DNA from: Salinibacter altiplanensis
GTDB taxonomy: Bacteria; Bacteroidota; Rhodothermia; Rhodothermales; Salinibacteraceae
DNA: 64,000 nucleotides
Direction of reading: 5' to 3'
Assembly: GCF_002894645.1 (NCBI RefSeq)
Contig: NZ_NCQY01000020.1
Coordinates: forward strand, 382,804-446,803
Notes under the pieces: model-generated
What the model was told of the DNA's origin: nothing
Seen by the model: only the letters and a program-made list of their open reading frames with translations
The model's database searches: none
Shown here: piece after piece, positions 1 to 64,000 of the stretch
How the letters are laid out: every line of letters begins with the position of its first letter
How positions within the stretch are numbered: the first letter of the stretch is position 1
Program-made: the position numbers and the translations under genes

Positions 1-68
1 GGAACGCTGCGGTGGAGGACTCTTTCGTTTCCACGACGTACTGTCTGCTCAATGTTCTCAGTTCTCCC

Positions 69-566
69 GTGACGGCATCCATCCGCAAGGCCACGCCCGA
101 CGACGCGAAAACGCTCGTCGACCTCATTCTGGAGCTCGCCGCCTATGAGAACTTACTTGACGAGGCGGAGCCGAGCGTAGAGCTTTTGGAGGAGCACCTG
201 TCGGCAGAGGCGCTCACGGGTTGTGAGGCGCTCCTCGCCGAGACGGAGCGCGGTACGGCGGTGGGCTTTGCGCTCTTCTTCCACAACTACTCCACCTTCC
301 AGACCAACGCGGGCCTGTACGTGGAGGACCTCTTCGTGCGGTCCACGTACCGGGAGGAAGGCATCGGGCACGCGCTGTTTCGGCACCTTGCACAGATTGC
401 GGAGAAGCGGGGCTGCCGTCGCATCGACCTGGCGGTGCTGGACTGGAATACGGAGGCGATTGAGTTCTACGACGCGCTCGGGGCCGAGCCGCTCGACGAC
501 TGGACGACCATGCGCCTGGACGAAGAGGCGATCGAAGCGGTGGCCACGGCAGAGGCGGCGGCGTAA
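69..566 (+). CDS. GNAT-family N-acetyltransferase, SSAT (diamine acetyltransferase)-like
   Basis: Predicted cytoplasmic acetyl-CoA-dependent N-acetyltransferase of 165 residues. The fold order is typical of GNAT proteins: an N-terminal strand/helix (ASIRKATPDDAKTL), a central strand pair (GFALFFHNYSTF, LYVEDLFVRSTYR), the acetyl-CoA loop EEGIGHALF, and the C-terminal WNTEAIEFYDALGA segment. The VEDLFV, REEGIG and WNxxAIxFY pattern resembles spermidine/spermine or thialysine acetyltransferases, but the substrate is inferred. The frame is open from position 12. I chose the GTG at 69 because the family-like sequence begins there and the residues before it look unrelated. The next gene starts 68 bases downstream on the same strand. 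The family call is firm; the substrate is not. Confidence 0.8.
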   Translation: MTASIRKATPDDAKTLVDLILELAAYENLLDEAEPSVELLEEHLSAEALTGCEALLAETERGTAVGFALFFHNYSTFQTNAGLYVEDLFVRSTYREEGIGHALFRHLAQIAEKRGCRRIDLAVLDWNTEAIEFYDALGAEPLDDWTTMRLDEEAIEAVATAEAAA

Positions 567-634
567 CGCCGCATGGTGCTCTGCTCCCCAAGGAGCCGTC
601 CGACGACCCTTTGTCCAGGCCACTGCCCCCCACC

Positions 635-1396
635 GTGACGACGCTCGCCATCATCCCCGCCTTTAACGAAGCACAGGCCATCGGCCCGGTCGTGGGCGAT
701 ATCCCTGAGGGCCTGGTGGATGAGGTGGTGGTCGTCAACAACGCCTCGACCGATGCGACGAAGGCAAATGCCCGGGCCGCCGGGGCGACCGTGGTCGACG
801 AACCGCAACAGGGCTACGGGGCCGCGTGCCTGCGCGGCATCGAGTATGCGACGACACGTAAGCCGGACATTGTCGTCTTCCTGGACGGCGACTACAGCGA
901 CCATCCGGACGAGATGCCGCGCCTCGTGGAGCCGATCGCCGCCGATGAGGCGGACTTCGTGGTGGGCTCCCGCATCCGCGGCAACACCGAGTCCGGCGCA
1001 CTGTTGCCGCAGGCACGGGTGGGCAACCGGTTTGCCTGCTCGCTCATGCGGCGCGTCTGGGGGGCCGGCTACACGGACCTCGGGCCGTTCCGGGCCATCC
1101 GCTTCTCTGACCTGCAGGCCCTCGACATGCAGGACGAGACCTTCGGCTGGACCATCGAAATGCAAATCCGGGCCCTGGAGGCCGGGCTCCGCGTGGAGGA
1201 AGTCCCAGTCTCGTACCGGCGCGGCATCGGGCCCTCCAAAATTACGGGCACACTCTCCGGGACTGTGAAGGCCTCGGCCAAGATTCTGTGGACCATCGGC
1301 CGCATGGCCGCGACCACACGCCGGCGTGCCCCGCAGCTCCGAGAACGGGTGGACCGGGTCCGGACCGACGCCCCCACGCTCGAACCAAAGGGCTGA
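635..1396 (+). CDS. Family 2 glycosyltransferase (dolichyl-phosphate-mannose-synthase-like)
   Basis: GT-A fold family 2 glycosyltransferase of about 253 residues. It probably moves a sugar from a nucleotide donor to a lipid or glycan acceptor at the inner membrane face. Visible motifs are the N-terminal nucleotide-binding strand LAIIPAFNEA, VVVNNASTDAT, and the metal-binding DGDYSDHPDEM (DxD-type) region. WTIEMQIRALEAGLRVEEVPVSYRRG follows in two blocks and is typical of DPM1/YfdH-like enzymes. There is no obvious C-terminal transmembrane pair. A GTG at 635 gives the usual family start; an in-frame TTG at 611 would add eight residues. It follows the acetyltransferase at a short distance, so cotranscription is plausible. 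Donor and acceptor are unknown. Confidence 0.82.
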   Translation: MTTLAIIPAFNEAQAIGPVVGDIPEGLVDEVVVVNNASTDATKANARAAGATVVDEPQQGYGAACLRGIEYATTRKPDIVVFLDGDYSDHPDEMPRLVEPIAADEADFVVGSRIRGNTESGALLPQARVGNRFACSLMRRVWGAGYTDLGPFRAIRFSDLQALDMQDETFGWTIEMQIRALEAGLRVEEVPVSYRRGIGPSKITGTLSGTVKASAKILWTIGRMAATTRRRAPQLRERVDRVRTDAPTLEPKG

Positions 1397-1470
1397 ACCT
1401 TTTCCCAGAGGCGTCGTTTTCTTCCTGGTTCGTCATCGTATCTCCCGTCCTTTCGCCCCCGCACGCTGCC

Positions 1471-2412
1471 ATGGAGCCTGACATCTGGTACAACGGAGAC
1501 TTTATCGACCACGAGGACGCCGAAATCCACGTCCTCTCCCACGTCATCCACTACGGCTCCTCGGTCTTTGAGGGCATTCGGTGCTACGAGACGGAGCAGG
1601 GGCCGGCGGTCTTTCGGCTGGAGGAGCACATGCAGCGCCTGATTGACTCCGCGAAGGTGTACCGGATGGAGATTCCCTACTCGCTGGATGAGCTTGCCGA
1701 GGCGGTGGTCGACACGATCGAGCGCAGCGGCCTTCAGGGGTGCTACATCCGACCCGTCGTGCTCCGGGGCGAAGGCCCGATGGGGGTCAACCCGCTCGAC
1801 AATTCGGTCGAGACCTTCATCGCCGTCTGGGAGTGGGGACAGTACCTGGGCGAGGAGGCCCTCGAACAGGGCGTCGACGTGGAGGTGGCCAGTTGGAACC
1901 GCATGGCCCCCAACACCCTCCCGGCGATGGCGAAGGCGGGCGGCAACTACCTGAACGCCTCCCTCGTGAAGATGAACGCCATCAAGAACGGTAAGATGGA
2001 GGGCATCATGCTGAGCACCGACGGCTACGTGGCCGAGGGGAGCGGCGAGAACCTCTTCGTGGTGAAGGACGACACGCTGTACACAGCCCCAACAGGAATG
2101 TCCATCCTGCCCGGCATCACGCGGGCCTCCATCATTTCCCTGGCGGAGGACCGCGGCTACGAGGTGGAAGAGAAGCAAATTCCCCGTGAGGCGCTCTACA
2201 CGGCCGATGAGCTCTTCTTTACCGGGACGGCCGCGGAGGTCACGCCCATCCGCACGGTCGACGACTACACGATCGGCGCCGGTTCGCGCGGGCCCGTCAC
2301 GAAGGAGATGCAGGACGCGTTCTTTGAGGTCGTGGAAGGGGGGCGGGACCCGCACGACTGGCTCACGTTCGTCGATGTGCCGGCGGCGGACGAAGCGGAG
2401 ATGACTGCGTAG
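1471..2412 (+). CDS. ilvE: Branched-chain amino acid aminotransferase
   Basis: PLP fold-type IV transaminase interconverting branched-chain 2-oxo acids and valine, leucine or isoleucine with glutamate as amino donor. It has 313 residues, close to the usual 300-310. The Schiff-base lysine is K155, in AMAKAGGNYLNASL. HVIHYGSSVFEGIRCY near residue 25-40 and DGYVAEGSGENLFVV near 190 are IlvE signatures. The frame is open back to 1288, but homology starts at the ATG at 1471 and the upstream codons are Arg/Pro-rich filler overlapping the glycosyltransferase. A strong hairpin terminator follows 30 bases after the stop. ilvA lies 46 kb away, so this is not a clustered ilv operon. Confidence 0.95.
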   Translation: MEPDIWYNGDFIDHEDAEIHVLSHVIHYGSSVFEGIRCYETEQGPAVFRLEEHMQRLIDSAKVYRMEIPYSLDELAEAVVDTIERSGLQGCYIRPVVLRGEGPMGVNPLDNSVETFIAVWEWGQYLGEEALEQGVDVEVASWNRMAPNTLPAMAKAGGNYLNASLVKMNAIKNGKMEGIMLSTDGYVAEGSGENLFVVKDDTLYTAPTGMSILPGITRASIISLAEDRGYEVEEKQIPREALYTADELFFTGTAAEVTPIRTVDDYTIGAGSRGPVTKEMQDAFFEVVEGGRDPHDWLTFVDVPAADEAEMTA

Positions 2413-2443
2413 GAGGACCCGGTGGTCAGAACTGAACAACTGT

Positions 2444-2476
2444 GTGGGCCCGTCCTCTGTGGGAGGGCCCACTTTT
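2444..2476 (+). terminator. Rho-independent terminator after ilvE
   Basis: An 8-bp GC-rich stem (GTGGGCCC at 2444-2451 with GGGCCCAC at 2465-2472) has further inner pairing and is followed by TTTT at 2473-2476. It lies between the convergent ilvE and queuosine transporter genes. The T-run is on the + strand, so it mainly serves ilvE. Confidence 0.8.
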
Positions 2477-2490
2477 GGTTTGGGTAGCGC

Positions 2491-3273
2491 CTACTCCATC
2501 GCGCCGTCCGTCTCCAGCCCTCGCGGATCGGCCTGGATCCAGTTCGTGAGGTAGTGGGTGGCGACGTAGAAGAGGGGCGTGTCGAGCGCCGCGATGCCGA
2601 GTTTGAAGACGTACTGGCCGACGACGATGCCCTGCCACGTCTCGAACGTGAGGGGATCAGTGGCCGGGTTGCCGTCGACCTCGGGCCAGATGACGAGGGC
2701 GATGGTGACCACCATCACTGTGTCGACGAGCTGGCTGAAAAAAGTGGAGCCGTTGTTGCGGAGCCACATGTACTTCCCGTCCGTGAGGCGGCGCCAGAAC
2801 TCGAAGATCTGCACGTCGATGAACTGGGAGGCGAGGTAGGCGATCATCGACCCGAGCACGATGCCGGGCAGGAGGCCGAACACCGAGTTGAACGCCTCCG
2901 CGGTCACGGGCGACTGCTCGTAGGTCGGGGCGGCGTTGGCGATCCACACCACCAGCGTGATGAAGACGCTCACCACGAAGCCGGCCCCGACGACCGTGTT
3001 GGCCCGCTTCCGGCCGTAGATCTCGGAGATGAGGTCCGTCGCCAGGAACGTCACCGGGTACGCGATGATGCCGCACGAGAGTTCCTGTCCGAACAGGACG
3101 AAGAACTTGCTCGCGACCGCATTCGTGATCACGAGTGCCCCGATGAAGAGGCCGGCCAGGACAGTAAACGCGCGCTCGGCACGGGACGGATCCGCCTTCC
3201 GAAGTCGGTTGAGATCGTGGCCGGAAAGGGTGGCTTCCCGTTCGGGGGCAGTGGCAGGATCAGAAGCAGGCAC
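2491..3273 (-). CDS. Queuosine precursor transporter, YhhQ/VUT family
   Basis: Integral inner-membrane protein of 260 residues. YhhQ-type proteins import queuine/preQ1-type precursors for tRNA queuosine modification. The family signature spans the first helices: ITNAVASKFFVLFG, IIAYPVTFLATDLISEIYGR with the conserved D-x-x-x-E-x-YG, then about six hydrophobic segments. The motif FIDVQIFEFWR near residue 145 and NNGSTFFSQLVDT near 170 are also typical. An N-terminal, charged extension of about 35 residues is longer than in E. coli YhhQ. It converges on ilvE. I looked upstream for a preQ1 riboswitch and saw no convincing match. Confidence 0.85.
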   Translation of the reverse strand: MPASDPATAPEREATLSGHDLNRLRKADPSRAERAFTVLAGLFIGALVITNAVASKFFVLFGQELSCGIIAYPVTFLATDLISEIYGRKRANTVVGAGFVVSVFITLVVWIANAAPTYEQSPVTAEAFNSVFGLLPGIVLGSMIAYLASQFIDVQIFEFWRRLTDGKYMWLRNNGSTFFSQLVDTVMVVTIALVIWPEVDGNPATDPLTFETWQGIVVGQYVFKLGIAALDTPLFYVATHYLTNWIQADPRGLETDGAME

Positions 3274-3408
3274 GCGTCGGTGAAGCGGTTTTTGGACAAG
3301 GGATCATGTCTCCTAGACGAAACGGTCCGCTTCGTTTCTGCATGAGGAGCAGTCCCGGGAGCAGCTCGTAACGTTCTGGGGATGCCGGGTCGCGTTGGGA
3401 GACGACCG

Positions 3409-4491
3409 TCAATGTGGGCCTCGTCGAGGCGGGGGCGGGTCGACGTTGTACGTACCGGTCTCGATCATATCGAGAATCTGTCCGATGCTTGGACGGTCTC
3501 CCCAGTAGGTCCCGACATACGCGAGCCGGACGATGCCCTCGGGATCGATGATCACCGTACTGGGCCGGTTGACCCATTCGGAGTGGACCGCAAACTGCCA
3601 CGGATCGATGCCGTACCGCAGGCCGACGGAGGCGGCCCGGTCCACCAGGTGGGGCCACCAAATCTCGTCGGGATATGGGGCGAGGGGGTGCTCGCCCGGC
3701 AGCTTGTCGGCAAACCAGTATGGGGGGCGGACCTCTTTGCCCGTCATGACCCGGCCGCGGTAGCGGTCGTGGCACTCGAGAGTTGCCACCTCCACGTCGA
3801 GTGCACGGAACCGGTCCTTCCGCCGAATCAGCTCGTGAAACTCTTTGTGGCAGACTGGGCACCAGTCCGCAAAGACCCAGAGGAGGACCACCGTCTTCTC
3901 CCCCAACACGTCCGAGAGCCGCCAGGACCGGCCCTCCGTGTCATCAAGCACGAAGTCTGGGGCAAAGTCCCCGTCTCGCACTCGTCCGAACGTGGACGGG
4001 TCCAGCGTGGCAAACTGCTCGGCGACCGCCGGTTCGACCGGCCTCCCGCGCTCAATTCGGGATCGGGCCACCATGCACTGATGGCGTACGTCGGGGTGGT
4101 CTTCGGTCTCCGCATGGTGGGCGACGGCATCGCTGGGCACACCAATCTGTCCGAGCGCGATGGCGGCGTGGGCACGAACGACCGGTTCGGGATCGTGGCG
4201 CAGTCGGTTTTCCAGGGGACCCACTGCCCTCTCTGCCCGAAGGGGCCCGAGCCCCATTGTCGTGACCTGCCGGACGTGTGGATTGTCGTGCTCCAGAAGA
4301 TCGACGAGGGGGGCAATGTCCTTCCGGCCCTGACGGATGAGGTCGCGCAGCGCCAGGGTTCGCACGCGCCAGTCTGTACGCTCGTGGTCGGGGACCCCGT
4401 CGTAGCCCGTGTCCGGATCGACCGTGAATCCGTTGTCGACGGGAGGAAACGAATGGGCGCCGATGCGCTGCACGATCTCATCGATCGACAT
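3409..4491 (-). CDS. HEAT-repeat protein fused to a thioredoxin-like redoxin domain
   Basis: A 360-residue protein with two parts. Residues about 35-150 carry alpha-helical HEAT-like repeats (ALRDLIRQGRKDIAPLVDLL, NPHVRQVTTMGLGPL, PEPVVRAHAAIALGQIG, HPDVRHQCMVARSRI). Residues about 170-345 form an AhpC/TSA-type redoxin with WRLSDVLGEKTVVLLWVFA and a WCPVC active site (Cys 211 and Cys 214). It probably acts as a thiol reductase or peroxidase with a protein-docking scaffold. There is no clear signal peptide, so it is likely cytoplasmic. The ATG at 4491 starts MSIDEIVQRI; an upstream in-frame start would only add a Pro-rich stretch. The partner is unknown. Confidence 0.78.
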   Translation of the reverse strand: MSIDEIVQRIGAHSFPPVDNGFTVDPDTGYDGVPDHERTDWRVRTLALRDLIRQGRKDIAPLVDLLEHDNPHVRQVTTMGLGPLRAERAVGPLENRLRHDPEPVVRAHAAIALGQIGVPSDAVAHHAETEDHPDVRHQCMVARSRIERGRPVEPAVAEQFATLDPSTFGRVRDGDFAPDFVLDDTEGRSWRLSDVLGEKTVVLLWVFADWCPVCHKEFHELIRRKDRFRALDVEVATLECHDRYRGRVMTGKEVRPPYWFADKLPGEHPLAPYPDEIWWPHLVDRAASVGLRYGIDPWQFAVHSEWVNRPSTVIIDPEGIVRLAYVGTYWGDRPSIGQILDMIETGTYNVDPPPPRRGPH

Positions 4492-4602
4492 GGAGTAGGA
4501 AGGTAGTGGCGGGAGGAGAGGGGGAGCAGTGGGGGGCTCCAATGGGGAGCGAACGAGAGGCAGCGTTACAGAGAGCGAGTGGCCGCGGAGAGGACTGCGA
4601 GG

Positions 4603-7600
4603 TCACCCGGAAGGGGCGGACGTGGTCTGCACGAGTTCCTCGGGGGCGGCGTCGAGGAAGGCAGTGGGCCGGCGGTCGTAGCCCCGCTCGCGTTCCGGGT
4701 AGGTGAGCACGAGGCGGTGCTCGGCCCGCGTCATGCCTACGTAGAGGAGGCGGCGGCTCTCCCGGCGCTCCTCCGGGGCGCGGGCGAAGTAGGGCGGAAA
4801 GGCGTTGTCGTGTGCGTCCATGCAGACGACCCGCTCGAATTCGAGCCCTTTCGCGCTGTGGTAGGTGGAGAGGGTAATCACATCCTCGCCCTGCGGGGCC
4901 GTCTCTTCCCCCCAGAGCGCGAGGTGGGTGAGGAGGTCGTCCAGGGCGGTGCTCCGGAGCGGCCGGTCGGCGTAGGGGGCAAAGAGCGCGTCCAGGCGGC
5001 GGGCCAGGCCGGGCTGGAGGCCGGCGGAGACGGTGAGCAGGGCGTCCTCGTCGATCAGTGTGTAGAGCGCGTGTTGGCGCAGGCGGTCCGGGAGGGCCCG
5101 CGGCAGAAGCGACCGCAGGTCGTCGCCGGCGGGGGAGGCGTCGCGAAGGGCCCACGTGTGTCCCACTTGTAGAAAGATGCGGGCGTCCTCCGACAGTGCT
5201 TCGGGGGCGGACGACTCGTACGTGAGGGCGGCCACGAGGAGGGGCAGGAGGGGCTCGTGGGCCAGGGCACGGCGTTGCCGGGCGCGCTCCGCTTGCATCC
5301 GCTTCAGGAGGCGCTGCTGGTCCTCACAGTCGGCCAGGGCACGATGGGCGGTGTCTGTCGCGTCGTCGAGGAGCGTCTCGCGGAGGTGCGCGGCGTCGTA
5401 GCGGCGGAGGCCGGGGAACAGCTCGTGCGCGGCGGGCAGCAGGTCGTAGGTGGTGGCCCACTCCGCGTCCGCGTCGTGCTCTTTGGCAAGGTGGCGCAGG
5501 ACCCGAAAGTCGTAGCGCTGGCCGTTGTGGGCGATAAGCGGCGCGGCGCCTACGAACTCGCAAAAGTCAGCCCAGACCGCGGCCTCGGGCCGGGCCTCGT
5601 CGAAGTCCGTCTCCGGGTCCAGCCCACATACCGAGTGCAGGGTCTCGCGCTCGTCGGCCGTCAGGTCCTCGGGCAGTTGCACGAGCGCGGAGAACCGATC
5701 AACCACGTCTCCGTCGCGTACCTTCAGCGCGCCAATTTCGGCCACGCGGCAGTGGCGCGGGTCGGTGCTTGTGGCCTCCAGGTCGACCATCACGTATTCG
5801 GGAAAGAGCGGCTCGGGCGCCGACGGGCCGGTCGTGGCCTGCAGCAGCTTGAGCAGCCGGACGGACGGGCTGTGGAAGGTGGCGTCGGCGTCCACCACGT
5901 GCACGTCGTTTGGGTCGATGCCGAGCAGCCTCTTCTGATCGGACGGCAGGGAGGCGCCGGGGGTGAGGAGGAGAATGTGAGGCGTCTCGCCGTCCGTCGA
6001 GAGGGCGTTGGTGCGCTCGGCCCAGCGGAGGAGGGCCTCCAGGTCGGTCGTGAGGACCACGTCGTCGGCGCTGAGCGGCGGGATCCCTTCGTCGGCGGGG
6101 CGGGCGAAGAGGGCCTCCTGCATCTCGGGCAGTGGGGCGGGGGGATCGGTTTCGAGGTCGAGGGCCCGCCGCACGAGCTGTCGCCAGAGCCGCGTGATCT
6201 GCGGTGTGCGATGGTGCAGAAGAAGACGGGGCGGATTGGCGGCGGCCTCCGACGCCTCGCGCCACTTCCGCAAAACGCCACCGGCCGTGCGAAACGACGA
6301 GAGCGAGGCGGGGTCGGTGAGGGGGGCGGCGTAGCGACGAAGCAGCTGGAGGGGATCGCCGAGCTGGCGCAGGGCGTCGCGGGCAAAGGCGCCGATGGTC
6401 AGGTCGTCCTCCTGGGTGTTCTGCAAGAGGTTGGTGATCGTGGCGTAGGTTTGCTCGAGGCGGTCCACGGCGGGGCCGAGGCCGGCACTTCGGCGGGCCT
6501 GCTCGTTGGTGACGACGGTCTGGAAGATGCCCCAGAGGCTCGTGTCCGGCAGGCTCCGCTCGCCAAAGTCACGCAGCCGCGCCACCGTGTCGTCCGGCAG
6601 CAGGCGAGACAGCAGCTCCGCCATCGGGGCATCGAGCGGCCGGCCGCGGCGACGGGCATCGACGACGCGGAGCAGAGCATGCAGCTTTTGCGCGGGGGGG
6701 GCGTCCAGCAGCGCCTCGCTCTGGCTCGTCTCGCAGGCGAGGCCGGCCCGCAGGCAGGCCCGCTCCAGGGCTGCCAGGCGGCGGTTCCAGCGGGTCAGGA
6801 CGGCCAGGTCGCTCCGGTCGGCCCCCTCGTCGATCCAGGTGCGCAGCTGGCGAAGCACGTAGGTCCGCTCGGCCTCGGGGTCGTCGCACGCGACGAGGCG
6901 CACCGGCTCCGTGCCCGGGTCCACCGTCCGAATGTCGCCACGCTGTTTCAGTCGCCCCTTCCCGTCGAGCACGGCCTCCGCCACCGCGTAGATGGAGCGG
7001 TTCGATCGGTAGTTGGTGGTGAGGACGTGTCGCGTGCCCCGTTCTTCGGTGCAGTCGAAGCGGTCGATGTAGCGGCGGAGGTTGGCGGGCCGGGCCCCGC
7101 GGAAGCGGTAGACAGACTGGTCGTCGTCGGCCACGCAGTAGAGGTGGGCGCCTGCGTCTCCCAGACGACGGATGACGTCGAACTGCACCGGGTCGGTGTC
7201 CTGAAATTCATCGACGAGCACCGCCTTTGTCTCCTCAGTGAGGCGGGCCCGCACGTCGGGATGGGTACGCAGCAGGTCACGCATCTTCACGAGCAGGTCG
7301 TCGAAGTCGAGCGCGCCCCGGTCCGCAAGCATTGCGGCGTAGGCCCGCAGGCCCTCGGTGAGCCGGCCCGACACGGTGTCGATTCCGAGCTTGATGCGGC
7401 TGACGTGGGTCTTGACCTGGCGGTAGCTGTGGAGATCATTCGCCTCGCACCAGCGCTCGTGCGCCTCGTACCAGCGCTGCCAGAAGGCGTCCGTCACCGT
7501 GTCGTCGACCACGATAAAGTCGTCGGGCACGTCTGCCCGGTCCGTGCAGGCCCGGAGCGTTTTGTAGCAGAAGTGATGAATCGTTCCGGCGCGGACGTGC

Positions 7601-7851
7601 TGTGCCTGCGGCCCCACGAGTTCGGTGAGGCGGGCCGTGAGCTGCTGCGCGGCGCGCCGTGTGAAGGTGACGAGGACAAGGTGGGAGGGTGTCACGTTCT
7701 CCCGTTTGATGAGGTAGGCCGCCCGGCACACCAGGACGCGTGTCTTGCCGGTTCCCGGCCCGGCCACCACGAGCTGCGGGTCCATCGACGCCGTCACGGC
7801 GGCTCGCTGGTCGGGGTTGAGGGGAGGCCAGTCGGCGGAAGGGGTGGGCAC
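4603..7851 (-). CDS. UvrD/Rep-family DNA helicase with an internal DnaQ-like 3'-5' exonuclease domain
   Basis: SF1A helicase of 1082 residues from a GTG start. Motif I is VAGPGTGKT (about 31-39), motif II LVDEFQDTDPVQF (about 210), Q-x-x-R at DDDQSVYRFRGARP and motif IV at TTNYRSNRSI. The C-terminal motifs are STYHSAKGLEFERVV and LLYVGMTRAEHRLVLTYP near 1020. Between the two halves, at about residues 685-850, sits a DEDD exonuclease: VMVDLEATSTDP (D-x-E), IAHNGQRYDFRVL and AHRALADCEDQ (HxxxxD type). A single chain could thus unwind and resect DNA during repair. UvrD and AddA/RecB-type proteins normally carry no DnaQ domain, so the architecture is notable. The peptidase gene upstream ends 63 bases away on the same strand. 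Confidence 0.87.
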   Translation of the reverse strand: MPTPSADWPPLNPDQRAAVTASMDPQLVVAGPGTGKTRVLVCRAAYLIKRENVTPSHLVLVTFTRRAAQQLTARLTELVGPQAQHVRAGTIHHFCYKTLRACTDRADVPDDFIVVDDTVTDAFWQRWYEAHERWCEANDLHSYRQVKTHVSRIKLGIDTVSGRLTEGLRAYAAMLADRGALDFDDLLVKMRDLLRTHPDVRARLTEETKAVLVDEFQDTDPVQFDVIRRLGDAGAHLYCVADDDQSVYRFRGARPANLRRYIDRFDCTEERGTRHVLTTNYRSNRSIYAVAEAVLDGKGRLKQRGDIRTVDPGTEPVRLVACDDPEAERTYVLRQLRTWIDEGADRSDLAVLTRWNRRLAALERACLRAGLACETSQSEALLDAPPAQKLHALLRVVDARRRGRPLDAPMAELLSRLLPDDTVARLRDFGERSLPDTSLWGIFQTVVTNEQARRSAGLGPAVDRLEQTYATITNLLQNTQEDDLTIGAFARDALRQLGDPLQLLRRYAAPLTDPASLSSFRTAGGVLRKWREASEAAANPPRLLLHHRTPQITRLWRQLVRRALDLETDPPAPLPEMQEALFARPADEGIPPLSADDVVLTTDLEALLRWAERTNALSTDGETPHILLLTPGASLPSDQKRLLGIDPNDVHVVDADATFHSPSVRLLKLLQATTGPSAPEPLFPEYVMVDLEATSTDPRHCRVAEIGALKVRDGDVVDRFSALVQLPEDLTADERETLHSVCGLDPETDFDEARPEAAVWADFCEFVGAAPLIAHNGQRYDFRVLRHLAKEHDADAEWATTYDLLPAAHELFPGLRRYDAAHLRETLLDDATDTAHRALADCEDQQRLLKRMQAERARQRRALAHEPLLPLLVAALTYESSAPEALSEDARIFLQVGHTWALRDASPAGDDLRSLLPRALPDRLRQHALYTLIDEDALLTVSAGLQPGLARRLDALFAPYADRPLRSTALDDLLTHLALWGEETAPQGEDVITLSTYHSAKGLEFERVVCMDAHDNAFPPYFARAPEERRESRRLLYVGMTRAEHRLVLTYPERERGYDRRPTAFLDAAPEELVQTTSAPSG

Positions 7852-7914
7852 GATGGGGACGGGGGACGAGGGAAGGAGTGGGGGCGGGGCGGTTGGCGAG
7901 GCTGCGATGCCCCA

Positions 7915-10755
7915 CTACTCTGGCGTGCCCGTCACCGGCTCCAGGCCGAGTGTGCGTCCCTGGTCGACGGCCGGAACGCCCTCTTCGAGCCACGCCGGCG
8001 CGGGGGCGCCCTTGAGGTAGTGGTCGAAGAACTGCTGCATCCGGGTCGTCCAGTCGCGCATTTCTGCGAGGTCGGTGGGCCAGTGCACCTCGCCGGTGTA
8101 GTTGAGGAGCCAGGCCGGCTTGTTGAGGCGCCGGAGCGCCACGAACAGCTCGATGCCCTGCTCCCAAGGCACGGCCGAGTCCTGATCGTTGTGCATCATC
8201 ATCAGCGGGGTGTCGATGCGGTCGGCCTGGAAGATGGGCGAGTTGTTGATGTAGCGCATCGGTGTGTCCCACAGGCTGCCGCCGATGCGGCTCTGGGTCT
8301 CCTCGTACTGAAACATCCGGCTCATGCCGGTGCCCCCCCGAATGCCGCCGTACGCGCTGATCATGTTGGAGACGGGCGCCCCGGCCTCGGCCGCCGCGAA
8401 GAGGTCCGTCTTGGTCACCATGTGGGCAATCTGGTAGCCGCCCCAGCTGTGTCCCTGCACGCCGATGCGGGCGCCGTCCACGTAATCCCGATTGGCAAGC
8501 ATCGTGACGCCCGGCATCACGGACTGCATCGCGCTCTCGCCGGGGTAGCCCTCCTCGTAGTGAATGTCGGGGACGAACACGAGGTACCCGCGGCTGGCGT
8601 AGAAGGTGAAGTTGATGATCGACCGGTGCGCCGCCGGCGCGTAGTGCTCGTGCAGGTCGTCGCTGTACTGCTCGTAGAAGTACGTCATCATCGGGTGCTC
8701 CGTGTCCGGGTCAAAGTCCGCCGGCTTGTACAGCAGGCCCTCCAGCGGTTCGCCGTTCGCCGAGGTCCACTCCACGAGCTCCACAGTCGCCCAGCGGTAC
8801 GCGTCCTGCTGCGGGTTGACGGTGCTCAGCCGCTCGGGATCGTTGAACGAGCGGTCCGCCACGCGCAGGTCAGGGAATTCCTGGACGCTCTCCCGCGTGT
8901 AGAGCAGCCGATCGGCGTCGTCGGCCGTTTCCGGCGTAGAGAACGACCGGTCCATCATGCGGAGCTCCGTGGGGCGCTCCCCGCTGCCCATCCGGTCGCG
9001 GTAGAAGCCTCCGGCCTTCGTCTCTGTGTTGAAGGCCGAGAGGAGAAGCGTGTCCGGCACCACGGTGGGCGGGGTGATGGGGGTCGGCCAGTCGCCCCAC
9101 GCGGCGGGGGTGCGATCGTCGGTGAGCGAGACGTGGCGAAGGCGTAGGTTGTTCGCGCGCCCTAGTTCGTCGGTGACGGCCTGCGCGTCGTCGGGCCGAT
9201 CGGGGGGAACGGCCCACACGTCGTGGCGGTCGTAGAGGAGGACTTCGTCGTCGCTTTCGGTCCAACCCGCGAGGCCGTACGGCCCCGCCGGGTAGGGCAC
9301 GTCGTGCCGGTGGTCGTGGACGGCGTGCGGGATCGACGCGGAGAGCGTCATTCGTTCCCGTGTGTCCGTGTCGAGCCCCCTCCAGGCGCGCGCCTCACGG
9401 TCCCACCACGCGAGGTAGTTGCCCTGCGGTGAGAGCTGCGGAACGGCCTGCACGTCCCGGAGCACGCGGGTGCGCTCCCCGCTCTGGAGGTCGATCAGGT
9501 ACGCGTCATACGCGGGGGGCCAGTCCCACGAGAGCTCCTGCCGGTAGGGCCGGTTGGTGATGCCGAGCGCCACGGTGCCGGTGCCCTCAGCGGCGACGGT
9601 GACGGCCGGAATCTTTTCGGTGGCGAGCTGCAGCGTCCGGCCCGTGTCCACGACATGAACGGCCCGGTACGTCTGCTCCTTCCGGTCGTCGGCCCGCTCC
9701 TTCTGCATCGGCTGCAGGTACGGGTCCTGCCAGTGCCACACGTCCACCTCCACCTGCTCGTCCTCCAGCAGGCTGTCTTGTTCGAGGGGGGCGGGCGGCG
9801 TAGGGGCGGTGCCGAAAAACACGCGGGCCCCATTTGCGGAGAAGGAGAGCCCGGCCTGCTCGCTGACGAGCCACTCGTTCGGAAGGGCCGCCGCACCGGA
9901 CTGGACAAGGGCCTGGAGGGCGGTGTTGCCCGTTTTCCAGTGATAGAGCGTGTTGTCGTGGTGGGGCGCGTCGGTGCTGTCGGGGCCGTTCAGAAAAGCG
10001 ACCTGCGTGCCCGTGTCGTCCAGCGCGACCTGCGGATATGTCTGCTCGCTGGCGTGGAGCGTCGTTTCCCGTGGGGCGTCGCCGTCGAGCCGGACGGCGT
10101 GGAGGCTCTTTCCAGTACTGTCGGCGGCTGTATAGGTGAGCAGCGGGCCCTCCTCGGCGACGGCATAGTCGGTCACGTGGTCGTACCGCCACGTCTCCCC
10201 ACTGTCGAGGTGCCGGAGCGTAAGCGGTGCCCCGTCGGTCTCATCGTCATGTTCTTCGTCCGAGTCGCTGCTGTCGGGGCGGGGCGGTTCGTGGTGGTAG
10301 GCAGCCCAGTCGCGCCCCTCGTCGGGCAGCTTGTACGACTGCACGCGGTCGACGCGGGTCGTGTCGCCCGTGGCCAGGGCAAGCAGGCCGAGGTCGTGGG
10401 TCGGGCGCTTCGGCGGCGGCACGTCGTTGAGCCGGGCCTGCCGGGTCGAGTCGTGCGGCGGGGCAATCATGTACACGACGACCTGCGCGTCCGCCGTGAA
10501 CCGGGCCGCCTCGCCGCGGGGCACGGTGTAGGTCTGCCGGGGCTCTACGCGCTTTACCTGCAGGGTGTCGTCCCCTTTCGGCGGGCTCGTGCGGTACCGC
10601 ACCCACGCGCCGTCGTCCGAAAGGGCCTGGGTCTCGATCTCCTCCCACCGGTCGTAGTCGTCGTGTGTAAGCGGCTGGGATTGGGCCTGGGCGACAGGGG
10701 CGGTGGAGAGTCCGAGCGCGGCGACGAGCAGTGCGGCGACGGCCGAATGACGCAT
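7915..10755 (-). CDS. Secreted S9-family prolyl oligopeptidase-type peptidase
   Basis: A 946-residue serine peptidase with a Sec signal peptide (MRHSAVAALLVAALGLS...AQAQ, about residues 1-24), so it is periplasmic or exported. A long beta-propeller region precedes a C-terminal alpha/beta-hydrolase domain. The catalytic residues read directly as Ser770 in GVQGHSWGGYQ, Asp859 in NDQDSAVPWEQG and His891 in TGEVHWPT. Order and spacing fit family S9, which cleaves oligopeptides. The ending DHYLKGAPAPAWLEEGVP is usual in large Bacteroidota members of the family. It probably scavenges peptides and is divergent from the TonB receptor at 11110, which may import nutrients. Specificity is not known. Confidence 0.9.
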   Translation of the reverse strand: MRHSAVAALLVAALGLSTAPVAQAQSQPLTHDDYDRWEEIETQALSDDGAWVRYRTSPPKGDDTLQVKRVEPRQTYTVPRGEAARFTADAQVVVYMIAPPHDSTRQARLNDVPPPKRPTHDLGLLALATGDTTRVDRVQSYKLPDEGRDWAAYHHEPPRPDSSDSDEEHDDETDGAPLTLRHLDSGETWRYDHVTDYAVAEEGPLLTYTAADSTGKSLHAVRLDGDAPRETTLHASEQTYPQVALDDTGTQVAFLNGPDSTDAPHHDNTLYHWKTGNTALQALVQSGAAALPNEWLVSEQAGLSFSANGARVFFGTAPTPPAPLEQDSLLEDEQVEVDVWHWQDPYLQPMQKERADDRKEQTYRAVHVVDTGRTLQLATEKIPAVTVAAEGTGTVALGITNRPYRQELSWDWPPAYDAYLIDLQSGERTRVLRDVQAVPQLSPQGNYLAWWDREARAWRGLDTDTRERMTLSASIPHAVHDHRHDVPYPAGPYGLAGWTESDDEVLLYDRHDVWAVPPDRPDDAQAVTDELGRANNLRLRHVSLTDDRTPAAWGDWPTPITPPTVVPDTLLLSAFNTETKAGGFYRDRMGSGERPTELRMMDRSFSTPETADDADRLLYTRESVQEFPDLRVADRSFNDPERLSTVNPQQDAYRWATVELVEWTSANGEPLEGLLYKPADFDPDTEHPMMTYFYEQYSDDLHEHYAPAAHRSIINFTFYASRGYLVFVPDIHYEEGYPGESAMQSVMPGVTMLANRDYVDGARIGVQGHSWGGYQIAHMVTKTDLFAAAEAGAPVSNMISAYGGIRGGTGMSRMFQYEETQSRIGGSLWDTPMRYINNSPIFQADRIDTPLMMMHNDQDSAVPWEQGIELFVALRRLNKPAWLLNYTGEVHWPTDLAEMRDWTTRMQQFFDHYLKGAPAPAWLEEGVPAVDQGRTLGLEPVTGTPE

Positions 10756-11109
10756 ATGGCGGAGACAAGAGCCTGTGCGATGAAAAGTGCGTCGTCAAGA
10801 TACGTGACACGGGCCCCAACGAAAAGCGAAGGGACGTGGGAGCAAGCAGGGAGGTGCGCGCGAGGAGACCGGGAAGGAGGAGCGACACAGAGACTGGGGA
10901 GAGCGGTGAGCATGGTGGAGAAGGGACAAGCGAGAACGCCCGTCTTGAACGGACGGATGCGATCCGTCCGGAAGCGGGCCGAAACAGAAACAGAGGAGTG
11001 AGAAAGTGTGCAGGCTCCGTTACGGCCCGGCCTCTCCACAGGATCTCCACAGGATCTCTCTGGGGCGATGTCTTAATTATGAATCGTCCATTTCATACCA
11101 ACCGATGTT
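10756..11109 (+). other. Divergent intergenic region between S9 peptidase and TonB receptor
   Basis: 354 bases with no convincing gene. It must hold the promoters of both divergent genes, but I see no clear -35/-10 pair. An 11-base unit (CTCCACAGGAT) is repeated in tandem around 11034-11055. A short AT-rich patch (TTAATTATGAAT) lies about 35 bases before the receptor start. Confidence 0.5.
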
Positions 11110-13947
11110 ATGGGTTCCGCTATGCACTCTTCCCTATCGACTCGCCGTTTTCACGCGTTCTGGTTCGCTGCGCTGGGCGCAGCGCTTGTGTGTAGCGTGT
11201 GGGCGGCCTCTCCAATCTCCGGACAGGCCCAGACGAGGGGCACCATTGAAGGGCGCGTCCTCGACGCCGAGACGGGCGATCCACTCAGTGGCGCCAACGT
11301 ACAGGTGCTCGGCACCGAGCGCGGCACCACGGCCGATACAGACGGTCGCTTCAGCGTCCAAGTGCAAGCTGGGACTGTCTCTCTCCGGGCCAGCTTTGTC
11401 GGCTATACGTCCCAGCGGAAAGACGTGGAGGTCGACGTCGACGAGACGGTTCAAGTGCGTCTTCGACTCCAGGCCGGCTCGACGCTCGACGACGTGGTGG
11501 TTGTCGGGAGCCGGAGCCGGAGCCGCTCGGCCCTCCAGTCGGCCGTACCGGTCGACGCGCTCCCGGTGGATGAGTTGACGGCCCAGTCGCCCCAGACGGA
11601 CTTGAACCGGCTACTTACCTACTCGGCACCCTCCTTCCAGGCCAACCGGCAGTCGTCGGCCGACGCGACTGAGTTCGTCGATCCGGCCTCGCTGCGCGGC
11701 CTCCCCCCCGACCAGCTGCTTGTGCTCGTCAACGGCAAGCGGCGCCACAAGAGCTCGCTCATCAACACCCTACAGACGGCGGGCAACGGCGCCGCGGGGA
11801 CCGACCTGAATGCCATCCCCACCGCCGCTATCGAGCAGATTGAGGTGCTGCGCAACGGGGCCGCGGCCCAGTACGGGTCCGACGCCATCGCGGGCGTCCT
11901 CAACATTCAGCTGAAGGAAGACACCGATCGGCTGACGGCAGGCGTTACGAGCGGCGTCCATCAGGAGGGCGATGGCGAGCTCCTCAAGGTCGAAGCCAAC
12001 TACGGGTTCAGCCTCGGAGAGGACGGCTTCGTAAACGTGACCGGTACGCTTCGGGACCGCGGCCGCACGAACCGGGCCGACGGCAACAGCCTGATCATCT
12101 TCGACCAGTCGGACCGGGGCAACTTCTTCTCGTACCCGTCAGACGACAGTCCCCAGGACCCGTCGGAGGCCCGGCAGATCGACAATCAGACCCTCGCAAA
12201 TCGCGGGCTGGAGCGGGAGGACGTTCGCTTCCGCGTCGGCCAGTCGGAGATTGAGCAGGGGGCCGTGTTTCTGAACTCGGAGGTCGGCCTGCGCAACGAC
12301 GCCACGTTCTACGCCTTCGGCGGCCTCTCCTACAAGAACGGGATCGGCGCTCCCTTCCGCCGCCTGCCGTCGGACCTCGCCTCCATGCCGTTTCGCGCCG
12401 ACGATCCGTCCCCCAGCTTCTTCCCGAACGGCTTTCAGCCGGAACTGAATTCCGATGTGATCGATCAGGCCCTCACGCTGGGCGTACAGGGCACAATCGG
12501 GGGCTGGACGTGGGACCTGAGCAATACCTACGGCCGCAACGCACTCGACTATCAGGTCGACAACACGGTCAACGCCTCGCTTCTGGGGGCGAGCCCGACC
12601 AGCATCTATGCCGGTGAGCACGCCTTCAGCCAGAACACGGCTCAGATCGACGTGTCGCGCTTCTTCGACGAGACCCTGGCGGGCGTTAATGTGGCCTTCG
12701 GAGGGGCCTACCGCGTGGACCACTACCAGATCTTTTCGGGGGAGGAGGCTTCCTACCGTGACTACGGACGGGCGCAGGTGATCGACAACAGCGGCCCGGA
12801 GCCAGAGCTGGTGACCCGAGACACGCTGGGCAAACAGGGGGGGGCACAGGGCTTCGTGGGCTTCCGTCCCGAGAACGAGGTGGACCGCACTCGTAGCAAC
12901 GTGGCTGCGTACCTGGACACGGAGTTCAACCTGACGGAGGACGTTCTCGTGACGGCCGCCGGGCGCTTCGAGGACTACAGCGACTTCGGCAACACCCTCA
13001 CCGGCAAGCTTGCGGCCCGTTGGAGCCTGGTCGACGACCAACTCAACCTACGCGGCTCGGTGAGCAACGGCTTCCGGGCTCCGTCCCTCCACCAACTCTA
13101 CTTCAACGACGTGAAGACCGACTTCGACGACCAGGGCCGGCTCGCCGAGATCGGGACGTTTAGCAACGACAGTGAGGTGGCGCGCGTTCTCGGCGTGCCA
13201 CAGCTCGACGAGGAGCAGTCTCGCAGCGCCAGCGTCGGCTTCACGGCCAGCCCCACCGATAACTTTGACCTCACGGTGGATGGCTATCGCATTCGTATCG
13301 AGGACCGCATCGTGCTCACCGGCGAGTTCTCGGGCGGCAACATCCAGGGGCTTTTGCAGGAGGTCGGGGCGTCGGGGGCCAAGTTCTTCTCCAACGCCGT
13401 CGACACGGAAACCCTCGGGCTTGACGTAGTGGCCACCTACCGGCTGCAGACCGCTTACGGCACGGTCGACCTCTCGGCGGCGGGCAACTACAACCGGACG
13501 GAGGCCGACGACGAACTCAACATCCCGCGGACGCTCCGCGACAACTTTCAGGGCACGACTGAGGAGCTGCGCAACACCTACTTCAGCCCCAAAGAACGGG
13601 CGCTGTTGGAGACGAGCAGTCCCCGCACGAAGCTGAACGTGTCGGCCGACTACCAGATCGGTCCCGCCTCGCTTTTCCTCCGGACGGTTCGATTTGGAGA
13701 GGTGACGCGCAATGAGTTCCCGTTCGGAAGTGAGCAGGTGCACGACCCGCAGTGGGTCCTGGACGCAACGGTCTCCTACCAGCTCACGGAAGAGGCAAGA
13801 CTGAGCGTCGGTGCCAACAACCTGTTCGACAACCTCCCCGACGAGCAGATCTTCCCGAACTCCTTTGTCGGCGTCTTCGACTACGCGCCGGTGCAGCAGG
13901 GCTTCAACGGGGCCTTCTACTTCGCCCGCCTCAACATCCAGCTGTAG
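11110..13947 (+). CDS. TonB-dependent outer-membrane receptor with carboxypeptidase-regulatory-like domain
   Basis: Outer-membrane active transporter of 945 residues. A signal peptide (about 1-40) is followed by a CarboxypepD_reg-like beta domain (TRGTIEGRVLDAETGDPLSG, about 43-125). The plug domain is about 130-260, with VDPASLRGLPPDQLLVLVNG and IEQIEVLRNGAAAQYGSDAI, and a large 22-strand barrel ends in the aromatic-rich strand GAFYFARLNIQL. NGFRAPSLHQLYF and the pre-terminal TVSYQLTEEARLSVGANNLFD are typical TonB_dep_Rec motifs. The start could be the ATG at 11110 or at 11122. No SusD partner follows, so this is a stand-alone receptor. The substrate (siderophore, vitamin, glycan or peptide) cannot be told from sequence. 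Confidence 0.93.
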   Translation: MGSAMHSSLSTRRFHAFWFAALGAALVCSVWAASPISGQAQTRGTIEGRVLDAETGDPLSGANVQVLGTERGTTADTDGRFSVQVQAGTVSLRASFVGYTSQRKDVEVDVDETVQVRLRLQAGSTLDDVVVVGSRSRSRSALQSAVPVDALPVDELTAQSPQTDLNRLLTYSAPSFQANRQSSADATEFVDPASLRGLPPDQLLVLVNGKRRHKSSLINTLQTAGNGAAGTDLNAIPTAAIEQIEVLRNGAAAQYGSDAIAGVLNIQLKEDTDRLTAGVTSGVHQEGDGELLKVEANYGFSLGEDGFVNVTGTLRDRGRTNRADGNSLIIFDQSDRGNFFSYPSDDSPQDPSEARQIDNQTLANRGLEREDVRFRVGQSEIEQGAVFLNSEVGLRNDATFYAFGGLSYKNGIGAPFRRLPSDLASMPFRADDPSPSFFPNGFQPELNSDVIDQALTLGVQGTIGGWTWDLSNTYGRNALDYQVDNTVNASLLGASPTSIYAGEHAFSQNTAQIDVSRFFDETLAGVNVAFGGAYRVDHYQIFSGEEASYRDYGRAQVIDNSGPEPELVTRDTLGKQGGAQGFVGFRPENEVDRTRSNVAAYLDTEFNLTEDVLVTAAGRFEDYSDFGNTLTGKLAARWSLVDDQLNLRGSVSNGFRAPSLHQLYFNDVKTDFDDQGRLAEIGTFSNDSEVARVLGVPQLDEEQSRSASVGFTASPTDNFDLTVDGYRIRIEDRIVLTGEFSGGNIQGLLQEVGASGAKFFSNAVDTETLGLDVVATYRLQTAYGTVDLSAAGNYNRTEADDELNIPRTLRDNFQGTTEELRNTYFSPKERALLETSSPRTKLNVSADYQIGPASLFLRTVRFGEVTRNEFPFGSEQVHDPQWVLDATVSYQLTEEARLSVGANNLFDNLPDEQIFPNSFVGVFDYAPVQQGFNGAFYFARLNIQL

Positions 13948-13977
13948 CGGCCTCCGCTTGCGACGTGTGACGAACGG

Positions 13978-15318
13978 CTACGGACGGGGCTCGGAGATCG
14001 GGGCCTCGTCCGGGGCGATCCACTGGCTGGCAAAATAGAGGGCCGCCCCCACGGCCACGATGCCAAGCCCGATCAGCGACTCGGCGGGCCGGTCGAGAAA
14101 CACGTACACGAGGATCCAGGCGTTCGCCACCAGGAAGAGGAGCGGCGGGACCGGGTAGCCCCAGGTTTTGTACGGGCGGTCGATCTCGGGGTGGCGCCAG
14201 CGCAGCACGAACACGCCGGCCACGGTCACCATCGTCGATAGAATGAGTGTGAACCCGGCGTACACGAGCACCTGGTCGAAGGTGGACGTGTAGATGAAGA
14301 GAAGCGCGAGGCCCATCTGGAACAGGACGGAGTTGACCGGGATGCCGCGGTCGTTCGTGACCGCGAGCCAGCGGAGCGCGGGGGCGTCTTCCCCCATCGC
14401 CTGGGTCACGCGCGGGCCCAGGTAGATGAGGGCGCTCACGGTCGAGACCAGAAGCAGGGCGATGAAGAGCGACATCACATCTCCCCCTGCGTCCCCGAAG
14501 ATGACGGAGCCGGCGAGAAAGCCCACCTCCACCTCCCCGGCCATCTGTTGCGTCGGCACCGTGTAGAGGAAGACGAGGTTGAGCAGCACGTAGAGGACTG
14601 TCACCAGCGCGGTGCCCAGCACGAGCGAGAAGGGCAGGTTGCGCTGCGGATCCCGGATCTCCCCGACGATGTAGATGGCGGCGTTCCACCCAGCGTAGGC
14701 GTACGACACGAACACGAGGGACACGGCGAAGCCGGGGCTCACGAGCTCGCCCAGGGCGTGCCCGTCCGGGACGACCGTAATGCTATGCGTGGTCGGGTTG
14801 GCCTGGAGCGCTGCCCCTACGAAGACGAGGATGAGCAGTACTTTCAGGGCCGTGAACGTGTTTTGGAACCAGCTCCCCCACGTGATGCTGGTGGCGTGGA
14901 TGGCGGAGCAGAGGAGCACGATGCCCGCTGCCAGGTGGGTGGATGACCAGCTCGGAAAGACGGCGGTCGTATAGTCCCCAAAGGCGATGGCGGCGAGTGC
15001 CGTAGGGCCCGCAAAGCCAAGGGTCGCGGAGATCCATCCGGCAATGAAGCCGAGCGACGGGTGGTACAATTCTGAGATGAGATGGTACTCGCCGCCGGAG
15101 CGAGGCAGGGCAGCGCCCAGTTCCCCATACGTGAGCGCCCCGCAGAGGGAGATCACGCCCCCCACCGCCCAGAGCATGAGCAGTGCGAAGGGGGAGTCCA
15201 GGTATTCGACCTGAAACCCGACGCTGGTGAAGATGCCGGTGCCGACCATGTTGGCCACCACGAGGGACGCGGCGGTCAAGAGGCCCACCTTGACGGGCGT
15301 GCGGTCGGGGGTAGTCAT
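13978..15318 (-). CDS. APC-superfamily amino acid permease
   Basis: A 446-residue inner-membrane transporter with about 12 hydrophobic segments. TM1 has the broken-helix motif VVANMVGTGIFTSVG and TM2 the run ALTYGELGAALPRSGGEYHL, both diagnostic of LAT/APC amino acid transporters. TM6 has SYAYAGWNAAIYIVGEIRDPQRNLP. The C-terminus HPEIDRPYKTWGYPVPPLLF is also typical. It should catalyse proton- or sodium-coupled uptake or exchange of amino acids. It converges on the TonB receptor with a 30-base gap. Its promoter must lie in 15319-15395, before the tRNA terminator. The exact substrate is unknown. Confidence 0.9.
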   Translation of the reverse strand: MTTPDRTPVKVGLLTAASLVVANMVGTGIFTSVGFQVEYLDSPFALLMLWAVGGVISLCGALTYGELGAALPRSGGEYHLISELYHPSLGFIAGWISATLGFAGPTALAAIAFGDYTTAVFPSWSSTHLAAGIVLLCSAIHATSITWGSWFQNTFTALKVLLILVFVGAALQANPTTHSITVVPDGHALGELVSPGFAVSLVFVSYAYAGWNAAIYIVGEIRDPQRNLPFSLVLGTALVTVLYVLLNLVFLYTVPTQQMAGEVEVGFLAGSVIFGDAGGDVMSLFIALLLVSTVSALIYLGPRVTQAMGEDAPALRWLAVTNDRGIPVNSVLFQMGLALLFIYTSTFDQVLVYAGFTLILSTMVTVAGVFVLRWRHPEIDRPYKTWGYPVPPLLFLVANAWILVYVFLDRPAESLIGLGIVAVGAALYFASQWIAPDEAPISEPRP

Positions 15319-15395
15319 TCAGGAAGAAGACAAGGCTCGAAGCAGGGTGGCGTGGGAGGGCGGCCGACCCGTTGGGGCAGGCGTGCTTCCCCTCC

Positions 15396-15433
15396 AAAAG
15401 AAAACCCCCTGACTGCAAATCGCAACCAGGGGG
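15396..15433 (-). terminator. Terminator after the tRNA-Lys/tRNA-Leu pair
   Basis: Read on the minus strand, CCCCCTG (15433-15427) pairs with CAGGGGG (15411-15405), followed by TTTTCTTTTGG. It begins 3 bases after the end of tRNA-Leu, so the two tRNAs probably form one transcript ending here. Confidence 0.82.
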
Positions 15434-15436
15434 CAG

Positions 15437-15522
15437 TGCCCGAGAGAGGACTCGAACCTCCACGGCCTATAACGGCCACATGGCCCTCAACCATGCGCGT
15501 CTACCAATTCCGCCACTCGGGC
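15437..15522 (-). tRNA. tRNA-Leu (anticodon GAG)
   Basis: An 86-base class II tRNA. The acceptor stem GCCCGAG/CTCGGGC is perfect, with discriminator A. The D-arm contains GGCGGAATTGGTAGACGC. The anticodon stem-loop is CATGG-TTGAGGG-CCATG, giving anticodon GAG for CUU/CUC codons. A long variable arm and the T-arm GGTTCGAGTCC follow. CCA is not encoded. Confidence 0.97.
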
Positions 15523-15612
15523 AGAGTGTCGACAAATGCTGGAGTACGAATGCTGTATACGGAGAAGATGTTTCTGTATCTTCCCGTTGCCGTTCGGGAC
15601 TCCCGATTGTGG

Positions 15613-15686
15613 TGACCCCGGCAGGATTCGAACCTGCGACTCACGGATTAAAAGTCCGTTGCTCTGCCAAGCTGAGCTACGAGGTC
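15613..15686 (-). tRNA. tRNA-Lys (anticodon TTT)
   Basis: A 74-base tRNA. The acceptor stem GACCTCG/CGGGGTC has one T-G pair and discriminator A. The D-arm is AGCTCAGCTTGGCAGAGC, the anticodon arm ACGGA-CTTTTAA-TCCGT (anticodon TTT) and the T-arm GCAGGTTCGAATCCTGC. It lies 90 bases upstream of tRNA-Leu on the same strand. CCA is not encoded. Confidence 0.97.
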
Positions 15687-15900
15687 AAAATGTCAAAGCA
15701 TACGTGTATACACTGCCCTGCCGCATCTGTTCGTACTGTTGGGCGTGAAGCGTTCGTGAGGCTCAGTCCACACGGAGGAACGTGGAGACACGAGATGCGC
15801 CGATGGCGGACGCGAGTCTTGTCGTTGTTGGTGGAGACGAAGAAGAATGAAGAACAAAGTAATCAAAATCTGTTTGGCGGACTGTCTATGGCCCCCCAAG

Positions 15901-15962
15901 AGCACTCGGTCGCTCTGCTCCCAGCGCACTCTGAAAGCACTCGGTCGCTTTGCTCCCAGCGC
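15901..15962 (+). repeat. Two tandem copies of a 27-base dispersed repeat
   Basis: 15901-15927 and 15936-15962 differ at one position; both begin AGCACTCGGTCGCT and end TGCTCCCAGCGC. An 8-base spacer (ACTCTGAA) separates them. A third, more diverged copy lies at 51841-51867, 36 kb away, inside the REP-like element there. Confidence 0.8.
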
Positions 15963-15980
15963 TGTGGCTTCGCGGATCTC

Positions 15981-16000
15981 GTGCAGAACGGGTTCTGCAC
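15981..16000 (+). repeat. 20-base perfect palindrome
   Basis: GTGCAGAAC-GG-GTTCTGCAC: nine paired bases either side of a 2-base centre. It could be a protein-binding dyad or a cruciform. No T-run follows, so it is not an obvious terminator. Confidence 0.6.
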
Positions 16001-16708
16001 TCGTCCGAGAGCTCACCAGGGGCATAACCTCGCCACGACCTCGCTCTTGCTCGGCCCCTGCTGCAGGGCTCGATTGGGCCCCGGTCGTCCACTTCGCCCG
16101 CTGTGGCTCGGCTGAATGTCCATCCGCCAAGCAGGTTTTCAATTCCCAGACCGGACTGCTCTCTGAAGAGCCCGAACGATACTCGACGGTCTCAGGACAC
16201 TTCTCATTTTTGTCTCGGCTCTTGCATGGCGGGCAATCCACTGCTCATGTCACTTCGACTTCGCTCCATTGTCCAGCAATGGCATTTCGCTTCGTTTCTT
16301 CCTCGGGTTGACCCTAAAACGGGCTTCGGACATTGGCTTTTCTCCTGCTCCTCTCAGTGGCTCGGGGCTGAGGCGCAGCCCTTTCCTGGGCCCGGACACG
16401 CAACGGCCGGGGAGATTGCCATCGGCTTCGAGTTTGCGGAGGCCCTCCTCTGGTGCGAGGGATGGCTCATTTTTAGTGACATTTTGTAGTGATATTCCGG
16501 CTGTTCGAGTTGATGAATGGACGGCTGAACATGGACACAGCGTCTTCCCAAAGCCGTCAGTCCACGCCAACGAGCTCGCGGTGGGCCCGACAGGAGACGG
16601 AGGGACTTGGGGGCGTTCGGCCTACTTCCTATGTTGTGTTTCCGTCGGCCCATAAGGCTCCAGGGGGCGGCGGGTGCAGCGATCTCTCGTTCAGCCAGCG
16701 TCTCCGCC

Positions 16709-18100
16709 ATGCTCCGCCGCTCGGTCCTCTTTGCACTCGCGTCCGCCTTGGTCATCGGTCTCGTCGGGTGCGGAAGCCCGTCCAACGAGCCCGCGCCCGG
16801 CTCCATCGACGGGGTGGGCGAGCCGGCCTGGACGCAGGACGCCACCGTCTACGAGGTGTTCGTGCCCGATGCCTCCGCGGAGGGCACCTTCCAGGGGCTC
16901 ATCGGGCGGCTCGATGAGATTCAGAAGATGGGTGTCAACACGCTTTGGCTCATGCCCATCCACCCGATTGGCGAAGAGCGGCGCAAGAGCGACATCGGGG
17001 CGCTCGGATCCCCGTACTCGATTCGGGACTACTACGACGTGAATCCGGACTACGGGACGAAGGCCGACTTCCGGGCGCTCGTCGACTCGGTGCACGCCCG
17101 CGACATGCACATCATCATCGACCTGGTGGCCAACCACACCGCGTGGGACCACCCGTGGCTGGAGGACCACCCGGACATGTACAGCGATGGGCCCATCGAC
17201 GGCTTCACGGTGCCGGTGCTGAACGGCGATACGACCGACTGGACGGACGTCGTGGAGCTTGACTTCGAGACCCCACGGACGCGGCAGGAACTGATCGACG
17301 TTATGCAGTACTGGGTCCGCGAGTTTGACATCGACGGCTACCGGGCCGACGTGGCCCACGCGGTGCCGCTTGACTTCTGGGAGAGCGCAATCGACTCGGT
17401 GGAGGCCCACAAGGAGGTGCTCATGCTCGCCGAGGCGGCTGGGGGAGAGATGCACACGGTGGGCTTCGACCAGACCTACGCCTGGCCCTTCTACGGGGCG
17501 CTGAAGCGGGTGTGGGAGAAGGACGTCCCGGTCCGCACCCTCGCCACGCAGGTCGACACGACGCTCGCCAAGTTGCCGGATGCGGCCCGGCGGCTGCGCT
17601 TTACCACGAACCACGACGAGACGATGTGGGACACCCCCCCGCCCGTCCTCTTCGACGGACGGGAGGGGGCGAAGGCGGCGTTCGTGCTGGCGACGAGCAT
17701 GCCCGGCGCGCCGCTGGTCTACAACGGCCAGGAGCTGGGGGTGGCCGATTCGGTCTCGTTCTTCGCCCGCACGCCGTACGACTGGTCGCAGGCCCCCGAT
17801 GTCCGACGCTTCTATCGGAACTACCTCGGGCTGTACGGCAACAGTCCGGCCCTGCGAACGGGGACCCTGACGGTCCACACCCCGGACGCCGAGGATGTGC
17901 TGGTGTATGAGCGAGCGACGAACACGGACAGCCTGCTCTTTGCGGTCAATGTCCGCGACGCCTCACACGAGGTGCCCCTTCCGGACGGCTACGCCGACGT
18001 GTCCCTCACCGATGCCCTGACGGGGGCGTCCGTGGAAGGGCCGACGCTGCCCATAGAGGGCTACGGCTACCGTGTCCTCCGGCGGGCGGCGGCCGAGTGA
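16709..18100 (+). CDS. Alpha-amylase family (GH13) glycoside hydrolase, lipoprotein
   Basis: Secreted, lipid-anchored alpha-glucan hydrolase or transglycosylase of 463 residues. The signal peptide MLRRSVLFALASALVIG ends in the lipobox LVGC, so it is probably anchored to a membrane. GH13 regions are visible: DLVANHT (region I), DGYRADVAHAV with nucleophile Asp214 (II), LMLAEA with acid/base Glu242 (III) and FTTNHDE with Asp303 (IV). The barrel is followed by a short C-terminal beta domain; there is no starch-binding module. The frame opens at 16607, but the ATG at 16709 gives a proper lipoprotein signal. The MFS transporter downstream on the same strand could handle a product, which is only a guess from position. 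Confidence 0.92.
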   Translation: MLRRSVLFALASALVIGLVGCGSPSNEPAPGSIDGVGEPAWTQDATVYEVFVPDASAEGTFQGLIGRLDEIQKMGVNTLWLMPIHPIGEERRKSDIGALGSPYSIRDYYDVNPDYGTKADFRALVDSVHARDMHIIIDLVANHTAWDHPWLEDHPDMYSDGPIDGFTVPVLNGDTTDWTDVVELDFETPRTRQELIDVMQYWVREFDIDGYRADVAHAVPLDFWESAIDSVEAHKEVLMLAEAAGGEMHTVGFDQTYAWPFYGALKRVWEKDVPVRTLATQVDTTLAKLPDAARRLRFTTNHDETMWDTPPPVLFDGREGAKAAFVLATSMPGAPLVYNGQELGVADSVSFFARTPYDWSQAPDVRRFYRNYLGLYGNSPALRTGTLTVHTPDAEDVLVYERATNTDSLLFAVNVRDASHEVPLPDGYADVSLTDALTGASVEGPTLPIEGYGYRVLRRAAAE

Positions 18101-18177
18101 CCGAGGCGCGAGAACACGGAGGGCGCGGGGCCTCCGTGCGTGCCCGGAGTCGATGAGTTGTACCGATGTTCCCGTAG

Positions 18178-19407
18178 ATGTCGCTTATGAAATCCCCCGA
18201 TGACGCCAAGGGCTCGTCTCGTTCCCCAGTCGCGTCGTCGGAAGCGCCCCTCGCCGAGCTTGACGTCTGGTTGCTCTTCGCCGTCACCCTGGTCGGTGTC
18301 GGCAACGTGTCCGGCGTGTCGCCCGCCTTCCCGCAGGTGGTGGACGTGCTCGGCATCTCTCGGGTCCAGGTCGGCTGGGTCGTAACGGTCTACTCGCTCC
18401 CGGGCCTTCTGAGTGCGCCCCTTGCGGGCATCGGTGCCGACCGCCTGGGGCGAAAGCGGGTGCTGGTGCCCACGCTGTTTGTGTTTGGGATCGCCGGTGG
18501 GGCGTGCGCCCTGGCCCGCTCGTTTCCCGTGCTGCTCGGCCTGCGGGCCGTGCAGGGGTTCGCCGCGGCGCCGCTGGTCGGACTCGCCATCACAATCATT
18601 GGCGACCGGTACGAGGGCGCAACGCGGGCCGCGGTGGTCGGCTACAACGCCACGGCCCTCAACGTGGGGACGGCGGCCTTTCCGGCCGTGGGGGGAATGC
18701 TGGCGGCCATTGCGTGGTACGTGCCGTTTGCGCTTCCGCTCCTGGCCCTTCCGGTGGGGGCGGCGGTGGCGTGGAAACTGGAGGCCCCCGCGGTCGATGG
18801 CCGGTCGAGCGCGGAGGGCTTTCGGGGATACCTCCGGACGGTGGGAAAGCGCCTGCGGGATCGACGGGTCTTCGGCCTGCTCGCGGTCAACCTCGGCATC
18901 TTCGTCCTCATCTTCGGTGCCTTCCTCACGTACGTGCCGGAGCTCGTGGAGACCCGCTTCGGGGCCTCGTCGGTTGCGGCTGGGGGCGTGCTGGCCGCGG
19001 CGTCGGTGTCGAGTGCCCTCGTGGCGACCCAGATTGGGCGCCTCGCGACCTGGATCCCGCCCCGCCGCCTCATCCAGGGCTCAATCGTGATCGACGGGGT
19101 GGCGCTTGCCCTTATGCCGCTGGCCCCTGGGGTGTGGGGCGTCGGGCTGGCCTCACTGCTCTACGGCGTGGCCCAGGGCCTTAACCAACCGGCCCTGCAG
19201 ACGCGGCTGACCGAGCTGTCGTCGGAGGCCTCTCGCGGCGTGATCCTGTCCCTCAACGGCACAATCCTGCGCCTGGGGCAGGCTGGAGGGCCGCTTTTGA
19301 TGGGCCTGGCGCTCGCCCTGGGCGGCATCGAGGCGGTCTTCTACGCGGCTGGGGGCGTGGCCTTCTTGGTGGGCCTCGCGGCGCTGTGGCTCCTGAACAC
19401 GGCGTAG
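18178..19407 (+). CDS. Major facilitator superfamily transporter
   Basis: A 409-residue, 12-helix secondary transporter. The MFS A-motif is present after TM2 as GIGADRLGRKRVL, and TM1 carries VGVGNVSGVSPAFPQV. The overall pattern is drug:proton antiporter-like (DHA1-type). Helices are strongly Gly/Ala-rich and loops acidic, as expected in a halophile. It begins 77 bases after the amylase stop and converges on the alcohol dehydrogenase gene. Either efflux or sugar uptake is possible; sequence alone does not decide. Confidence 0.86.
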   Translation: MSLMKSPDDAKGSSRSPVASSEAPLAELDVWLLFAVTLVGVGNVSGVSPAFPQVVDVLGISRVQVGWVVTVYSLPGLLSAPLAGIGADRLGRKRVLVPTLFVFGIAGGACALARSFPVLLGLRAVQGFAAAPLVGLAITIIGDRYEGATRAAVVGYNATALNVGTAAFPAVGGMLAAIAWYVPFALPLLALPVGAAVAWKLEAPAVDGRSSAEGFRGYLRTVGKRLRDRRVFGLLAVNLGIFVLIFGAFLTYVPELVETRFGASSVAAGGVLAAASVSSALVATQIGRLATWIPPRRLIQGSIVIDGVALALMPLAPGVWGVGLASLLYGVAQGLNQPALQTRLTELSSEASRGVILSLNGTILRLGQAGGPLLMGLALALGGIEAVFYAAGGVAFLVGLAALWLLNTA

Positions 19408-19477
19408 GGACGTCCGGACGAGGGACCAGGCCCTTGTCCAGGTTGCCGATGCGGCGGCGCCTCTCCCCGCGCCGTTC

Positions 19478-20497
19478 TTAGTGGTCCATCGTGAGGACTG
19501 CGCGGAAGCGGGCCTCGTTGTTGATCATGCGGTCGTAGGCGGCCCCGGCCTCCGTCAGAGAAAAGGTCTCGATCTCGGGCAGCGCCTCGGCCTGCGCGCT
19601 GAACGCGAGCGTGTCCTCCGAAGCCTTCGCGTCGCCACTGGGCCACCCGGAGACCGACTTGCGACCCTGAATGAGCGCCATTGGCGGCACCTCTACGGCC
19701 TCCCCCGTCGCGGCGACGATCACGAGATCGCCGTCGCGGCCCAGCCCGCCGACGACCGACGTGATGGCGTCCGCGTTTGGCGCGGTGGCCAGGATCAGGT
19801 CGGCGCCGCCCCGGGCCTGAAGCGCCTCGGCCGGATTGGTGCTCGACACGTCGACGAAGTGGGCCGCCCCGAGGTCGTGGGCCAGTGCCTTCTTGTCGGC
19901 ACTCGTGGAGAGGGCCACGACCTCCAGCCCCATCGCCGCGGCGTACTGCACGCCCAGGTGGCCCAGCCCGCCGATGCCCTGCACGGCGACGAGGTCGCCG
20001 GGGCGGAGGTCCTGGTTGCGGAGCGCGTTGAACGTGGTGATGCCGGCGCAGAGCAGGGGCGCAGCGTCTTCGGCGGCCAGCTCCTCCGGCATCTTCGCCA
20101 CGGCCTCCGCGGGAGCGGTCATGTATTCCGCGTAGCCCCCATCGAAGTGAATCCCGGTCACGAGGCCGTTTTCGCAGTTGACGAAGTCGCCCTCCCGACA
20201 GGCGTCGCAGGTGAAGCAGTGGCCGCCGTGCCATCCAACGCCGACGCGGTCGCCCTCCGCCCACTGGGGGACGTCTGGTCCCATAGCGTCGACCACCCCG
20301 GCCACCTCGTGGCCCGGCACGCGAGGATACTCAAGGCCGGGAAACGTCCCCTCCTTCACGAAGGCGTCGCTGTGACAGACCCCACACGCCTCCACCCGAA
20401 CGCGCACCTCGTGGGCGTCCGGCTCGGGAACGGGCAGATCTACAATCTCAAAGTCGGCACCGGCACTGGGAACGCGGGCAGCTTTCATGGGGGACAT
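19478..20497 (-). CDS. Zinc-dependent alcohol dehydrogenase (AdhA/cinnamyl-type MDR)
   Basis: Cytoplasmic NAD(P)-dependent medium-chain dehydrogenase of 339 residues, oxidising alcohols or reducing aldehydes. Catalytic zinc ligands are in CGVCHSD (about 38-44) and GHEVAG (about 62). The structural zinc Cys cluster reads CFTCDACREGDFVNC (about 94-108). The Rossmann motif is VQGIGGLGHLGVQYA (about 173-187). The start could be the ATG at 20497 or a second Met three residues later. It is divergent from the DUF2207 gene, and the 226-base spacer has an AT-rich core (TACAAATTTATATG) near 20569-20582 that may hold a promoter. The aldehyde specificity is not known. Confidence 0.93.
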   Translation of the reverse strand: MSPMKAARVPSAGADFEIVDLPVPEPDAHEVRVRVEACGVCHSDAFVKEGTFPGLEYPRVPGHEVAGVVDAMGPDVPQWAEGDRVGVGWHGGHCFTCDACREGDFVNCENGLVTGIHFDGGYAEYMTAPAEAVAKMPEELAAEDAAPLLCAGITTFNALRNQDLRPGDLVAVQGIGGLGHLGVQYAAAMGLEVVALSTSADKKALAHDLGAAHFVDVSSTNPAEALQARGGADLILATAPNADAITSVVGGLGRDGDLVIVAATGEAVEVPPMALIQGRKSVSGWPSGDAKASEDTLAFSAQAEALPEIETFSLTEAGAAYDRMINNEARFRAVLTMDH

Positions 20498-20723
20498 GGG
20501 AAGGAGAATTGGAAGCGTGGGCGAGAAGGCTGGACGCCTCGACGAAGAGGGTGTCCTAAAAGGTGCCTTACAAATTTATATGTTCATATGTTGATACCAA
20601 CCGAGGCGTGCTGCGTTTCTAAGCGGGAATGTGCGACCTGGAGACTCACCGGGGATTGTCTGTAACGACTCGGGAGAGAGCCTCGTCGAAAAACAAGAGA
20701 TCACTCACAGATCCAGGCTTCTC

Positions 20724-22361
20724 ATGTCCGCCGCCTCCATTCTTCGCCTTGCAGCTGTTGCGGTGCTCCTCGCCGCTGGCCCCGCCGCGGCCCAGGAGAA
20801 AGAGTACGTGCTGTCAGATGTGGATATCACCGTTCATGTGCAGCCCGATGGGGGCTACGCGGTGGAGGAGTCGATCGCGTACGGCTTCCAACGGGGGACC
20901 TTCTCGCGGGCCTACCGATCGGTCGTGCGGGAGGACGCAGGAGCTCTCGGGGCGGTGGAGGTAACCAGTCCGGAGACCTCCATCGACTCAGTCCGAGTTG
21001 AGGAGACAAACGGCGTGCGCCAGGTCTGGTGGGCGTTTCCGGATCGCTCCGCGCCGGCCCAGTTCGATGTGCATTACGTTCTGGAGGCGGCGCTCCACGA
21101 GCGGGGCAACCGCAACGTCGTACAGCTCGATGTGATGGCCGACGGGGCCGTGGTGCCCACCCGGGACGTAGATGTGCGCATTGCCCTGCCGGCGGCCTTC
21201 GACGTACGACTGGACCAGGTGGCGCTCGATCCGGATGCGGGGGCGGTCCGGCGAGAGGAGGGACGGCTCGTGGGGGCGATTCACCGAGACCTTGTCGAGG
21301 AGGGAGAAAGCCTCTCGGTCGAGATGTCGTTTCCGAGGCAGGTGGCGGGCGAGTACCTGCCGACGGCCCTAGATCTCCTCCTCGGGCTGGTTCTCGTGGT
21401 CGTGGGCGGGGCCGCGGGGGGCGTTGCCGCGTGGCGCTGGCGGGGCCCGCGTCCGGAGGCGACGGCCCGACGCCCGCCCGCCGACCTTGACCGGCCGATG
21501 GCGGTGGCGCTGCTCGGGAACCAGGACGGGCAGGCGTTCCTCGCGACGCTGTTCGACCTCGTCCGGCGCGGCCACGTCACCCTTCGCCACGACCGCGAAG
21601 ACCAGATCATTGGGACGACCGACGTGGTTCGTCTGGAGGTGCATCCGGATCCCACAGATCTCTCCGACTTTGAGCGTCGATTCGTAGACGAGCTGGATGG
21701 ACACGAGACCCTCGACGACTTTTGGTCGGACACCCGATCGTTTCGGGGCGACGTCATGAGCGACGTCCGAGACGCGCTGTTCGACCGCGGGTGGATGGAG
21801 GACCACACGCTGCGTTCCGGACTGCTCTTGGGAGGGGGCTTCGTGGCACTCCTCGGCGGGTTTGCCGCCGTCATTACGGGGGACAGTGCCTTTCGTCTCT
21901 TCCTCCTCTTTGCCGGAGTGGGCATGGGACTCGGGGGCGTCATCGCCGCGGTGCGCCGCTACACCTGGACCGAGGAGGGGGCGCGCCGGGCGGGGGCCCT
22001 CCGCTCGTACCTTGACCACGAGACGTCGGAGATCGAACGCTTGCAAGAGACGAGCCCGGCGCGGGCGGCCGAGCGGCTCGTGGACGCTCTGCCGTGGCTG
22101 CTCCTCCACGACGAGGTGTCAAAATCCTGGATCGAGGACACAAAAGAGGCGCTCAACGCGACGACCGAGGTGCCGGAGCTGCCGGACGGATTCGTGAGCC
22201 TCGTGGATCCGGAGGAGGGGGCGAGTGCCCCCGTCACGACGTTTCTCCCGGTGGTGACCGTAATGGGGGCGGTCGAGTCGTCGTCGGCCGGGGCGGTTGG
22301 GGCGGCTGGGGCTGCCGGTGCAGCCGGCGGTGGTGGGGCCGGTGCCGCGGGGGCGGCGTGA
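20724..22361 (+). CDS. DUF2207-domain membrane protein
   Basis: A 545-residue protein with a signal peptide (SILRLAAVAVLLAAGPAAAQ), an extracytoplasmic DUF2207 domain (about 25-215: YVLSDVDITVHVQPDGGYAV, FSRAYRSVV), a transmembrane segment near 220 (LLLGLVLVVVGGAAGGVAAW), a cytoplasmic region, and two helices near 370-410. The C-terminus is a Gly/Ala-only tail of about 25 residues, resembling the GGGxGGG endings common in this family. DUF2207 proteins are widespread bacterial membrane proteins of unknown role. The frame opens at 20631; the ATG at 20724 was chosen because the signal peptide begins there. Confidence 0.82.
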   Translation: MSAASILRLAAVAVLLAAGPAAAQEKEYVLSDVDITVHVQPDGGYAVEESIAYGFQRGTFSRAYRSVVREDAGALGAVEVTSPETSIDSVRVEETNGVRQVWWAFPDRSAPAQFDVHYVLEAALHERGNRNVVQLDVMADGAVVPTRDVDVRIALPAAFDVRLDQVALDPDAGAVRREEGRLVGAIHRDLVEEGESLSVEMSFPRQVAGEYLPTALDLLLGLVLVVVGGAAGGVAAWRWRGPRPEATARRPPADLDRPMAVALLGNQDGQAFLATLFDLVRRGHVTLRHDREDQIIGTTDVVRLEVHPDPTDLSDFERRFVDELDGHETLDDFWSDTRSFRGDVMSDVRDALFDRGWMEDHTLRSGLLLGGGFVALLGGFAAVITGDSAFRLFLLFAGVGMGLGGVIAAVRRYTWTEEGARRAGALRSYLDHETSEIERLQETSPARAAERLVDALPWLLLHDEVSKSWIEDTKEALNATTEVPELPDGFVSLVDPEEGASAPVTTFLPVVTVMGAVESSSAGAVGAAGAAGAAGGGGAGAAGAA

Positions 22362-22415
22362 TGGCGTCGAACGCTGGACGGTTGAAGGGCAGAGCGTCGG
22401 GAACGGGGCAATGCG

Positions 22416-22643
22416 TCAGGAGGAGGGCCCCAGGGTCAGCACGTCCCGGGCCTCATCTGCGCGGCTGGCAGGCACTTTTACCTGTACGCCCCCTTCCGTG
22501 GCGTCAAACATCGTAGAGAGGCCGGACTGCTCCGCATTCGCGAGCATGCACGGGATGCCGGCACCCTCCAGCTTGGCTTTTGCGAGTTGCGCGCTGCCTT
22601 GCCGGTCGTGGCGGGCGACGGTGACGAGGGACGCATCCGACAC
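22416..22643 (-). CDS. DUF2007-type small putative signal-transducing protein
   Basis: A 75-residue protein from a GTG start. The sequence LVTVARHDRQGSAQLAKAKL, then AGIPCMLANAEQSGLST and GVQVKVPASRADEARDVL, matches the DUF2007 pattern (ferredoxin-like fold, PII-like ligand-binding module of unclear function). It lies 32 bases after ribE on the same strand, so it is probably the last gene of the riboflavin cluster. The frame stays open upstream across ribE, but only this last part looks like protein. The exact start is uncertain. Confidence 0.68.
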   Translation of the reverse strand: MSDASLVTVARHDRQGSAQLAKAKLEGAGIPCMLANAEQSGLSTMFDATEGGVQVKVPASRADEARDVLTLGPSS

Positions 22644-22675
22644 GGCACGCTGAGACGGTTGGGAGGAGAAAGGGG

Positions 22676-23329
22676 TTAGTCTTCCATCCAGGTCTTCGCC
22701 AGCGCGTCTGGGTCGGGCGTCTCGCCGCTGGCGGCGAAGCTGCGGGCCACGTACTTGCCGATCAGGTCGAACTCCAGGTTCACCGCCGCCCCGTCCGTCC
22801 ACGTCTCCGACACGTTCGTGACGTCGTGGGTGTGCGGGATGATGGCGACGGTAAACGTGTCCTCCTCCAGGCGGGCCACCGTGAGGCTGATGCCGTCCAC
22901 GGAGACGGAGCCGACCGGAATCAGGTACGCGGCGTGCTGCGGGTCGAACTGAATCGTGTAGAGCCAGTCGGTCTCCTCCCGCTCCACGTTCGTGATGGTG
23001 CCGGTGGCGTCGACGTGGCCCTGCACGAAGTGGCCGTCGAGCCGATCGCCCGCCTGCAGCGCCCGCTCCAGGTTCACCGGCGCGCCGGCCTCCAGGGCAC
23101 TGAAGGTCGTCTTGCGCAGGGTCTCCTCGATCGAGTCGACGGCAAAGGTGGAGGCGTCCGGATTGACGTCCACGACGGTCTGACACGCGCCGTCGATCGA
23201 CACGCTCTGGTCGACACGCAGCTCGGGGGCCATGTTAGTCTCAATCGTGAGCCGCTTCCCCGCGTGGTCGCTGCCGAGGGACTCGATTGCCGTGAGGGTG
23301 CCGACGTCTTCGATAATACCGGTAAACAT
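22676..23329 (-). CDS. ribE: Riboflavin synthase, alpha subunit
   Basis: Cytoplasmic enzyme of 217 residues that dismutates two 6,7-dimethyl-8-ribityllumazines into riboflavin and the pyrimidinedione. It begins with the diagnostic MFTGIIEDVG. It has the expected two lumazine-binding repeats: repeat 1 includes SIDGACQTVV and FAVDSIEETLRKTT, repeat 2 HFVQGHVDATGTI, VSVDGISLTVA and FTVAIIPHT. The start is certain because the family begins at this Met; the frame extends further upstream only by chance. It follows ribD by 53 bases. ribA/ribB and ribH are not in the window. Confidence 0.96.
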   Translation of the reverse strand: MFTGIIEDVGTLTAIESLGSDHAGKRLTIETNMAPELRVDQSVSIDGACQTVVDVNPDASTFAVDSIEETLRKTTFSALEAGAPVNLERALQAGDRLDGHFVQGHVDATGTITNVEREETDWLYTIQFDPQHAAYLIPVGSVSVDGISLTVARLEEDTFTVAIIPHTHDVTNVSETWTDGAAVNLEFDLIGKYVARSFAASGETPDPDALAKTWMED

Positions 23330-23382
23330 TGCGTTGGGCTCTGTGAGGGAGGAAGTTCTGCGTCGAAAAGAGGGAGAACGTT

Positions 23383-24522
23383 CTACGCGGGGCGCCGATA
23401 GCCGCGCAGAAGCACGTCGTCGCCCACGGTTTGCCACTCCTGCTCGGCGAACGTGAGGGCGTCGTCCATCTCCGTGACGCCCAGGTCGCGCAGCGTGGGA
23501 ATGCCGTCCCCCACCACCTTCGGCGCGACGAAGCAGAAGAAGCGGTCCACGAGGTCGTGCTGGAAGAGGGCCGTGGCAAGGCCGGGCCCCGCTTCGACGA
23601 GCAGCGACTGAAGCGGCTCCGCGTCGCGGCCGGCGTCGGTGCCGAGGCGCCGGAGGAGGGCATCCAGGTCGAGGTGGTCATTGTCCGTTTCGGGGATGCG
23701 GAGGATCGTGCCCCCGCGGTCGGTCAACGCATCGGCGTAGTCGGGACGAGGCCGGTCATTCCCAATGACGGCGACCGTGTCGTTGGCGTGAGCGTCGGTG
23801 AAGAGGGTGCAGTTGGGAGACAGGCTGCCCGTGCGGTCGAGGACGAGGCGGAGCGGCTGGGGGCCGTCCACGTGACGCACTGTGAGGCGCGGATCGTCGC
23901 TCGCGGCGGTGCCGCGGCCCACGAGGACCCCGTCTAGTTCGGCCCGCCACTCGTGGACGAGGGTGCGTGCGGCCTCCCCCGTGATCCACTGGCTGTCGCC
24001 CGTGCGGGTGGCGATGCGCCCGTCCAGCGTCTGGGCCGTCTTGAGCGTGACGAGCGGGCGCCCGGTGTCGACGTGATGAAAAAATGCCTCGTTGAGGCGG
24101 TGGCAGGCACGCCCGTGGACCCCAACCTCCACCTCCACGTCCTGCTCGCGCAACCGACGAATGCCACGGCCTTGGGCCTGGGGAAACGGATCCACCGTCC
24201 CCACGACGACGCGAGGCACCCCCTTCTCGATGAGCAGGTTGGTACAGGGCGGCGTCTTGCCGTGGTGGCTACAGGGCTCAAGGTTGACGTACAGCGTGGC
24301 GTCTCGGAGGGCGGCGGGGCCGTGCTGCCGTTCGGCTGCCTGAAGGGCGTGGGCCTCCGCGTGGGGCTCTCCATAGGCCCGGTGAGCACCCTCTCCCAGT
24401 ACGGTCCCGTCCGGAGCAACGAGAACGGCACCCACCATGGGATTGGGGCTCACCCTGCCCGCCCCCGTCCGTGCCAGGTCCAGGCACCGTTTCATCCAGG
24501 GCACATGGCCGGCATCGTCCAC
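23383..24522 (-). CDS. ribD: Bifunctional diaminohydroxyphosphoribosylaminopyrimidine deaminase / 5-amino-6-(5-phosphoribosylamino)uracil reductase
   Basis: Catalyses the second and third steps of riboflavin synthesis. The N-terminal deaminase domain (about 1-145) has the zinc site HAEAHAL with LEPCSHHGKTPPC, and NPMVGAVLV. The C-terminal NADPH-dependent reductase (about 150-379) has RPLVTLKTAQTLDGRIA, DSQWITG, DGVLVGRGTAASDDPRLTVR and LLVEAGPGLATALF. The start is uncertain: a GTG at 24522, eight bases after the upstream stop, gives 379 residues; an ATG at 24495 begins MKRCLDLA; and an ATG at 24576 would overlap the preceding gene. The tight junction suggests an operon with the unknown gene upstream and ribE downstream. 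Confidence 0.93.
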   Translation of the reverse strand: MDDAGHVPWMKRCLDLARTGAGRVSPNPMVGAVLVAPDGTVLGEGAHRAYGEPHAEAHALQAAERQHGPAALRDATLYVNLEPCSHHGKTPPCTNLLIEKGVPRVVVGTVDPFPQAQGRGIRRLREQDVEVEVGVHGRACHRLNEAFFHHVDTGRPLVTLKTAQTLDGRIATRTGDSQWITGEAARTLVHEWRAELDGVLVGRGTAASDDPRLTVRHVDGPQPLRLVLDRTGSLSPNCTLFTDAHANDTVAVIGNDRPRPDYADALTDRGGTILRIPETDNDHLDLDALLRRLGTDAGRDAEPLQSLLVEAGPGLATALFQHDLVDRFFCFVAPKVVGDGIPTLRDLGVTEMDDALTFAEQEWQTVGDDVLLRGYRRPA

Positions 24523-24527
24523 AGGGG

Positions 24528-25274
24528 TTACACTTCCTCGATGTAGCTCGGGAGCGGCGAGTCCGTCAGCTGCCATGTGTCAAAGTAAAACTTGGATTCA
24601 GAACGGGCCTTCTGGTAGGGAAGGACAAATCGGCGGGTCTTCTCGGCAGGAGCATTTCGAAATGCCGCTACGAGCCGGTCCCGTACCGGAACAGGGGAGA
24701 AGAAGCCCCAATCGTGTCCGTCGTGGGCTGGCTCCGGAAAAAAGACGACATGGGCGTCTTCGAGTAGGGACTGCAGGGCGCCGGCGGCACGACGCGGAGC
24801 CCTACCTGCCACAGCGGTCATCCGTTCCGCCGCAACTGGGGCGTCGGCCGACACCAACAGTGTGGTGTGGGAGGGCGTACGGAGAACCCGTCTCGCCGTG
24901 TCCGGAGCCAACGACTCCGCGGTGCCCTGGGTCGTGACACGGCCCCACCACGACCGACCGACGGCGTCGAGCAGCGGTGCTACGTACGCGTCGGGGGCGC
25001 GGAGGGTCGTTAGGCCCACAGCGTCGTCGGCGTGGTTGGTGCCGGCGAGGTAGCCACGGTAGACGTCGTTCGTGTCGAACGGGGAGTCGCGAAGGTCGGA
25101 GAGGGTCCTAGGGGGCTCCGGGCGATCATCACGCCGACGGGCGTCGGGATTGCCGTCGGGCGTAACGGTTTCGAGAAGCGCGGGCTCCTCGTGGAAGTAT
25201 TTAAGGGTATCTGAGGGAGCAGCCACGGGGCGGAGGAAGCACGTTGCGTTATTGGGGCTGTTTTGCCACAACAA
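24528..25274 (-). CDS. Protein of unknown function upstream of ribD
   Basis: Up to 248 residues, not recognised. It reads as a genuine acidic soluble protein (YFHEEPALLETVTPDGNPDA, DTNDVYRGYLAGTNHADDAV, DDAVGLTTLRAPDAYVAPLL, HVVFFPEPAHDGHDWGFFSP). It lacks a signal peptide, membrane segments or obvious catalytic motifs. An in-frame GTG at 25226 (VAAPSDTLKYF) is an alternative start. The stop abuts ribD, so it is probably the first gene of the riboflavin cluster. No FMN riboswitch is visible before it. A role linked to flavin synthesis is only an inference from position. Confidence 0.6.
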   Translation of the reverse strand: MLWQNSPNNATCFLRPVAAPSDTLKYFHEEPALLETVTPDGNPDARRRDDRPEPPRTLSDLRDSPFDTNDVYRGYLAGTNHADDAVGLTTLRAPDAYVAPLLDAVGRSWWGRVTTQGTAESLAPDTARRVLRTPSHTTLLVSADAPVAAERMTAVAGRAPRRAAGALQSLLEDAHVVFFPEPAHDGHDWGFFSPVPVRDRLVAAFRNAPAEKTRRFVLPYQKARSESKFYFDTWQLTDSPLPSYIEEV

Positions 25275-25463
25275 CTTCTATGCACAGCAGGGCGGTACGA
25301 TGCCGATCAGAAAAGATTCACGAGATTCTGCCTCTTCGCTCACGGGCTTCGCGCGAGGGCGTCCATCCTGGGTGCGTCCACACGAGCCGGCCCTGAACCA
25401 AATGCCCTCGGCCGGGCATAGACTCTGTCGTACTGCTTGTCTGTCCTTCGCTTCTCTTGTACA

Positions 25464-26357
25464 ATGCGCTCGGTACTCACGTCCCTTTGGGTGTGGTTTG
25501 CGATCGGCCTCTTGATCGTCCTGTGGGTGCCTGTAATGCTCGTCGCGCGGGTCGTGGACCGCGATCCCGCTCACTACTACGCCGGGTACACGCTTCGCAT
25601 CCTGGGGCGCCTGCTTACGTACGTGAATCCGTTCTGGGAGGTGCACCTGGAGGGCCCGCTTCCGGAGAATGGCCGCCGCCCGCGCGTGGTGGTCGGAAAT
25701 CACTTTTCGCAGGCGGATCCCCCCATCATCTCCCGCGTGCCCTGGGAGATGAAGTGGGTGGCGAAGAAGGAGCTCTTCGACCTGCCGGTGGCCGGGTGGC
25801 TTCTGCGCCTGAGCGGGGACATCTCGGTCGACCGGCGGCGCAAGAAGAGCCGTGCCCAGGTCCTCACCACGGCCCGCGACTACCTGGCGAAGCGGTGCAG
25901 CGTCATGTTCTTTCCGGAGGGCACACGCTCCCGTGACGGGCGGGTACAACAGTTTTCGGACGGGGCCTTCCGGCTCGCCATCGAAGAAGGGGTGCCGGTT
26001 TTGCCCATCGCCATCGACGGCACGCACGAGGCCCTGCCGAAGCACTCCCCCTGGTTCGAGCCCAATCCGGAGCCCATCCGCGTGCGAGTGCTCGATCCGG
26101 TCGAGACCGACGACTACACGCCGGACCAGGCCCGGACCCTGCAGCGGCACGTACGGGCCCAAATCGTGCACCAGATCGCAGCCTGGCGCCACGCCGACCT
26201 CGACACGGTGGACGGGCGAAAGGGCACGGAGGCCGCGGCTGCCCGGTGGCTTAACGACGGCCCGGAGGCCCAGCCCCGATCCGCAAGAGACGAGCCCTCT
26301 GGTGAAGCGTCCGTCAAACCCTCTGGACCGTCCGGCATGTCGGAACCGGGCCGATAG
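25464..26357 (+). CDS. plsC: 1-acyl-sn-glycerol-3-phosphate acyltransferase (PlsC family)
   Basis: Membrane-associated acyltransferase of 297 residues converting lysophosphatidate to phosphatidate in phospholipid synthesis. An N-terminal hydrophobic helix (VWFAIGLLIVLWVPVML) anchors it. The catalytic HX4D motif is NHFSQAD (His80, Asp85). The substrate motif is FPEGTRSRDG (about 150-159), and VPVLPIAIDGTHEALPK is motif IV. The C-terminal 45 residues are a hydrophilic Pro/Ser-rich tail not needed in the family. Start ATG 25464 (MRSVLTSLWV) was preferred to an upstream codon. It is followed by tRNA-Gln on the same strand. Confidence 0.9.
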   Translation: MRSVLTSLWVWFAIGLLIVLWVPVMLVARVVDRDPAHYYAGYTLRILGRLLTYVNPFWEVHLEGPLPENGRRPRVVVGNHFSQADPPIISRVPWEMKWVAKKELFDLPVAGWLLRLSGDISVDRRRKKSRAQVLTTARDYLAKRCSVMFFPEGTRSRDGRVQQFSDGAFRLAIEEGVPVLPIAIDGTHEALPKHSPWFEPNPEPIRVRVLDPVETDDYTPDQARTLQRHVRAQIVHQIAAWRHADLDTVDGRKGTEAAAARWLNDGPEAQPRSARDEPSGEASVKPSGPSGMSEPGR

Positions 26358-26403
26358 AGGACTCATTTCGTGTATTGATTCAAAAACGGCGTCCCCAAAC
26401 GAT

Positions 26404-26479
26404 TGCCCAGTAGCTCAATTGGCAGAGCGTCCGGCTCTGGACCGGGAGGCTGGTGGTTCGAATCCACCCTGGGCAACCA
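26404..26479 (+). tRNA. tRNA-Gln (anticodon CTG)
   Basis: A 76-base tRNA including an encoded CCA. The acceptor TGCCCAG/CTGGGCA is perfect. The D-arm is AGCTCAATTGGCAGAGC, the anticodon arm TCCGG-CTCTGGA-CCGGG (anticodon CTG) and the T-arm TGGTGGTTCGAATCCACC. Unlike the Lys and Leu tRNAs in this window, its CCA is templated. Confidence 0.97.
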
Positions 26480-26493
26480 ACTCCATCTCCCCG

Positions 26494-26529
26494 TGCCCCG
26501 TGGCATCATCGATGCTGCGGGGCATTTTT
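26494..26529 (+). terminator. Terminator after tRNA-Gln
   Basis: A long hairpin: TGCCCCG at 26494-26500 pairs with CGGGGCA at 26518-26524, continuing inward through GGCATC/GATGCT around an ATC loop, and is followed by TTTTT at 26525-26529. It begins 14 bases after the tRNA 3' end. Confidence 0.88.
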
Positions 26530-27085
26530 GTCTTGGGGGTTTGAAAGAGATGTTCACGGTGCCCCGACGGAAAAGAATTGAGGCCCACGTGGAGTAGCTT
26601 CGAGAAGAGGTTCCCGATGCCTTCGGAGTCGAGCATTTGTCCCGTCTTTCTGCTCGTCCCACTGCAGCGGCTCACGAGAGGAAAAAGAAAGACACGCCGT
26701 CCCACAGCCCTGAGCAAGCCAGGCACGCCTCCAAAACCCTGCGAGTGCCGCACCGCCTTCCGAAAGAAACGAAAGAGCGGTGAGAATTATCGGACGGAGT
26801 AAAAAACACCGTTTTAGGGGACTGTAAGACAGGGTCCATTGGTTCCATTCCTTGTGTCTTTCTAAAACTACTTTTCTCCTTAACATGAATAAAAAATTAA
26901 GATATATATAGCGAGTCCGGAGGAATACGGGGCAACTCGATGGATGGGAGGAGAAACAGGTACAAAATCGAGATGCGTGCGGATGAAGTGCAGAAAGAGT
27001 CCCCGTTCCCAGATGAGATCAGTGGTACTTTTGGATTACCATGACTGATGCTTCAGCCAGTCAGGAATTTCCGACTTCATTCGTC
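26530..27085 (+). other. AT-rich intergenic region without a gene
   Basis: Base composition falls well below that of the surrounding genes, most clearly from about 26800 (for example AATAAAAAATTAAGATATATATAG near 26886-26909, read in two parts). The frames are short and do not resemble proteins on either strand. The region lies upstream of the promoter and leader of the giant secreted protease and may bend DNA or hold upstream regulatory sites. Confidence 0.5.
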
Positions 27086-27114
27086 TTGACAACAAATTTT
27101 TCTCTAGGTACAAT
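27086..27114 (+). promoter_or_regulatory. Consensus-like sigma-70 promoter for the secreted protease gene
   Basis: TTGACA at 27086-27091, a 17-base AT-rich spacer, then TACAAT at 27109-27114. The -35 box is perfect, the -10 box has one mismatch, and the spacing is ideal. Transcription would begin near 27121, giving a leader of about 170 bases before the protease ATG. Confidence 0.65.
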
Positions 27115-27123
27115 TGACATGCC

Positions 27124-27184
27124 ATGAACAAAAACAGCAAAGAAAAAAGATCTCGGTAGGAGGTGTGAGGAATTTTCCTCACAC
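27124..27184 (+). promoter_or_regulatory. Possible leader micro-ORF followed by a 10-bp hairpin
   Basis: An ATG at 27124, about 3 bases from the predicted transcript start, opens an 11-codon frame (MNKNSKEKRSR) ending with TAG at 27157-27159. Right after it lies a perfect inverted repeat at 27163-27184 (GTGTGAGGAA with TTCCTCACAC around TT). A strong Shine-Dalgarno-like AGGAGGTG (27158-27165) is partly inside the hairpin. This arrangement could act on leader translation or mRNA stability. It is a pattern observation only; the micro-ORF may not be translated. Confidence 0.35.
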
Positions 27185-27223
27185 GACCCCGACGATTCTT
27201 ACATTTTGACATAACATACTGAA

Positions 27224-27268
27224 GCCCCGCGCCGGACTGGTCTTTGGAAGGGACGGCCGACGCGGGGC
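27224..27268 (+). promoter_or_regulatory. Hairpin in the 5' leader just before the protease start
   Basis: GCCCCGCG at 27224-27231 pairs perfectly with CGCGGGGC at 27261-27268, 26 bases before the protease ATG. No T-run follows, so it is more likely an mRNA structure affecting stability or initiation than a terminator. Confidence 0.5.
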
Positions 27269-27293
27269 GCCCACAGCTACCGCTGCAAGCCCA

Positions 27294-30200
27294 ATGGATA
27301 CAACGGTACAAAGGATAGGTTCTGCGGCACGCCCATGGACATTGTTCTTGGGCGCTGCCTTTGCACTTCTTGTCTCTGCATCGCTCTTTGCCGGGGCGGC
27401 CCTCGGTCAAGGGGCTGACCCTCCAGGCACATCGGTTGAACAGGAGGGAGAAGGCACCTGGCACGAGGACGTGCTCCGGATCAAGGTGGCCCCGGACGTT
27501 GCCGGTCAGGCGACGCCCATGAAGCAAAACGGGGTTGCGATGCTCGGCGTCCCCTCCATTGATGCACTCAATCAGGAGTACGACGCCGTCTCGATTGAGC
27601 CCCTGTTTGATGTAGGGGGCGAGTACGAGGAACGTCACCGCGACTACGGCCTCCACCGGTGGTACGAGATCCGTCTCGCCGACGGAAAGGCGTCGGCGGA
27701 CACGGACGTGGAGAGGGTCATGGGGGCATACTCGAATGCCTCGGCCGTCTCTGTGGCCGAAGGAAAGGCTCGGGCCGAGCAGCATGTCACCGAGCGCGGG
27801 TCGGCCCCAGCTACCTCTCTGCTTGACCCACTGCCCGGTCCCCCCGACGATCCGTTGTTTGGGGACCAGTACGGGTTCCAGAATATCGAGGCGGGAGGCG
27901 GATGGCAGACCCGAACTGGAGACACGACCGTCGTCGTGAGCATTCACGACTCGGGCATCAGTGGAAGCTTCGACGGGTCCGAAACGGATCTCAATCATCC
28001 GGACCTTGAGCCGAACGTCTGGTACGGCGGGGACCCGAGTGACGGAAGTGTTCACGGGAAGAACTTTCGTGCTGGTGATCCCGCAGACCTGACCGACAAC
28101 AACGGGCACGGGACGCATGTCACCGGGACGGTTGCCGCCGCGACCAACAACGGCTTCGGCGTGGCGGGGACGGCCGGCGGAAACGGAGAGTTTGCGGACG
28201 GACGTGGGGACGGGGTTCGCTTCATGGTCACTCCGGGCCTCAACCAGCCGGATGCATACATATACGCCGCCGACAACGGCGCGGCCGTCTCCCAGAACAG
28301 CTGGGGCTTTACGAGCCCGGGGGTATTCCCGCAGTCCCTGCAGGACGCCATCGACTACTTTATTGACAACGGCGGTGGCGATGATCTCGACGGAGGGATT
28401 GTCGTGTTCTCCGCTGGAAACGACGCCGACAACGGGGACTGGTTTCCGGCGGCCTACGAGCCAATCGTCTCGGTGGCTTCCACAGACCAGGCCGACAACG
28501 TGTCCACCTTCTCCAACTTTGGGGAATGGGTGGACATCGCCGCCCCGGGCACCGGGATTCTGAGCACTTGGATTGCGGGGCAGGGGAGTGTCGAGAGTAA
28601 CTTTGAGTTCCTGAGTGGGACCTCGATGGCCGCCCCTCACGTGTCGGGGGCCGCCGCGCTGGTGGTGTCCGAGTTCTCCGACGTCAGCAGCCCCGACCAG
28701 GTGGAGTCGATCCTGAAGGAGTCTGCGGACGACATTGGGGCGACGCTGGACATTGGGGCGGGTCGCCTCAACCTAGCCCAGGCACTGCAGGAGGATGACG
28801 GTACGGCCCCGGCGGCGATCACCGACCTCTCGGTCACCGACGTTGCGTCGGCCCACGTCGATCTGCAATGGACCGCCCCAGATGGGGAGCCAACGGTCTA
28901 CGACATTCGCTACTCCACCGACCCGATCGAGGGCGACCAGGACTTTGAGAACGCCACGCAGGCCGATGATCTCCCGTCCCCGTCTGCACCGGGAGAGACC
29001 GACGAGGCAGAGGTTGAGGGCTTGACGCCCGGCACGGAATACTTCTTCGCCGTCAAGTCGTCGGACACGTTTGGCAGTACGTCGGACCTGTCCAACGTCG
29101 CGTCGGCGACCACCGAGAACGCACCGGCGATCGCCGTGGATCCAGAGTCGGTGTCCCAAACGCTGAATACCGGAGAGTCCGGCACAGACAACTTCTCAAT
29201 CTTGAATGTCGGAGAAGACACGCTATCGTTCGCCCTGCAGGCCGGCACTGGTGGCTCTGACATCGCCGACCCGATCGGTGAACCAACGGAGGTTCGCAGC
29301 TTGGTTGGTGCGCTCCCCCCGCGCCTTGAGCAGATCGAGGCCAATCAACCCCAAGACCGATTCTCGGCGAGTGAGACGACGCACAAGCCCGAGGAGGGAG
29401 CCGTGCAGCAGCAATCCACGGAGGTGGAGGGTCGCTCTCTCGCCAAGCTACTTGACGAGGTCGGGACGACCGGCTTCGGGAATGACACCTTCAACCAGGA
29501 GTTCGAAATTTACTCTTTCGATCTTGGCGTTCCCTCCGAACTCACGCTGGTCGACGACGGCGTGGACTCCTTCGCCGGAAACTTCATCCAGGGGAATAAT
29601 GAGGAGCTCTATTGGATTGACAACGCGGACAACAACCTGAAAACATACGCTCTCGACGATGGGACGGTCGAGACGATTGGGGAGTTGAATCCGCAGTCCA
29701 GTGATCCAGGGTGGACCGACCTCGAGACGGATTACTCCACTGGGACGACGTACGTGACGACCACCGATGCGCTCTACGAACTCGATCCGCAGAACGCGGA
29801 GCTGACGCTCGTCGGGGAACTTCCCGGAAGCCTTCTGCCTGTCGCTTTCGCGATCGACGCTGAGGGACAAGGGTATCTCCACGACATTCAGGGGGACAAC
29901 ATCCTGACGGTCGACCTGCAAACGGCGGAGACGGAGGTGCTCGGGTCCACGGGCATCGACGCCAACTTCGCCCAGAGCATGACCTACGACCACGCGACGG
30001 ATCAGCTTCTGATGGCGGCATACAAGGGGTCCACGGCTTCTGTGCCCGCCGAACTCCGAGAGGTAGACACGGAGACGGGCAACACGGAGCTGATTGCCCC
30101 GATTGGCCCGGAAGGCGAGTCCAACGAACTCGGGTGGTTTGCCACGCCGGGGCCGAGCTTCCAGTGGTTGGCTGCCGAGCCGACCGAGGGGGAAGTGGCT

Positions 30201-33200
30201 GCGGGGGACCCGGGAGAAGAAATCACGCTTACCCTCGAGACCGTGGCGGACGATGAGAATGCGAATGACCTCATCGGGGGCCTCGAGTACTCCGGAAGCG
30301 TTCAGGTCGAGAGCAACGACCCGGGCACACCGGTCGAGGAAGTTCCGGTCACGCTGACCGTGGAAGGAACCCCGGCGATTTCCGTGGACGAGAGCCTCGA
30401 CTTCGGCGAGGTCTTCGCCGGCACGACGGGAGAGGACACGCTCACCGTCACGAACACGAGTGACGACGCCATTTTGCAGGTGGCCTCGATCGAGCTTGCC
30501 GAGGGAGACACGCCATTCTCGGTGGCGGACGCATCGCCGTTTGTCCTCAACCCGGGACAGAGTGGAAGCATCCCGCTCGTGTTCGAGCCGACGGAGAATG
30601 GCTCGTTCGAGACCACGCTCTCATTCGCGAACTCGGCCACGGGGACCCAGGAGGTCACGATCACCGGACAGGGATCGCCGTTCGTCTCGATTGAGCCGGA
30701 CGCGCTGGAGCAGGAGATCGACCTGACGACCGGTGACTCGACGGCCACCCAGGAGTTTACCATCACCAACGAGTTCAGTGAGAGCCTTCCGTTCTCGGTC
30801 CTGATCGAATCTCTGGAGTCGGAAAGCATGGACATTACGCCGAAGCTGGCGGATGAGAAGCTCCAGCGCTGGCGTCAGCTTCAGCAGACCGCGCCGCAAC
30901 TGGACGGAGAGACCCCGGAGCCATCTCTCGGACCCGTTCCCAGTGAGGGGCAGGCAACCACTCCTGCCGCGGCACGCCTCCTCGATGGTCCTCAGGTTTT
31001 GGAGGAAACGGGCGTGACGGCCTACGGAGCAGAGGTCCTTGCCCCTGAACTCGTGGCCTTCGACGTGGGCCTGCCGGGCGAATTCACGGTGGTCGACGAA
31101 GGGGTCGACTCATACGCTGGTAACTTCACCTTCGGCAACAACGAAGAAATCTACTGGATCGACAATACGGACAACACCCTCAAGACGTATGCGCTTGCGG
31201 ACGGGACCGTCGAGAGCATCGGGGAACTGAACCCGGTCGGGTCGGACGTCTCCTGGTCGGACCTGGAAACCAATCCGACGGACGGCACGACGTACGTGAC
31301 CGCTGGTGAGGGCAATACCAACCGGCTCTACGAGCTGGACGTAGACGACGCCGAGCTTGACCTCGTGGGGGAGTACGCGAGTGGAGACCTTGTGGTGGCC
31401 CTTGCGATCGACGGCGAAGGAAATGCGTACGCCCACGAGATCGCCAACGACGAAATTCTGAGCGTTGACCTTGAGACGGCGGAGACGGAGGTCGTGGGGC
31501 CCACGGGCATCGACGCCAACTTTGCCCAGAGCATGACCTACGACGCTGAGACGGGCCAGGTGCTCATGGCCGCGCTCCATGACTGCGGTCTCTTCGGCTG
31601 CGGGAGTGGTACTCTCCGCCAGGTGGACCGCGAGACCGGCAACACGACGCTGATTGGGCCTTTCCCGGAAGGAGGAAACGACGAGCTTGGCTGGATGGCC
31701 ACGCCGGGACAGGGCATTCCGTGGCTCGCGACGAACCTAGAAAACGGCACGGTGCCGGCTGGCGCCACGCTGGAACTAGAGGCAGAGTACGACGCCACCC
31801 AGATCGTCGAGGGCGACTACGAAGCCCAAATCAGCATCGTCGGGAATCAGCTGCAGGGCGAGCCGAGCGAGTCGGTCTCGGTCAACCTCTCGGTAGAGGC
31901 TGCACCAATTTCCTTCGTCTCGAAGGATTCGCTCGGATACGAGGACCTCTTCGTGGACGATACGTCGAGCACGCAGATGGTCACGCTCCGAAATGACGGC
32001 GCGGCTGACCTGAACGTGACAAACGTGTCGGTCGACTCGGAGAACTTCGCCTTCACCGGCGGCTCAGAGTTCACCCTCGAGCCGGGGGATGCACAAATCT
32101 TCGACGTCGCCTTCACGCCGCAGAGCGTCGGCGAATTCACGGCGACGATGACCATCGAGGGCGAAGAGATCTCGACCCGCGAGGTCACGCTTGTCGGCGA
32201 GGGCATCCCGGCGCCGGAGCTCGCGCTTGATCCGCAAGGCTTCGACAAGCAGGCCTACATTGGCCAGACGCAGGAGGAGACAGTCGCAGTCAGTAACGTG
32301 GGAGACGCCCCGCTGGACTACGAGCTTTCGGTCCTGCCGTCGCAGCCGCCGGTCGAAGATGTCCTCCTGAGTGAGGAAAACTTCGGCGGTGAGTTTCCGC
32401 CGGAGGGAGGCTGGTTCCGAACCGGTGCTAACGATGGGGAAAACTGGCGACAGGGAGGCCTTGGCTCTCCCGCCGAATCCCCCGAGGCAGAGTTCTACTG
32501 GAGCCCAACCACTGTGGGCACGCAGCGCATGGTGACGCCACAGTTGGACACCGAAGGCAAATCGGAGGTGGTGGTCGAGTTTGCCCACCTGATCAATGCC
32601 TTCTCCCCTGATGAATTCGACCTGCGGCTCGAAAGCACCGGCGACGGTGGAGAGACCTGGACCACGGTCAAGGAATTCCCGGCCGAAGATGTCGGTCCGA
32701 TCGAAGAGCAGATCGTGGTCAAGAATGAGGATGTGGGCTCGGATGAATTCCACCTGGCCTGGACGTTCGAGGGCGACTCCTTCCAGATCAACTGGTGGAG
32801 CGTTGATGATGTCCGGGTGTTCGACGGCAGCGAGTGGCTGGCTGTTGATCAGACGACCGGTACGCTCGAACCGTCCGAGTCGGACACGCTCGGCCTCAAC
32901 ATCGATACGACCGTGCCTGGATTGACTGAGGGCACGTACCAGTCGGGCCTTGGCTTCGTGACCAACGCGCCGCTTGCGGAGACCGCCGAGCTGCCGTTCA
33001 CGCTCGATGTAATCGAGGCCCTTTCTGTCACCCCTCAGGACGAGGGAGACGGCGAGGTCTTCCCCAGCGAGACGTTTACGCTGAACATGGACGTCGAAAG
33101 CCTCGATGACCTGGAGGTCTTCTCCTACCAGATGGAGATGGGCTTTAACACTGATCGAATGCAGGTGCAGGAGGTCACGACCGAGGGTACGCTCAGTGAA

Positions 33201-34409
33201 GGCCTCACGCTGACCTCGGACATTAACAACGAGGCCGGTACCGTCACCATCGCCGCGGCCGACGATGGGTTGAATAGTAACAGCACCGAGAGCGGAGAAT
33301 CCGACGGTGACGATGGGGCCGCTCTCTTCGACATCGAAGGCGAAGGCGTTCTCGTGTCGATCAAGGCGACCGGCCAGCCCGACCATGGTGAGATGGTCAT
33401 GAACATGGAGGAAATGACCTTCAACGAGGGTGAGCCGCCGGCCACGCCGGCGAATGACACCATGGAGGTCGTGCCGCTCTACGGCGACACTGACCTTAAC
33501 CTCAGCATCACCGCGGGAGACGCGGGGAGCACCCTCGACTTCGTGGTTGGCACAACGGACCTGCTGGATGCGCAGCAGACCCACGGGGATGTCACTGGCG
33601 ACGGGGACGTCAGTGCCTTCGACGCCTCGCTGATCCTGCAGCGCACGGTGGGAGGCATCTCCTGCTTCCCGGCCGCGCCGGACTGTGAGGAAGGCACTGA
33701 GGAGGCCCTGGCGACGACATCGAAGGCGTCCGGCGATGCGGGCACGTCCTTCGCCTGGGGGGATGTGACGGAACCGAAGCAGTCCGTCAGTGCGGAGAGT
33801 GCGAAGACGGAACTGCCGCTCGTCCTGAACCAGATCGGGACGTCCGTGCAGGCCATCGACGTCAGCACGAAGATCGACCGGGACAAGGTGGCCGTCAATG
33901 ACATGACCGCCCAGCTGCCGGACGACTGGCAGGCGGTGCACCATGTGGCCGACAATGGCACCCTGAAGATCTCGATGGCCGGAACCACGCCGATTGCCAA
34001 CCCGGGCAAGGTGGCGACCCTCACCCTTGAACGGGAGAAGGAGGACGCGACCTTGAAGATTGGCGGCAACGTGGCCGTGAACGAATCAGCCACCCAGGAG
34101 CTGGAGACGAAGTCACTGGTCTCCATCCCGGACGAGTTTGCCCTGGAGGGGGCGTACCCGAACCCCTTCCGGCAGGCCGCCACGCTGGAGATGGACCTGC
34201 CTCAGAAGGCGAACGTGACCGTCGAGGTCTACGACCTGCTGGGCCGGAAGGTACAGACGGCCCACCGCGGCGAACTGTCGGCCGGAGCGGGCCGCACGGT
34301 TCGAGTCAACGGTTCGGACCTCTCGTCCGGCACGTACTTCTACCGTGCCCGCGTGGAGATGGACGACAACCGTGTTACCGAGACTGGGAAGATGACGGTC
34401 GTTCGGTAG
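27294..34409 (+). CDS. Giant T9SS-exported subtilisin-like (S8) protease with cohesin-like and dockerin-like modules
   Basis: A 2371-residue secreted protein. Signal peptide about 1-40; propeptide to about 190; S8 domain with Asp219 (HDSGISG), His272 (GHGTHVTG) and Ser444 (SGTSMAAPHV). Then a fibronectin type III domain (about 502-605); ASH/HYDIN-like beta sandwiches; two copies of a 175-185-residue module (about 741-915 and 1249-1436) sharing YWIDN and GIDANFAQSMTYD; a jelly-roll-like domain (about 1690-1843); a cohesin-like domain (about 1906-2062); and a dockerin-like pair of 23-residue calcium loops (GDTDLNLSITAGDAG, GDVTGDGDVSAFDAS, about 2062-2122). A second cohesin-like segment follows. 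The C-terminal T9SS type A sorting domain is about 2281-2371 (YPNPF, VYDLLGRKV, LSSGTYFYRA). It probably degrades proteins at the cell surface or outside. Confidence 0.9.
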   Translation: MDTTVQRIGSAARPWTLFLGAAFALLVSASLFAGAALGQGADPPGTSVEQEGEGTWHEDVLRIKVAPDVAGQATPMKQNGVAMLGVPSIDALNQEYDAVSIEPLFDVGGEYEERHRDYGLHRWYEIRLADGKASADTDVERVMGAYSNASAVSVAEGKARAEQHVTERGSAPATSLLDPLPGPPDDPLFGDQYGFQNIEAGGGWQTRTGDTTVVVSIHDSGISGSFDGSETDLNHPDLEPNVWYGGDPSDGSVHGKNFRAGDPADLTDNNGHGTHVTGTVAAATNNGFGVAGTAGGNGEFADGRGDGVRFMVTPGLNQPDAYIYAADNGAAVSQNSWGFTSPGVFPQSLQDAIDYFIDNGGGDDLDGGIVVFSAGNDADNGDWFPAAYEPIVSVASTDQADNVSTFSNFGEWVDIAAPGTGILSTWIAGQGSVESNFEFLSGTSMAAPHVSGAAALVVSEFSDVSSPDQVESILKESADDIGATLDIGAGRLNLAQALQEDDGTAPAAITDLSVTDVASAHVDLQWTAPDGEPTVYDIRYSTDPIEGDQDFENATQADDLPSPSAPGETDEAEVEGLTPGTEYFFAVKSSDTFGSTSDLSNVASATTENAPAIAVDPESVSQTLNTGESGTDNFSILNVGEDTLSFALQAGTGGSDIADPIGEPTEVRSLVGALPPRLEQIEANQPQDRFSASETTHKPEEGAVQQQSTEVEGRSLAKLLDEVGTTGFGNDTFNQEFEIYSFDLGVPSELTLVDDGVDSFAGNFIQGNNEELYWIDNADNNLKTYALDDGTVETIGELNPQSSDPGWTDLETDYSTGTTYVTTTDALYELDPQNAELTLVGELPGSLLPVAFAIDAEGQGYLHDIQGDNILTVDLQTAETEVLGSTGIDANFAQSMTYDHATDQLLMAAYKGSTASVPAELREVDTETGNTELIAPIGPEGESNELGWFATPGPSFQWLAAEPTEGEVAAGDPGEEITLTLETVADDENANDLIGGLEYSGSVQVESNDPGTPVEEVPVTLTVEGTPAISVDESLDFGEVFAGTTGEDTLTVTNTSDDAILQVASIELAEGDTPFSVADASPFVLNPGQSGSIPLVFEPTENGSFETTLSFANSATGTQEVTITGQGSPFVSIEPDALEQEIDLTTGDSTATQEFTITNEFSESLPFSVLIESLESESMDITPKLADEKLQRWRQLQQTAPQLDGETPEPSLGPVPSEGQATTPAAARLLDGPQVLEETGVTAYGAEVLAPELVAFDVGLPGEFTVVDEGVDSYAGNFTFGNNEEIYWIDNTDNTLKTYALADGTVESIGELNPVGSDVSWSDLETNPTDGTTYVTAGEGNTNRLYELDVDDAELDLVGEYASGDLVVALAIDGEGNAYAHEIANDEILSVDLETAETEVVGPTGIDANFAQSMTYDAETGQVLMAALHDCGLFGCGSGTLRQVDRETGNTTLIGPFPEGGNDELGWMATPGQGIPWLATNLENGTVPAGATLELEAEYDATQIVEGDYEAQISIVGNQLQGEPSESVSVNLSVEAAPISFVSKDSLGYEDLFVDDTSSTQMVTLRNDGAADLNVTNVSVDSENFAFTGGSEFTLEPGDAQIFDVAFTPQSVGEFTATMTIEGEEISTREVTLVGEGIPAPELALDPQGFDKQAYIGQTQEETVAVSNVGDAPLDYELSVLPSQPPVEDVLLSEENFGGEFPPEGGWFRTGANDGENWRQGGLGSPAESPEAEFYWSPTTVGTQRMVTPQLDTEGKSEVVVEFAHLINAFSPDEFDLRLESTGDGGETWTTVKEFPAEDVGPIEEQIVVKNEDVGSDEFHLAWTFEGDSFQINWWSVDDVRVFDGSEWLAVDQTTGTLEPSESDTLGLNIDTTVPGLTEGTYQSGLGFVTNAPLAETAELPFTLDVIEALSVTPQDEGDGEVFPSETFTLNMDVESLDDLEVFSYQMEMGFNTDRMQVQEVTTEGTLSEGLTLTSDINNEAGTVTIAAADDGLNSNSTESGESDGDDGAALFDIEGEGVLVSIKATGQPDHGEMVMNMEEMTFNEGEPPATPANDTMEVVPLYGDTDLNLSITAGDAGSTLDFVVGTTDLLDAQQTHGDVTGDGDVSAFDASLILQRTVGGISCFPAAPDCEEGTEEALATTSKASGDAGTSFAWGDVTEPKQSVSAESAKTELPLVLNQIGTSVQAIDVSTKIDRDKVAVNDMTAQLPDDWQAVHHVADNGTLKISMAGTTPIANPGKVATLTLEREKEDATLKIGGNVAVNESATQELETKSLVSIPDEFALEGAYPNPFRQAATLEMDLPQKANVTVEVYDLLGRKVQTAHRGELSAGAGRTVRVNGSDLSSGTYFYRARVEMDDNRVTETGKMTVVR

Positions 34410-34449
34410 CCCCGATCAGCGCATTATCCAGATCGGCTTCCCTAGATGA

Positions 34450-34494
34450 CCAAGGGGTTCGAGGAGCTGTGCTCCTCGGACCCCTTTGGTTCTT
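34450..34494 (+). terminator. Strong terminator after the protease gene
   Basis: An 18-bp hairpin with one bulge: CCAAGGGG (34450-34457) pairs with CCCCTTTGG (34481-34489), continuing through TTCGAGGAGC/GCTCCTCGGA around a 3-base loop, followed by TTCTT. It separates the protease from the next T9SS gene, which therefore needs its own promoter. Confidence 0.85.
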
Positions 34495-34537
34495 GGGGGA
34501 AATCGCCGAGCTCGTACACAAACCCCTTTCGACCACG

Positions 34538-36205
34538 ATGAGTGATCGGTTTCTGCCTGCACTCCTGGCTCTGCTTGTTGTTACCCTCGTTGTGGGGAGT
34601 CCATTGTCCTCTCAGGCACAGAAGGTTCCTTCTGTGACCGTCCCGGAGGTGGAGCCGACGCCTGGGAATACTGTTACTCTCAGCATCGAGGTGGATCTTG
34701 GAGGTAAAGACGCGAAGTCTTACTCAGGTATGGAGTTCATATTCGATGACACGGTTCTGACTATTGTTGAGGTCCGAGACGGAAATGAGCTCAGTTTTGG
34801 GTCAAACAACCTAACGACAAACGAAGGCTCAGGTAAGCTTCGGGTATCTAACACCGCCGGTAGCTCCGTGTCCGGGAGTGGAGAGTTCCTCCAGATCGAT
34901 GTCGAACTGACACAGGGTATACAAAAGCCTGGCACTCCCTTCAGGCTCACTCCGAGTAATAATCTAGTTGGTGAGGTCCCCACCAGTGTATTTGAAAAAG
35001 ACGGCACTGTCTATGAGATCTCAGACATCGACCAAGGGCGGGTTGGGAATTTAAACATGCAAGATGGACGTCAGGGGGGAGATGGTACTACCGCTACAGT
35101 GACGGGTACCGTGACACGAGCATTCGGAGAGTACGTCCGGTTTCAGGATGAGAGTGACAACAGCGATCCGAGTGGTCTGACGGTCGGTCCGGTGAGTGGG
35201 GCTCTGAAGGACGACATCGGAGGAGATATCACGAAAGGAACCCGTCTCTACGTGCGAGGCACACTGTCGGAGCCCGATGGGCTTCTTCGGATCGATAACT
35301 CAGGTCTTAAGAACTACATCATTTTGGAGCAAGGATCGCTTCCAATGGCTCAGGATGTGTCACTGAGCACCCTTCGGTCGAGTGGGGACAAATTTGAGAG
35401 CGAACTCCTTCGGGTCGATGGGCTCTCGTTTCCGAACGCCAGTGGGACATTCGCCGAAAACACGACGTACGAGGTGGAGGAGGGGACGACCCTCCTTGAC
35501 TATCAGGTAGGAGGAGCCGAAGAGACAAACTTGGGCGGCAAGTCGATTCCGGCCGGGACGTTCACCTACGAAGGGGTCCTCGGGGCGTCGAGGAACGGAC
35601 CCCAGCTGGTACCCATCCGCGCGTCGACGGCCCTGCCGGTGGACCTGACCGGCTTCTCGGCGGTGCGCAATGGCTCGTCGGTGCTGTTGACGTGGCAGAC
35701 TGCGAACGAGACCAACAACGCGGGCTTTCGTGTCCAGTACGACCAGACCGGCAGTTGGCAGACCCTCGACTTCGTCCCGAGCAACGCGGCCGACGGAAGC
35801 ACCGGAGAGGCGCAGTCCTATCGGTTTACAGTTGACCGCAGACTGGGGCCGGGCACGCACCGCTTCCGGCTCGAACAGGTCGACCTTGACGAGACGACGG
35901 CCCTCAGCGACACGGTACAGATTGCCGTCGGCATGGAAGGGGCACTGCACCTGAGTGCACCGGCGCCCAATCCGGTCTCTGAACGGGCGACATTCTCGTT
36001 TGCCGTGCAGGAAGGGGCCGAGGCCGAGGTCGTGCTCTACAACATGCTCGGGCAACAGGTCAAGACGCTCTACGAAGGGACCCCCCGTGCTGGCCAATCA
36101 ACCCCCTTGCGCTTTGATGCGGGTGGGCTTTCCAGTGGGGCGTACGTGGTGCAACTCCGAGCAGATGGACGCACCCGCACCCGGCGTTTGACCATTGTAC
36201 GGTAG
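34538..36205 (+). CDS. Secreted protein with cohesin-like domain and T9SS sorting domain
   Basis: A 555-residue exported protein. The signal peptide is MSDRFLPALLALLVVTLVVG...AQ (about 1-31). Residues 32-170 resemble a cohesin beta-sandwich (VTVPEVEPTPGNTVTLSIEV, YSGMEFIFDDTVLTIVEV, GEFLQIDVEL). The middle (about 180-360) resembles an OB-fold DNA-binding/endonuclease-associated region (TVTGTVTRAFGEYVRFQDES, GTRLYVRGTLSE). Residues 365-475 carry the LTGFSAVRNGSSVLLTWQTA module that often precedes T9SS tails. The end (about 480-555) is a T9SS type A sorting domain (APAPNPVSERATFSF, LYNMLGQQVKTLYEG, LSSGAYVVQL). ATG 34538 was chosen as it starts the signal peptide. Possible partner of the dockerin-like module in the preceding protease. 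Confidence 0.8.
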   Translation: MSDRFLPALLALLVVTLVVGSPLSSQAQKVPSVTVPEVEPTPGNTVTLSIEVDLGGKDAKSYSGMEFIFDDTVLTIVEVRDGNELSFGSNNLTTNEGSGKLRVSNTAGSSVSGSGEFLQIDVELTQGIQKPGTPFRLTPSNNLVGEVPTSVFEKDGTVYEISDIDQGRVGNLNMQDGRQGGDGTTATVTGTVTRAFGEYVRFQDESDNSDPSGLTVGPVSGALKDDIGGDITKGTRLYVRGTLSEPDGLLRIDNSGLKNYIILEQGSLPMAQDVSLSTLRSSGDKFESELLRVDGLSFPNASGTFAENTTYEVEEGTTLLDYQVGGAEETNLGGKSIPAGTFTYEGVLGASRNGPQLVPIRASTALPVDLTGFSAVRNGSSVLLTWQTANETNNAGFRVQYDQTGSWQTLDFVPSNAADGSTGEAQSYRFTVDRRLGPGTHRFRLEQVDLDETTALSDTVQIAVGMEGALHLSAPAPNPVSERATFSFAVQEGAEAEVVLYNMLGQQVKTLYEGTPRAGQSTPLRFDAGGLSSGAYVVQLRADGRTRTRRLTIVR

Positions 36206-36227
36206 AGATGGCCGGATGAGAGGCAGT

Positions 36228-36965
36228 CTACGTCCCCTCACTAAACAGTTCGTCCGTCGAAGATTCGTCGAGGGGGGGAAGATCGGGGGGCTGGGGATCG
36301 TCTTGAAGGCCCCGATGTCGGAGGTCCTGGCCCTCCACCATGAAGACAATGCTCTGGGCGATGTTTTTGGCGTGGTCGGAAATGCGCTCCAGCGCCTTGC
36401 TTACGGTCAGAAGGTGGGCAATCACCTCGGACTGCTCGTGCCCCTCTTCGCACATCTCCACGAGGGTCGTAAAGGTCTCTTCGTGCAGGCGATTCACCTG
36501 CAGGTCCCGGGCGATGACCTTGCGTGCCTTCAGCCGGTCGTTTTCGAGGAACGCCATCTCGGCCTCTCGCAGCATCGTACGCGACATGTCGGCCATTTTG
36601 GGGAGTCGCGTGTCGGCGAGCAGCCCCGGGGCATCGGCCAGGTAGCGTGCGTTGCGGGAGAGGTTGCGGCAGTGGTCCCCGATCCGCTCGAAGTCGGTGT
36701 TGATCTTGACGGCCATGATGAGCATGCGCAGGTCCACCGCCACGGGGGAGTGGAGGGCCAGGATCCGCTCGCACTGCTCGTCGATTCGAAGCTCGAGGGC
36801 GTCGACGGCATCGTCCCCGGCCACGACCTCCTCTGCGAGGTCCACATCGCCCTGGAGGAGAGCGTTCATCGCGTTTGCGAACTGCTCGTCGACGCGATTG
36901 GCCATGTCGGCGATCAGGCCGCGCAGGGACGCCAGTTCTTGGTCGAGGGACGATCGATTGGGCAT
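36228..36965 (-). CDS. phoU: Phosphate-transport regulator PhoU
   Basis: A 245-residue all-helical cytoplasmic protein with the two PhoU repeats. Metal-binding helix motifs are DFERIGDHCRNLSRNA (about 93-108) and ALERISDHAKNIAQS (about 190-204). PhoU restrains the Pst transporter and quenches signalling to the Pho response regulator when phosphate is ample. The C-terminal tail of about 30 residues is acidic and Pro-rich. It is the last gene of the minus-strand phoB-pstSCAB-phoU cluster, 45 bases after pstB, and converges on the T9SS protein gene with a 22-base gap. Confidence 0.96.
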   Translation of the reverse strand: MPNRSSLDQELASLRGLIADMANRVDEQFANAMNALLQGDVDLAEEVVAGDDAVDALELRIDEQCERILALHSPVAVDLRMLIMAVKINTDFERIGDHCRNLSRNARYLADAPGLLADTRLPKMADMSRTMLREAEMAFLENDRLKARKVIARDLQVNRLHEETFTTLVEMCEEGHEQSEVIAHLLTVSKALERISDHAKNIAQSIVFMVEGQDLRHRGLQDDPQPPDLPPLDESSTDELFSEGT

Positions 36966-37010
36966 GAGCCGAGTGGAGAGGGATCAGCACAGGATGAAAG
37001 CCGAAGGACG

Positions 37011-37898
37011 CTACCCGAAGCGTCCGGTTACGTACGCCTCCGTGCGGTCCTTTTCGGGGCGGGTAAAGAGCTGGTCGGTCGGGTTCATTTCGATGAGCCG
37101 GCCCATGTAGAGGAAGGCCGTCTCGTCACTGATGCGGGAGGCCTGTTGCATGTTGTGGGTGACGATCACGATCGTGTAGTCCTCCTTCAGCTCCGTGATC
37201 GTCTCTTCGATCTTCGAGGTGGCGATCGGGTCGAGGGCGCTGGCCGGTTCGTCCATGAGCACCACGTCGGGCTGCACGGCAAGGGTCCGGGCAATGCAGA
37301 GGCGCTGTTGTTGCCCCCCACTCAGGTTGGTCGCGTGGCTGTGCAGCTGATCCTTCACCTCGTCCCAGAGGGCAGCCTGACGCAGCGACCGCTCCACGAG
37401 GGCGTCGAGGTCTCCGGTGTAGCCATTGATCTCGGCGCCCCACGCCACGTTCTTGTAGATGGTCTTGGGAAAGGGGTTCGGCTTCTGAAACACCATCCCG
37501 ACCCGTCGCCGCACCATCACTGGGTCGGTGTCCTCCGCGTAGATGTCCTGGCCATCGACGAGGATGGTGCCTTCGAGCGTGGTGCCCTGAATCAGTTCGT
37601 TCATGCGGTTCAGGCACCGGAGCAGTGTGGACTTGCCGCATCCGGAGGGCCCGATCAGGGCCGTCACCCGATGGGGCTGAACGTCCATGCTGATGCCCTG
37701 CAGGGCATGGGTCCCCCCGTTGTCGTACCAGAAGTGCAGGTCCTCGATCTCAAGCTTCGGATGGACGGTCGGGGCGTCCCCGGACGAGTCCTCTCTGCTT
37801 CCCGAAGCCTCGGAGGTGTCCGGGCGGCCGTTGGGGGACACCGGGTCGGCGGAGGCTGGGGAGGTGGAAACGTCGTCGGTAGACTCGTCGGCAGGCAT
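37011..37898 (-). CDS. pstB: Phosphate ABC transporter ATP-binding protein
   Basis: ATPase of the high-affinity phosphate importer, 295 residues. Walker A is GPSGCGKST (83-91), the Q-loop is [19 protein letters not shown], the signature [16 protein letters not shown], and Walker [14 protein letters not shown]. The family-specific ending [19 protein letters not shown] is present. The first 45 residues are an unusual acidic Ser/Asp/Pro-rich extension, and an ATG 20 codons further upstream is also in frame. I chose the ATG at 37898 because the upstream residues overlap the pstA end. It is flanked by pstA and phoU. Confidence 0.96.
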
Positions 37899-37944
37899 GG
37901 TGGGCACAGTTGGTCGTGCGAGCAAGGCAAGGGGGAGCGAGGGG

Positions 37945-38832
37945 CTACGAGCCGGCACGGCGCTCTTCGAAGTAGTTGCGCAGCAGGATTGCCGTCAGGT
38001 TCATGGTAAACAAGAGCATCATGAGCACCACGATGGCAGCGGCCGCGAGCGCCCGGAATTCGTCTTGGGGGCGGGCCGCCCAGTTAAAGATCTGAATCGG
38101 CAAGGCGGTAAACTGATCCAAAGCGCCCTGGGGCACGAAGGAAACGAAGGTCAGCGCCCCGACGAGAATGAGGGGAGCGGTCTCGCCGATGGCGCGGCTG
38201 AGGGCGAGAATGACGCCCGTCATGATGCCGGGGGCGGCCATTGGCAGCACGTGGCTCTGAATGACCTGCCAGCGCGTGGCGCCGAGGGCGTAGGCGCTTT
38301 CTCGAACCCCACTGGGAACGCTCCGGAGGGCCTCCTGGGTGCTAATGATGATGATCGGAAGGATCAGGAGGCTCAGTGTGAGGGCACCGGCCAGAAGGCT
38401 GCTTCCCAGCGACACGAACCGCACGAAGAGCGCGAGTCCCAAAATGCCATAGACCACCGACGGCACGCCCGCGAGGTTGGCGATGTTGACCCGAATCAGT
38501 CGCAAAAACCATCCGTCCTGCGCGTACTCTTCGAGGTAGACGGCGGACGCCACCCCCAAGGGGACCGAAATGAGGGCTGTGAGTCCCATCAGCCACAGGG
38601 TGCCCATGAGCGCCGACCAGACTCCCGCCTCGCCCGGCGTGCGAGACGGAAAGCTACGAACGAACTGCGCGTCGAGCCACGGGGCGGCCGTCAAGATCAC
38701 GTCCACCAGGAGTGCCACGAGCACCACAATGCCGAAGATTGTGGCCAGAAAGAGGACCCCGGCCAAAATCATTCCGACACGCTTGCGTTGCGATCGGCGA
38801 AGCTCAAACGTTCCGTTCGGAGAGGGCTCCAT
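37945..38832 (-). CDS. pstA: Phosphate ABC transporter permease PstA
   Basis: Inner-membrane permease of 295 residues with about six transmembrane helices. The BPD permease EAA-type loop reads [25 protein letters not shown], split around residue 210; [19 protein letters not shown] and [14 protein letters not shown] are PstA signatures. With PstC it forms the channel of the phosphate importer. The ATG at 38832 (MEPSPNG) is preferred to an in-frame upstream Met. It follows pstC by 90 bases. Confidence 0.95.
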
Positions 38833-38922
38833 GTTAGTGTGAGGCTGTTGGACTGAGGGGAGCGCGTGCGCGTGCCAGAACAGACGGCTTGTGGCGCACA
38901 ACTCTCAATCTACCCCCCTAAC

Positions 38923-39894
<972 letters not shown>

Positions 39895-39928
39895 TCAGCC
39901 TGGTCGGGCGGTCGGCGGGCAGACGGGG

Positions 39929-40981
39929 TTATTCTTGGGCTGTCGTATCGGTCATGGCCGTCCGCAGCATCTCTTCGACGCGGGTGCCGGTTGCGTCGAC
40001 CCCCTCAGCCCCGAAGACGGTCCCGGTTGTGCGCGTACGGAAACGCTCGAGGGCCAGCTCGTACGCGTCGTCCGGCATCGCGACGTATCCCACGTCGCTC
40101 GCCAGTTCATCGGCATTGTTGAGGTAGAACGTGACGAGGTCCTCGGTGGAGGACGTAATCTTGTCCACGTTTACATAAATGAACAGGGGCCGCGACAAGG
40201 GACGGTAGCTCCCGTTCTGTACCGTTTTGGCGCTCGGCGTAACACACGAGGCCCCACGGTCTCGCGCGTCCGGGTCGATGCCGAGGGCCTTCAGCTCGTC
40301 CACGTTGTTCTCGTAGTAGGCGAGCCCAAAGTACCCGAGGGCGAGTTCGGTGCCTCTGATGCCCTGGGCGAGCACGTTGTCGTCCTCACTGGCCGTGTAG
40401 TCGGCGCGACTGGCCCCGCTCTCCCCCACGATCGCCTCCGTGAAGTAGTCGTACGTGCCGCTGGCGGTGCCGGGGCCGTACAGTTCGATTGGGCGGTCCG
40501 GAAATTCATCCCGGAGCTGATTCCAACGGTCAATGGAACTGTTCGGCTTCCAGAGCTCTCGGAGCTCATCGGCGGTCAGGCAGTTTGCCCAGTCGTTCGT
40601 GGGGTGAACCATGACCGCCAGTCCATCATAGGCCACCGGCACTTCGATAAACTCGATGCCGTTCGCTTTGGCTTTCTCAATCTCTCCGGGCGAAATGGGC
40701 CGTGAGGCGTCGTTGATGGCCGTCTCTCCTCGCAGGAATTTTGAGAACCCCCCTCCAGTCCCGCTCACGCCGACGTTTACACGGACATTCTGCGTGTCCT
40801 CCATAAACTCTTCGGCGACGGCCTCCGTGAGGGGGAAGACCGTGCTAGATCCATCAATGCTCACGGAGTCGACCGACGAGCCGCCGCATCCGACGAGTAC
40901 GATTGCCAGTGCAGCGCTTCCGAGAAGGGCGGACAATGACCCCGAAGAACACTGCGCGAGCAAAGACCAAAACCTAGACAT
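39929..40981 (-). CDS. pstS: Phosphate-binding lipoprotein PstS
   Basis: Substrate-binding protein of the phosphate importer, 350 residues. The signal peptide ends in the lipobox LVGC (Cys32), so it is lipid-anchored. Phosphate-binding stretches are visible: IDGSSTVFPLTEAVAEEF (about 41-58), GVSGTGGGFSKFLRGETAIN, and GPGTASGTYDYFTEAI. The ATG at 40981 gives a normal signal peptide; an upstream in-frame ATG at 41032 adds 17 unlikely residues. The 101-base gap to phoB shows no clear Pho box. Confidence 0.95.
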   Translation of the reverse strand: MSRFWSLLAQCSSGSLSALLGSAALAIVLVGCGGSSVDSVSIDGSSTVFPLTEAVAEEFMEDTQNVRVNVGVSGTGGGFSKFLRGETAINDASRPISPGEIEKAKANGIEFIEVPVAYDGLAVMVHPTNDWANCLTADELRELWKPNSSIDRWNQLRDEFPDRPIELYGPGTASGTYDYFTEAIVGESGASRADYTASEDDNVLAQGIRGTELALGYFGLAYYENNVDELKALGIDPDARDRGASCVTPSAKTVQNGSYRPLSRPLFIYVNVDKITSSTEDLVTFYLNNADELASDVGYVAMPDDAYELALERFRTRTTGTVFGAEGVDATGTRVEEMLRTAMTDTTAQE

Positions 40982-41082
40982 TGTGGACGTGGACGAGTAA
41001 AAAGGATGGCGGTAGAGAAGACGCTGAATCAATCATAATACTCAGTCGGGCCAAGAGAAAGCCCGTGTGCCGCGCTGAGCCC

Positions 41083-41808
41083 CTATTCTTTCATTCGATA
41101 CCCGACCCCCTTGACCGTTTCAATGTATTCGCTGCCGATCTTCTCACGGATTTTGCGGACGTGTACGTCCACGGTCCGGTCGACGACGTAGACATCGCGG
41201 CCCCAGACTTCGTCGAGGATCTCCTGGCGAGAGAACACGCGTCCAGGGTGGGAGGCCAGAAAGTAAAGCAGCTCAAATTCCTTTCGGGGAAAGCGCATTT
41301 CCGTCTCGCCGTCTCCATTTTCCTGGTACACGAGGTAACGGTCCCGGTCCACCCGCAGGTTGTGCACCTCAATTTGATCGGGGGGGTCTTCGTAGCGGTG
41401 CGCACTGCGCAACAGGGCCCGAGTTTGGCTTGCGATGACGGACACAGACACCGGCTTTCCGAGGTAAATGTCTGCCCCCACGTCCAGGCCCTGCACCTTG
41501 TCGTCCTCTTCGTCTCGGGCTGTTAGCATCATGATGGGGATGGTGCGAAGGTGGGCATCCTTGCGCAGCTTCTGACACACCTCGATGCCATCCATCTTCG
41601 GCATCATGATGTCAAGAATGATGAGGTCGGGGTCGTGCTCACGCGCCTGTTCAAGCGCCTCTACCCCGTTGCGGGCAAGCACGACGCCGAAGCCCTCCTG
41701 CTCCAGATTGTACTCCACGAGGCTGAGCAGATCCTCCTCGTCGTCAACGACGAGGATGGTGGACTCCTTCGTTCCGAGCTGCTGTTCCGTCACGGTGTGT
41801 GAAGGCAA
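41083..41808 (-). CDS. phoB: PhoB-like OmpR-family response regulator
   Basis: Two-domain transcription factor of 241 residues. The receiver (about 17-135) has VVDDEED, phospho-acceptor Asp66 in LIILDIMMPKMDG, MMLTARDE and Lys118 in YLGKPV. The OmpR-type winged helix (about 145-241) ends VDVHVRKIREKIG...GVGYRMKE. Being first in the pst cluster, it most likely is the phosphate regulator. No PhoR-type kinase gene is next to it, so its sensor must be elsewhere. The Gly before Lys118 replaces the more usual Thr/Thr-Lys-Pro-Phe context, a small deviation. Confidence 0.9.
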   Translation of the reverse strand: MPSHTVTEQQLGTKESTILVVDDEEDLLSLVEYNLEQEGFGVVLARNGVEALEQAREHDPDLIILDIMMPKMDGIEVCQKLRKDAHLRTIPIMMLTARDEEDDKVQGLDVGADIYLGKPVSVSVIASQTRALLRSAHRYEDPPDQIEVHNLRVDRDRYLVYQENGDGETEMRFPRKEFELLYFLASHPGRVFSRQEILDEVWGRDVYVVDRTVDVHVRKIREKIGSEYIETVKGVGYRMKE

Positions 41809-42324
41809 TCATCCCGAAGAGTGCGCATGGTGTGCACTCTACTTCCAGATCTACGTCGCTGTTGTTATCGAACCATTATCATCCGCCTCCGATGCGTTCC
41901 CTTCGCCGGTTTTTCGTGGAGAATCGGACCCATGGCACGGCAAGAGCCCTCCTTCAGAACAAGCTCAACATGATCGCGATCCACCGGGCACACGGGGCCG
42001 TCGAGGGGATGCAGGGCCCTGATGGGAGAAAGGGGCGGCTCCGACGCCGACGTTGCGCCCATTCCGATCGCGGTCGGGCGGGCGTGCGTAAAATGAAATG
42101 GAGTCGTTGGTCCCCAAGGGCAATGACGTAGGGGAGGTGACGTACGAACGACGGCGTCCACCTGTTGAGGAAGAGGCTCCGGAGGGAATTTTTGCAAATG
42201 GGGCGTTCGGCCCGGCAAAGCCCCCGTAGCCTCTTGTTGGCGAGAGCTTTTTTGGTTTTGGCATGAGCGGTTTTTGTGTCTGCCGTCCAAATTCGAGGAG
42301 GCGGGTATGGCCCCTCGGTGAATT
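41809..42324 (+). other. Divergent intergenic region between phoB and MATE transporter
   Basis: About 515 bases with no convincing gene on either strand. It should hold the phoB promoter (minus) and the MATE promoter (plus). T-rich tracts occur at 42191-42194 and around 42248-42290 (CTTTTTTGGTTTTGG and GGTTTTTGTG), the likeliest place for the transporter's promoter, but no standard -35/-10 pair is evident. Confidence 0.45.
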
Positions 42325-43746
42325 TTGGGGGGCGGGCCGCGCGGATGCGGCATGGGGGAATCTATTGGTGGTGGGGACCGTGAGGAAAGACAGTTTCGTG
42401 GTTGCGTCGAATGTGTGGGGTCGGCACGCTTGGTTCTTTCGAGTCCGTACGATCGTGACATTTTGGACCTGGCGGTGCCGGCCCTTGCGGGACTTGCCGC
42501 CGGGCCGCTCGTTTCGCTGGTCGACACCGCGTTCGTGGGGCAGCTCGGACGTGTGCCCCTGGGGGCCCTCGGGGTGAACACGTCGATCTTTTCGATGACG
42601 TTCGTCGTCTTCAATTTCCTCGCGTACGGTACTACCCCGCGCGTGGGACGGGCCCTGGGGAACGATGACCGGAATGAGGCCGGGCGGGTGGTGGTGCGGG
42701 CCCTCGTGCTCGCCGTCGGGGTGGGAGTCGTGGCCCTCGTGGCCCTTCAAGCCTTCGCCCGGCCCATCCTACTTGCGATGGGGGCGAGTGAGGAGTTGAT
42801 GGCTCCGGCTCTCTCGTACCTGCGCATCCGCGCCCTGGCGGGCCCGGCGGTACTCCTCATTACGGCCAGCCACGGGGCCTTTCGGGGGTATCAGGACACC
42901 CGAACCCCAATGGTGGTGACGCTCGGCTTCAACGTCGTCAATGGGGGGCTCGACCCGGTTCTCATCTTTGTCTTTGACTGGGGCCTGGCGGGGGCCGCGG
43001 CGGCCACGGCCGTCGGCCAGTGGGTCGGGGCACTCACGTTTCTGTACCTGCTCCTCCATTCGCGGCGGGACGAGCTCGGGATTACGCTCCGGGGGCCGTC
43101 CCCCCACACGCTCGTGCCGTTTCTGAAGGTGGGGCGGGACCTGTTCTTGCGCACCGCCTCGCTCGTGGGCACCATGACGCTGGCGACGGCCATGGCGGCC
43201 CGCGTGGGCGTGACGGCGGTGGCGGCGCATCAGGTCGCGGCCCAGCTCTGGACCTTCCTCGCCCTGCTGGTCGATGCACTGGCCGTGGCGGCGCAGGCCC
43301 TCGTGTCGAAGCACCTCGGGGCGGACGATCCGGAATCGGCCCGGGAGGTGGCCAACCGACTGGTCCAGTGGGGGCTGGCCGTGGGCGTCGTGCTCGGCCT
43401 CGGATTCTGGGCCCTACGGCCCGTCCTGCCCGGTTTCTTCACCGACGACCCCGACACGGTCGCGGTACTGCTCGACGTGTACCTCTTCGTGGTGGTGCTC
43501 CAGCCCCTGAACGGACTCGTCTTCGTGGGAGATGGCATCTACATGGGGGCCGAGGCCTTCCCGTACCTCGCGAAGGCCATGATCGGAACGGCCCTGGCGG
43601 CGGCCGTCGTGCTGCTGTTGGTATCCCCAATGGGCTGGGGCCTGGTCGGCGTGTGGTGGGGCATCGCGACGCTCATGGTGGGCCGCATCCTCACACTGGC
43701 GGGGCCGTACATGCGGGGGACCCTGTTCGCACGCGAGGCCGAGTAG
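42325..43746 (+). CDS. MATE-family efflux transporter (DinF-like)
   Basis: Integral membrane antiporter of up to 473 residues exporting drugs or metabolites in exchange for sodium or protons. Twelve hydrophobic segments are visible. The MATE signature is LAVPALAGLAAGPLVSLVDT followed by AFVGQLG; FNFLAYGTTPRVGRALG and THGAFRGYQDT-type loops (SHGAFRGYQDTRTPM) are DinF-like. The start is uncertain: the first 35 residues are Gly/Arg-rich and may be untranslated, with possible starts at 42352 (ATG) or a TTG near 42431. It converges on the outer-membrane protein gene. Substrate unknown. Confidence 0.88.
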   Translation: MGGGPRGCGMGESIGGGDREERQFRGCVECVGSARLVLSSPYDRDILDLAVPALAGLAAGPLVSLVDTAFVGQLGRVPLGALGVNTSIFSMTFVVFNFLAYGTTPRVGRALGNDDRNEAGRVVVRALVLAVGVGVVALVALQAFARPILLAMGASEELMAPALSYLRIRALAGPAVLLITASHGAFRGYQDTRTPMVVTLGFNVVNGGLDPVLIFVFDWGLAGAAAATAVGQWVGALTFLYLLLHSRRDELGITLRGPSPHTLVPFLKVGRDLFLRTASLVGTMTLATAMAARVGVTAVAAHQVAAQLWTFLALLVDALAVAAQALVSKHLGADDPESAREVANRLVQWGLAVGVVLGLGFWALRPVLPGFFTDDPDTVAVLLDVYLFVVVLQPLNGLVFVGDGIYMGAEAFPYLAKAMIGTALAAAVVLLLVSPMGWGLVGVWWGIATLMVGRILTLAGPYMRGTLFAREAE

Positions 43747-43767
43747 GCCCCGCAGAGAGGTGGCTGG

Positions 43768-44544
43768 TCAAAAGAGCTGCAGAGGCACCGTGTACGTGAC
43801 GCTGGCGGTCACCACGTCGTGGCGAAGCGTAGATGGGGAGGAGGCCAGTGGGAACGCCCCCGCGCTCGTCGACGGGCCCAACGCATTCTGCGAACTATCA
43901 AAGACGGAGCGGAGGCCCGGGTTGTACCGAAGTTCGAGGCTCAGGCGCCCGGTGTCCCCAATCCCGTATCCCAGTCCTGCCCCCGCGACAAGTCCCACGT
44001 CCCAGCGTCGAAGATGATCGTGGCCCACGAGATCGATGTGGTCCTCAAATGTCCCCTGAGCGGAGCGTGCGTCGCGCTGGACGGTGCCCCTGAGCGCAAA
44101 GTCCAGTGAAAGCCCTGCCACGACGTGGGCAGACAGGCGGCCCCGAATCGGGAGGGCACGGCGCCCGAGAAGTAGGCCCTGCACGTAGGACAGACGATAC
44201 CGCTCTACGGAATAGCGCTCGGACAACGGCTGAGAAAAGTGTCCTCCCTTCCGGACGTACAGCAACTCCGGCTGGAGGGCGTAGGCGTCGGTGAATGGGA
44301 GAAGCAAAAACGCTCCGGCGTGCAGGTCGATCCGCGGGTTTGCGTTGGTGCTGCGTTGGCCTCCGGAGAAAAGGCGTGGGCCGTCACTAAGAAACCCGAA
44401 CGTGGGGCCTGTGCGCACGCCGACCCGTGCATCCTGCGCCACTGCGTACGGAGCCGTGCTCCCGATCAGGAGAAGGCACGCCCCGACCAAGAGGACGGTG
44501 GAATGTGTCTGGGGAGGGGGCCGAACCGAGGGAAAAAAAGGCAT
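43768..44544 (-). CDS. Outer-membrane beta-barrel protein (PorT/OMP_b-brl-like)
   Basis: A 258-residue exported protein with an N-terminal hydrophobic signal (TVLLVGACLLLIGSTAPYAVAQ). The mature part shows alternating beta strands typical of small Bacteroidota barrels: VGVRTGPTFGFL, IDLHAGAFLLLPF, YALQPELLYVRKGGHF, WDVGLVAGAGLGYGI and LSLELRYNPGL, with a last strand ending in Phe. This matches the outer-membrane barrel domain (PF13568-like). Function is unknown. It lies 146 bases from the HNH-helicase stop on the same strand. Confidence 0.75.
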   Translation of the reverse strand: MPFFPSVRPPPQTHSTVLLVGACLLLIGSTAPYAVAQDARVGVRTGPTFGFLSDGPRLFSGGQRSTNANPRIDLHAGAFLLLPFTDAYALQPELLYVRKGGHFSQPLSERYSVERYRLSYVQGLLLGRRALPIRGRLSAHVVAGLSLDFALRGTVQRDARSAQGTFEDHIDLVGHDHLRRWDVGLVAGAGLGYGIGDTGRLSLELRYNPGLRSVFDSSQNALGPSTSAGAFPLASSPSTLRHDVVTASVTYTVPLQLF

Positions 44545-44689
44545 CCGCCGTGGAAGAGAGTAAAACGAGCAGTGATGGTCCCCAACGGAGCGACCTGTGA
44601 GGTGGTGCGCTCAAGGCAGCGGCGGGCCGATGTGCAACAAGTCTCCTAGTGCTTCGAGGCGGTTGAGGCCAGAGGCGACGTAGAACGCG

Positions 44690-46951
44690 TCAGTGTGACG
44701 ATGAGAACGGATTTCCCCAATCCACGTCGTCGGCCGTCCACGTGTCCCCCGACGGTCCGTCTTCTTGCCCCGTCTGGTTGGGGGGCGAGGGGGCAGGAGC
44801 GGCGCCTTCCTCCGTGCCGTCTCCGATGGTGGCGCTGATGTCGGTACGCACAGCGCTCCGGATCTCAGGAATGTGCTCCTTCGCGGCCTTCAGCGCGGTG
44901 AGCGGCCACGCGTTGCGGCCCTCTGTCTCGTCGTCTCGACCCACCGCGGCATTCACGCGCCGGTGCAGCATCCGGATCACAACCTCGACGTTGCTCTCCT
45001 CGTCGCCCTGGCCCACGGTCCCCACGAGGGAATCCCCCGCTGGAAGGTCGAGTTGATGCAGCACGGTGCCCGCGGCGCGGCGGACGGCGTGATTTAGGAT
45101 TTTGCGGTGGGCGTGTCGCTCGCGGGCCGGGCGGTTGGATGGGGGCGGCAAGTCCTCGTCGCCCAAAGGCTGATTGCGCTCCGCAATCTCCTGTTTGATG
45201 TCGTCGGCGTCGGGCACGTCGAGTCCCTTTTCGCGCAACCCTTCGAGGGCCTCTTCCATGTCGTTCAGGTGCTCCTCCGCCTCTTCGGCCTCGGCCCCTT
45301 CCACCGGCAGGTACGCGTCCACGTCGAAGCCCTCGATCTCCTCGCTCGTCACCTGCGCCGGGTCATTGTCGCTGTGATCCCGCGACCGGGGCTCTTCGGG
45401 TCCGTCGGCTCCGTCCTCTTCGTGCGCTTGGGCCCGGGCGTCGAGGTCGGCCAGCACCTGCGCCTCCTCTGTCTCGTGCTTGAAGTACTGCCAGTGGCCC
45501 TCCTGATTGAGCCCCGCGTGGGCCACGACGTGGGCGAGATTGTCGGTGTCGGTGCCGTCGGGCAGGGCGCGAAGGGCCCGGCCTACGAACTGAGTGTAGG
45601 GGGCCACGGAGCGGAACGGGCGGAAGAGGGCCGCGATGGAGATGTGTTTGTTGTCGTAGCCCTCGCCCAGAATGCCGACGTGCACCATGGCGTCGAGGTC
45701 GCCGTGCTCGTAGGCACGGAGACGCCGCTCACGGTCCTCGGTGGTCATGCCGCGGCTCGCCACGAACGAGGCCTCCACGTCACGACTCCGATAGAGGGCT
45801 GCGACCCGTTCGGCGTGCCGGATGGAGCAGGCGGCGGCGAGGATCTGGTGCTGCTGTGTGCCGCGCCGATTCTTGGCCCGGAGCAGCTGCACGCTGCGAT
45901 CGACGATTGTCTCATTACAGACGTCCGACAGTGCCACGCCCCGTGAAAACCACGTCTCCGCCCGCAGGTTCATGATCTCCTCGTGGGTGAACGATTGTTC
46001 GTCGCCCTCCACGGTAAACGTCATCTCCGACGCCACCGCGTCGACCCGCACGATGTTCTTTACGTACCCGGCGTTGATGGCATCGGCCAGCGGGTAGCGA
46101 TAGACCGGCTCGGCACGGATGGGGCGCTCGTCGCTTCGGAATGGGGTGGCCGTGCAGTAGATCTTTTTTGCGTCGGGGAACGCCCGGTTGACGTTCTGCC
46201 ACGAGTCGGCGGGGGCGTGGTGTGCCTCATCCACCATGACGAGGTCGAAGAAGTCCGGTGGGAAGAGAGGCAGCCAGCCCTGCAGCTGCTGCACGTTGGC
46301 CACGATCACGTCCGCCCGCCGACAGTCCTCCTCGTTCACGCGGCCCCGTTCCAGGGCCACCACGCGGGGCAGGCGCACGTCCGGGGGCAGCACGTCACAG
46401 AACTGGTAGAAGTTGCCGGTGCCGCTGAAGGTCCCCTCCGCCAGGCCGTCCTTGATTGTGAGGTTGGGCGCCACTACCAGGACCCGCCCCTCCGCGACGC
46501 CGAACGGGGCACAGGCGATGAGACCGGACTTGCCACAGCCCGTAGGCAGGACGACGATGGCCGGGAGCTGCGCCGTGCGCTCCGCGTCGAAATAGTCGCG
46601 CAGTGCGAGATACCCCTCCTCCTGCGGCGTCCGTAGCTGATCATTGCCCGCGATGCTGGCGTCGGCGTCCTGGAAGTACCGTCGGGTGTTGGTGCGCTGC
46701 TGGTCGTGCTGGGCCCGCAGGGCCCTCGTGCGCTCGGTGGATCGGTCGCCTTTTTCCTGATTGCACGTGTGGCAGAGCGGGTCAAGGTTGAAGACGGCGT
46801 GCGCCCCCCCGTCCGAAAAGGCCGTGCGGTGATCGAGGTGCTTCCGTAGGATCTCACCGTCAATGGTGCGTCCGCACTCTCGACACGTCTGCCCATCGAA
46901 GTATTCGACCCGTCGCCGGACGGCCTCGGGGATGTGGCGGGAGCGATCCAT
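44690..46951 (-). CDS. HNH nuclease fused to a DEAD/DEAH (SF2) helicase
   Basis: A 753-residue protein. Residues 1-75 form an HNH domain with two zinc Cys pairs (Cys23/Cys26 and Cys60/Cys63) around LDHRTAFSDGG and the CHTCNQEKGDR end. Residues about 105-470 are an SF2 helicase of type III/type I restriction style: Walker A VLPTGCGKS (135-142), DEAH at 241-244 in VMVDEAHHAPADSW, TAT at 267-269, and QFVGRALRALP (motif VI). The remaining 280 residues are acidic, partly coiled (EEAEEHLNDMEEALEGLREK), and unrecognised. ATG 46951 places the HNH at the very start. It could be a stand-alone restriction or repair nuclease; no methyltransferase is adjacent, so classical restriction is unlikely. Confidence 0.85.
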   Translation of the reverse strand: MDRSRHIPEAVRRRVEYFDGQTCRECGRTIDGEILRKHLDHRTAFSDGGAHAVFNLDPLCHTCNQEKGDRSTERTRALRAQHDQQRTNTRRYFQDADASIAGNDQLRTPQEEGYLALRDYFDAERTAQLPAIVVLPTGCGKSGLIACAPFGVAEGRVLVVAPNLTIKDGLAEGTFSGTGNFYQFCDVLPPDVRLPRVVALERGRVNEEDCRRADVIVANVQQLQGWLPLFPPDFFDLVMVDEAHHAPADSWQNVNRAFPDAKKIYCTATPFRSDERPIRAEPVYRYPLADAINAGYVKNIVRVDAVASEMTFTVEGDEQSFTHEEIMNLRAETWFSRGVALSDVCNETIVDRSVQLLRAKNRRGTQQHQILAAACSIRHAERVAALYRSRDVEASFVASRGMTTEDRERRLRAYEHGDLDAMVHVGILGEGYDNKHISIAALFRPFRSVAPYTQFVGRALRALPDGTDTDNLAHVVAHAGLNQEGHWQYFKHETEEAQVLADLDARAQAHEEDGADGPEEPRSRDHSDNDPAQVTSEEIEGFDVDAYLPVEGAEAEEAEEHLNDMEEALEGLREKGLDVPDADDIKQEIAERNQPLGDEDLPPPSNRPARERHAHRKILNHAVRRAAGTVLHQLDLPAGDSLVGTVGQGDEESNVEVVIRMLHRRVNAAVGRDDETEGRNAWPLTALKAAKEHIPEIRSAVRTDISATIGDGTEEGAAPAPSPPNQTGQEDGPSGDTWTADDVDWGNPFSSSH

Positions 46952-47062
46952 GAAACGGACAGTCGGCTCAACAAATCCGTCGACGATGCGGAGGGAGCAC
47001 AACAAGACCGACCGGACGATGGATTCGGCGGCAGGGGGAGCCGCATGACTCCCGCCAAGCGA

Positions 47063-47359
47063 CTACATCCCGATGGGCTCGGCTTCTCCTCCGTCGTTGT
47101 TCTCATCGCGACCGCCGTCGGACGCGGGGGTGCGGTCCCCAACGGACAGGGGCTCGGTGTGGAGGGTCGATTCGTCCGTAATCTCGTCGGAGCGAACGTA
47201 CACACGTCCGTCAGACTGATTGACCGAGTAGGACCCAAAGTGCTCGTCGGCCCAGTCAAGTATTTGGTAGATCTCGTGGCTGAGCTGGTCGGCGTCGAGT
47301 ACAAATCCGACCACCTGGTCCTGAGGGTCCTGCAGGCAGTAGTGCATGAAGCGGAGCAA
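47063..47359 (-). CDS. Small acidic protein of unknown function upstream of the HNH-helicase
   Basis: A 98-residue frame with protein-like composition (HYCLQDPQDQVVGFVLDADQ, LSHEIYQILDWADEHFGSYS, DGRVYVRSDEITDES) and an Asp/Glu/Gly-rich tail. No signal peptide, membrane segment or known motif. It ends 111 bases before the HNH-helicase start on the same strand, so the two may be cotranscribed. The start may be the Met at 47359 or one at 47347. It may be a partner or regulator of the nuclease; nothing in the sequence proves that. Confidence 0.5.
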   Translation of the reverse strand: MLRFMHYCLQDPQDQVVGFVLDADQLSHEIYQILDWADEHFGSYSVNQSDGRVYVRSDEITDESTLHTEPLSVGDRTPASDGGRDENNDGGEAEPIGM

Positions 47360-47673
47360 CTTGTTTGGAAATCAGTGGTGAACAACACGACGTTTAGATA
47401 GCAACATGCGCACCAAGTGCACGGGAGGTCGGATCGGGCCTGTCACTTCGGCAATGCTCGGACAAAAACGGGACGAGGGCCGATCCCATCCCGGAGAATC
47501 TGCGGGGAGGCCCCGACAATCCGTCGCACTTGGCATCCGCCGCGGGGAATCGTGAGGGAACAGGGAATCAAGGGCCCGGGAGCTGCGAAGGCAATGTGTC
47601 CAGAGTGCATGATCTGTTACTCGACCCCGTCCCTCACGTTTTTATGGAGGAGAAACAGCTGGGCATCGGCTTA
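47360..47673 (+). other. Intergenic region between the small gene and the MITE
   Basis: 314 bases without a convincing gene. It includes the upstream region of the 98-residue gene (minus strand) and ends at the TTA target duplication of the MITE. No clear promoter or terminator recognised. Confidence 0.4.
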
Positions 47674-47786
47674 GAACCTGTTTCAATTCATGTCTCGGGG
47701 CGCCCCACGACAGCCCTCGACCATGCGCTGATTTTCGGCTCATCGATGCTCGCGTCCCCCATCCGATCCAAAATCAAAACGGGTTC
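47674..47786 (+). mobile_element. MITE copy A (internally deleted), flanked by TTA
   Basis: A 113-base element with terminal inverted repeats GAACCTGTTT and AAACGGGTTC (one mismatch). It is flanked by the direct repeat TTA (47671-47673 and 47787-47789). It matches both ends of copies B (49922) and C (62387) but lacks about 110 internal bases. No coding capacity, so it must be moved in trans. The right-hand TTA is the complement of the ilvA stop codon TAA. Confidence 0.83.
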
Positions 47787-49001
47787 TTAGTGGACCCGCG
47801 TTACCTCGTACCCGTCATTTTCGATGGCCGCAATGGTGTTCTCGGCCTGGCCTCGGCCACTGGTGATGACTTCGAATACCAGGTACGCCTGGCCCACGTC
47901 GAGACCATGCACTGCCCGCTCGTGGCGCACGTGCCGGATGTTTGCGCCCTGACCGGCAATACGTTGGGAAATGTCGGCCATCTTCCCGGGCTGATCGTCG
48001 ATGCGGACCCGAAGACGGAGGAGTTGGATGCGGTCGGCCATGGCGTGGTCGAGCACCTCCTGCAGCCGCGCGGGGTCAATGTTGCCGCCGCACAGGAGGG
48101 GGACGACCGTCTCCCCCGTCACGTCCAGCTTGTCGGACAGCAGTGCGGCGACCGGAGCGGCCCCCGCCCCCTCCACCAGCTGCTTGGCCCGTTCAAGCAG
48201 CAGCAGAATGGCCCCGGCAATCTCGCCGTCGCTGACGGTGAGGACTTCGTCGACGTGATCGTCGATGAGCCCCAGGGTAAGCTCGGACACCCCGCCGGTG
48301 GCGATGCCGTCAGCGATGGTGTCCGGATGGTCGATGGGCACCGGAACGCCCTTGTCGAGACTCTGAGGAACCGTCGCGGCGCCCTCGGCCTGCACCCCCA
48401 CCACCCGCACGTCCGGGGCGATGTGCGCGAGGGCTACGCTGAGGCCGCCGATGAGGCCTCCGCCCCCAATCGGGGCAATGACGGTGTCGACATCGGGCAC
48501 CTGCTCGTGGAGCTCGAACCCAAGGGTGCCCTGCCCCGCCACGATGGCCGGGTCGTCGTATGCGTGGACGAAGAGGGTGTCGGTGCCCCGGGCCAGCTTC
48601 TGAGCGTGCGTCATCGCTTCCTGAAACGTGTCGCCCGTCAGTTCCACGTCGGCCCCGTAGCTGCGCGTTGCATCGACCTTTGCCTGGGGGGCATTGCGGG
48701 GCATCACGATCGTCGAGGGCAGGCCGACCGTCGTCGCCGCCAGGGCTACGCCCTGGGCGTGATTGCCGGCACTGGCGGCCACCACCTGCGCGATGGCCCC
48801 GGACGCCGCCTGAACGAGCTTGTTGTACGCCCCGCGTGTCTTGAACGACCCCGTGCGCTGCAGGTGCTCCATCTTGAGAATGGCGGTGGCCCCGGACAGC
48901 TCCGAGAGCGAGCGGCAGGAGTCAATCGGGGTTCTGCGTACGACGGACGGGTCGTCCAGGCGCTTGCGGGCAGCACGAACGTCGTCGATGGTGAGGGACA
49001 T
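47787..49001 (-). CDS. ilvA: Threonine ammonia-lyase (threonine dehydratase)
   Basis: PLP fold-type II enzyme of 404 residues, deaminating threonine to 2-oxobutanoate, the first step to isoleucine. The Schiff-base lysine is Lys54 in TGSFKTRGAYNK; the phosphate-binding loop is PIGGGGLIGG (about 180-189), and SAGNHAQGVA is present. The C-terminal 75 residues form an ACT-like regulatory domain (RIQLLRLRVRIDDQPGKMAD, HVRHERAVHG), typical of the shorter IlvA/TdcB type. The ATG at 49001 (MSLTIDDVRAARKRL) is the family start. The TAA stop coincides with the target duplication of MITE copy A, and the C-terminus looks complete. Confidence 0.94.
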   Translation of the reverse strand: MSLTIDDVRAARKRLDDPSVVRRTPIDSCRSLSELSGATAILKMEHLQRTGSFKTRGAYNKLVQAASGAIAQVVAASAGNHAQGVALAATTVGLPSTIVMPRNAPQAKVDATRSYGADVELTGDTFQEAMTHAQKLARGTDTLFVHAYDDPAIVAGQGTLGFELHEQVPDVDTVIAPIGGGGLIGGLSVALAHIAPDVRVVGVQAEGAATVPQSLDKGVPVPIDHPDTIADGIATGGVSELTLGLIDDHVDEVLTVSDGEIAGAILLLLERAKQLVEGAGAAPVAALLSDKLDVTGETVVPLLCGGNIDPARLQEVLDHAMADRIQLLRLRVRIDDQPGKMADISQRIAGQGANIRHVRHERAVHGLDVGQAYLVFEVITSGRGQAENTIAAIENDGYEVTRVH

Positions 49002-49216
49002 GGGCGAAATTGAGTGGATCGGAAGAAGAGAAGCCCGGAAGGGGAACGGTTGCCGGCCCGGAATGGGTCGGTCCCGGGGAATGACCCAGGGCGAACGTGG
49101 CACTTCGATTGAGAAATGGAAGGCACGGGCAAGATAGGTGTCGGGGCCCAGTCGTCCAAACGTCCTTGGCACGCGGAGGCAGCACGTGACGTCCCACAGG
49201 GGCCGCCGAACATCTA

Positions 49217-49236
49217 GTTGAAATGGTCGTTCCAAA
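49217..49236. promoter_or_regulatory. Candidate TetR operator upstream of tetR
   Basis: GTTGAAA-N6-TTCCAAA: an imperfect 7-6-7 dyad whose TTCCAAA half matches the perfect dyad at 50179-50198. It lies 56 bases before the tetR start, in the ilvA-tetR divergent spacer, where autoregulation would act. Confidence 0.6.
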
Positions 49237-49291
49237 AGAGCGACCTCCCATTCTCCAACGTTCCTCCGCCGTCCACGGTGGGCCCTTCCCC

Positions 49292-49921
49292 ATGCCCCGA
49301 TCCCCGACGTTTGACCGCGATGCCAAAATTGAGCAGGCGATGCAGCTCTTCTGGGAAAAGGGCTACGAGGCGACCAGTGTGCAGGACCTAGTGGACCACC
49401 TGGAGCTCAACCGGAGCAGCCTGTACAATGCCTTCGGGGGCAAGCACGAGTTGTACCTGGAGGCGCTCGACCGGTACCGGCAGGAAGACATCGAGTGGCT
49501 GCGGGGGCAGCTTCGAGGGGCCCCGACCGCGGTGGACGGCATTCGGCAGGCCTTCGTGGCGGTGGCCGAGCGGGCGACGGAGAGCTGCTGTGGATGCTTT
49601 ACGACCAACGCGGCGGTGGAGTGCGCCCCGCGGGACGGGTCAACCCAAGAACGAGCCCGAGAAAGCTTTAAAGAAATGCGCTCTCTGTTTCGGGCGGCCG
49701 TGGAGCGGGCCCAGGAGGCAGGTGCCATCGACGCTTCCCGCGACGCGAAGGCCCTCGGCTGTCACCTCACAAACGCTTACAACGGCATCCACCTGACCGC
49801 CAAGACCGATCCTCCCAATGAAGTCGTGCAGGACATTGTCGAGGCGACCCTCCAGGGAATTACCTGTGCCACCAGCGACTCACCGACCGCGCACCGACCC
49901 GGCTCGCCCGACCCAGACTGA
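49292..49921 (+). CDS. TetR-family transcriptional regulator
   Basis: A 209-residue DNA-binding regulator. The N-terminal helix-turn-helix is clear: AMQLFWEKGYEATSVQDLVD then LELNRSSLYNAFGGKHELYL (about 15-55). The C-terminal ligand domain contains ESCCGCFTTNAAVECAP, with four cysteines. In the NemR-like and related TetR proteins a cysteine in a GC-type loop senses electrophiles, so a redox or electrophile signal is plausible here. ATG 49292 starts at MPRSPTFDRDAKIEQ. Matching operator-like dyads lie upstream of this gene and upstream of the nitroreductase. The TGA stop is also the 3-base target duplication of MITE copy B. Confidence 0.87.
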   Translation: MPRSPTFDRDAKIEQAMQLFWEKGYEATSVQDLVDHLELNRSSLYNAFGGKHELYLEALDRYRQEDIEWLRGQLRGAPTAVDGIRQAFVAVAERATESCCGCFTTNAAVECAPRDGSTQERARESFKEMRSLFRAAVERAQEAGAIDASRDAKALGCHLTNAYNGIHLTAKTDPPNEVVQDIVEATLQGITCATSDSPTAHRPGSPDPD

Positions 49922-50147
49922 GAACCTGTTTCACTTTCTGTCTCGGGGCTCCGAGCGGCAGTGAGGGCCTGCACATCGCCTCCGGTCTCAGGCGGTAGCA
50001 CTCTGAACGCACTTCACTGCACGGCAGCACTAGCTTCGCGTCGCGTCGCTGGCGCTCAGGGCGCACCACGACAGCCCTCGGCCATGCGCCGATTTTCGGC
50101 TCATCGATGCTCGCTCTCCCCATCCGATCCAAAACCAAAACAGGTTC
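49922..50147 (+). mobile_element. MITE copy B (full length), flanked by TGA
   Basis: A 226-base element with perfect 10-base terminal inverted repeats GAACCTGTTT/AAACAGGTTC and a 3-base target duplication TGA (49919-49921 and 50148-50150). Same orientation as copy A, and closely similar over its whole length to copy C in reverse. No protein-coding capacity. The left TGA is the tetR stop codon. The element separates tetR from the nitroreductase operon. Confidence 0.88.
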
Positions 50148-50178
50148 TGAGTCTCGTCACAAAAACGTGATGACTTAA

Positions 50179-50198
50179 TTTGGAACACTCATTCCAAA
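50179..50198. promoter_or_regulatory. Candidate TetR operator upstream of the nitroreductase operon
   Basis: A perfect 20-base dyad TTTGGAA-CACTCA-TTCCAAA, 91 bases before the nitroreductase ATG. It sits in an AT-rich patch with TTTAGAT just downstream (50204-50210), so a bound repressor could overlap the promoter. Its half-sites match the dyad before tetR. Confidence 0.7.
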
Positions 50199-50289
50199 AA
50201 GAATTTAGATGCATGGTATTGAAACGAGCGATACAGAATAGCGCAAATCTCCTCGACACCTCCTGCACCGTGTTTGCCTGCCCAATCTA

Positions 50290-50934
50290 ATGGCCTCGTC
50301 TCCAGCCGCACAGCACCCGAAAACCGCCGATCCCGACCACGACGTCCTAGCCCTCCTCCGTGAGCGGTGGAGTCCGCGTGCCTTCGCCGACCGGCGTGTG
50401 GAGCCGGCGAAGATTCGGCGCATGCTGGAGGCGGCTCGGTGGACGATGTCATCCTACAACGAGCAGCCGTGGCGGTACGTCGTTGCGTCGCGGCACGACG
50501 ACCCGGAGGCGCACGAGCAGCTTCTCGCCTGCCTGATCGACGGAAATCAGGCCTGGGCCCAGGAGGCCCCGGTGCTGATGATGTCCTTCTACAAGAAGAC
50601 GTTTTCGGAAAACGATCGTCCGAACCGATGTGCCCCTCACGATGTCGGGGCCGCCTCCGCCGCGCTCACCTTCCAGGCGACGGCGATGGACCTCTACGTT
50701 CACCAGATGGCCGGTATTCGGAAAGACGTGGCCCGCGAGACCTACGATGTGCCGGACGATTTTGAGCCAATGGCGGGGCTCGCAGTGGGGGAGTTGGGCG
50801 ACCCGGAGATGCTGAGCGACGACAAGCGAACGGCCGAACAAGCGCCCCGCTCCCGCCAGTCGCTCGATGAATTTGTGTTCGGAGACGACTGGCAGGCCCC
50901 GTCATCCCTTGTCGTAGAGGAATCATCTTCCTAG
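50290..50934 (+). CDS. Nitroreductase-family flavoprotein
   Basis: FMN-dependent NAD(P)H oxidoreductase of 214 residues, reducing nitroaromatics, quinones or related electrophiles. Family motifs are RERWSPRAFADRRV (phosphate-binding Arg residues), ARWTMSSYNEQPWRYVVA (about 49-66), FQATAMDLYVHQMAG, and a Gly-rich late strand (FEPMAGLAVGELGD). The putative TetR operator is 91 bases upstream. The start ATG 50290 is the only good one. It is followed after 18 bases by the DoxX-like gene, so the two probably form an operon for electrophile or quinone stress. Confidence 0.9.
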   Translation: MASSPAAQHPKTADPDHDVLALLRERWSPRAFADRRVEPAKIRRMLEAARWTMSSYNEQPWRYVVASRHDDPEAHEQLLACLIDGNQAWAQEAPVLMMSFYKKTFSENDRPNRCAPHDVGAASAALTFQATAMDLYVHQMAGIRKDVARETYDVPDDFEPMAGLAVGELGDPEMLSDDKRTAEQAPRSRQSLDEFVFGDDWQAPSSLVVEESSS

Positions 50935-50952
50935 CCAAGAAGAGGTCAGCCC

Positions 50953-51333
50953 ATGCGCACGAAGTATCTCTACTGGGGGTCAACCAGCCTCGTGGCCCTC
51001 TTCATGATGGTCTCGGCGACGCTCTACTTTGTGGCCGACGGCCCGGCGGCGGCCTTCAAGCGACTTGGCTTCCCCGACTACTTTCGGATCGAGCTCGGAA
51101 TCGCCAAGCTTGCCGGGGCGGTGGTGCTGGTTGCCCCTCTACCTCGGGCTTTGAAAGAGTGGGCCTACGCCGGCTTTGCGATCAGTTTTGTGTCTGCTGT
51201 CATCGCCCACGCGGCCGTCGGAGACCCCCCGTCCGAGCTCCTTCCACCGGGGATCGCGTTTGCGCTTCTGATGACCTCGTACGTAACCTATCACCGATAT
51301 TACCGACCCGAGTCGCCCTCCGATGACGCCTGA
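50953..51333 (+). CDS. DoxX-like small membrane protein
   Basis: A 126-residue protein with four hydrophobic helices: LVALFMMVSATLYFVA, FRIELGIAKLAGAVVLVAPL, WAYAGFAISFVSAVIAHAAV and PPGIAFALLMTSYVTYH. The GFPDYFRIELGIAKLAGA stretch is characteristic of the DoxX_2 family. An AGAGGT ribosome-binding site lies a few bases before the ATG. DoxX proteins often accompany oxidoreductases and redox-stress genes, consistent with the nitroreductase 18 bases upstream. The exact role is unknown. Confidence 0.83.
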   Translation: MRTKYLYWGSTSLVALFMMVSATLYFVADGPAAAFKRLGFPDYFRIELGIAKLAGAVVLVAPLPRALKEWAYAGFAISFVSAVIAHAAVGDPPSELLPPGIAFALLMTSYVTYHRYYRPESPSDDA

Positions 51334-51393
51334 GTGAGGGCCCCGCGGCCCCCCTCGTCATACGTGCCGTCTCCACAACCGACCTTCAAAGTC

Positions 51394-51672
51394 ATGACCG
51401 TTCAGGCTCCTCTTCGCGACTTCTTTGAGCAAGAACTCGATGGCTCTCAGGCCCAAGGACGTCGCCTTGGGACGGGGGAGCAGGTCTCCACAGAGCACCT
51501 TGTCAGCCACCTGGTGGAGCAAACGGTGCACCGTGCCGCGCTGGACGCCGCTACGCATCGCCAAGAATCTGTGGAGTTTGCCGAACGGGCGGCTGGAGTG
51601 TCCTGGAAGCACGTGCTGATGGTGGCGGCCCTGACCGAGCTGCGGCCCATGAAGCTCTGGTCGGAAAACTAA
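51394..51672 (+). CDS. Small protein of unknown function, third gene after the nitroreductase
   Basis: A 92-residue soluble protein from ATG 51394 (MTVQAPLRDFFEQELDGSQA). The frame also opens at a GTG touching the DoxX stop (51334), adding 20 Pro-rich residues. Features include a helix-rich, acidic sequence (HLVSHLVEQTVHRAALDAA, ESVEFAERAAGVSWKHVLMV) and no membrane segment. Not recognised. Proximity suggests it is the last gene of the operon led by the nitroreductase. It is followed by the REP-like element. Confidence 0.55.
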   Translation: MTVQAPLRDFFEQELDGSQAQGRRLGTGEQVSTEHLVSHLVEQTVHRAALDAATHRQESVEFAERAAGVSWKHVLMVAALTELRPMKLWSEN

Positions 51673-51701
51673 GCAGATCAGAACGAATACGTGAACCGAA
51701 A

Positions 51702-51893
51702 GTCATTCTGAGCGACCGACGAACAAAGGGAAGAGGGAGTCGAAGGGGCCCTAGGGGCATCCTCTGGGAATTTCTTGAGACCAGGCGGAAACCGCCGACA
51801 GAGGACGGTGTTGCCAGTGTGCGAAGAGACTCACTCCAGGAGCACTCCGTCGCTGTGCTTCTAGCGCCTCGACTTCGCTCCGCTCGGAATGAC
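51702..51893. repeat. REP-like inverted-repeat element of about 190 bases
   Basis: GTCATTCTGAGCG (51702-51714) is repeated inverted as CGCTCGGAATGAC (51881-51893), one mismatch in 13. The right end extends into CTCGACTTCGCTC, a string of the GTCATTCCGAGCG-family repeats I recall from many bacterial genomes. Between the ends lie no gene and one copy of the 27-base repeat (51841-51867) shared with 15901 and 15936. No target duplication is evident. It may be a REP doublet or a second kind of MITE. Confidence 0.7.
51841..51867 (+). repeat. Third copy of the 27-base dispersed repeat
   Basis: Begins AGCACTCCGTCGCT and ends CTAGCGC; it differs from the copies at 15901 and 15936 at about four positions. 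It lies near the right end of the REP-like element, suggesting the 15.9-kb copies are fragments of the same kind of element. Confidence 0.65.
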
Positions 51894-52039
51894 GATTTTT
51901 AACGTTGTTTTGCTGGCCTACGTAGATCCTAAGGGCGGCAGAATGGTGACGATGTTGACACGCGTAGGCCCGTCCCTGTCTGCCTGTCGGAGTGCCGCCG
52001 CCTCACCTGTATTTTTCTCCTCGCTTTCGCTGCACGTCT

Positions 52040-53872
52040 ATGGCTGCTCCGGACCGTGAGTCCACCCTTACCATTTTGAGCCGGCTCTGGGGGGTGCTCT
52101 CCCCGTACAAGGCTCGCGTCATCGGGGTCGCCCTGCTGATCAGTTTCTCGGCGGCACTGCAGGCCGCGGGCCCCCAGTTTGTGCGCTACGCGTTCGACGT
52201 GGTGATTCCGGACGGGCGCGGGACGCTGTTTCTGTGGTTTGGGCTCGCCTTTGCCGGGTTCTACCTGTTTCGGGCGGTCGTGGAGTACGGGGGCATGTAC
52301 TGGAGCTTTGCCCTCACGCAGCAGGTGGTGAGCGACGTGCGCATGCAGGCCTACGATCACCTGTTAACGCTGCCGGTGTCCCGCTTCTCCAACGAGCAGT
52401 CCGGCTCCCTCAGCTCGCGCGTCGTGAGCGACCCGAACGCGCTGAAGGGAATGATTCAGGCAGCGGCGTCTCGCCTTTCCGGCCAGCTCGTGGCCATTTT
52501 GGTGGTGGCCGGTTTTCTGGTGTGGATGAACTGGAGGTTGGCCCTGGTAAACCTGGTGATTCTGCCCCTTCTGGCCCTCGTCACCTACTACTACCAGGAG
52601 CCCCTCCGTACCGCTTCGCGCAGCATCCGCGAGACGGTGGCGCGTCTCACCGCCACCTCCACCGAGGCGATTTCCAACATCCGGGTCGTAAAGGCCTTCG
52701 TCGGCGAAGAGCAGGAGCGTGAGCGCTTTGGCACGCACAACCAGAGGTACGTCGACATCAACCTCGACCGCCGCAAAGATGTGGGCAAGATGGAGGGCCT
52801 CATCAACATCACCTCCAACTATGGAACCGGGGCCCTTCTGCTCGTTGGGGGGGGGATGGTGGCCGGGGGCAGCCTCTCACTCGGCGAGCTCACGGCGTTC
52901 ATCATGTACCAGCGCCAGCTGCAGGGGCCGGTGCAGTCGGTGATGTTCTTCAACGACAAGCTACAGGCCGGCATGGCGGCCCTGGAGCGGCTCTCCGAAC
53001 TCGTTGACACCGAGCCCGAAGCGGAAGGCGACCGTGCGGACGTGCCCGTCGGGCCGGTGGCGCTGGAGGAGGTACGCTTCTCGTATCCGGACGCCGATGA
53101 GCCGGCGCTCCGGGATCTTTCGCTCCGCATCGAGCCGGGCGAGACGGCCGCGCTTGTGGGGTCGTCCGGGGCCGGCAAAAGCACAGTGGCCAATCTCATC
53201 GGCCGCTTTTGGGATCCGCAGGAGGGACGCGTTACGGTCGACGGGATCGACCTGCGGGCGTTCGATCTCGAGGCCCTACGGAAGCACGTGGCTCTCGTGC
53301 CGCAGGCCCCGACCCTCTTCTCGGGCACGGTGGCAGACAACATTCGGTACGCCGAGCCCAACGTGCCCGACGAGGCCGTCCGTCGTGCCGCGGAGATGGC
53401 GAACGCGCACGAGTTCATTCTGCAGCTGGTCGACGGCTACGATACCCAGATTGGTGAGCGTGGCGTGCGACTGTCGGGCGGACAGAAGCAGCGGGTCGCC
53501 ATTGCCCGTGCCATCCTCACCGATGCTCGCATCCTCCTGCTTGACGAGGCAACCTCCGATCTGGATAGCGAGTCGGAAGCGGTCATTCAGGATGCCCTGG
53601 ATGGGCTCTTCGCGCGGGGCGACCAACTCACGTCCATTGTCATCGCCCATCGCCTCAGCACCATCGAGAACGCGGACACGATCTTCGTGCTGGAAGACGG
53701 GCAACTGGTGGAGCAAGGCCCCCACGATGAGCTCTTGGCGGAGGGCGGTCGCTACGCGGAGCTGTGGGCACTGCAGCGGCGAGACGTGGACCGGTCTGCC
53801 GAGCCGAGCCTCTCGGAACAGCGCATTGTGACGTCTTCTCCGGTGGATGAGCCGTCGTCGACGCGCACATAG
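52040..53872 (+). CDS. ABC exporter, fused permease and ATPase (MsbA/multidrug type)
   Basis: A 610-residue half-transporter expected to work as a homodimer in the inner membrane, exporting lipids or drugs. Residues about 1-335 are the six-helix exporter domain (LALVNLVILPLLALVTYYY, EAISNIRVVKAFVGEEQE). The ATPase has Walker A GSSGAGKST (about 374-382), Q-loop VPQAPTLFSGTVADNIRY, signature LSGGQKQRVAIARAIL (about 477), Walker B ILLLDEATSDLD (about 498) and IAHRLSTIE. The start ATG 52040 (MAAPDRESTL) avoids an upstream extension. It is transcribed alone; the substrate is not evident. The last 30 residues are a Ser-rich tail. Confidence 0.93.
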   Translation: MAAPDRESTLTILSRLWGVLSPYKARVIGVALLISFSAALQAAGPQFVRYAFDVVIPDGRGTLFLWFGLAFAGFYLFRAVVEYGGMYWSFALTQQVVSDVRMQAYDHLLTLPVSRFSNEQSGSLSSRVVSDPNALKGMIQAAASRLSGQLVAILVVAGFLVWMNWRLALVNLVILPLLALVTYYYQEPLRTASRSIRETVARLTATSTEAISNIRVVKAFVGEEQERERFGTHNQRYVDINLDRRKDVGKMEGLINITSNYGTGALLLVGGGMVAGGSLSLGELTAFIMYQRQLQGPVQSVMFFNDKLQAGMAALERLSELVDTEPEAEGDRADVPVGPVALEEVRFSYPDADEPALRDLSLRIEPGETAALVGSSGAGKSTVANLIGRFWDPQEGRVTVDGIDLRAFDLEALRKHVALVPQAPTLFSGTVADNIRYAEPNVPDEAVRRAAEMANAHEFILQLVDGYDTQIGERGVRLSGGQKQRVAIARAILTDARILLLDEATSDLDSESEAVIQDALDGLFARGDQLTSIVIAHRLSTIENADTIFVLEDGQLVEQGPHDELLAEGGRYAELWALQRRDVDRSAEPSLSEQRIVTSSPVDEPSSTRT

Positions 53873-54051
53873 CCGCCGCATCTTCTCAGGTCCGGGATGC
53901 AGCGTGGGAGAGACGGCATTGGCCTCGTCCGCCCGTCCCAGTTCAGAGGGGCACCACAGGGGGGACGGACGGAGAACATCCGTGGTCGTCTCGCTGGGCC
54001 TCCTCTCAGGCCACAGACGCCACCGTGTGTGCACGCCAGCCCGGGTGGGCG

Positions 54052-54537
54052 CTATCCAGCATACGTCCCGGTGACGTACTGGCGAAGCCGACTGGTCTCC
54101 CGCTGGGCCGTCTCGATAATCTGCTTCACACCGTCCCCAATGGAGATGATGTCCATCAGGCTGCCGTCTTCGTCCACGACGGGGAGGTGACGACATCGGA
54201 GCCTCGTCATCAGACGCAGACATTCCTCAAGCGGCTTGTTGGGACGGACGGTCACGACGTCCTCGATCATTACCTCCTGGACCTCCGTCTCGTCCGAACT
54301 CCGGCCCTCCAGGGCGATTCTTTGCATGTAGTCCCGCTCGGTAAAAAGACCGGCGATGCTGTCCCCCTCCATCACCACGATGGAGCCAACGTCCCGCTCC
54401 GCCATCCGACCAATACATTCGAACACCGTCGCCGAGGGGGCTGTGGTGAGAACGTTCTCGTCGTCGACTGGGGAGGCGGGCCCGTATCGAATAATGTCCT
54501 TTACACGGGTGTCAAGAAGGCCATCTCGTGGGTTCAT
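54052..54537 (-). CDS. Two-CBS-domain protein
   Basis: A 161-residue cytoplasmic protein made of a CBS pair. CBS1 is about 10-75 (TAPSATVFECIGRMAERDVG, AGLFTERDYMQRI) and CBS2 about 85-145 (VTVRPNKPLEECLRLM, CRHLPVVDEDGSLMDIISIGD). CBS pairs bind adenosyl nucleotides and usually regulate partner enzymes; no catalytic domain is attached. The ATG at 54537 begins MNPRDGLLD; a longer frame upstream looks non-coding. It converges on the ABC exporter gene. The partner is unknown. Confidence 0.88.
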   Translation of the reverse strand: MNPRDGLLDTRVKDIIRYGPASPVDDENVLTTAPSATVFECIGRMAERDVGSIVVMEGDSIAGLFTERDYMQRIALEGRSSDETEVQEVMIEDVVTVRPNKPLEECLRLMTRLRCRHLPVVDEDGSLMDIISIGDGVKQIIETAQRETSRLRQYVTGTYAG

Positions 54538-54841
54538 GGTACCGGTAGGGGCTGTGGTGAGGGGGGCGATGAAGAGCAGCGGGCAACGAGCGCAAGTGTC
54601 AGTAACCACATCAGGATTAACACTCGCTTCGTCTAATGGGTGTAGGCATCGCGTTTTCACGCGAGGCTGTTCCCCGCTCCTTGAAAATATAACACTTTAT
54701 ACAAAATTGAAAGAAGTCCGTGTAGGAGGGCACGGAGGAGCCCTTCATTTTCTCCAGCGGAGGCGAAAAAAGATCTGAACCTGGATCCGTGTGCCTCATT
54801 CGTGCAAGACGTAATGTCTGCAATTCATACGTTTCGATCAG
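54538..54841 (+). other. AT-rich divergent region between CBS gene and SDR gene
   Basis: 304 bases with no gene. An AT-rich core (AAAATATAACACTTTATAC, 54684-54702) stands out from the GC-rich surroundings and probably holds promoters for the divergent CBS and SDR genes, though I cannot fix a -35/-10 pair with good spacing. Confidence 0.5.
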
Positions 54842-55546
54842 ATGGATACCCCCTCTACCGCCCTTGTCACTGGGGGCAATCGCGGCATTGGCCTCGCGAT
54901 CTGTGAGGGCCTCGCCGACCGGGGCCTGCACGTCGTCCTGGGCGCGCGCGACGACGAACGTGGGGAGGAGGCCGCAGCCCCGATTCGAGAGCGCGGTGGC
55001 TCGGTGCGCGTTGAGCAGCTCGACGTGATCGAGACCGCCTCGATCGAGGCCTGTAAGGAGCGCCTGGACGCCGACGACGTGACGGTGGATGTGCTCGTCA
55101 ACAACGCGGGCGTTTACCCGGACGGCGATGCGCTCGAGGCCTCGATTGACCAGCTCGACCAGGCCTGGACGGTCAACACGCGCGGCCCGTGGCTGCTGGT
55201 TAAGGCCTTCGTGCCGGACATGGTTGATCGGGGGTACGGCCGCGTCGTGAACGTATCGTCCGGATCTGGGTCGTTTGGGGAGGGGCTCGACACGAATCAT
55301 GCCGCCTACTCGGCCTCAAAGGCGGCCCTGAACGCCCTAACGATGACCCTCGACGACGCACTGCCCGACGCCCCCGACGTGAAGGTCAATTCGATGGGGC
55401 CGGGCTGGGTGCACACCCGTATGGGAGGCGAGGCGGCCCCCCGGACGCCCGAGGAGGGAGCCGACACGGCCCTCTGGCTGGCTACGCTTCCGGAGGACGG
55501 CCCGAGTGGGGGCTTTTTCCGCGACCGAGAGCGCATCCCGTGGTAG
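54842..55546 (+). CDS. Short-chain dehydrogenase/reductase (SDR)
   Basis: NAD(P)(H)-dependent oxidoreductase of 234 residues, carbonyl-reductase-like. The cofactor motif is TGGNRGIG (10-17), with NNAG at 87-90 and the catalytic motif YSASK (Tyr156, Lys160) after VVNVSSGSGSFGEG. The plant/animal carbonyl reductase-like pattern WTVNTRGPWLLVKAF is seen. The C-terminus PSGGFFRDRERIPW is typical of this subgroup. The substrate is unknown. The secreted-protein gene follows 91 bases downstream on the same strand. Confidence 0.93.
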   Translation: MDTPSTALVTGGNRGIGLAICEGLADRGLHVVLGARDDERGEEAAAPIRERGGSVRVEQLDVIETASIEACKERLDADDVTVDVLVNNAGVYPDGDALEASIDQLDQAWTVNTRGPWLLVKAFVPDMVDRGYGRVVNVSSGSGSFGEGLDTNHAAYSASKAALNALTMTLDDALPDAPDVKVNSMGPGWVHTRMGGEAAPRTPEEGADTALWLATLPEDGPSGGFFRDRERIPW

Positions 55547-55637
55547 AACCGTGGAGACGGCCCTGCACGTTACGAATCCAGGAGTGCACGTGTCTAGCGG
55601 ACGAGGAGTGCCTGTCCCATCGACCGTCGCCGTGCCC

Positions 55638-56099
55638 ATGGGTTCTGTGTGTCGGGGTCTCATTCTCACTGTTCTCGGGGCTTTGGTTCTCTCCCCGGCC
55701 GCTGCACAGCCGCAGACCGATACGACCCTCACGTGGCGCAGCTACAGCCGGACCGGAACCGTGCAGGTGCAGGTCTACCCCGGCCCCCCGGACGAGGAGG
55801 AAGAGCACACCGTTGTGTTGTGGGAGCTCGCTGAGAATCAGGGACCGTCGACGATCGAAGACCTGCAGTACCTGGCCGACCTGGTGGGACGCCGGCTCGG
55901 CGTGGCCCCCACCCGGGCGTACTGGGTGCTGTACTGGGGCGGGTTTTCGTTCGAAGGGGCGGACCCGGACGCCGACAAGGCGCTCTTCCTCCGCGCTACC
56001 TTCAACCGCACGAAGAGCAACAACCTGAGCAGTCCGTACTGGAGCGTGATTTCGGAAACGGACGTGCGCGAGCTGACCGACCGGCGGTGGGAGGACTAG
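55638..56099 (+). CDS. Secreted protein of unknown function
   Basis: A 153-residue protein with a signal peptide (MGSVCRGLILTVLGALVLSPAAA, in part) and a mature part of about 130 residues containing TLTWRSYSRTGTVQVQVYPG and YLADLVGRRLGVAPTRAYWV. It is acidic with several Trp/Tyr residues and has no recognised domain. The frame opens at 55506 inside the SDR gene, but the ATG at 55638 yields a proper signal peptide. Probably periplasmic or outer-membrane associated. No function can be assigned. Confidence 0.62.
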   Translation: MGSVCRGLILTVLGALVLSPAAAQPQTDTTLTWRSYSRTGTVQVQVYPGPPDEEEEHTVVLWELAENQGPSTIEDLQYLADLVGRRLGVAPTRAYWVLYWGGFSFEGADPDADKALFLRATFNRTKSNNLSSPYWSVISETDVRELTDRRWED

Positions 56100-56200
56100 A
56101 CGGGGCGCTGGTGGAGACGTGGGGGCAACAACTCCAGTGCGGCTTCGCTCCCCCTTCGGACAGGTTTTCTTCGAGTTCCTTCACCACCCGCTGCAGTCCG

Positions 56201-56623
56201 ATGGTTCAAATCGATACAGACTACCTTGGGGACCTGCGCTGCGAGGCCGAGCATGGGCCGTCCGGCGTGTCCCTCACCACCGATGCTCTGGTAGACAACC
56301 ATGGCGAGGGGCGCTCGTTTTCCCCGACGGATCTTGTCGCCACGGCACTTGGCACCTGCATCGCGACCATTCTCGGCATTCAGGCCGACGAGCACGACCT
56401 TGACTTGGAGGGCATCGAGATTTCGGTCGAGAAAGAAATGGCGTCCAATCCGCGTCGCATCACGTCGCTCCGGACGGAGGTGACGATGCCGAGCGCCCTC
56501 GACGAACAAACCCGAGAGCGACTGGAGCGTGCGGCCCACCACTGTCCGGTCGACGAGAGCCTTCACCCGGACGTTGAGGTTCGAATCACTTTTCACTGGC
56601 CAGACGAGACCCCGGCGTCGTAG
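56201..56623 (+). CDS. OsmC-family peroxiredoxin-like protein
   Basis: A 140-residue cytoplasmic protein of the OsmC/Ohr type, which detoxifies organic hydroperoxides with a cysteine pair. The two expected cysteines are Cys53 in TALGTCIATILG and Cys115 in AAHHCPVDESL. SFSPTDLVATALGTC is the family signature. The ATG at 56201 starts the homologous part; the frame opens earlier at 56087 without protein-like sequence. It stands alone on the + strand and converges on an unknown gene. Confidence 0.9.
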   Translation: MVQIDTDYLGDLRCEAEHGPSGVSLTTDALVDNHGEGRSFSPTDLVATALGTCIATILGIQADEHDLDLEGIEISVEKEMASNPRRITSLRTEVTMPSALDEQTRERLERAAHHCPVDESLHPDVEVRITFHWPDETPAS

Positions 56624-56685
56624 AATAAGAGGACGAGGGTGCCGTCTCTGCCTTTTGTGTTTGGCAGCGGCCGACGAGCCGGACG

Positions 56686-57072
56686 TCAGGACGAGGCCGG
56701 GTCGCGGTTCACCGTGAGGCGGACGTGGTCGGGCCGGGTGCTCAGGTAGTCGCGCATCGCGTCGAGGAAGGCGTTGAGAAGGTCGACCCGCTCGTCGGGG
56801 GACAGCGGGGCATCGGCACCGGGGCGGTCCAGCACGGCCAGTTGCACCGTGGTGGGGGCCGCCTCCACAAACCCCAGGTCGACGTACTGGGAGCGGTCAG
56901 CGCGGTGCCGGAGAACGAGGCCCGGGGTCTCCTTCAGCTTGGCGTAGTGCTGCGAGTCTTCTTCCAGGTAGCTCCAGCTGGTCTTCACGTCGGCAAAGTC
57001 GCGAAGCATTTCCAACGGGGCAACCTTGGCATCGTCGGCGGGGCGAAGAGAGAGACGGACGACGGTGCTCAT
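56686..57072 (-). CDS. Protein of unknown function
   Basis: A 128-residue soluble protein from ATG 57072 (MSTVVRLSLRPADDAKVAPL). It reads as a real protein: SWSYLEEDSQHYAKLKETPG, YVDLGFVEAAPTTVQLAVLD and a helix near LSPDERVDLLNAFLDAMRDY. No motif, signal peptide or membrane helix is recognised. Composition is acidic as for the rest of the window. It is followed on the minus strand by no gene until the convergent OsmC gene. Confidence 0.6.
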   Translation of the reverse strand: MSTVVRLSLRPADDAKVAPLEMLRDFADVKTSWSYLEEDSQHYAKLKETPGLVLRHRADRSQYVDLGFVEAAPTTVQLAVLDRPGADAPLSPDERVDLLNAFLDAMRDYLSTRPDHVRLTVNRDPASS

Positions 57073-57486
57073 GGGCAAACCACGTTGTGGAAGCGAAAGA
57101 CGAGGCGAGGGGGACGGACCTGGACCAGGAATGGAGGGGGAGCGTCGTGCGGGTGCGTCTGCCCCGTGGACAATCTGGCGGTGCCGTTTGCAGGCGCAAC
57201 CCGGCGCTGGCGGTCGTGGCACACTTGTGCAACCGGTCCCGCCATCCCGACAAATTCCACTGTTTGAGGGGCCTTCTGTTCGTTGCGCGTGCTGATCTTC
57301 CTGCCTGTCGGCACCTTGGGTCGCCTTAACCTTGGGTCCCCAATTAATTGTCTCTACGGGGAAAGTGTAGAAGCCGCGGGCCCCGACAGCTGCGCCCCGT
57401 GCTGGTTCCGCAGAGATGACTCAGCGTGTCGAAGCCTCCAATCTCCAGGTACGGTGGCCCGCTGGACATGTCCGACGTGGAGGCAT
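57073..57486 (+). other. Intergenic region between aroE and the 128-residue gene
   Basis: 414 bases with no convincing gene. It contains a 10-base palindrome CAATTAATTG (about 57344-57353) within a CCCC...GGGG frame, and a repeated CCTTGGGTC. It probably holds the minus-strand promoter for the 128-residue gene. Confidence 0.4.
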
Positions 57487-58344
57487 TCAGCCGGCCCGGA
57501 GCGCATCATACACTGCCGCTCGGGGCATGTCGCAGGCGGTCCACTGCCGATAGGCCGCGGCGGCCTGCTCGACGAGCATGTCGAGGCCGCCGATGGTCGT
57601 TGCCCCCTCGGCGGCAGCCTCACGCAGAAGCCGGGTCTCCTCGGGGGTATAGACGAGGTCGTAGACGACATGATCGGCACTGAAGTCTACGGGCGTTGGC
57701 CAGGGGGTTTGTCCACGGCGATCCGGGGCCATGCCCAGCGGCGTGGCGTTTACGACGAGTCGGCTCGTCCGGACCGACAGGGCTGCCGCCTCGAAGGAAG
57801 ATACACGGAGGGCTCCGTCGGGGGCGTGGTCGGTCAGATCGGCGGCCAGCCCCTCGGCCTGCTCGGGGCGACGGGCCACGATTGTCAGGCGCTCCGGGCG
57901 GTAGTGGCTCAGTAGCCCGTAGACGACGGCCCGGGCGGCGCCGCCGGCCCCAAACACGAGCATGGGGGCGCCGTCGAGCGTATCGCCCTCGCGTGTCCTC
58001 AGGGGGTGTAGAAAGCCCTCCACATCCGTGTTGTCGCCACGCAGGCGGCCGTCGTCGCGGACGATTGTGTTGACGGCCCCTACGGCCCGAGCCCGATCGG
58101 TCACCTCATCGAGGAGGGGAAGAACCGCCTCTTTGTGAGGGGTTGTCACATTGGCCCCGAGAAACTGCAGTGCACGAAGTCCGGCGACGGCGTCGTCGAG
58201 GGCCTCCGGTCGGACCGGTGTGGCCACGTAGGCGGCGTGGACGTCTTGGGCCCGGAAGGCAGCGTTGTGGAGACGGGGCGAGAAAGAGTGCTCGACCGGG
58301 TGGCCAAGCAGGGTCACCAGTTGAGTCGTGGCGTCGAGGGGCAC
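57487..58344 (-). CDS. aroE: Shikimate dehydrogenase
   Basis: NADP-dependent reduction of 3-dehydroshikimate to shikimate in aromatic amino acid synthesis, cytoplasmic, 285 residues. The N-terminal substrate domain has LLGHPVEHSFSPRLHNAAF and the catalytic lysine Lys71 in NVTTPHKEAV, with DNTDVEGF. The Rossmann domain has VFGAGGAARAVVYGL and TIVARRPEQAE. NATPLGMAPDRRGQTPWP and IGGLDMLVEQAAAAYRQWT close the family signature. The length matches the usual 270-290. It follows the histidine kinase gene after 156 bases on the same strand. Confidence 0.95.
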   Translation of the reverse strand: MPLDATTQLVTLLGHPVEHSFSPRLHNAAFRAQDVHAAYVATPVRPEALDDAVAGLRALQFLGANVTTPHKEAVLPLLDEVTDRARAVGAVNTIVRDDGRLRGDNTDVEGFLHPLRTREGDTLDGAPMLVFGAGGAARAVVYGLLSHYRPERLTIVARRPEQAEGLAADLTDHAPDGALRVSSFEAAALSVRTSRLVVNATPLGMAPDRRGQTPWPTPVDFSADHVVYDLVYTPEETRLLREAAAEGATTIGGLDMLVEQAAAAYRQWTACDMPRAAVYDALRAG

Positions 58345-58500
58345 AGAAGGAGACAGGTGATGCGGGGCGTATCGGGCCTGGGCGCGACGGGGATGGGCAC
58401 CGTGTTCTGAAAAATGGGCATCTGGGGGGGAAAGTCAATCCGTCGTGTGCCCGCAGGCTGTGCGGGGGCCTCGGGGAGGAACCGGAGCACAGGCCCTGAC

Positions 58501-61500
58501 TCACGGGGACGGAGCGGAGGGCGGGCGTGCCGTGGGCAGGCGGACGACGAAGAGGGTGCCGGTGCCCTTCTCCGTCTCCACGTCGATGGAGCCGTCCATG
58601 TGATCGACCGCCTGTTTGGTGACCGCCAGCCCCAGGCCCGTGCCTTCGTACTCGCGGCCGAGTCCCTCGGAGGCCTGGCGAAAGGCCTCGAACAGGTCCG
58701 TGACCTGATCGGGATTCATGCCGATGCCGGTGTCTTCTACCGCCAACACGGCCGCCTCCCCGGTGGTGCGGACCCGCACCTCCACGTCGCCTCCCTCGTC
58801 GGTGTACTTGATGGCGTTGGATATGAGGTTGCGCAGCACGATGTGCACCGCGCCCTCGTCGGCCCGCGCCCAGACCGGGGCATCGTCGAAGTCCGTATGG
58901 AGAGAGAGGCCGGACTCTTGGGCCTGTGGCGCAAACTGATCGGCGGTCTCTGCGGCCTGTGCGGTAAGGTCGACGGGCGCGATCGTGAGGTCCATCTCGC
59001 CCGCCTCCAGCTTCGAGAGGTTGAGAACCCCATCCAGGGTTTCGAGCAGTCGGTTCCCGCTCTTCTCGATGAGCTGCGCAAACCGCAGGACCGGCCCCGT
59101 CGTCTCTGGGCCGAGCTCGTTTCCAATGGCCTCCGCGAAGCCGATAATCGAGGTGAGGGGCGTGCGGATCTCGTGGCTCATGTTGGCGAGGAAGACTGAC
59201 TTCATCCGGTTCGCGTCCTCGGCCTCCTCCTTCGCCACCAGCATCTCTTTTTCCGCCGTCTTTCGTTGGAGGGCATTGGAAATGGCGTCGGTGAGCACGC
59301 GGAGCAGCATGACGGTGTCCGCGTCCCAGTCCTGGGGCTGCTGCACCGCGTCGAACCCGACGAAGCCCACCAGGGCCTGGTCGTTCAGCATCGGCAGCAC
59401 GAGCAGGGACTGAACGTCGCCGGCCTCCAGGCGCCGCCGCAGGCCCGAGGCCTCGGGCGGCAGGTCCGTAATCCGGGGCACCCGGAGCGGGCCCGCTCGG
59501 CGGCGCATCCGATCCATGAACCAGGGCGTCTCCGCGTACGGGATGTTCTGGAGGCGAGACTGCACAGAGACCGCCGCCTCGGTTCGCCACTCGTGGGTGT
59601 TGCTCATGGTGGCCGCCTCGTCGTCAAACAAGAAGACGTAGCTCCGGTCGGCGCCGACGAAGGTGGCGATGGCCTGAAGGGCCGCCTCGATCTCCCGGTC
59701 CAGATCGTCGATGGGCGTGTTGATGAAGCGGGTTGAGATGTCGACAATCTTGCTCTCAAGCTCGGACCGGTACGTAAGCGCTTGTTCCAGCCGGGTCCGC
59801 TCGGTGATGTCGGTGTAGATGGCGTGGATCTCCGGCGGGGCATCTTCACGGGTCCGGCCGGCCGCCTGGAGTTGAAAGTCGCGGGGGCCGTCGTCGGTGA
59901 AGCGGCGCACCTCCGTCTTCAGCGCCCCCTCTTCCACGGCGCGGCGGTTGAGGGCGGTGCCCTTGTGCTTGGCGTCGTCCGGCACGATGGTCGCGTCGAT
60001 GTTTGTGCCCTCGACCGCTCCGGCCTCCACCCCAAAGGTCTCCTCGAAGGCCTCGTTGATCGTCGACACGTAGCTCGTGCCGTCCTCCATCGTGCAGCGC
60101 ATGATGGGGGTTGGGAGGCTCTCGAAGAGGCTCTCAAACCGGTCGCGCTCGTCCCGCAGGGCGCGCTCGGCCGCCCTCCGCTCGGTGATGTTAATCATGA
60201 CGCCGTTAAACACGAGCTCTCCGTTTCGTCGCTCGGGGGTGGCGGTGTCCAGAAGCCAGATGCGGTCGCCGTTGGGGCGGTCGAAGGGAACCTCGATGCG
60301 CCAGGAAGCCTCCTCCTCAACGGCCCTATCGATTTCGTTGAGCGCCCGGGTGCGGTGGGAGGGGGGAATGTGGTCGTGGAACTGGTCGTGGAACGCGTCC
60401 GGGGTGCTGGGAAGACCGAGCACCTCCGTGGCGTGCTTGCTCACGAAATGGCACCCCCGCTCCCCGGTCGGACGCGCATAGAACTGGTAGGTGACGCCGG
60501 GAATGCTGTTGGCCATTCCCTGCAACCGACTGCGCTGCTCGCGGAGGCGCTCCTCCATCTCGCGCCGGTCGGTCACGTCCCGCTGAATGGAGGCGCGGTA
60601 CTCGACCTGTTCCTTTTCGGATTGGACGGAGGTCGTATTCCAGTGAACGACATACGGCGTGCCGTCCTTCTGGTAACTAATCGTTTCCCCCTCCCACGCC
60701 TGCGCGTCCTCGTCCCTGCCCTGAAGGGCGCCAATTACCGACGGGTCCGTCTCGGGACCCTCGAGCACGTCGACGGTGCGGCCGAGCAGTTCCTCCTCCT
60801 GGTAGCCGGTCATCTCCTCGAACGCCCGGTTGGCGTACACGATGGGCGAGGTCGTCCTGGTGTCCGACGGGCCGTTCGTCGAGGCGAGAGCGTCCGACTC
60901 GCCGTTGGCAAAGGCGAGATCCCCGAACGTTGGGGTTCCGTTTTGGGGCAGGGCCGTCACCAGGATGCCGTCGTCGGCCTGTTCTACCACTTCGGACAGG
61001 ACGCGGAGCCGCCGCTCACGCTGTTTTCGTTCGGTAATGTCCGTGACGGCCCCGTCGTAGTACTGAGGGTTTCCCTGTTCGTCGCGTACGACCGTGCTGC
61101 TGACAAGGCCGATGAATGGAGTGCCGTCCCTCCGGCGGAAGCGAACCTCCATTTGGTCAAGGCCGTCGGCCTCGTGCTCTTCCTCCAGCAGACGCGCCCG
61201 GTCGGACGGCTCGGCGTAAAAAGAGGTGGAGTCCGCCTCAAGGATGGCCTCGGGGCTCTCGTACCCGAACAGCTCGGCGAATGCCTGATTGGCGTAGACG
61301 AGCCCGTCCTCGGGGGTCGACCGGTAGATGCCGTCCGAGACATTGCCGGTGATCACGTGGAGCTGCTCCTCCCGGTTGCGAAGGGCTTTTCGCATTGACA
61401 GCAGCCGATGGATCGCGATGCCCCCAGCGAGGGAGATGCCCGCCACGCCCGCCAGCAGAATGAGCGGACTGGTTTTGGGCCCAGGGCCGACGACATGAGA

Positions 61501-62025
61501 AACACCGAGTCCCGCCGCGACCAGGACGAGACTGGAGATTGAAAACCACACGACCGGTCGCATGGACTGTGCGCTTATGCCCACGAACGCGATGATGACC
61601 GTGTAGCCCAGCAAGAGGCCGATGGCAAACTCTCCGGCGAAATGATTCAGCGTGGTGGTGGTGACCAACCAGATCATTACGGCAAAGAGGGACCCACGTA
61701 GCCACGAGATGAAGTGGTGGCGTACACTGCGGGACAGGTGAGAGGCCGGAACCAAGGACCCAAGCAGGCTAGCGATCCCGAGCCGGGCCCAGACCGGGTC
61801 AATGGCCCCTGGGTTGGCCGCCGCGTAGAGCGGGCCGAAGAGAAGAATGAGGACAGCCCCGAGAAGGGTTAGAAGTCGGAAGTCCTGAATCCGTGATTGT
61901 TCTTCTCGGGAAAGATCTACGTCATCAGGGTGAAAGATGGAGACAATCTGTTGCCAGAGATCATTCACAGAGAGTGTGAATTGAAATCGCGGAGTCAGTC
62001 TTGTCCCAAAATGGTCTCCGGGCAC
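58501..62025 (-). CDS. Membrane-bound multi-PAS/GAF sensor histidine kinase
   Basis: A 1174-residue sensor kinase. Residues about 50-215 carry some six hydrophobic helices. At least four PAS domains follow (around 235-340, 345-500, 505-640 and 645-770); markers are VTDITERKQRERRL, FEEMTGYQEEELLGRTVDVL, MINITERRAAERALRDE and IYTDITERTRLEQAL. A GAF domain is about 775-925 (FVGADRSYVFLFDD). HisKA has phospho-acceptor His951 in MSHEIRTPLTS, and the ATPase has NLISNAIKYTDEGG, DTGIGM and GTGLGLAVTKQ. There is no receiver domain and no adjacent response regulator, so it is an orphan; cross-talk with the PhoR-less phoB is possible but speculative. Confidence 0.92.
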   Translation of the reverse strand: MPGDHFGTRLTPRFQFTLSVNDLWQQIVSIFHPDDVDLSREEQSRIQDFRLLTLLGAVLILLFGPLYAAANPGAIDPVWARLGIASLLGSLVPASHLSRSVRHHFISWLRGSLFAVMIWLVTTTTLNHFAGEFAIGLLLGYTVIIAFVGISAQSMRPVVWFSISSLVLVAAGLGVSHVVGPGPKTSPLILLAGVAGISLAGGIAIHRLLSMRKALRNREEQLHVITGNVSDGIYRSTPEDGLVYANQAFAELFGYESPEAILEADSTSFYAEPSDRARLLEEEHEADGLDQMEVRFRRRDGTPFIGLVSSTVVRDEQGNPQYYDGAVTDITERKQRERRLRVLSEVVEQADDGILVTALPQNGTPTFGDLAFANGESDALASTNGPSDTRTTSPIVYANRAFEEMTGYQEEELLGRTVDVLEGPETDPSVIGALQGRDEDAQAWEGETISYQKDGTPYVVHWNTTSVQSEKEQVEYRASIQRDVTDRREMEERLREQRSRLQGMANSIPGVTYQFYARPTGERGCHFVSKHATEVLGLPSTPDAFHDQFHDHIPPSHRTRALNEIDRAVEEEASWRIEVPFDRPNGDRIWLLDTATPERRNGELVFNGVMINITERRAAERALRDERDRFESLFESLPTPIMRCTMEDGTSYVSTINEAFEETFGVEAGAVEGTNIDATIVPDDAKHKGTALNRRAVEEGALKTEVRRFTDDGPRDFQLQAAGRTREDAPPEIHAIYTDITERTRLEQALTYRSELESKIVDISTRFINTPIDDLDREIEAALQAIATFVGADRSYVFLFDDEAATMSNTHEWRTEAAVSVQSRLQNIPYAETPWFMDRMRRRAGPLRVPRITDLPPEASGLRRRLEAGDVQSLLVLPMLNDQALVGFVGFDAVQQPQDWDADTVMLLRVLTDAISNALQRKTAEKEMLVAKEEAEDANRMKSVFLANMSHEIRTPLTSIIGFAEAIGNELGPETTGPVLRFAQLIEKSGNRLLETLDGVLNLSKLEAGEMDLTIAPVDLTAQAAETADQFAPQAQESGLSLHTDFDDAPVWARADEGAVHIVLRNLISNAIKYTDEGGDVEVRVRTTGEAAVLAVEDTGIGMNPDQVTDLFEAFRQASEGLGREYEGTGLGLAVTKQAVDHMDGSIDVETEKGTGTLFVVRLPTARPPSAPSP

Positions 62026-62386
62026 CGGAGCGATCGCGGCCCCAGGGGAGCGGTTCAGAGCCCGCAGGGTGCTCTGGTGGAGGGTCCGGTGGAGCGGAGT
62101 CAGTTTTCACCCAAAGCACCCAATTTCACGGTTCGTATTATAGTAGGAGGTATGAACATAATCAAAAAATATGCCTAACGAAATTTCGACCAGAAGATAC
62201 GACGTTCTGCCCCGCAATCTCATGCTCACACTCGAACCTGAACCAGGGGAACTACTTCCCAAACCGGGAGGCCCCGCGCGACCGTTCGGACGAGCGATCG
62301 TGCTGACAGGAAGGAAAACGGCCCAGGGGTCCGGACCCGATCCACTCTCCCCGAGAGACCGAGGAAGGAACAGCCGAGGGGGCTAC
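62026..62386 (+). other. Intergenic region between the kinase and MITE copy C
   Basis: 361 bases. A strong ribosome-binding-like AGGAGG (62145-62150) precedes an 8-codon frame at 62152 (MNIIKKYA), whose stop overlaps the ATG at 62171 of a 107-codon frame that runs into the MITE. The latter reads MPNEISTRRYDVLPRNLMLT at first but soon becomes Pro/Arg-rich, so I do not call it a gene. TATTAT near 62137 could be a -10 box. A 12-base palindrome GGGTCCGGACCC lies near 62327. Confidence 0.4.
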
Positions 62387-62602
62387 GAACCTGTTTTGAT
62401 TTTGGATCGGATGGGGGGAACGAGCATCGATGAGCCGACAATTGGCCCATGGCCGAGGGCTGTCGTGGGGCGCCCTGAGTGCCAGCGAAGCTAGTGCTGC
62501 CGTGCAGTGAAGTGCTTTCAGAGTGCTACTGCCTAAGCCCGGCGGCGATGTGCAAGCCCTCACTGCTGCTCGGAGCCCCGAGGCGGAAATTGAAACAGGT
62601 TC
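62387..62602 (-). mobile_element. MITE copy C (full length, inverted)
   Basis: A 216-base element with perfect terminal inverted repeats GAACCTGTTT/AAACAGGTTC. Its reverse complement aligns along its whole length with copy B. Flanking triplets are TAC (62384-62386) and TAA (62603-62605), an imperfect trace of a TNA duplication. No coding capacity. It lies 46 bases downstream of the permease stop on the other side. Confidence 0.85.
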
Positions 62603-62648
62603 TAAGGGGGAGTGGCCCGTGCGTCCACGACGGAACGACTCTCGGCGC

Positions 62649-64000
62649 CTACCGAACGACGCCCTCCTGCTCGCCCAGGCGGTACAGCTCGTAAAGCCGA
62701 TTGATGCCGGCTGGATTGCCGATGATGGTCACCCGGTCTCCCTCGTCCAGCGTCATGTGCCTGGAGGGAACCGTGATTTGCCCGTCTCGCCGAACCAGGG
62801 CCACGAGCACGCCGGCCGGCAGGCCCAGGTCCTCCACCCGGCGGTCGATGATTTCCTCCGTGCTTGTGCCGGAGAGGAGGTGAAGCGTGAGATAGCGCTC
62901 GTGGTGCAGGAGGCTTTCTTTTACCTCCTGCTCGTCGGTCGCCGCTCGCCACTCGACCATGAACTGCTCCTCGTCGACCCGGTTGGCGAGGGTCGCCAGC
63001 GTGCGAAGGTGCTCGCCCTCGTCGTCCTTCGGGCTCACGAGGAAGAAGAACGCGTAGACCGGCTCTGAGGTATCGAGCTCCTCCAGCTCGTCCTCCAAGT
63101 CGACGCAGATGCCGGACTGGCAGTGCACCATGACCATCTTTGGTTCGGTGATGCCGTCGAGCCGGCAGTACGGGAGGGCCGCCCCGTGGGACACAGACAC
63201 GGCGCTGTAGGGGGCCCCCTCCAGAAAGCCGTGGCACAGCGTCTCCGTCGAAATGCCGTACTCCTCCGCGAGGCGCACAGACACATCCTCGACCACGTCC
63301 CGGTAGGGCACGGGGGTGTCGAGGTGGAGGACATCCGACTCGGCCACGAGCCGGTCGAACGCGGTGTCGTGCCCCACCCCCTTCTCTTCGAGAATGGTCT
63401 GTAGCTCGCGGTCGAGGCCGTCGTCGCGCTGCTTCCCCAGGCGAGCGAAGAGGTGAAAGATGGCGCCCTCGCGGGGGAGGTTTCGGGCGTAGTAGAAGTA
63501 CCATCCCACGCCCACCAGCGCCACCACGACGGTGAAGACGATCGCCAGCGTGCCCATCTCCGAGATGAGAAAGGCCGGAATGACGAGGCCGGCCACCTGC
63601 ATCCAGGGGTAGAGGGGCGACCGGTAGCCCGGCGCGTAGGACGGAATTTCGCTCTCCCGCATCACAATGACCGCGAAGTTGAGGAGCGCGAAGATCAGCA
63701 GCTGGAAGGCACTCGCCAGCTTGGCCACCCCTTCCTCCGAGAGGACGAAGATGACGATCAGCATGAGCCCGACTGTCACCACGATCGACCGGGTGGGCGT
63801 GTCGAAGCGTCCGATTTTGGCGAAGCCGTCGGGCAGCAAGCGGTCGCGGGCCATGGCCAGTGGATAGCGCGAGGCCGACATGATGCCGGCATTGCCGGTG
63901 GAGGCGAAGGCCGCGACGGCCGCCACGACGATCAGAATCGGGCCGAGGGTGTACGGGAGCCAGTTGAAGAAGACCTCGCCGGAGGTATACACCGGCGTCA
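62649..64000 (-). CDS. APC permease fused to PTS EIIA-like and RCK_C domains (5' end beyond window)
   Basis: Partial; the N-terminal part lies beyond 64000 and the first codons seen are internal. Residues of the visible 450 begin with late APC permease helices (LPYTLGPILIVVAAVAAFAS, SASRYPLAMARDRLLPDGFA). A cytoplasmic PTS EIIA type-2-like domain follows (LCHGFLEGAPYSAVSVSHGA through HLRTLATLANRVDEEQ). The C-terminal RCK_C/TrkA_C domain is AGVLVALVRRDGQITVPSRH through DRVTIIGNPAGINRLYEL. The position of the phosphorylated histidine in EIIA (AIPHG in PtsN) reads ALPYC here, so the domain probably senses rather than transfers phosphate. It probably imports amino acids under nucleotide or ion control. 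Confidence 0.85.
   Translation of the reverse strand, partial: TPVYTSGEVFFNWLPYTLGPILIVVAAVAAFASTGNAGIMSASRYPLAMARDRLLPDGFAKIGRFDTPTRSIVVTVGLMLIVIFVLSEEGVAKLASAFQLLIFALLNFAVIVMRESEIPSYAPGYRSPLYPWMQVAGLVIPAFLISEMGTLAIVFTVVVALVGVGWYFYYARNLPREGAIFHLFARLGKQRDDGLDRELQTILEEKGVGHDTAFDRLVAESDVLHLDTPVPYRDVVEDVSVRLAEEYGISTETLCHGFLEGAPYSAVSVSHGAALPYCRLDGITEPKMVMVHCQSGICVDLEDELEELDTSEPVYAFFFLVSPKDDEGEHLRTLATLANRVDEEQFMVEWRAATDEQEVKESLLHHERYLTLHLLSGTSTEEIIDRRVEDLGLPAGVLVALVRRDGQITVPSRHMTLDEGDRVTIIGNPAGINRLYELYRLGEQEGVVR

Follow-up and report, generated by a model that had tools for sequence, protein, structure and literature searches.

Two adjacent genes in the window, the whole 64,000-nucleotide stretch of Salinibacter altiplanensis DNA analysed here, raise the question of whether a giant protease (P1) and the protein encoded next to it (P2) are joined on the cell surface by a cohesin and a dockerin, as an earlier note made from the sequence had proposed. 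Few modular protein couplers that have been studied are as strong as the cohesin-dockerin bond; to our knowledge, its use outside cellulosomes is mostly guesswork. The locus has the following features.

27294-34409, + strand: P1 (2371 aa), giant S8 protease, C-terminal part comprising cohesin, dockerin, cohesin-like and T9SS sorting domains
27294-27410, + strand: P1 signal peptide (residues about 1-39), judged by eye
27471-28739, + strand: P1 subtilase propeptide (60-197) and S8 catalytic domain (211-482), by profile and motif check
28815-29087, + strand: P1 fibronectin III domain (508-598), profile match
30360-32204, + strand: P1 stalk with two choice-of-anchor-D/HYDIN Ig domains (1023-1126, 1545-1637), profile matches
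33009-33461, + strand: P1 cohesin 1 (1906-2056), by Pfam Cohesin, orthologues and AF2 fold match
33480-33659, + strand: P1 dockerin (2063-2122), by profile against PDB dockerins, Dockerin_1 and AF2 helices
33486-33521, + strand: P1 dockerin calcium loop 2065-2076, from sequence
33588-33623, + strand: P1 dockerin calcium loop 2099-2110, from sequence
33747-34118, + strand: P1 second, divergent cohesin-like domain (about 2152-2275), by profile comparison and model
34155-34406, + strand: P1 T9SS type A sorting domain (2288-2371), profile match
34450-34488, + strand: strong hairpin between P1 and P2 with an 18-bp stem, conserved in position and with compensatory changes
34538-36205, + strand: P2 (555 aa), signal peptide, cohesin, OB-like domain and T9SS sorting domain
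34619-35053, + strand: P2 N-terminal cohesin, by Pfam Cohesin and AF2 fold match
35051-35629, + strand: P2 middle domain with weak DUF5689/OB-like similarity (E-value 0.03)
35966-36202, + strand: P2 T9SS type A sorting domain, profile match

Domain structure of P1 and P2

P1 matched Peptidase_S8 (PF00082, E-value 5e-40) and its catalytic residues D219, H272 and S444 lie within intact DSG, HGTH and GTSMA motifs (219, 272 and 441-444), by which domain and motifs we classify it as an S8 subtilase. Its C-terminal portion runs in the order cohesin 1, dockerin with two calcium loops, cohesin-like domain and T9SS sorting domain. Por_Secre_tail was found at the C-terminus of P1 and in P2, TIGR04183 exceeded its cut-off in both, and the genome encodes SprA (SprA_N, 3e-84) and has 18 T9SS sorting-domain matches above cut-off. 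The sorting domains that the earlier note had read on both proteins were thus borne out, and P1 and P2 are T9SS type A cargo as judged by signal peptide (by eye), sorting domain and SprA.

The next gene had been described as encoding another T9SS-sorted protein starting with a cohesin, and this held for P2 in everything except its start. We corrected the start to ATG 34538, from which a signal peptide is read by eye (MSDRFLPALLALLVV...); GTG 34469 was dropped because this codon lies inside the intergenic hairpin and the N-termini of orthologues fit ATG 34538. A segment resembling fn3 was also seen by eye in P2.

The 3.59-Mb host genome yielded just two Pfam-cohesin matches and one dockerin by profile, and all three fall in the P1/P2 pair; the divergent cohesin-like domain 2 of P1 scored under the threshold of this cohesin search. 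PF00404 gave two further weak matches in the genome (14.5 and 9.4 bits), which we did not count, as our own dockerin profile does not recover them. Domain profiles found no CBM in P1 or P2. We also rejected the label "cellulosome" for the pair, as the genome has no multi-cohesin scaffoldin and its one dockerin enzyme is an S8 protease.

Identification of the cohesins and the dockerin

Against the Pfam cut-offs for Cohesin (PF00963, 24.1 bits) and Dockerin_1 (PF00404, 22.9 bits), the P2 cohesin scored above (28.4-29.3 bits), P1 cohesin 1 at the cut-off (23.7-24.1 bits) and the P1 dockerin slightly below it (15.9-21.8 bits). These borderline scores were settled by the relatives, which match the same families individually: all 22 P1-type cohesins and all 17 downstream-gene cohesins matched PF00963, and 21 of 22 dockerins matched PF00404 (E-values up to 0.1 each, the best dockerin at 2.4e-8). 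A profile built from the 22 dockerins recovered solved dockerins, the best match (1.4e-14, two matched stretches) being 4uyq_B, the dockerin of the adaptor ScaB. A PDB sequence search with P2 alone as query found no match, and the link of P2 to solved cohesins came only via fold and profile.

AF2 models were made from alignments of 22 sequences for P1 and 17 for P2 (mean pLDDT 80.3 and 82.2, respectively). Both models matched type I cohesins, that of P1 cohesin 1 the ScaC cohesin of 4uyp/4uyq (Z 15.5, 134 aligned residues, 2.1 A) and that of the P2 cohesin the ScaB cohesin 5nrm_A (Z 16.1, 132 aligned residues, 2.3 A); nearly all of the top fold matches for both were cohesins. The dockerin was modelled as three helices with pLDDT of about 90-95 across most of the module. 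The earlier note had named folds unlike those of cohesins and dockerins as grounds for giving up its proposal, and no such folds were predicted. Since model confidence stays above 80 through the junction of cohesin 1 and the dockerin, which have almost no linker between them, the model suggests that the two form one rigid piece.

The further segment of P1 that the earlier note had called cohesin-like does resemble cohesins in profile comparison (hhalign 91.6%, 8e-7; Pfam Cohesin matched in 5 of 21 members), but it is divergent. In the dockerin, both loops keep D1 and D12 in all or nearly all sequences, and N or D is common at position 5. Loop 1 is non-canonical, with a variable position 3 in place of a conserved acidic residue and L or V instead of G at position 6; we counted this loop against the explanation by pairing in trans that is set out below. 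Judged by fold and profile, the two cohesins and the one dockerin are genuine, as the earlier note had supposed, and binding by the dockerin is predicted.

Conserved order of dockerin and cohesin genes

We annotated loci of relatives from the host's order, represented here by 114 genomes, with profiles for the four modules and the sorting domain. Because some of these loci had been chosen with prior knowledge of nearby cohesins, a second sample was picked by the dockerin profile alone from outside the order but within the same class. For 40 of the 49 dockerin proteins with a T9SS sorting domain and a readable downstream side, the next gene, within about 200 nt, carries a cohesin and begins with one to three of them. 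In the sister order, sampled by dockerin only, a cohesin gene lies directly 3' of the dockerin gene at all 17 readable loci (16 by script and L273 by eye); here the cohesin genes mostly have two or three N-terminal cohesins and the gaps are 0-81 nt. At an assumed rate of 0.5% cohesins per random gene, which is generous, the arithmetic, computed for 25 of 26 loci, means that this order cannot be chance.

The rule is not absolute. Two of the exceptions among the 49 have another cohesin-dockerin protease next, and the exception L194_12797 opens a row of three such proteases (genome G020, locus L194) that closes with one cohesin gene. The remaining exceptions, without a downstream cohesin gene, are L214, L231, L232, L251, L252 and L254, and several short dockerin genes of family f9 also lack one. 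Co-occurrence of dockerins and cohesins over 100 genomes agreed with the pairing (28/29 vs 11/71, Fisher 8e-15), but this p-value is too small: the genomes share ancestry, and many of them have cohesin 1 and the dockerin fused in one protein. A search of genome contigs with P2 as query returned mostly generic T9SS tails; only L049, a Bacteroidetes MAG, had a dockerin/cohesin pair.

The payloads carried by the pair vary freely. Upstream, the payload is an S8 protease in the window's family and two other families, a beta-helix/NosD domain in L257 of the sister order and a HYDIN Ig fibre in L198 and L202, and the dockerin proteins of L221 (family f5) and L203 contain no recognised enzyme. A motif check of related upstream dockerin proteins found no subtilase signature in many loci, the pair still being kept. 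Downstream, the cohesin is followed by an OB-like, DUF4397, LTD, CHRD or cadherin domain or by nothing recognised before the sorting domain, the LTD being a Pfam match in the downstream protein of L191. In family f5, L203/L204 and most sister-order loci, the dockerin protein itself lacks cohesin 1, while the downstream cohesin gene stays. With cohesin 1 missing in so many loci, the constant element beside the dockerin is the downstream cohesin, which is the strongest evidence we have that this cohesin is the dockerin's partner. As both payloads vary in this way, we regard the dockerin/cohesin pair as the conserved unit. The interpretation of the earlier note therefore survives in part: gene order in two orders favours pairing between the neighbours, but "protease complex" is too narrow and is not supported in that form, a protease being only one of the payloads.

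Proposed pairing in trans and its alternatives

Since a dockerin ("plug") gene followed by a cohesin ("socket") gene is kept in two orders while the other parts are swapped, P1 and P2 are most probably joined to each other at the cell surface. The explanation we prefer, and hold to be rather probable, is a conserved two-gene surface module in which the P1 dockerin would bind the P2 cohesin in trans. From their domains, both proteins would cross the inner membrane via their signal peptides and then, as SprA also suggests, the outer membrane via the T9SS, directed by the C-terminal sorting domains. Outside the cell, the calcium-folded dockerin of P1 would bind the N-terminal cohesin of P2, which would couple the stalk-borne protease to the OB-like and fn3-like segments of P2. 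P1 cohesin 1 may stabilise the dockerin that it abuts, by analogy with the X module of X-dockerins; alternatively, it may recruit another copy of P1. Several points weigh against pairing in trans. Surface attachment does not need it, because both proteins have sorting domains of their own; the adjacency of the two genes could come from co-regulation alone; the intergenic hairpin may split P1 and P2 into two transcripts; and cohesin 1 or the cohesin-like domain of P1 could hold the dockerin in cis.

The last of these is the best of the rivals, although we think it improbable. The dockerin would bind cohesin 1 or cohesin-like domain 2 of its own chain and close the C-terminal region, leaving P2 as a neighbour whose cohesin has an unrelated role. 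Cohesin 1 abuts the dockerin, the cohesin-like domain comes next and all are co-conserved in P1 orthologues; however, the loci described above have lost cohesin 1 and kept the downstream cohesin gene, and a linker of a few residues would make docking on the usual cohesin face of the same chain awkward. Slightly less probable still is that the dockerin engages cohesin 1 on a second P1 molecule to build a protease chain or lattice, with the P2 cohesin as cap or anchor. A cohesin and a dockerin on one chain are found in adaptor scaffoldins, the adaptor ScaB being the best PDB match of the dockerin, and the three proteases in a row at L194 precede a single cohesin gene, but here too cohesin 1 is not universal. 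Least probable, by a little, is that nothing binds, the cohesin folds being beta-sandwiches of the stalk, the calcium loops stalk stabilisers and the adjacency a matter of common surface-protein expression: cohesin-like folds do occur on single non-cellulosomal proteins (2xdh and 2vo8 were among our fold matches) and loop 1 is off the canonical pattern, but gene order is retained in two orders despite swapped payloads, and the f9 scaffoldins described below, which occur in the same family as dockerin-ended proteins without a sorting domain, are most easily explained by dockerin-cohesin binding.

The intergenic hairpin

The hairpin at 34450-34488 is the longest in the 64-kb window and was found at the equivalent position in most relatives tested. 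Across 11 loci of differing sequence, the stem is paired at 15-16 of 16 positions, and many of the changes affect both of its sides (L195 was mis-cut in this count). Whereas the hairpin at 26492-26526 is T-tailed, this one has a poor T tract. A role as a weak terminator is possible; by analogy, it may also be an RNA-processing or stabilising element of the kind that, according to the accessible part of the source, sets the ratios of cellulosome subunits in Clostridium cellulolyticum (PMC4423207).

Tandem-cohesin scaffoldins of family f9

In three genomes of family f9 (G034, G046 and G055), the T9SS scaffoldins of L236, L237 and L238 have 4, 6 and 4 cohesins in tandem, respectively. Each scaffoldin gene adjoins a single-cohesin T9SS gene, and each genome has 8-11 dockerin matches. 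Thirteen of the sampled dockerin proteins have a C-terminal dockerin and lack a sorting domain; a cohesin gene is adjacent to none of these 13, vs most of those with a sorting domain. The dockerin-ended proteins that were scanned contain PL14, apiosidase-like, beta-helix, PA14, F5/8C, PKD and similar domains. Because scaffoldins occur here together with dockerin proteins that have no sorting domain, this cellulosome-like layout argues that the dockerins of the clade are functional binders. If the dockerin-ended proteins attach to anchored scaffoldins, the dockerin would therefore replace the T9SS tail.

Extending this to the class, we tentatively envisage a two-partner coupler in which T9SS cargo with a dockerin would be joined to cohesin cargo from the next gene, with stoichiometry tuned by the hairpin in some lineages and with f9 scaffoldins of 4-6 cohesins taking up dockerin proteins without a sorting domain, perhaps as a piggyback across the outer membrane. 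That such a system of the host's order and its sister order would be previously undescribed we hold just as tentatively.

Relation to known systems

A literature search, which was not exhaustive, found no paper on the P1/P2 gene pair; non-cellulosomal cohesin-dockerin complexes on T9SS substrates are already proposed, and the pair is a variation on that theme. A T9SS-linked cohesin/dockerin complex with peptidases was proposed from MAGs for Ca. Stygibacter (Cloacimonadota; PMC8542988). There, as read from genomes only, the dockerin peptidases include S8 and a cohesin protein has a T9SS-type C-terminal domain, but many enzymes share a single multi-cohesin scaffoldin of 3,755 aa that has CBMs, whereas here the module is fixed at two genes, each partner has a sorting domain of its own and P2 carries a single cohesin. 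The planctosome of Nemodlikiaceae (Planctomycetes) is likewise a proposed non-cellulosomal cohesin-dockerin assembly, thought of as degrading peptides, and its anchor combines LTD with a cohesin as does the downstream protein of L191; it differs in having metallopeptidases and an adaptor that bears both a dockerin and a cohesin, and T9SS is not mentioned in the accessible part of that source, on which this comparison draws (PMC6461901).

Both modules share fold and profile with the type I pairs of cellulosomes (ScaC cohesin and ScaB dockerin, 4uyp/4uyq); unlike those, P1 and P2 come without a multi-cohesin scaffoldin, cellulase or CBM and would be exported by T9SS. The cohesin fold also sits on single non-cellulosomal proteins in Archaeoglobus (2xdh) and in Clostridium perfringens enzymes (2vo8, 2w1n), as here, but these are not T9SS proteins. 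A 2008 survey of prokaryotic serine proteases listed a Salinibacter ruber subtilase as "Subt-fn3", with no cohesin or dockerin given (PMC2605481), and this is possibly an orthologue of P1.

A minimal halophile system with one dockerin, whose relatives retain the gene pair with other cargo, offers a clean test of a non-cellulosomal role for cohesins. It is also a test of how multiprotein complexes assemble after T9SS export and of whether the coupler functions at extreme salt, and the tandem-cohesin scaffoldins of f9 would connect this minimal pair to a cellulosome-like system.

The giant S8 protease P1 contains only four cysteines in total, and two of them (CFPAAPDC, at about residues 2120-2130, window ~33650-33680) lie directly C-terminal to the dockerin; this pair is conserved in many orthologues and perhaps forms a disulfide clasp. 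A search with our dockerin profile, built from 22 dockerin sequences, matched (5e-13) a dockerin-like module within the solved 151-152-residue fragments of PDB 8x39 and 8x3a, which carry the name 'Serine protease'.

Between P1 and its 3' neighbour P2, a T9SS-sorted cohesin protein, we saw a strong GC-rich hairpin (window 34450-34488) with a poor T tract, and no longer hairpin occurs in the 64 kb. Most relatives have a hairpin at the equivalent position of the P1-P2 gap (loci L185-L199), with compensatory changes present, and it is possible that this element sets the P1:P2 ratio as an attenuator or RNA-processing element.

The pair also occurs in an expanded version in genome G020 (L194, C109:1-20000), where the cohesin gene is preceded by three consecutive S8 proteases, each bearing a dockerin. 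In genome G005 no dockerin protein was found, despite a P2 homologue on C63 (L205); one internal TGA was reported in the cohesin match there (17384-17971), and the locus also contains an open 807-residue frame with a cohesin and sorting domain.

The related family f9 (genomes G034, G046, and G055) encodes three T9SS scaffoldins:

T9SS scaffoldins of f9 (4-6 tandem cohesins, range over the three)
L236:3912-6593, scaffoldin
L237:3507-7109, scaffoldin
L238:5543-8224, scaffoldin

At least 13 f9 proteins end in a dockerin without a T9SS sorting domain (dockerin loci L241-L250, L253, and L255), their other domains including PL14, apiosidase-like, beta-helix, and PA14, among others. Judged from sequence, these scaffoldins and dockerin-ended proteins would together constitute a cellulosome-like system.

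What the first reader, a model, noticed from the sequence alone, without database searches (positions are those of the whole stretch)
49919..50150. MITE inserted exactly at the tetR stop codon
The 3-base duplication flanking copy B is TGA, and the left copy is the in-frame TGA stop of the TetR gene (49919-49921). Duplicating the stop leaves the gene product unchanged while placing 226 bases of transposon between tetR and the nitroreductase operon. A TNA-targeting element would naturally find TGA/TAA stops neutral landing sites.
Basis: partly seen in the sequence, partly recalled or inferred. Interest (0 to 1): 0.58.

Follow-up and report, generated by a model that had tools for sequence, protein, structure and literature searches.

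The report
Transposon fragments sitting on stop codons
A short non-coding transposon sits exactly behind the stop codon of a regulator gene without changing its protein, and copies of the same family land on or just behind gene ends far more often than the available target sites would predict.

Summary
A 226-bp MITE (49922-50147) is flanked by TGA/TGA, and the left TGA is the in-frame stop of tetR. The family is an IS5/IS1031-type MITE with GAACCTGTTT ends, target CTNAG and a 3-bp duplication. All two-ended copies begin with G and nearly all end with C, so insertion rebuilds CTNAG on both sides and any stop codon inside it survives. Available non-coding YTNAG sites give 7% on stops and 20% on or within 50 bp of them. 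Within the 3' zone, stop overlap (10/20) is not above target availability (36%), so survival of harmless insertions suffices; active stop targeting is not needed. Four of the five other own-genome stop sites have their stop at the same codon in insertion-free relatives. The tetR case is odd: five relatives stop about 10 codons earlier, and three lack the predicted single TGA. The insertion did not truncate TetR, but this TGA is a derived stop. A new member of a known kind with a clear insertion pattern.

The parts
49292..49921 (+). tetR gene (TetR_N + TetR_C_13); longest ORF starts at 49223
49919..49921 (+). in-frame TGA stop of tetR = left copy of the 3-bp target duplication (pentamer CTGAG)
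49922..50147 (+). MITE copy B, 226 bp, imperfect terminal inverted repeats GAACCTGTTTC / GAACCTGTTTTG
50148..50150 (+). right TGA copy of the target duplication
50154..50173 (+). terminator-like hairpin CGTCAC...GTGATG, also seen in three insertion-free relatives; now separated from tetR by the MITE
   Evidence: consensus match, not function
50180..50197 (.). inverted repeat TTGGAA-N6-TTCCAA, read as candidate TetR operator (inference)
   Evidence: sequence; GGAAC...GTTCC core seen in relatives
50290..50934 (+). nitroreductase gene
50953..51333 (+). DoxX-like gene
47674..47786 (+). MITE copy A (113 bp, internally deleted form), TTA/TTA at 47671-47673 and 47787-47789; right TTA = TAA stop of the minus-strand gene
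47787..49235 (-). PLP-dependent enzyme with ACT domain (threonine dehydratase-like); its stop codon is the target of copy A; true start probably inside the longest ORF
62387..62602 (-). MITE copy C (216 bp), flanks TTA/GTA, 42 bp past a predicted gene end

Best explanation
Copy B is a non-autonomous MITE of an IS5-family, IS1031-type element. The transposase chose a CTNAG pentamer, here CTGAG, and duplicated its TNA. Because the element begins with G and ends with C, both junctions again read CTNAG, so a stop codon lying in the pentamer stays a stop and the gene product is unchanged. Insertions in coding sequence, and probably at gene starts, are lost by selection. The survivors therefore pile up at gene 3' ends, and since CTNAG always contains a stop trinucleotide on at least one strand, a large share of harmless 3' sites are the stop codons themselves. 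Shown: target, duplication, stop overlap, 3' bias, stops at the same codon in relatives at four sites. Inferred: mobilisation by the IS5-type transposase, and selection rather than targeting as the cause.
For: Target and ends: C outside the left duplication in 28 of 37 copies and G outside the right in 31 of 37, first element base G in 37 of 37, last base C in 36 of 37, exact 3-bp duplication in 21 of 37. Partner IS: a 912-bp element in the same genome, ends GAGACCGTTTTGATTT/GAGTCTGTTTTGATTT, TAA/TAA at CTAAG. An intact 895-bp relative in G003 has a transposase that passes NCBIfam transpos_IS5_3 (181 bits, cut-off 110). Five other places in the own genome share the exact 17-mer GAGTCTGTTTTGATTTT with the IS end. 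Stop overlap in 10 of 37 copies: 6 of 26 in the own genome, 4 of 11 in G003/G011. Null: 29 of 412 non-coding YTNAG sites; Fisher P=2e-4, or 8e-4 without copy B. 3' zone: 20 of 34 against 81 of 412, P=2e-6. Stable under gene-finder thresholds 5 to 40. Stop at the same codon in insertion-free relatives for L002, L045, L059 and win47.
Against: Genes come from a simple codon-usage finder that I trained on 22 long ORFs of the window. The null is a 464-kb sample of the own genome, applied to copies of G003 and G011 too. If the null non-coding set is overcounted 1.5-fold, the stop P rises to 2e-3. The first copy search scored 40 of 57 candidates, and 17 of 54 places were dropped because an end was missing or unclear. 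The transposase gene in the own genome is in two open pieces, and movement was not shown. None of five full-length IS elements examined overlaps a stop. The deficit near gene starts (2 of 34 against 67 of 412) is only P=0.08. At L041 the one relative found runs a few codons past the site.
Confidence: 0.8

Rival explanations
1. Active preference: the transposase is drawn to gene ends or stop codons (for example by terminator structure or stalled transcription), beyond the CTNAG motif.
For: 20 of 34 non-coding copies lie on or within 50 bp 3' of a stop against 20% of available sites.
Against: Within the 3' zone stop overlap is 10 of 20 against 29 of 81 in the null, P=0.14. Five full-length IS elements show no stop overlap. 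Survival bias gives the same picture.
Confidence: 0.15
2. Adaptive retention: the structured MITE acts as terminator, mRNA 3' stabiliser or insulator and is kept behind genes for that.
For: Copy B folds better than shuffles on both strands (z -2.4 and -4.3). It separates tetR from the hairpin and the nitroreductase genes.
Against: No terminator-like site inside the MITE in the scan. Copies at stops lie in both orientations relative to the gene, 5 and 5. Good folding is expected of any element with inverted repeats.
Confidence: 0.12
3. The insertion truncated a longer tetR, and the TGA is a stop only because of the element.
For: The tail AHRPGSPDPD has no counterpart in relatives.
Against: Relatives' genes end about 10 codons before, not after, the site (5 of 5). 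The stop lies wholly in the duplicated target, so it was there before the insertion.
Confidence: 0.03
4. Chance: one coincidence among many copies.
For: About 7% of non-coding target sites overlap a stop, so 2 of 34 would be expected.
Against: 10 of 34 observed, replicated in a second set of genomes (4 of 10 non-coding copies, P=0.004).
Confidence: 0.05

Closest known systems
IS5 family, IS1031 subgroup (for example ISLrh, 857 bp, ends GAACCTGTCTAGTATCT, 3-bp TNA duplication, inserted at TGA; PMC12016507, passage read)
   Same: GAACCTGT start of the ends, TNA duplication, IS5-type transposase in the partner element
   Different: the window element is 226 bp and codes for nothing recognised; target extended to CTNAG here
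MITEs mobilised by co-resident IS elements, such as MITEAba12/ISAba12 (PMC6382973, passages read) and RUP/IS630-Spn1 (PMC2229807, passages read)
   Same: short, multicopy, ends shared with a co-resident IS, target duplication
   Different: 9-bp or TA targets there; the MITEAba12 copies described truncate a gene or disrupt hns, whereas here stop codons are preserved

Membership tests
IS5-family (IS1031-type) MITE | 3-bp TNA target duplication | tested here: met
   21 of 37 copies exact; TNA on the left in 28 of 37 and on the right in 25 of 37
IS5-family (IS1031-type) MITE | terminal inverted repeats shared with an IS5-family element in the same genome | tested here: met
   GAGTC-type copies share an exact 17-mer with the own IS; the GAACC type to which copy B belongs differs from it at 2 of the 17 positions
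IS5-family (IS1031-type) MITE | partner transposase is IS5-family | tested here: met
   G003 intact copy 181 bits, cut-off 110; own fragment 91 bits, below cut-off; DDE_Tnp_1 in own genome
IS5-family (IS1031-type) MITE | assignment to the IS1031 subgroup by a transposase tree | not tested
   rests on target and end resemblance to ISLrh
IS5-family (IS1031-type) MITE | intact autonomous partner in the same genome (not strictly required of a MITE) | tested here: inconclusive
   the own transposase gene is in two open pieces of 167 and 160 aa; whether frameshifting joins them was not tested; an intact relative is in G003
IS5-family (IS1031-type) MITE | movement by the partner transposase | not testable with these tools
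   needs a transposition assay

The most novel reading that the evidence does not exclude
The ends (G...C) and target (CTNAG) of this IS5-type lineage form a stop-preserving insertion design: every stop codon in any register of the pentamer is rebuilt on both sides, with the element supplying the missing base for TAG. The lineage may have been selected to settle on stop codons as a safe harbour in compact, GC-rich genomes.
Probability: 0.2. Interest if true: 0.6.

Novelty: new member of a known kind. Interest (0 to 1): 0.4.

Why it matters
Stop codons as neutral harbours would give compact bacterial genomes a place to keep transposon copies that break neither the gene upstream nor the promoter downstream. 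The prediction can be tested in any IS5-type element with a CTNAG target, and unselected insertions would separate targeting from survival. For annotation, it warns that a gene ending exactly at a transposon edge need not be truncated.

Tried and rejected
Truncation of tetR by the insertion was rejected from relatives. A second reading, that the five bases AGTCT right of the duplication belong to the element, was rejected because other copies do not carry them. They remain unexplained as a difference to G003, G004 and G010. The TetR of G011 (L034) was left out of the comparison as too distant. MITE search in plasmids: no match. MITE search in three genomes of other genera (G014, G021, G015) gave two partial matches in one of them and no usable copies. 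Paper searches for MITEs in Salinibacter, IS in Salinibacter, CTNAG targets, MITEs with stop codons and stop-restoring insertions: I judged from their listings only; I read passages of two papers; searches returned none. None that I saw describes this pattern; most subscription journals are not in the library. The genus name is not given by the tools; Salinibacter is my guess from recall.

Full report
Observation. The window holds a TetR gene whose in-frame TGA stop is at 49919-49921. A 226-bp element follows at 49922-50147, then a second TGA at 50148-50150. TetR, and the nitroreductase and DoxX domains downstream, were confirmed. The element belongs to a family with 44 matching stretches in the own genome, 40 of 57 first-look candidates scored.

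Family anatomy. I read 34 distinct places of the own genome by eye and kept 23 with both ends; 11 were dropped because an end was missing or unclear. Eight further loci gave 3 more (five dropped), and 12 loci of G003 and G011 gave 11 (one dropped). So 37 two-ended copies were analysed out of 54 places. Lengths run from 105 to 261 bp. The 3-bp duplication is exact in 21 of 37. The base before it is C in 28 and the base after it is G in 31. The element's first base is G in 37 of 37 and its last is C in 36 of 37. The target is thus CTNAG, and both junctions read CTNAG again after insertion.

Partner. The own genome holds a 912-bp element with ends GAGACCGTTTTGATTT and GAGTCTGTTTTGATTT and TAA duplications. 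Its transposase gene is in two open pieces. G003 holds an intact 895-bp relative that passes the IS5 family model. Five places of the own genome other than the IS carry exactly its 17-base end; the GAACC type to which copy B belongs differs at two positions. ISLrh of the IS1031 subgroup has GAACCTGT ends and a TNA duplication (PMC12016507, passage). I therefore read the family as IS5/IS1031-type MITEs. A tree was not made, and movement was not shown.

Stop codons. I joined the flanks at each copy and called genes with a simple codon-usage finder trained on 22 long ORFs of the window. The pentamer overlaps a stop codon in 6 of 26 own copies (win50, L002, win47, L041, L045, L059) and 4 of 11 copies in G003 and G011 (L138, L142, L143, L147). 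Seven of the nine genes other than tetR have a Pfam match, six above the curated cut-off and L002 slightly below it; L041 and L142 have none. In L041, L045 and L059 the stop is TAG, and its outer base is supplied by the element's terminal base (with the rule above). A further 10 of 37 lie within 50 bp 3' of a stop, 2 near a start, 3 inside a predicted gene.

Null. In 464 kb of the own genome (window plus 400 kb sampled), 412 YTNAG sites are non-coding by the same finder. 29 overlap a stop, 52 more lie within 50 bp 3' of one, and 67 lie within 50 bp of a start. Observed 10 of 34 against 29 of 412: P=2e-4; without copy B, which prompted the test, P=8e-4. 3' zone 20 of 34 against 81 of 412: P=2e-6. 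G003 and G011 alone give 4 of 10 on stops, P=0.004. Thresholds of 5 to 40 leave the result standing, and inflating the null 1.5-fold gives P=2e-3. Inside the 3' zone stops are not in excess: 10 of 20 against 36%, P=0.14. So the excess at stops follows from the 3' bias plus the make-up of the target, and survival of harmless insertions explains it. The deficit near starts, which survival would also predict, is weak: 2 of 34 against 67 of 412, P=0.08.

Relatives. For four of the other five own-genome stop copies, insertion-free G003, G004 or G010 have a stop at the same codon, sometimes as another stop triplet: L002, L059 and win47 in three of three, L045 in two of three, the third (G003) ending one codon earlier. 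For L041 the single relative found has a longer tail. For copy B, G003, G004 and G010 lack the element; their TetR ends about 10 codons earlier, as do those of G005 and G006. The three close relatives read GACTGCGTCAC; the window without the element would read GACTGAGTCTCGTCAC. So the window's stop and its CTGAG target most likely arose after an older stop was lost, and the five bases AGTCT are new in this lineage or lost in the others. The insertion then left the protein as it was.

Effect on the operon. The element lies upstream of a hairpin (50154-50173) that is also seen in the relatives, and of the palindrome TTGGAA-N6-TTCCAA (50180-50197), which I take for the TetR operator. Both are untouched. 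The MITE folds strongly on both strands, but the scan finds no terminator in it. I expect little effect on expression; this is inference.

Verdict. The finding is right and larger than stated: stop codons are a recurrent harbour of this family. The element type is known, and the pattern is explained by target, ends and survival.

Noticed in passing
49916-50155: Five bases (AGTCT) right of the duplication are absent from G003, G004 and G010; with the left flank they form AGACT-G-AGTCT, a palindrome around one base. Origin unexplained.
   Followed up: partly
49889-49921: Window TetR has a tail about 10 residues longer than five relatives; the stop of the close relatives aligns with an Ala codon.
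   Followed up: yes
L056:1172-1341: The right duplication of a GAGTC-type copy ends one base before the ATG of a downstream predicted gene (start at +4).
   Followed up: no
50154-50197: Hairpin followed by an inverted repeat between tetR and the nitroreductase gene, also present in relatives: likely tetR terminator and TetR operator.
   Followed up: partly
29895-30019 and 31449-31573: Direct repeat of 125 bp, 81% identical, elsewhere in the window.
   Followed up: no
G000 genome and congeners: The family is patchy: abundant in the own genome, 8 matches in G011 and 4 in G003, none in the other 10 of 12 congeners searched with the short form at E<=1e-4.
   Followed up: partly
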